NCBI GenBank assembly: GCA_020441605.1
Contig: JAGRLX010000408.1
Location: 1-11,773, forward strand
Source of the DNA: Alphaproteobacteria bacterium
GTDB lineage: Bacteria > Pseudomonadota > Alphaproteobacteria > Rhizobiales > Aestuariivirgaceae
DNA: 11,773 nucleotides
Direction of reading: 5' to 3'
The position numbers and the translations under genes are program-made. This document shows positions 1 to 11,773 of this stretch, piece by piece. Position 1 is the first letter of the stretch. Each line of letters opens with the position of its first letter. The notes beneath the pieces were generated by a model. It saw nothing but the letters and a program-made list of their open reading frames with translations, did no database searches and was not told where the DNA came from.

Positions 1-145
1 TGCCGGCGCCGTTCTCGCCGAGAAAAGCGTGAATCTCGCCCTGACCGACGTCAAAGTCCACCTGGTCAAGTGCGCGCACGCCGGGAAAGGACTTTGAAAT
101 CCCGGCCATGTGCAGGAGTGCGGGTGTGAGCTGAGGCTTCTGCAT
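1..145 (-). CDS. Sugar ABC transporter ATP-binding protein, N-terminal fragment (CUT2/RbsA-like)
   Basis: Only the first 48 codons are in the window; the gene continues past the left edge. The translation begins [13 protein letters not shown] and continues with [16 protein letters not shown], then the start of a Walker A loop, GENGAG, at about residues 43-48. The '[12 protein letters not shown]' opening is typical of RbsA/MglA-type ATPases, which carry two ABC domains and energise import of monosaccharides or cyclitols across the inner membrane. The ATG at 143-145 was chosen because the conserved domain starts about 12 residues later. It follows the binding-protein gene on the same strand after a 53-bp gap with a strong stem-loop, the usual CUT2 order (binding protein, ATPase, permease). 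The substrate cannot be told from this fragment. Confidence 0.9.
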
Positions 146-153
146 GAAACACC

Positions 154-182
154 TTCCGGCCGGGATGTTCGCCCGGCCGGAA
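154..182 (-). terminator. Intercistronic stem-loop between binding-protein and ATPase genes
   Basis: TTCCGGCCGGG (154-164) and CCCGGCCGGAA (172-182) are perfect 11-bp inverted arms around a 7-nt loop. The stem lies 17 bp after the stop of the binding-protein gene and 9 bp before the ATPase start. No T-run follows, so a full intrinsic terminator is unlikely. Such stems between a binding-protein gene and its ATPase commonly protect the upstream mRNA or reduce read-through, giving excess binding protein. That role is inferred here. Confidence 0.7.
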
Positions 183-198
183 TGTCGTTGCAATACCG

Positions 199-1149
199 TT
201 ACTTCACCTCGCCCAGACGCTCGGCGATGTTGAGGTTGTCCTTGGTGATGGCTTGCGGGGTCAGGAGCAGGACCTTCTCCGCTGGCTTGGTGCCGTCCTT
301 GAGGAAGCTCACCAGCGTCTGAACGCCGAGAGCGCTCTGCTGGCCGGGGAACTGTTCGATGGTGGCAGTCAATGCGCCATCGCGCACCTGGGCGAGGGCT
401 TCCGGCAACGCATCGAAGCCAATGATGGCGATGCCAGACAGGCCGCGCGCCTTCACCGCTTCCATGGCGCCGAGCGCCATATCGTCATTGGCGGCCACAA
501 TCACCTTCGGCGGTTCGGCAAGGCCGGAGAGCGCAGCCTCTGTGACGGAAAGGCCCTTGTCGCGGGCGAAGCCGGCTGTCTGCTCGAAGACGATCTTGTA
601 TTTGTCGGCCATGCCGTCGAGCACGTTGTGCAGGCCCTTGTTGCGATCGATCGCCGGGGAGGCTCCCGACTGACCTTGCAGGTTGATGATGGTGGCGCCA
701 TCCGGGAACATCTGGACGATGAGGTTGCCCTGGGCTTCGCCACCCTTCACGTTGTCGGCGCCGACGTGGGCGAGGATGCCATCAACGGAGGGTACGCGCC
801 GATCAACGGTCACCACCGGAATGCCGGCCTCGACGGCCTGCTGAAGTGCGGGCGCCATGGCGTCAACTTCGTTGGGGCTGATGACAATGCCCTTCACGCC
901 CTGGGTTATTGCTGCTTCGATGTCGGCCGTCTGCTTGGGCGAGGAAACCTGGCCGTCGCTCTCGATGGCTTCGTAGCCCTGCTTGGCGATCTCCGCCTTG
1001 AAGGCGTTCATCATGTGAACGAAGAACGGAAAGCTCAGGCCCGGAACCGATGCAAGGATCTTGTCGGCCGCCAGGGCGGACGTCGACATCGAGGCAACGG
1101 ACAATGCAATTGCGCTGGCTACAACCAGCCTTCTGGTGACTTTCTTCAT
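199..1149 (-). CDS. Periplasmic sugar-binding protein of a CUT2 ABC transporter (RbsB-like)
   Basis: The protein has 316 residues. A Sec signal peptide (KK..RR, hydrophobic stretch to about residue 23, ALA-A cleavage near 27/28) sends it to the periplasm. The mature part is a type I periplasmic binding fold. Positions that contact sugar in ribose-binding protein have plausible equivalents: PFF at 41-43, D116-R117, R169 in AIDRNKG, N221 in AANDDMA, D246 in GFDALP and Q266. It captures a monosaccharide or cyclitol and delivers it to the transporter whose ATPase gene follows. The start ATG has a GGGAGGA ribosome binding site about 10 nt upstream. Myo-inositol-binding proteins belong to the same family, and an inositol-type operon lies in this window, but it is about 7 kb away and no copy of its operator was seen upstream of this gene. 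The ligand is left open. Confidence 0.9.
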
Positions 1150-1636
1150 TATCGTGCAGTCCTCCCGTTGAATGCTGCTACCGGATCATCGCCGGCAGCC
1201 CGCCCGGGAGATTGTCGCAAAGCCGGGCACTTGACAAGAATGGATCATACCTTCGGAGCTGGTGCCGGTTCGATTGTGCGATGCATCAATATACCTGAAA
1301 GATCCGGAAATCCGGGGGTTTCGGTCGGTTCTCGAAACGGCGGTCCTCGCATATGAAATTTTTGTCAGGGCGTCATGCAGCAATGGTGTGGATGGCCGTG
1401 ACCCGCTGATGCGACATCAAGGCCGATGTTGGCGCCTAAACGGCAAGGGCGATCGACCAGACTCCGTTGGAGGGGTTCTGCATCCCCGGTCGCGTGATTC
1501 GAAGCGATGCTCAGGCCCGCAGCGCTTCAGTCGGTGCCGGTTTGACGTTGACATCATGCCCCGGCGCACTCCTCGCTGCGAGAAGTCGCCTGAAATTGCT
1601 CTTGCGTCAGATCTTCCAAGGATGTGGATTTACAGT
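1150..1636. other. Intergenic region with no convincing gene
   Basis: This stretch holds the upstream region of the binding-protein gene and the downstream region of the short-chain dehydrogenase, both on the minus strand. Open frames here have no recognisable protein and no good start signal. A minus-strand TATATT (1288-1293) resembles a -10 box, but no -35 box stands at the right distance. An imperfect hairpin (GAAGCG/CGCTTC arms, 1501-1528) lies about 110 bp beyond the dehydrogenase stop and lacks a T-run. The stretch around 1350-1366 is locally AT-rich. None of these is strong enough to call. Confidence 0.5.
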
Positions 1637-2395
1637 TCAGGCCGTTCGCCGTGTTTTCACCAGACGTCGCGTGATCCGGAAGTAACAGGCGTAAGGCAGC
1701 AGTCGCGCGAGCTTGAGCAGGACGATGAAACGGGTTGGAAAGGCGATCTCGAACTGGTGCCGCACCAACCCCGCGACGATGCGGGCGGCGGCGGTCTCGG
1801 GAGACATCAGGAAAGGCATCCGGAAGTCATTCTGAGCCGTCAGTGGAGTCTCGACGAAGCCCGGATTGACGAGGCTCACGGCTACGCCATCTGCGTCCAG
1901 CTCAGGCTTCAGGCTCTCGGCAAGATTGATGAGGGCAGCCTTGCTGGGTCCATAGGCGGCGGCCTTGGGCAGACCGCGATATCCGGCGACGGAAGCAATC
2001 CACGCGATATGTCCAGAGCGCCTGCGGCGCATGGATGGAAGGAGTGCGGCAAGCGCGTGAATGACGCCGAGATAATTGACTGCGTTGGTGACTGTGAAGT
2101 TGGCGACATCGAAATCACCAACATCCAATGGCCGATAGGTTCCCGCGGCGAGAACGGCCAGGTCAATTGCTCCGAGTTCGCGACAAATGCGGTCATGGGC
2201 ATCCTGAACGGCTTGGGGATCGGTCACATCGAGTGGATAGGCGTGTATTCCATGGCCGAGGCCTTGCAACTTGTCGGCCGACCTAGCGGAAGCCGCGACG
2301 ATGACGCCACGCCGCGCCATCAGGAGCGCGACTTCCCGGCCTATTCCGGTCGAGGCGCCGGTGATCCAAGCCACCCGCCACGGCAGATCAGACAT
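1637..2395 (-). CDS. Short-chain dehydrogenase/reductase (SDR), third gene of the sigma-factor operon
   Basis: A classical SDR of 252 residues. It has the nucleotide-binding TGASTGIG (12-19), D56 in the PLDVTD segment, an AAG variant of the NAG motif (83-85), the catalytic set N107, S135, Y148 and K152 (YGPSK), and PGFVETP (178-184). The C-terminus, rich in Arg and hydrophobic residues (about 220-250), could touch the membrane. It should carry out an NAD(P)-dependent oxidation or reduction of an alcohol/ketone. The start overlaps the chrR stop by one base (TGATG), so it is translationally coupled and belongs to the rpoE-chrR operon. Given the lipid genes in the divergent operon, a fatty-acyl or lipid-derived substrate is a reasonable guess, but the sequence does not show it. 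Confidence 0.88.
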   Translation of the reverse strand: MSDLPWRVAWITGASTGIGREVALLMARRGVIVAASARSADKLQGLGHGIHAYPLDVTDPQAVQDAHDRICRELGAIDLAVLAAGTYRPLDVGDFDVANFTVTNAVNYLGVIHALAALLPSMRRRRSGHIAWIASVAGYRGLPKAAAYGPSKAALINLAESLKPELDADGVAVSLVNPGFVETPLTAQNDFRMPFLMSPETAAARIVAGLVRHQFEIAFPTRFIVLLKLARLLPYACYFRITRRLVKTRRTA

Positions 2396-3048
2396 CAGAT
2401 GCCGATGAAGGGTTGTATCAGACGCGCGGAAAGTGACTTGAAGCGAGTCGGTGCCTCGATGGCCACCGCGCAGTAGCAGTCCTCCCCAGCCTCAACGACC
2501 GGCCGGTGTTCGACCTCCTCATCCAGATCGGCGACATCGCCAGGCCCGAATCGGCCCATCTCATCATGATAGGCGCCGCGCAGAACCAGCGTCAGTTCCT
2601 CGCCGCCATGACCATGCTCGGGCATCGCTCTTCCCGGCGCGATCCGCATGAGAACCAGTTTGCCGCCATCGGGAGACGACAGGGGAACGTGATGCAGGGC
2701 AACACCCGGAGCTTTTCGCTTCCACGGCAGATCGCGGAGCCCCACACATCCCAGCGCCCTTGAAAGCGGCACCGGAACTTCGTCCTGAGCCGAGGTCCGG
2801 GCAGGGAAGCGGTGCAGCGTCGCACGGTCGAGCAGGCCCAAGGTTCGCATCTTGCATTCCGACGAAACCGCCGTGGCATTCAGATCGAGCATGAGCTGAC
2901 CGCCCATCGTCTCTGCCTGCCGTACCGCTGCACGGCAGGCCGGACACCGCGCAATGTGCGAGGCTGCGACGATGGTCAGCGCCTCGCCGAGCGTCGCGGC
3001 CGCATAGGCCAGGATCGTCGCATGGTCGAGGTGGTGGCGAATATTCAC
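2395..3048 (-). CDS. chrR: ChrR-type zinc-cupin anti-sigma factor
   Basis: The protein has 217 residues. The N-terminal anti-sigma domain carries H6, H31, C35 and C38 (HIARCPAC), the same numbers as the zinc ligands known in Rhodobacter sphaeroides ChrR. The C-terminal cupin (about 110-200) carries H145, H147 and E151 (PEHGHGGEE) and H181, matching the second zinc site with a shift of four residues. ChrR binds its ECF sigma factor in the cytoplasm and releases it when singlet oxygen is sensed, which involves the cupin domain. The gene starts with GTG overlapping the rpoE stop by four bases (GTGA), as expected for a sigma/anti-sigma pair made in matched amounts. All ligands are intact, so the switch is probably functional. 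Confidence 0.95.
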   Translation of the reverse strand: MNIRHHLDHATILAYAAATLGEALTIVAASHIARCPACRAAVRQAETMGGQLMLDLNATAVSSECKMRTLGLLDRATLHRFPARTSAQDEVPVPLSRALGCVGLRDLPWKRKAPGVALHHVPLSSPDGGKLVLMRIAPGRAMPEHGHGGEELTLVLRGAYHDEMGRFGPGDVADLDEEVEHRPVVEAGEDCYCAVAIEAPTRFKSLSARLIQPFIGI

Positions 3049-3653
3049 TTCAGATTCTCCAATGTCTTGCGCAGGCGGCCATAGGCCAGTCTCATGCGGG
3101 ATTTCACGGTTCCAAGCGGCAGATTGAGACGCTCGGCTATGGCGGATTGTGGAACGTCCTCGATGAAGGAAAGGATCAGTATCTGCTTCTGATCTTCGGG
3201 AATGGACTCAAGGGCCCTCATGACGCCTTCTCTTTGTTGCTGGAGGGCCAACTCTTCGTCCGGCCCGATCCCGTCCGACGGACAGTCGAAATCCTCGATT
3301 GCCACGTGGTTGACGTTTTGATTGCGCCGCAGCCGGTCAATCCGCAGATTGCGGGCGATGGTGAAGACCCACCCGGCCACGCTTCCCTTGTCAGGCGCGT
3401 ACAATCCAGCCTTGGTCCAGACTGCGATCATCGTGTCCTGAACCAGATCTTCCGCAAGTTCGGCGCTCGCGCCTTTCCTCAACATGAAACTCTTGATGCG
3501 CGGCGCCAACCGGTCGAAGAGTTCGGCAAATGCCACACGATCAAGGTTCTTCGCTACAGCCTCAATAAGGCGGCGCAGAACCTTGTCTTCCAAGCGCCGA
3601 TCCGGCGGATGCTGTGGTTCGTCCATACGAAGGCCCGGTGTTCTCACCGTCAT
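3045..3653 (-). CDS. rpoE: ECF sigma factor RpoE (ChrR-partnered, ECF11-like)
   Basis: An ECF sigma factor of 202 residues from the chosen start. Region 2 spans about 43-111 (LAEDLVQDTMIAVW, GWVFTIARNLRIDRLRR) and region 4 about 139-196 (IPEDQKQILILSF, helix-turn-helix near SAIAERLNLPLGTVKSRM). It directs RNA polymerase to stress promoters and is held inactive by the ChrR encoded next to it. The frame is open up to a GTG at 3674, but that codon lies only 8 nt beyond the -10 element of the operon's own promoter and would be almost leaderless. The ATG at 3653 leaves a short leader with a GGGA motif. A third choice is ATG at 3626. The promoter layout suggests the factor activates its own operon. 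Confidence 0.94.
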   Translation of the reverse strand: MTVRTPGLRMDEPQHPPDRRLEDKVLRRLIEAVAKNLDRVAFAELFDRLAPRIKSFMLRKGASAELAEDLVQDTMIAVWTKAGLYAPDKGSVAGWVFTIARNLRIDRLRRNQNVNHVAIEDFDCPSDGIGPDEELALQQQREGVMRALESIPEDQKQILILSFIEDVPQSAIAERLNLPLGTVKSRMRLAYGRLRKTLENLK

Positions 3654-3681
3654 TGTTCCCAGCTTTTTTCGCACTCGTCCA

Positions 3682-3707
3682 TACGCCGCAAACAGCAGTC
3701 TGGATCA
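3682..3707 (-). promoter_or_regulatory. ECF sigma (RpoE-type) promoter of rpoE-chrR-SDR
   Basis: On the minus strand TGATCC (3707-3702) is followed after 16 bp by CGTA (3685-3682). This layout matches the -35/-10 pattern recalled for sigma factors of the RpoE-ChrR (ECF11) group. The spacing is identical in the divergent promoter at 3729-3754, and the two share TGATCCAG. Transcription should begin near 3676, just ahead of rpoE. Assignment to RpoE is inferred from motif, position and symmetry. Confidence 0.8.
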
Positions 3708-3728
3708 GTCCGAATTCTGTGCGCCGGG

Positions 3729-3754
3729 TGATCCAGTACCCATTGGGATCCGTA
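3729..3754 (+). promoter_or_regulatory. ECF sigma (RpoE-type) promoter of the lipid-modification operon
   Basis: TGATCC (3729-3734), 16 bp, then CGTA (3751-3754): the same boxes and spacing as the divergent rpoE promoter. The first gene starts 31 bp after the -10 element. This ties the flavin oxidase, DUF1365, methyltransferase and DUF2177 genes to the sigma factor encoded alongside. Confidence 0.8.
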
Positions 3755-3785
3755 GAGAAGCCGCTTTTGCAAATTTGGTATCGCT

Positions 3786-5126
3786 TTGAAAAAACTCAAT
3801 ATCGCTGTCGTTGGATCAGGAATTTCAGGCCTTTCTGCCGGATGGCTGCTGTCGCAGCGCCATCGGGTATGCCTGTTTGAAGCAGAAGCCCGGATTGGTG
3901 GCCATGCCAACACGGTCATGTGCCCAGTGCCGGAAGGTGAAGTCGCCGTCGACACCGGGTTCATCGTCTACAATGAATTCGCCTATCCCAACCTGGTCGC
4001 ACTGTTCAGCTATCTCGACATTCCGACCACCGCCACGAACATGGGATTTGCCGTTTCCCTCGATGGTGGCCGTACCGAATACGCGGGCCGCGGACCTGGT
4101 CAGCTTATCGGATCACCTCGCAATGTCTTCGATCCGGATCACTGGCGGATGCTGGCAGGAATAGCGCGGTTCTTCAGGACCGCATTGCCGCGCGTCGAAA
4201 CCATGTCGGATGATGTTTCGCTGGCAGAGTTCCTTGCGTCGGAAGACTACGGCGAAGCCTTTGTCAATCGCCACCTGCTGCCCATGGCGGCGGCCATCTG
4301 GTCATCTGCTCCGGAACAGATGCTGCGCTACCCGGCCCGGTCGTTTCTACGCTTCTTCCACAACCATGGATTGCTGAAATTCCGCGACCGGCCAAAATGG
4401 CGGACCGTTGTCGGAGGGTCATGCGAATACGTAAGGCGCCTTGTTGCCGACAGCCCCATGACCTTGGCGGTGGGCCAGCCCGTGCGCAAGCTCCATCGCA
4501 ACGGCGGTGAGACGATTGTCGAACTGGCCGATGGGTCTCGGCACTGCTTCGACCATGTGGTCATCGCTACCCACGCAGACCAGGCGTTGGAGCTTTTGGC
4601 AGCTCCATCAGCTAGCGAGCGCGACCTGCTTTCAGCATTCACCTACTCGATGAACCATGCGGTGCTGCACAGCGATGCGCGCCTGATGCCAAAGCGCCGG
4701 AAGCTTTGGTCGAGCTGGAACTACATGGGCGCGGCCGGTGCAAGGACCTGTTCGGTCACATACTGGATGAATGCCCTCCAGCCGCTTCCGACCGCCACGG
4801 ACCTCCTGGTATCCCTCAATCCGGCCATCGCACCTGACCCCTCGAAGGTGGCAGCCCGCTTCGATTATGCGCATCCGATCCTCGATGCGCGGGCCCTGGC
4901 TGCGCAACGGAGCATATGGGACCTGCAGGGACAGCAGAACACCTGGTATTGCGGCGCGCATTTCGGCGCGGGCTTCCACGAAGATGGCTTGCAGGCCGGG
5001 CTGGCAGTCGCAGAGGCCTTGGGCGGCCTCCCGCGCCCGTGGCGACTCGCAAACCCGTCGGACCGCATTCATGTGCGCCCGGTCACGGTGCCGTCGTTCG
5101 AATCCCGTCTCGAGGCGGCGGAATGA
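3786..5126 (+). CDS. FAD-dependent amine-oxidase-like oxidoreductase
   Basis: The protein has 446 residues. The N-terminus has an FAD-binding Rossmann loop, GSGISG (10-15), the acidic E32 ending strand 2, and RIGGHANT (36-43). VDTGFIVYNE follows at 55-64, a hallmark of the bacterial 'NAD/FAD-binding protein' branch of the amine oxidase superfamily found next to DUF1365 and cyclopropane-synthase-like genes. In Rhodobacter sphaeroides a related gene is among RpoE targets, and genes of this set are linked to oxidation of methylated fatty acyl chains to furan fatty acids; that link is from memory. No transmembrane segment is obvious. The start is TTG at 3786: an in-frame stop lies upstream at 3753-3755 and the FAD motif begins at residue 10, so no ATG is available. 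No clear ribosome binding site precedes it. The stop overlaps the next start (ATGA). Confidence 0.88.
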   Translation: MKKLNIAVVGSGISGLSAGWLLSQRHRVCLFEAEARIGGHANTVMCPVPEGEVAVDTGFIVYNEFAYPNLVALFSYLDIPTTATNMGFAVSLDGGRTEYAGRGPGQLIGSPRNVFDPDHWRMLAGIARFFRTALPRVETMSDDVSLAEFLASEDYGEAFVNRHLLPMAAAIWSSAPEQMLRYPARSFLRFFHNHGLLKFRDRPKWRTVVGGSCEYVRRLVADSPMTLAVGQPVRKLHRNGGETIVELADGSRHCFDHVVIATHADQALELLAAPSASERDLLSAFTYSMNHAVLHSDARLMPKRRKLWSSWNYMGAAGARTCSVTYWMNALQPLPTATDLLVSLNPAIAPDPSKVAARFDYAHPILDARALAAQRSIWDLQGQQNTWYCGAHFGAGFHEDGLQAGLAVAEALGGLPRPWRLANPSDRIHVRPVTVPSFESRLEAAE

Positions 5127-5923
5127 AACCCAGATCCAGTCTCTATGTCGGTGAAGTTGTTCACAGGCGCATCAGGCCCGTGCGGCACGACCTGCGATAC
5201 CGTGTTTACAATCTCTTCCTCGATGTGGATGAATTGCACAATATCCACGAGCGGATCAGATGCCTGAGCTATAATCGCTTCAACTTGTTCTCGCTTCGCG
5301 ACCGCGATCATGGCCCGGGGGACGGAACCCCGATCGCCGAGCATGTGTGGCAGGTGGCACGCCAATCGGCGACGGCCGGACCGGTGCAGCGAATCTTCAT
5401 GTTTACCTATCCACGCGTCATGGGTTACGTGTTCAATCCCCTGACGGTCTATTACTGTTTCGATGCCGCAGACCAGTTGTGTCTCATGATCTATGAGGTC
5501 AACAATACCTTCGGCCAGCGCCACAGCTATGTAATACCGGTAAGCGGCGACAGACTTCACGCTTGCCGGAAGTCGTTCTACGTGTCGCCGTTCAATCGTG
5601 TGGAAGGTACCTATCGGTTCAGTGCCGCCCCACCGGACGAGTCCCTGAAGCTGTCGATCATCCTCTCGACGCCAGAGGGTGTGTGCCTTTCAGCGTGGTT
5701 CAGCGGCCAACAGGTCGCCTTGACCGACGGCAATCTGTTGCGGTCGTTCATCAGCCTTCCGCTTCAGCCATTCAAAGTCATCGGAGGCATTCACGCCGAA
5801 GCGGCGAAGCTTTGGCTCAAGGGGCTCAGGGTGCAGCCGCGACCCAGTCCGCCCGCCCAGGATGTTTCATTCACAATCCCGGAGACGCAAGATAATGACC
5901 GCGCCAGCCTACGCCACCCGTGA
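5123..5923 (+). CDS. DUF1365 family protein
   Basis: A 266-residue member of the DUF1365 family, recognised by the conserved opening LYVGEVVHRRIRPVRHDLRY (8-27) with YNLFLDVDEL after it, and by the central segment FTYPRVMGYVFNPLTVYYC with EVNNTFGQRHSY. The biochemical role is not established. The family is regularly encoded between an FAD amine-oxidase-like protein and a cyclopropane-fatty-acid-synthase-like methyltransferase, exactly as here, so a part in fatty acyl modification is likely by context. It shares the ATGA overlap (5123-5126) with the upstream gene, with GAGGCGG ahead of the start. Its 3' end overlaps the next coding region by about 29 bp. No signal peptide is seen. Confidence 0.88.
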   Translation: MKPRSSLYVGEVVHRRIRPVRHDLRYRVYNLFLDVDELHNIHERIRCLSYNRFNLFSLRDRDHGPGDGTPIAEHVWQVARQSATAGPVQRIFMFTYPRVMGYVFNPLTVYYCFDAADQLCLMIYEVNNTFGQRHSYVIPVSGDRLHACRKSFYVSPFNRVEGTYRFSAAPPDESLKLSIILSTPEGVCLSAWFSGQQVALTDGNLLRSFISLPLQPFKVIGGIHAEAAKLWLKGLRVQPRPSPPAQDVSFTIPETQDNDRASLRHP

Positions 5924-7154
5924 GCCGGGTCTCCCGGCCCAAATATTGGCCATCGGACTGAAGCTGGTTCAGCCAAGAATTGCCGGCAGACTGTCGATCC
6001 ATTTGCCTTCGGGACGGTGCCTGGACATCGGTGACCGGAGGATCAGCCAAGCGGCCGAACTGCATTTGCGCAGCTGGAAGACTTTGTGGCGATCCATGCG
6101 CCGGTCTTCAGTCGGATTTTGCGAAAGCTTCATGAAGGGGGAATGGGATAGTCCTGCCCCGGAGCGCGTCTTTGCGTTCTACCTGCAGAACCGCGAGTCC
6201 CTTGACCGGGCCGGGCGCTTCTGGATGCGTCGAAGCAGGGCAGTGCGGGCCTGGCATTTGCGTCGTGACAACGACAGGCCGGGTGCCCGGCGAAATATCG
6301 AAGCCCACTATGATCTCGGCAATGACTTCTACAGCCTTTGGCTCGACGCAACGATGACCTATTCGTCAGGGCTGTTCGACCCCGGCATCGACGACCTCGA
6401 ATCGGCCCAATGCGCCAAGTACCGGCTGATTGCAGACGCACTTGATCTCCAACCCGGCCATCGCATGCTTGAGATCGGTTGTGGCTGGGGTGGCTTCGCC
6501 AAAGTTGCCGCCGAGCGCGGCGCGCAGGTGAAAGCCGTCACGCTGTCGGCAGAGCAGTTGGCATACGGCAGGAGCAGGGCAACGGACCGTATGTCTTTCG
6601 AACTTATGGACTATCGGGATGTCTCGGGCACCTACGACCGGATCGCTTCGATCGAAATGATCGAAGCGGTGGGCGAATCCCATTGGTCAACATATTTCCG
6701 CACCCTTTCCGAACGGCTTGCGCCGGGAGGTGTGGCCGCGATCCAGGCCATCACAATCGACGAGAAGCTGTTCCCGGCCTATCGTAGCCACGCGGACTTC
6801 ATTCAGCGGCATATCTTTCCGGGCGGCATGCTGCCGACCGTCGACATCATCCGGCAGCAAGCCGCGGCGCGCGGGCTGACCTTCGAGACGGTGCGGTGCT
6901 TCGGCCGCGACTACGCACGGACGCTGCGGCTATGGCGTGAACGGTTTGAGAAGGTCTCGCAGCAACTTGGTGAGCTGGGCTTTGACGAAACCTTCAGGCG
7001 GAAATGGCGACTTTACTTCTGCTACTGCGAGGCGGGGTTTGAACACGGTGCTATCGATGTCGGCGTCTATCGATTGACCAAGCCGGGTGATGGCGCGGCC
7101 AGTGATCAGACTCAAATGACCGGCCGAAAGGACTTAAAAGGAACAAAGAAATGA
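5895..7154 (+). CDS. Cyclopropane-fatty-acid-synthase-like SAM-dependent methyltransferase
   Basis: The protein has 419 residues. It has an N-terminal lipid-contact domain (about 1-130), EAHYDLGNDFY (136-146), the SAM-binding LEIGCGWGG (192-200), EMIEAVG (254-260), FIQRHIFPGGMLP (302-314) and Y340. Members transfer a methyl group from S-adenosylmethionine to the double bond of membrane phospholipid acyl chains. By recalled alignment with E. coli Cfa, the bicarbonate ligand C139 corresponds to S158 and H266 has no His equivalent near 287-290, while E239 (E257) and Y317 (Y340) are kept. This fits the Cfa-like methylases that give methylated acyl chains as well as it fits cyclopropane formation. 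The start ATG 5895 has GGAG 10 nt upstream; an in-frame ATG at 5862 would overlap DUF1365 more. The stop overlaps the next start (ATGA). Confidence 0.9.
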   Translation: MTAPAYATREPGLPAQILAIGLKLVQPRIAGRLSIHLPSGRCLDIGDRRISQAAELHLRSWKTLWRSMRRSSVGFCESFMKGEWDSPAPERVFAFYLQNRESLDRAGRFWMRRSRAVRAWHLRRDNDRPGARRNIEAHYDLGNDFYSLWLDATMTYSSGLFDPGIDDLESAQCAKYRLIADALDLQPGHRMLEIGCGWGGFAKVAAERGAQVKAVTLSAEQLAYGRSRATDRMSFELMDYRDVSGTYDRIASIEMIEAVGESHWSTYFRTLSERLAPGGVAAIQAITIDEKLFPAYRSHADFIQRHIFPGGMLPTVDIIRQQAAARGLTFETVRCFGRDYARTLRLWRERFEKVSQQLGELGFDETFRRKWRLYFCYCEAGFEHGAIDVGVYRLTKPGDGAASDQTQMTGRKDLKGTKK

Positions 7155-7555
7155 CCGCAGGACTTGTAGCCTTCGTCCTCACGCTGGTGGCCTTTGGCGT
7201 GATCGATGCCGTCTGGCTCAAGGCCATGGCCCAGCGGGCCTACGCGGCTGAAATCGGCGCGCTCCTGCGCGACAAGCCGAGGTTCATTCCCGCCTTACTG
7301 TTTTATCTGATGTTCGCGGCAGGGCTTGCAATCTTTGCGGTGAACCCTGGTATCGCGGCGAAATCTCCGCCAGCTGCCATCGCGTCGGGAGCGTTGCTTG
7401 GGTTGGTGGCCTACGGAACCTACAATCTCACGAATCTTGCAGTCATCCGCGGCTACTCGGCGAGAATTGCCACGATCGACCTGTTATGGGGTGTCGTCGC
7501 GTCGGCCTCGACGGCCGGCATCGTGACCTGGATCGGCATGAAACTGATCGCCTGA
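7151..7555 (+). CDS. DUF2177 family four-helix membrane protein
   Basis: A 134-residue, very hydrophobic protein with about four transmembrane helices (roughly 4-24, 45-65, 75-97 and 108-130). Family marks are VIDAVWLK (17-24) in helix 1 and LVAYGTYNLTNLA (85-97). The family has no known activity. It is the last gene of the lipid operon, with an ATGA overlap with the methyltransferase and AAAAGGA upstream of the start. In this setting it may anchor or assist the acyl-modifying enzymes at the inner membrane; that is inference. Confidence 0.88.
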   Translation: MTAGLVAFVLTLVAFGVIDAVWLKAMAQRAYAAEIGALLRDKPRFIPALLFYLMFAAGLAIFAVNPGIAAKSPPAAIASGALLGLVAYGTYNLTNLAVIRGYSARIATIDLLWGVVASASTAGIVTWIGMKLIA

Positions 7556-7570
7556 GGTCCTGCCGCTTCA

Positions 7571-7590
7571 GCGGACAAAGTCTTGTTCGC
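7571..7590 (+). terminator. Weak stem-loop after the lipid operon
   Basis: GCGGACAA (7571-7578) pairs with TTGTTCGC (7583-7590), with one G-T wobble and a 4-nt loop, 16 bp after the DUF2177 stop. No T-run follows. It may mark the end of the operon or only slow transcription into the regulator gene that follows in the same direction. Confidence 0.3.
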
Positions 7591-7626
7591 CGTCCCGTAC
7601 GTTTGCCGCGTGCGCAGCAAGGGGTT

Positions 7627-8682
7627 ATGTATGCCGGGAAACTGACAGAGTGGACCGTGCCGGCCGATTCTAATCACCCTTCTTCCCAGCGCCCTACGGC
7701 TCGCGAAGTCGCAGCGCGCGCCGGTGTGTCCATCTCGGCTGTTTCGCGTGCTTTCACGGCGGGCGCCAGTGTGGCGCCCGCCACGCGCGAACGCGTGCTC
7801 TCGGCGGCCCGCGAACTGGGTTATCGCACCAACCTGCTCGCCCAGAGTTTGATGACCGGCCGCACGAAACTGATCGGGCTCGTATCCAACAACTTCGACA
7901 ATCCGGCCTTCATGGAAATCTTCGACCTTTTCACAAGAAGGCTGCAGCAGCATGGTCTACGTCCGCTTCTTGCCAATCTCTCAGGCACGACCGAAACGTC
8001 GGCTGCGCTCGACATGCTGCTGCAATACAAGGTCGACGGCGTCATCGTTGCATCGTCAACTCTGCCACAGCCCTTCGTCGATGGGTGCTGCGCCGCAGGC
8101 CTTCCCCTGGTCCATGCCTTTGGCCGCCCACAGCCTTCCCGGGGCTTCGCGGTGGCGGGCGTCGACAATATCGCTGGCGGGTGCCTGGCGGCGGCCACGT
8201 TGGTCGATCGCGGGTATCGGCGGATCGCCTTCCTCGGTGGTCCGAAGTCCGCGACCTCCACAATCGATCGGCTCGCGGGCCTGACCAGTGAACTCGCAAG
8301 ACACGGCCTTGATCTCCATGCGACAGTTTTCGGCTCGTCCTATGCCCACCAGGACGGTCAATCACTCATGCACGCGCTCTTGAGACAGGATGGTTTCGAC
8401 GCCGTCTTCTGTGGCGACGACATCCTTGCCATGGGAGCGCTTGATGCCTGCGTTGAAGCGGGTATCGCGGTGCCGGGCTCAGTCGGCCTCCTCGGATTCA
8501 ATGACATCGCCATGGCTACATGGCCGTCCTATCGCCTCACCACCATCCGTCAGCCGATCGGCGATATCATCAGCGCCGCCGTGGATATGGTCACGGCCAT
8601 CGTGGACAAGGATGCTTCGCACCCCGCCTCCCAGGTTTTCGGCTGTTCCCTCATCGAACGCGCCACGCTGAGACCCCGGTAA
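7627..8682 (+). CDS. LacI-family transcriptional regulator, probably of the adjacent cyclitol operon
   Basis: The protein has 351 residues. An N-terminal helix-turn-helix (about 24-44, TAREVAARAGVSISAVSRAF) is followed by the conserved RERVLSAARELGY and a hinge helix NLLAQSLM (69-76). A sugar-binding-like effector domain runs from about residue 80 (KLIGLVSNNFDNPAF) to the end and includes GVDNIAGG, FCGDDILAMGALD and LLGFNDIAMA. The hinge Leu of this family wedges into a central CG step, and a perfect palindrome with a central CG lies in the divergent promoter region of the neighbouring operon (11574-11589). The ATG at 7627 has AAGGGG just upstream and places the DNA-binding domain at the usual distance from the N-terminus; the frame is open further upstream into the DUF2177 gene, which is not credible. 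It converges on the aldolase gene with a 10-bp gap. Confidence 0.9.
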   Translation: MYAGKLTEWTVPADSNHPSSQRPTAREVAARAGVSISAVSRAFTAGASVAPATRERVLSAARELGYRTNLLAQSLMTGRTKLIGLVSNNFDNPAFMEIFDLFTRRLQQHGLRPLLANLSGTTETSAALDMLLQYKVDGVIVASSTLPQPFVDGCCAAGLPLVHAFGRPQPSRGFAVAGVDNIAGGCLAAATLVDRGYRRIAFLGGPKSATSTIDRLAGLTSELARHGLDLHATVFGSSYAHQDGQSLMHALLRQDGFDAVFCGDDILAMGALDACVEAGIAVPGSVGLLGFNDIAMATWPSYRLTTIRQPIGDIISAAVDMVTAIVDKDASHPASQVFGCSLIERATLRPR

Positions 8683-8692
8683 ACGGAGTGCG

Positions 8693-9523
8693 CTAGCCAG
8701 GTCCTATATTGATAATCACATCCTGCGCGGCCTGACGCACGGCCGAGATGGTCGGCCGGAGCAGCTCAATCCGGTCAAAGCTCTGAGGCTGATCGGCCAG
8801 AGACTTGCGGAGCGATGCGCCAAAAGCCTGGCGCAGTTCCGTTCCAATGTTGAACTTCTTCACGCGGTGATCGCGCGCAAGCCTTCGGCGCATGACGGTC
8901 GGAATGCCACTTCCGCCATGCAGTACAAGCGGCACCTGCGTCACCGCCTCGACGGCGTTCAAGGCGTCAAGATCTATCCCGTCGGTCATTTCTGTCTGCA
9001 GGTGAACGTTGCCGACCGACACGGCAAGCGCGTCGACGCCGGTTTCAGCTTCGAAGCGCGCCGCATCGGCCGGCGCGGTGAAAGCCGAAGGACGGCCGTC
9101 TGTATAGCCGACGAAGCCGACTTCGCCTTCAACCGAGACTCCGGCCATACGGGCCACGTCGACTACCTTGTTGGTCAGCGCGATGTTCGCGGAGAGCGGA
9201 AGGGCCGAACCATCGATCATCACCGAGGTGAAACCGTAGTCGATGCCGCGGATGCAGTCTTCCAGCGTCGTCGCATGGTCGATATGGCAGACGACCGGTA
9301 CCCGCGCCTGTTCGGCGAGATGCCGGAACATCCTACCCAGGATCGCAATCGGCGTGTGCTTTCGGCAGCCGGGACCGGCCTGCAGGATGATCGGCAGTCC
9401 AGTCTCGTCCGCTGCCTGGGTAAAGGCCAGAGCATCTTCCCAGCCGAGCACGACCAGGCCGGCGACGGCGTAACGCCCGGACGTGGCGTCGTCGAGAACC
9501 TGGCGAAGCGTCGCAACAGTCAT
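8693..9523 (-). CDS. iolJ: Class II aldolase, probable 6-phospho-5-dehydro-2-deoxygluconate aldolase (IolJ-like)
   Basis: A zinc-dependent class II fructose-bisphosphate aldolase family member of 276 residues. HIDHAT (80-85) gives catalytic D82 and zinc ligand H83; VEGEVG (131-136) follows; H174 (GNVH) and H202 (LHGGSG, 201-206) are the other zinc ligands; NIGT (225-228) binds phosphate. All catalytic positions are present. Sitting directly after iolB and iolC, it most likely splits 5-dehydro-2-deoxygluconate 6-phosphate into dihydroxyacetone phosphate and malonic semialdehyde, the last specific step of inositol breakdown. A tagatose- or fructose-bisphosphate specificity cannot be excluded from motifs alone. 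The start ATG overlaps the iolB stop (ATGA, 9520-9523). The frame is open upstream, but only as a shadow of iolB. Confidence 0.88.
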   Translation of the reverse strand: MTVATLRQVLDDATSGRYAVAGLVVLGWEDALAFTQAADETGLPIILQAGPGCRKHTPIAILGRMFRHLAEQARVPVVCHIDHATTLEDCIRGIDYGFTSVMIDGSALPLSANIALTNKVVDVARMAGVSVEGEVGFVGYTDGRPSAFTAPADAARFEAETGVDALAVSVGNVHLQTEMTDGIDLDALNAVEAVTQVPLVLHGGSGIPTVMRRRLARDHRVKKFNIGTELRQAFGASLRKSLADQPQSFDRIELLRPTISAVRQAAQDVIINIGPG

Positions 9524-10383
9524 TTGAATTTTGCGATCATGTCCTTGATGCCGGGAATGGTCTCGATCTGATAGGCATGCTCGGGCTGGAAGAACTGGAC
9601 GAGTGGCCGCTGGCTCAGGCCGCCGAGAATGGTGAAGTAATACATCTCGTATCCGGGTGCTGCCACGCAAGGGTGATAGCCCTTGTCGAGGATGATCGTG
9701 GAGCCGTCGACGATGTGATAGGCATCGCCGACCTTGCCGTCCTCGCGCTGCACCAACTGGAGCCCGAATCCGTGCGCGGGACGGAAACGGAAATTGTAGG
9801 TCTCGTCATGCCGTGTTTCGAGCGGTAGACGGTCGGTATCATGCTTGTGCGGCGGGAAACCGGACCAGCCGCCCGCTCCTACGGTGAAGAGCTCCGAAAC
9901 AAGCAGGCGGCCAACCTGGTCGCGGTACTTCGTGCCGAGGATATGCTTGATCTTGCGATGGGTCTTCGTGTCGTCGGACCCATATTGCACGAGGTCGATA
10001 TCTGCGGCACGGACCGCGAAGGGTTCGAGCTCGCCTTCGAATCGTGCACCCGCCACGAATACCTCGGCGGCATCCGATGTGCAGACCATGCGCGTCCTTG
10101 CGCCGGATGGAACATAGACACCCTCCGGTTCGCCATCCCATACATCAACGCCACGCTGGCCGATTCCGGTGTATCCCACGCCGTCCGTCTCGATGTCGAC
10201 ACAACCCGTGGCAGGCACAACGCATGTCTCGTAACCCGGAACCTGGTATTCGAAGGATTGCCCACGCGCGAGTTTCACGATGTTGAAGTAGTTCAATGGC
10301 ACCCGGGCGTCATTCACGTCGATGACCGGAGCGTTGTGGTTGTCTTGGGGCGGAATGTGCAAGGGATGCTCCTTTTCTGTCAC
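9520..10383 (-). CDS. iolB: 5-deoxy-glucuronate isomerase (IolB)
   Basis: A double cupin of the IolB/KduI family, 287 residues from GTG. The metal site is visible as FPPHKHD (176-182, H179 and H181), E194 in DETYNFRF, and H237 in KGYHP. Near the end, YEMYYFTILGG matches IolB proteins. It converts 5-deoxy-D-glucuronate to 5-dehydro-2-deoxy-D-gluconate, the substrate of the kinase encoded just before it. Two starts compete. GTG at 10383 overlaps the iolC stop by four bases (GTGA) and has AAGGA four bases upstream. TTG at 10362 has a textbook AAGGAG six bases upstream and gives a 280-residue protein beginning at HIPPQD. The conserved domain lies downstream of both. Confidence 0.93.
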   Translation of the reverse strand: MTEKEHPLHIPPQDNHNAPVIDVNDARVPLNYFNIVKLARGQSFEYQVPGYETCVVPATGCVDIETDGVGYTGIGQRGVDVWDGEPEGVYVPSGARTRMVCTSDAAEVFVAGARFEGELEPFAVRAADIDLVQYGSDDTKTHRKIKHILGTKYRDQVGRLLVSELFTVGAGGWSGFPPHKHDTDRLPLETRHDETYNFRFRPAHGFGLQLVQREDGKVGDAYHIVDGSTIILDKGYHPCVAAPGYEMYYFTILGGLSQRPLVQFFQPEHAYQIETIPGIKDMIAKFK

Positions 10384-11342
10384 TCGATCCTTGGGTGGTG
10401 TTCGATGAAATCATCAAGCTCCTGCAACGTAGGGCAGGCCGGGGCACAGCCCACGCGGGTAACCACGATGGCTGCCGCTGCAGTCCCGCGCCGCACAGCG
10501 GACGGCATGCCGAGGCCCGCCGCAAGTCCCGTCACCAGTCCAGCCATGAAGGCATCGCCTGCACCCGTCGGCTTCAGCGCGACCACGCGGTCGACTGGGG
10601 TCTCGAATGGCGGGCCCTCGCCAAATGTGATCGAGCCGCGTTCGCCCATCTTGTAGATGGCGACTCTGCCTTGTGATGACAGAGCACCGGCGAGATCAAG
10701 GCCTCCCGCCCCACCCGCCATGACGTCGAACTCGACGTCATTGCCGATCACCATGTCGGAGATCTCGGCTGCCTGACGGCAGGTCGCGGCCGCGTCGCTG
10801 GTGCTGTCCCAGGAATAGGGGCGGTAGTCGACGTCGAAGATCAGTGGAACCTGCGCGGCGCGTGCCCGCGACATCGCAAGAAAAGTGGCCGCCCGCGACG
10901 GCTCGACCGCAAGCGACGTTCCGGTCACGATCACCGCCGCGTAAGGCGCGAAATCAATCGGCGAGACATCATACGGCGCCAGATCGAAGTCCGCCGCGCC
11001 ATTGCGATAGATTACCGACTGACAGTTCTCGAGCCGGGTCTCCACCACCGCCAGCGAAGTTCGCAATTGCCCGCCCACGGCGCGGACATGGGTTCGGTCT
11101 ACGCCATAGCGTTCAAGCTCGCGCAGCACGAAGCGGCCAACGGCATCATCGGAGACGGTCGTGAGGAGTGCTGCCGCTCCACCGAGTTTGACGATCCCGG
11201 CTGCAATGTTCGCTGCCGAACCGCCCAACGCAGATGTGAAGCGGGAGGCCTCTTCGGCACGCGCGCCCGGTGGATCGGCGTAAAGGTCCATGCCCGCACG
11301 TCCGACGACCAGACAGCGGTTGCCGCGCAGCCGGATGTCCAT
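10380..11342 (-). CDS. iolC: 5-dehydro-2-deoxygluconokinase, stand-alone PfkB-family enzyme (IolC)
   Basis: A PfkB/ribokinase-family sugar kinase of 320 residues. Landmarks are GGSAANIA (40-47) for sugar binding, FDVDYRPYSW (169-178), a signature shared with IolC proteins, and PTGAGDAF (258-265) with catalytic base D263. It phosphorylates 5-dehydro-2-deoxygluconate at C6 using ATP. Many proteobacterial IolC proteins are about twice as long because of a fused C-terminal aldolase-like DUF2090 domain; this one ends after the kinase, and a separate class II aldolase gene stands two genes on. The ATG at 11342 follows a short upstream ORF after 3 bp and has only a weak ribosome binding site, so translation may depend on coupling. 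The stop overlaps iolB. Confidence 0.92.
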   Translation of the reverse strand: MDIRLRGNRCLVVGRAGMDLYADPPGARAEEASRFTSALGGSAANIAAGIVKLGGAAALLTTVSDDAVGRFVLRELERYGVDRTHVRAVGGQLRTSLAVVETRLENCQSVIYRNGAADFDLAPYDVSPIDFAPYAAVIVTGTSLAVEPSRAATFLAMSRARAAQVPLIFDVDYRPYSWDSTSDAAATCRQAAEISDMVIGNDVEFDVMAGGAGGLDLAGALSSQGRVAIYKMGERGSITFGEGPPFETPVDRVVALKPTGAGDAFMAGLVTGLAAGLGMPSAVRRGTAAAAIVVTRVGCAPACPTLQELDDFIEHHPRIE

Positions 11343-11345
11343 TTT

Positions 11346-11522
11346 TCAGGTGCTCGCGCTGTTCGAGATTGCGGGCGTGCCAATTTCCCACATGGAGTGG
11401 CGGAAGATCCCACATTCACCGGAGAACAGGCGCCGCTTCTCAGCGTCAATGTCGATGCACCGACTGGTGATCGGCCGCACCAGCGCCATCTTGAATCGAA
11501 TGCTGCTGGATCTTGATGCCAT
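11346..11522 (-). CDS. Possible small protein or leader ORF upstream of iolC
   Basis: A 58-codon frame starts at ATG 11522 with a strong GGGAGG ribosome binding site five bases upstream and ends with TGA 3 bp before the iolC ATG. It begins about 22-25 nt after the predicted transcription start. About 44 of 58 codons end in G or C (around 76%), in line with real genes of this GC-rich genome. The product (MASRSSSIRF..., ending ISNSAST) resembles nothing I recognise and has no membrane segment or signal peptide. It could be a real small protein, a leader whose translation feeds ribosomes into iolC, or chance in a 260-bp untranslated region. Confidence 0.4.
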   Translation of the reverse strand: MASRSSSIRFKMALVRPITSRCIDIDAEKRRLFSGECGIFRHSMWEIGTPAISNSAST

Positions 11523-11540
11523 GGCCGCCTCCCTGTGCCC

Positions 11541-11569
11541 TTGACGGCGCAGACTAGTTGGTGTGTATT
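11541..11569 (+). promoter_or_regulatory. Putative sigma-70 promoter of the oxidoreductase gene
   Basis: TTGACG (11541-11546), 17 bp, TGTATT (11564-11569). This gives a start near 11576, inside the 16-bp operator palindrome, so a bound repressor would block initiation. The -10 box matches the consensus at four of six positions. Confidence 0.5.
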
Positions 11570-11579
11570 TCAATTGCAA
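11551..11579 (-). promoter_or_regulatory. Putative sigma-70 promoter of the iolC-iolB-aldolase operon
   Basis: On the minus strand TTGCAA (11579-11574), 17 bp, TAGTCT (11556-11551). The -35 box is part of the operator palindrome, which suits repression by a LacI-type protein. The -10 box is weak (three of six consensus bases). It crosses the divergent promoter, so the two would compete. Confidence 0.45.
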
Positions 11580-11589
11580 GCGCTTGCAA
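11574..11589. promoter_or_regulatory. LacI-family operator, perfect 16-bp palindrome
   Basis: TTGCAAGCGCTTGCAA is its own reverse complement and has the central CG step typical of LacI-family operators. It lies 14 bp before the oxidoreductase start codon and overlaps the promoter elements of both divergent units. The LacI-type regulator at 7627-8682 is the natural candidate to bind it, with release by a cyclitol or pathway intermediate. The motif and location are seen; the pairing is inferred. Confidence 0.85.
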
Positions 11590-11603
11590 ACCGGACAGCC
11601 GCC

Positions 11604-11773
11604 ATGACAAGCATCGGTATTGGAATCGTAGGCGGAGGCTACATGGGCAAGGCCCATGCGGTTGCCATGTCCGCCGTGGCGCCCATCTTCGACACGGCGT
11701 TGAGGCCGGTACTCGAAATCATCTGCACCACGACGCCGGCGGGCGCTGCGGAAAAGGCGCGCCAGTTCGGCTT
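11604..11773 (+). CDS. Gfo/Idh/MocA-family NAD(P)-dependent oxidoreductase, N-terminal fragment
   Basis: The first 56 codons are present; the gene leaves the window at the right edge. The translation MTSIGIGIVGGGYMGKAHA shows a Rossmann nucleotide-binding loop (GGGYMG, about 10-15) typical of sugar and inositol dehydrogenases of this family. Divergent from the iolC operon and sharing its operator, it could be the inositol or inosose dehydrogenase that feeds the pathway. The part that sets substrate specificity is outside the window. The ribosome binding site ahead of the ATG is weak. Confidence 0.88.
   Translation, partial: MTSIGIGIVGGGYMGKAHAVAMSAVAPIFDTALRPVLEIICTTTPAGAAEKARQFG

What the first reader, a model, noticed from the sequence alone, without database searches (positions are those of the whole stretch)
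3682..3754. Matched divergent ECF promoters define an RpoE regulon across both operons
TGATCCAG followed by CGTA at the same 16-bp spacing from TGATCC occurs once on each strand, back to back, in the gap between rpoE-chrR-SDR and the four-gene lipid operon. I found no other TGATCC with this spacing to CGTA where I scanned upstream regions. This argues for direct positive autoregulation and control of the lipid genes by one sigma factor.
Basis: partly seen in the sequence, partly recalled or inferred. Interest (0 to 1): 0.75.

Follow-up and report, generated by a model that had tools for sequence, protein, structure and literature searches.

The report
Back-to-back singlet-oxygen sigma factor promoters
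Two matching switches placed back to back let one stress sigma factor turn on both its own gene and the neighbouring genes for unusual protective fats; the arrangement is real and conserved, but its kind is already known from a well-studied bacterium.

Summary
TGATCC-N16-CGTA occurs twice in the window, once per strand, at 3682-3707 (-) and 3729-3754 (+), where 0.03 is expected.

It is an ECF11 (sigmaE/RpoE-ChrR) divergent promoter pair. The - promoter faces rpoE-chrR-SDR; the + promoter faces ufaD-ufaO-ufaM-DUF2177, the furan-fatty-acid genes. In 71 loci with rpoE and ufaD divergent, the exact motif lies on the rpoE side in 64, the ufaD side in 45 and both in 41. Other spacers from N8 to N24 give three hits in all. 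The motif equals a published ECF11 consensus (PMC5507510); in Rhodobacter sphaeroides both operons have RpoE promoters and a positive loop (PMC3818230). So the instance is new, the kind known. Control in this organism is inferred: its genome is not held and no start site is mapped.

My one-locus-regulon idea failed: photolyase carries the motif in 5 of 11 relatives.

The side lead is DUF2177, the operon's last gene: present in 24 of 31 related genomes with this sigma factor and 1 of 29 without, and singlet-oxygen-induced in Chlamydomonas (PMC4067076). Its function is unknown.

The parts
3682..3707 (-). ECF11-type promoter of rpoE-chrR-SDR: -35 TGATCC at 3707-3702, N16, -10 CGTA at 3685-3682
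   Evidence: exact match; exact motif on the rpoE side in 64 of 71 related gaps
3729..3754 (+). ECF11-type promoter of the ufaD-ufaO-ufaM-DUF2177 operon: -35 TGATCC at 3729-3734, N16, -10 CGTA at 3751-3754
   Evidence: exact match; exact motif on the ufaD side in 45 of 71 related gaps
3045..3653 (-). rpoE, ECF11-like sigma factor; ATG at 3653 is the likelier start. The open frame reaches GTG at 3674, which would fall at or before the inferred transcription start (about 3672)
   Evidence: Pfam sigma70 r2 and r4; best solved-structure relative is R. sphaeroides RpoE 2q1z/2z2s, E 3.5e-35; start codon argument from sequence
2395..3048 (-). chrR, zinc-type anti-sigma factor with cupin domain
   Evidence: NCBIfam TIGR02451 167.7 bits against a cut-off of 124.5; Pfam Cupin_7; R. 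sphaeroides ChrR 2z2s, E 1.4e-42
1637..2395 (-). short-chain dehydrogenase/reductase, third gene of the rpoE operon
   Evidence: Pfam adh_short; overlaps the chrR end by one base; an SDR match follows chrR in 14 of the 14 larger related loci fetched, in one of them (L182) about 1.6 kb further on
3786..5126 (+). UfaD-like FAD oxidoreductase (proposed fatty-acyl desaturase step), TTG start
   Evidence: Pfam Amino_oxidase and NAD_binding_8; function by analogy to UfaD (PMC7380195)
5123..5923 (+). UfaO-like DUF1365 protein (furan-forming oxygenase by analogy)
   Evidence: Pfam DUF1365, 251.3 bits; 4-base overlap with ufaD
5895..7154 (+). UfaM-like SAM-dependent fatty-acyl methylase (CMAS family)
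   Evidence: Pfam CMAS, 255.7 bits; overlaps ufaO
7151..7555 (+). DUF2177, small four-helix, probably membrane protein, last gene of the operon
   Evidence: Pfam DUF2177 (predicted membrane protein), 136.3 bits; model mean pLDDT 95.8, four helices; 4-base overlap with ufaM

Best explanation
The gap holds two independent promoters read by the same ECF11 sigma factor, which is encoded next door. At rest, ChrR binds the sigma factor. When singlet oxygen (or an organic peroxide) triggers ChrR loss, RNA polymerase carrying the sigma factor starts leftwards into rpoE-chrR-SDR (positive autoregulation, with ChrR co-made as a brake) and rightwards into ufaD-ufaO-ufaM-DUF2177 (furan fatty acid synthesis). 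In R. sphaeroides UfaD and UfaO are themselves needed for singlet-oxygen-triggered ChrR breakdown, so the right-hand operon would also feed back positively on the left-hand one. Shown here: the motifs, their spacing-specific conservation, gene identities and gene order. Inferred: transcription from these sites in this organism, the inducer, the feedback and the chemistry.
For: Both exact motifs, 0.03 expected. Conserved at N16 on both sides in named and unnamed Proteobacteria: 64, 45 and 41 of 71; at the other spacers from N8 to N24 there are three exact hits in all, one at N15 and two at N17, each on the ufaD side. Letter-shuffled gaps give 0.045 promoter hits per set of 54 gaps; 81 were seen (50 and 31). 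A preference not used in finding the sites: A or G after TGATCC in 98% of 111 promoters. ChrR and RpoE match the R. sphaeroides pair. The consensus equals the ChIP-seq consensus of P. syringae PSPTO_1043 (PMC5507510, passages); start sites were mapped downstream of TGATCC/CGTA in Shewanella (PMC4336711, passages); both R. [quoted passage not shown] Related genomes with this sigma factor hold more exact motifs per Mb than those without: 1.16 against 0.68.
Against: No start site or expression data for this organism, and its genome is not held. The ufaD-side motif is missing as an exact match in 26 of 71 related gaps; among these are many Rhizobium/Agrobacterium-type loci that keep only the rpoE-side exact match (names, counts). 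The exact pattern is only modestly enriched genome-wide, so single matches elsewhere are mostly chance.
Confidence: 0.95

Rival explanations
1. The inverted pair CTGGATCA-N21-TGATCCAG is an operator for a dimeric regulator, and the CGTA matches are incidental.
For: The two 8-base boxes do form an inverted repeat in the window (sequence).
Against: The distance between the two boxes ranges from 2 to 264 bp among the 42 gaps with both (41 relatives plus the window), whereas the N16 distance to CGTA is fixed in them and other spacers are almost absent.
Confidence: 0.02
2. Only the rpoE side is a working sigmaE promoter; the ufaD operon is driven mainly by another sigma factor.
For: The ufaD-side box is less conserved (45 against 64 of 71), and many Rhizobium/Agrobacterium-type loci keep only the rpoE-side exact match.
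Against: In the window the ufaD-side box is a perfect match. Of 26 ufaD loci where I scored no divergent rpoE, 14 have the motif with at most one mismatch upstream of ufaD; leaving out L072 and L074, whose divergent RpoE match fell below my 34% identity limit, and L054, whose contig ends there, it is 11 of 23, against 0.7% of shuffled gaps. The R. sphaeroides operon is RpoE-controlled (PMC3818230). No sigma-70-like site was found in the gap.
Confidence: 0.03
3. Chance match to a ten-base pattern.
For: Exact matches occur at about 0.7 per Mb even in related genomes without this sigma factor.
Against: Two matches in one short gap, facing the right genes, with 0.03 expected in the whole window and spacing-specific conservation.
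Confidence: 0.005
4. The whole regulon is this one locus, a self-contained sigma factor module.
For: With the pattern restricted to A or G at position 7, 9 of 12 relatives had exactly two genome-wide matches, both in this gap. Without the restriction, 13 genomes with the pair average 1.85 exact sites outside the gap, no more than the 2.31 of genomes lacking the sigma factor.
Against: The unrestricted pattern shows an exact motif beginning 34-36 bp before the first ATG of photolyase in 5 of 11 relatives, and one more with one mismatch; 5 have none. Other genomes of that family with the sigma factor hold up to 12 exact sites (G069; G090 has 9, G080 7).
Confidence: 0.05

Closest known systems
Rhodobacter sphaeroides rpoE-chrR and RSP_1091-1087 operons (ECF11, sigmaE/ChrR)
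   Same: rpoE-chrR next to the ufaD-ufaO operon, an RpoE-dependent promoter before each, positive feedback (PMC3818230, passages; the word divergent does not occur there, but the operon is said to lie upstream of rpoEchrR).
   Different: Here ufaM and DUF2177 are in the operon and the SDR is in the rpoE operon; in R. sphaeroides ufaM is RSP2144 and the operon carries RSP1089-1087 (PMC7380195), and an SDR is RSP_1087 (PMC5507510 table).
Pseudomonas syringae PSPTO_1043/1042
   Same: Identical ChIP-seq consensus TGATCC-N16-CGTA, binding at its own promoter, singlet oxygen response (PMC5507510).
   Different: Orthologues of the lipid genes lie in a separate phrB-led locus.
Shewanella oneidensis RpoE2-ChrR
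   Same: TGATCC/CGTA promoter with mapped start, autoregulation, photolyase and cfa in the regulon (PMC4336711).
   Different: The next locus number with an RpoE2 promoter is a Lon-domain gene (TGATCA box); no ufa operon is listed beside rpoE2.
Rhodopseudomonas palustris RPA2571-2568
   Same: ufaD, ufaO, ufaM as RPA2571, 2570, 2569, sufficient for furan fatty acid synthesis in a R. sphaeroides mutant (PMC7380195).
   Different: Its promoter and the nature of RPA2568 were not examined here.

Membership tests
ECF11 sigma / ChrR anti-sigma pair | ECF sigma with regions 2 and 4, closest to R. sphaeroides RpoE | tested here: met
   (Sigma70_r2, r4); best chain 2q1z_A, E 3.5e-35, next best 4.2e-16
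ECF11 sigma / ChrR anti-sigma pair | ChrR-family anti-sigma factor encoded directly after the sigma gene | tested here: met
   TIGR02451 above cut-off; genes overlap by four bases
ECF11 sigma / ChrR anti-sigma pair | N-terminal zinc motif HxxxCxxC and cupin HxHxxxE of ChrR (motifs recalled, compared on the 2z2s alignment) | tested here: met
   hiarcpac aligned to HLSLCDEC, and ehghggee aligned to DHGHRGLE
ECF11 promoter | TGATCC-N16-CGTA upstream of the sigma gene and targets | tested here: met
   consensus from PMC5507510
ECF11 regulon | transcription from these sites depends on the sigma factor and rises with singlet oxygen | not testable with these tools
   needs RNA work
Furan fatty acid (Ufa) operon | UfaD (FAD oxidoreductase), UfaO (DUF1365), UfaM (CMAS methylase) together | tested here: met
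   by domain family; not compared with the R. sphaeroides proteins themselves
Furan fatty acid (Ufa) operon | cells make 9M5-furan fatty acid | not testable with these tools
   needs lipid analysis

The most novel reading that the evidence does not exclude
DUF2177, the last gene of the operon, is an overlooked fourth part of the singlet-oxygen/furan-lipid module, shared by bacteria and green algae. As a membrane protein it may be the missing link that senses or passes on membrane singlet-oxygen damage (or furan lipids) to the cytoplasmic ChrR. Support: present in 24 of 31 related genomes with the sigma factor and 1 of 29 without; directly downstream of DUF1365 in 8 of those 24, and behind its own exact motif in one more; in 80 ufaD loci, 32 of 50 DUF2177 hits directly follow chrR, lie in the ufa operon, or have their own motif with at most one mismatch; a DUF2177, a DUF1365 and two CFA genes are among the SAK1-dependent singlet-oxygen-induced genes of Chlamydomonas (PMC4067076 table). 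The membership is fairly likely; the sensor role is speculation.
Probability: 0.2. Interest if true: 0.6.

Novelty: new member of a known kind. Interest (0 to 1): 0.3.

Why it matters
It adds another lineage to a known singlet-oxygen response, with the promoter letters fully conserved, and shows by spacing-specific conservation that both promoters are under selection in many relatives. Its use beyond that is the lead on DUF2177: how a membrane oxidant makes the cell destroy a cytoplasmic anti-sigma factor is named as an open need in the ECF11 review (PMC6852236, passages), and a co-inherited, often co-regulated membrane protein is a direct candidate to test.

Tried and rejected
One-locus regulon: suggested, rejected when the photolyase loci showed TGATCCC sites that my A/G restriction at position 7 had hidden; the unrestricted search is.

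Operator (inverted repeat) reading: rejected by the variable distance between boxes.

One-mismatch genome scan: too noisy to read (23 to 205 hits per genome), not used.

Virus collection scan with the UfaD alignment found no relative.

Dropped or limited: in set B I left out L112, the same place as L002. Divergent RpoE was scored only at 34% identity or more, which left out L072 and L074. The display was cut in the middle (L039 to L044 not seen in full), but one search counted all 80. In one search my script's class 'operon after UfaM' held three hits; two of them (L066, L070) follow only a weak 28-29% CMAS match, so I do not count them. One search's background tiles include the real promoters. 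The Fisher test ignores relatedness, so its p-value is too small; the genomes are partly drafts and absences may be gaps. RpoE+ genomes are those with best E under 1e-40. That the window belongs to this family is not shown; it holds the closest RpoE matches I saw (up to 64% identity). The novelty of the DUF2177 link rests on the searches; the 2008 core-regulon paper (J Mol Biol 383, 713) was not held, so it may already list this gene.

Full report
Observation. The two boxes exist exactly as stated: TGATCC-N16-CGTA at 3682-3707 (-) and 3729-3754 (+); shuffles give 0.03 such matches in the whole window and none of 200 shuffles reach two. TGATCC alone is common (12 seen, 8.9 expected). With one mismatch there is one more site, 3153-3178 (-), inside rpoE. 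In 8 of the 40 RpoE-anchored loci (L132-L134, L139, L147-L150) that coding stretch is an exact match; it lies in sigma region 4, so I read it as coding constraint.

Surroundings. Left, reading leftwards: rpoE (3045-3653), chrR (2395-3048) and a short-chain dehydrogenase (1637-2395). Right, reading rightwards: a UfaD-like FAD oxidoreductase (3786-5126), DUF1365/UfaO (5123-5923), CMAS/UfaM (5895-7154) and DUF2177 (7151-7555). Neighbouring genes within each operon overlap by 1 to 29 bases, which supports two transcription units. ChrR passes the NCBIfam ChrR cut-off, and both proteins match the solved R. sphaeroides pair (2z2s, 2q1z). The first ORF start of rpoE (GTG 3674) would lie at or before the inferred start of transcription (about 3672); ATG 3653 is the better start.

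Conservation. Relatives were found by UfaD (the best 80 of 578 loci) and by RpoE (the best 40 loci). rpoE (34% identity or more) and ufaD are divergent neighbours within 1 kb in 54 of 80 and 18 of 40; one duplicate (L112) was dropped, leaving 71. Exact TGATCC-N16-CGTA: rpoE side 64 of 71, ufaD side 45 of 71, both 41 of 71. For the other spacers from N8 to N24 exact matches number three in all (one N15 and two N17, all on the ufaD side). Letter-shuffled gaps give 0.045 hits per set of 54. The base after TGATCC is A or G in 98% of 111 promoters, and A is favoured 10 bases after CGTA (54%), consistent with a start there. The distance between the two -35 boxes varies from 2 to 264 bp over 42 gaps (window 21), so these are two independent promoters, not one operator. 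Against the symmetrical reading: 26 of 71 gaps lack an exact ufaD-side box, among them many Rhizobium/Agrobacterium-type loci. Where I scored no divergent rpoE beside ufaD, 14 of 26 loci still have the motif with at most one mismatch, or 11 of 23 after leaving out two loci with a weaker RpoE match there and one whose contig ends.

Regulon. The window's genome is not held. Sixty genomes were drawn from the family of G003, the genome of L003 (record titled Aestuariivirga sp.); that the window belongs to it is not shown, but the closest RpoE matches I saw are there (up to 64% identity). Those with this sigma factor (31, best E under 1e-40) hold 130 exact motifs, 1.16 per Mb; those without (29) hold 67, 0.68 per Mb. 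In 13 of the 31, those with the divergent pair beside rpoE (one box imperfect in two of them), sites outside the gap average 1.85, no more than the 2.31 of genomes lacking the sigma factor, so the strict-consensus regulon there is small; other genomes of the 31 hold up to 12 sites (G069). It is not confined to this locus: of 12 relatives searched, 11 have a photolyase, and 5 of these have an exact motif beginning 34-36 bp before its first ATG, one more with one mismatch, and 5 none.

What is known. The consensus is identical to the ChIP-seq consensus of P. syringae PSPTO_1043 (PMC5507510, passages). Shewanella rpoE2 and pgpD starts were mapped after TGATCC/CGTA boxes (PMC4336711, passages). 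The R. sphaeroides sRNA Pos19 has the same promoter (PMC5036791, passage). In R. [quoted passage not shown] UfaM, UfaD and UfaO make furan fatty acids (PMC7380195, passages). A core regulon of about eight genes with rpoE-chrR and furan fatty acid genes is reviewed in PMC6852236 (passages). So the finding is a new instance of a known kind.

Side lead. DUF2177 is present in 24 of 31 genomes of that family with the sigma factor and 1 of 29 without; DUF1365 in 27 of 31 and 3 of 29. The test ignores relatedness and draft gaps. DUF2177 lies directly after DUF1365 in 8 of those 24 genomes (51 to 105 bases between the profile matches), and in G122 an exact motif ends 42 bases before the DUF2177 match. 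In the 80 ufaD loci, of 50 DUF2177 hits 13 directly follow chrR, 3 are in the ufa operon, 6 have an exact and 10 a one-mismatch motif upstream, 2 follow a weak CMAS match, and 16 have none of these; background tiles have the motif in 1.2% and 2.6%. Against it: of the 12 relatives searched first, 11 have DUF2177; in 10 of these it lies on another contig than the ufa operon with no motif of at most one mismatch upstream, and only G113 has it in the ufa operon. In Chlamydomonas a DUF2177 gene, a DUF1365 gene and two CFA genes are induced by singlet oxygen in a SAK1-dependent way (PMC4067076, table passage). A study of heliorhodopsin neighbours lists DUF2177-containing operons (PMC11109279, passage). 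Three papers of the library mention DUF2177; neither of the two I looked into ties it, in the passages seen, to a bacterial sigma factor, and the third was seen only in the listing. The model is a confident four-helix protein without a clear structural match.

Verdict. Observation confirmed, interpretation supported, kind already known; interest low to moderate, mainly for DUF2177.

Noticed in passing
7151-7555: DUF2177 ends the ufa operon and is co-inherited with the ECF11 sigma factor (24 of 31 against 1 of 29 genomes); a likely overlooked member of the singlet-oxygen module.
   Followed up: partly
3153-3178 (-): One-mismatch copy of the promoter motif inside rpoE region 4; exact in 8 of 40 RpoE-anchored relatives, probably coding constraint, but an internal promoter was not excluded.
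   Followed up: partly
gaps of L003, L136, L138, L141-L144 and others: In many relatives the two -35 boxes are only 2-6 bp apart (16 of 42 gaps), close enough that two polymerases may exclude each other; the window's 21 bp is looser.
   Followed up: no
L204-L208: The five exact photolyase sites of these relatives carry TGATCCC, unlike the A or G at position 7 of nearly all rpoE/ufaD promoters.
   Followed up: partly
199-1149, 7630-11342: Both operons are flanked by sugar genes: a periplasmic sugar-binding protein, a LacI regulator, a class II aldolase, a KduI/IolB protein and a PfkB kinase, looking like inositol or similar catabolism.
   Followed up: no
L002: The contig of L002 (VFKO01000228.1) is also 11,773 bases long, but its UfaD is only 57% identical to the window's; apparently a coincidence.
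   Followed up: no
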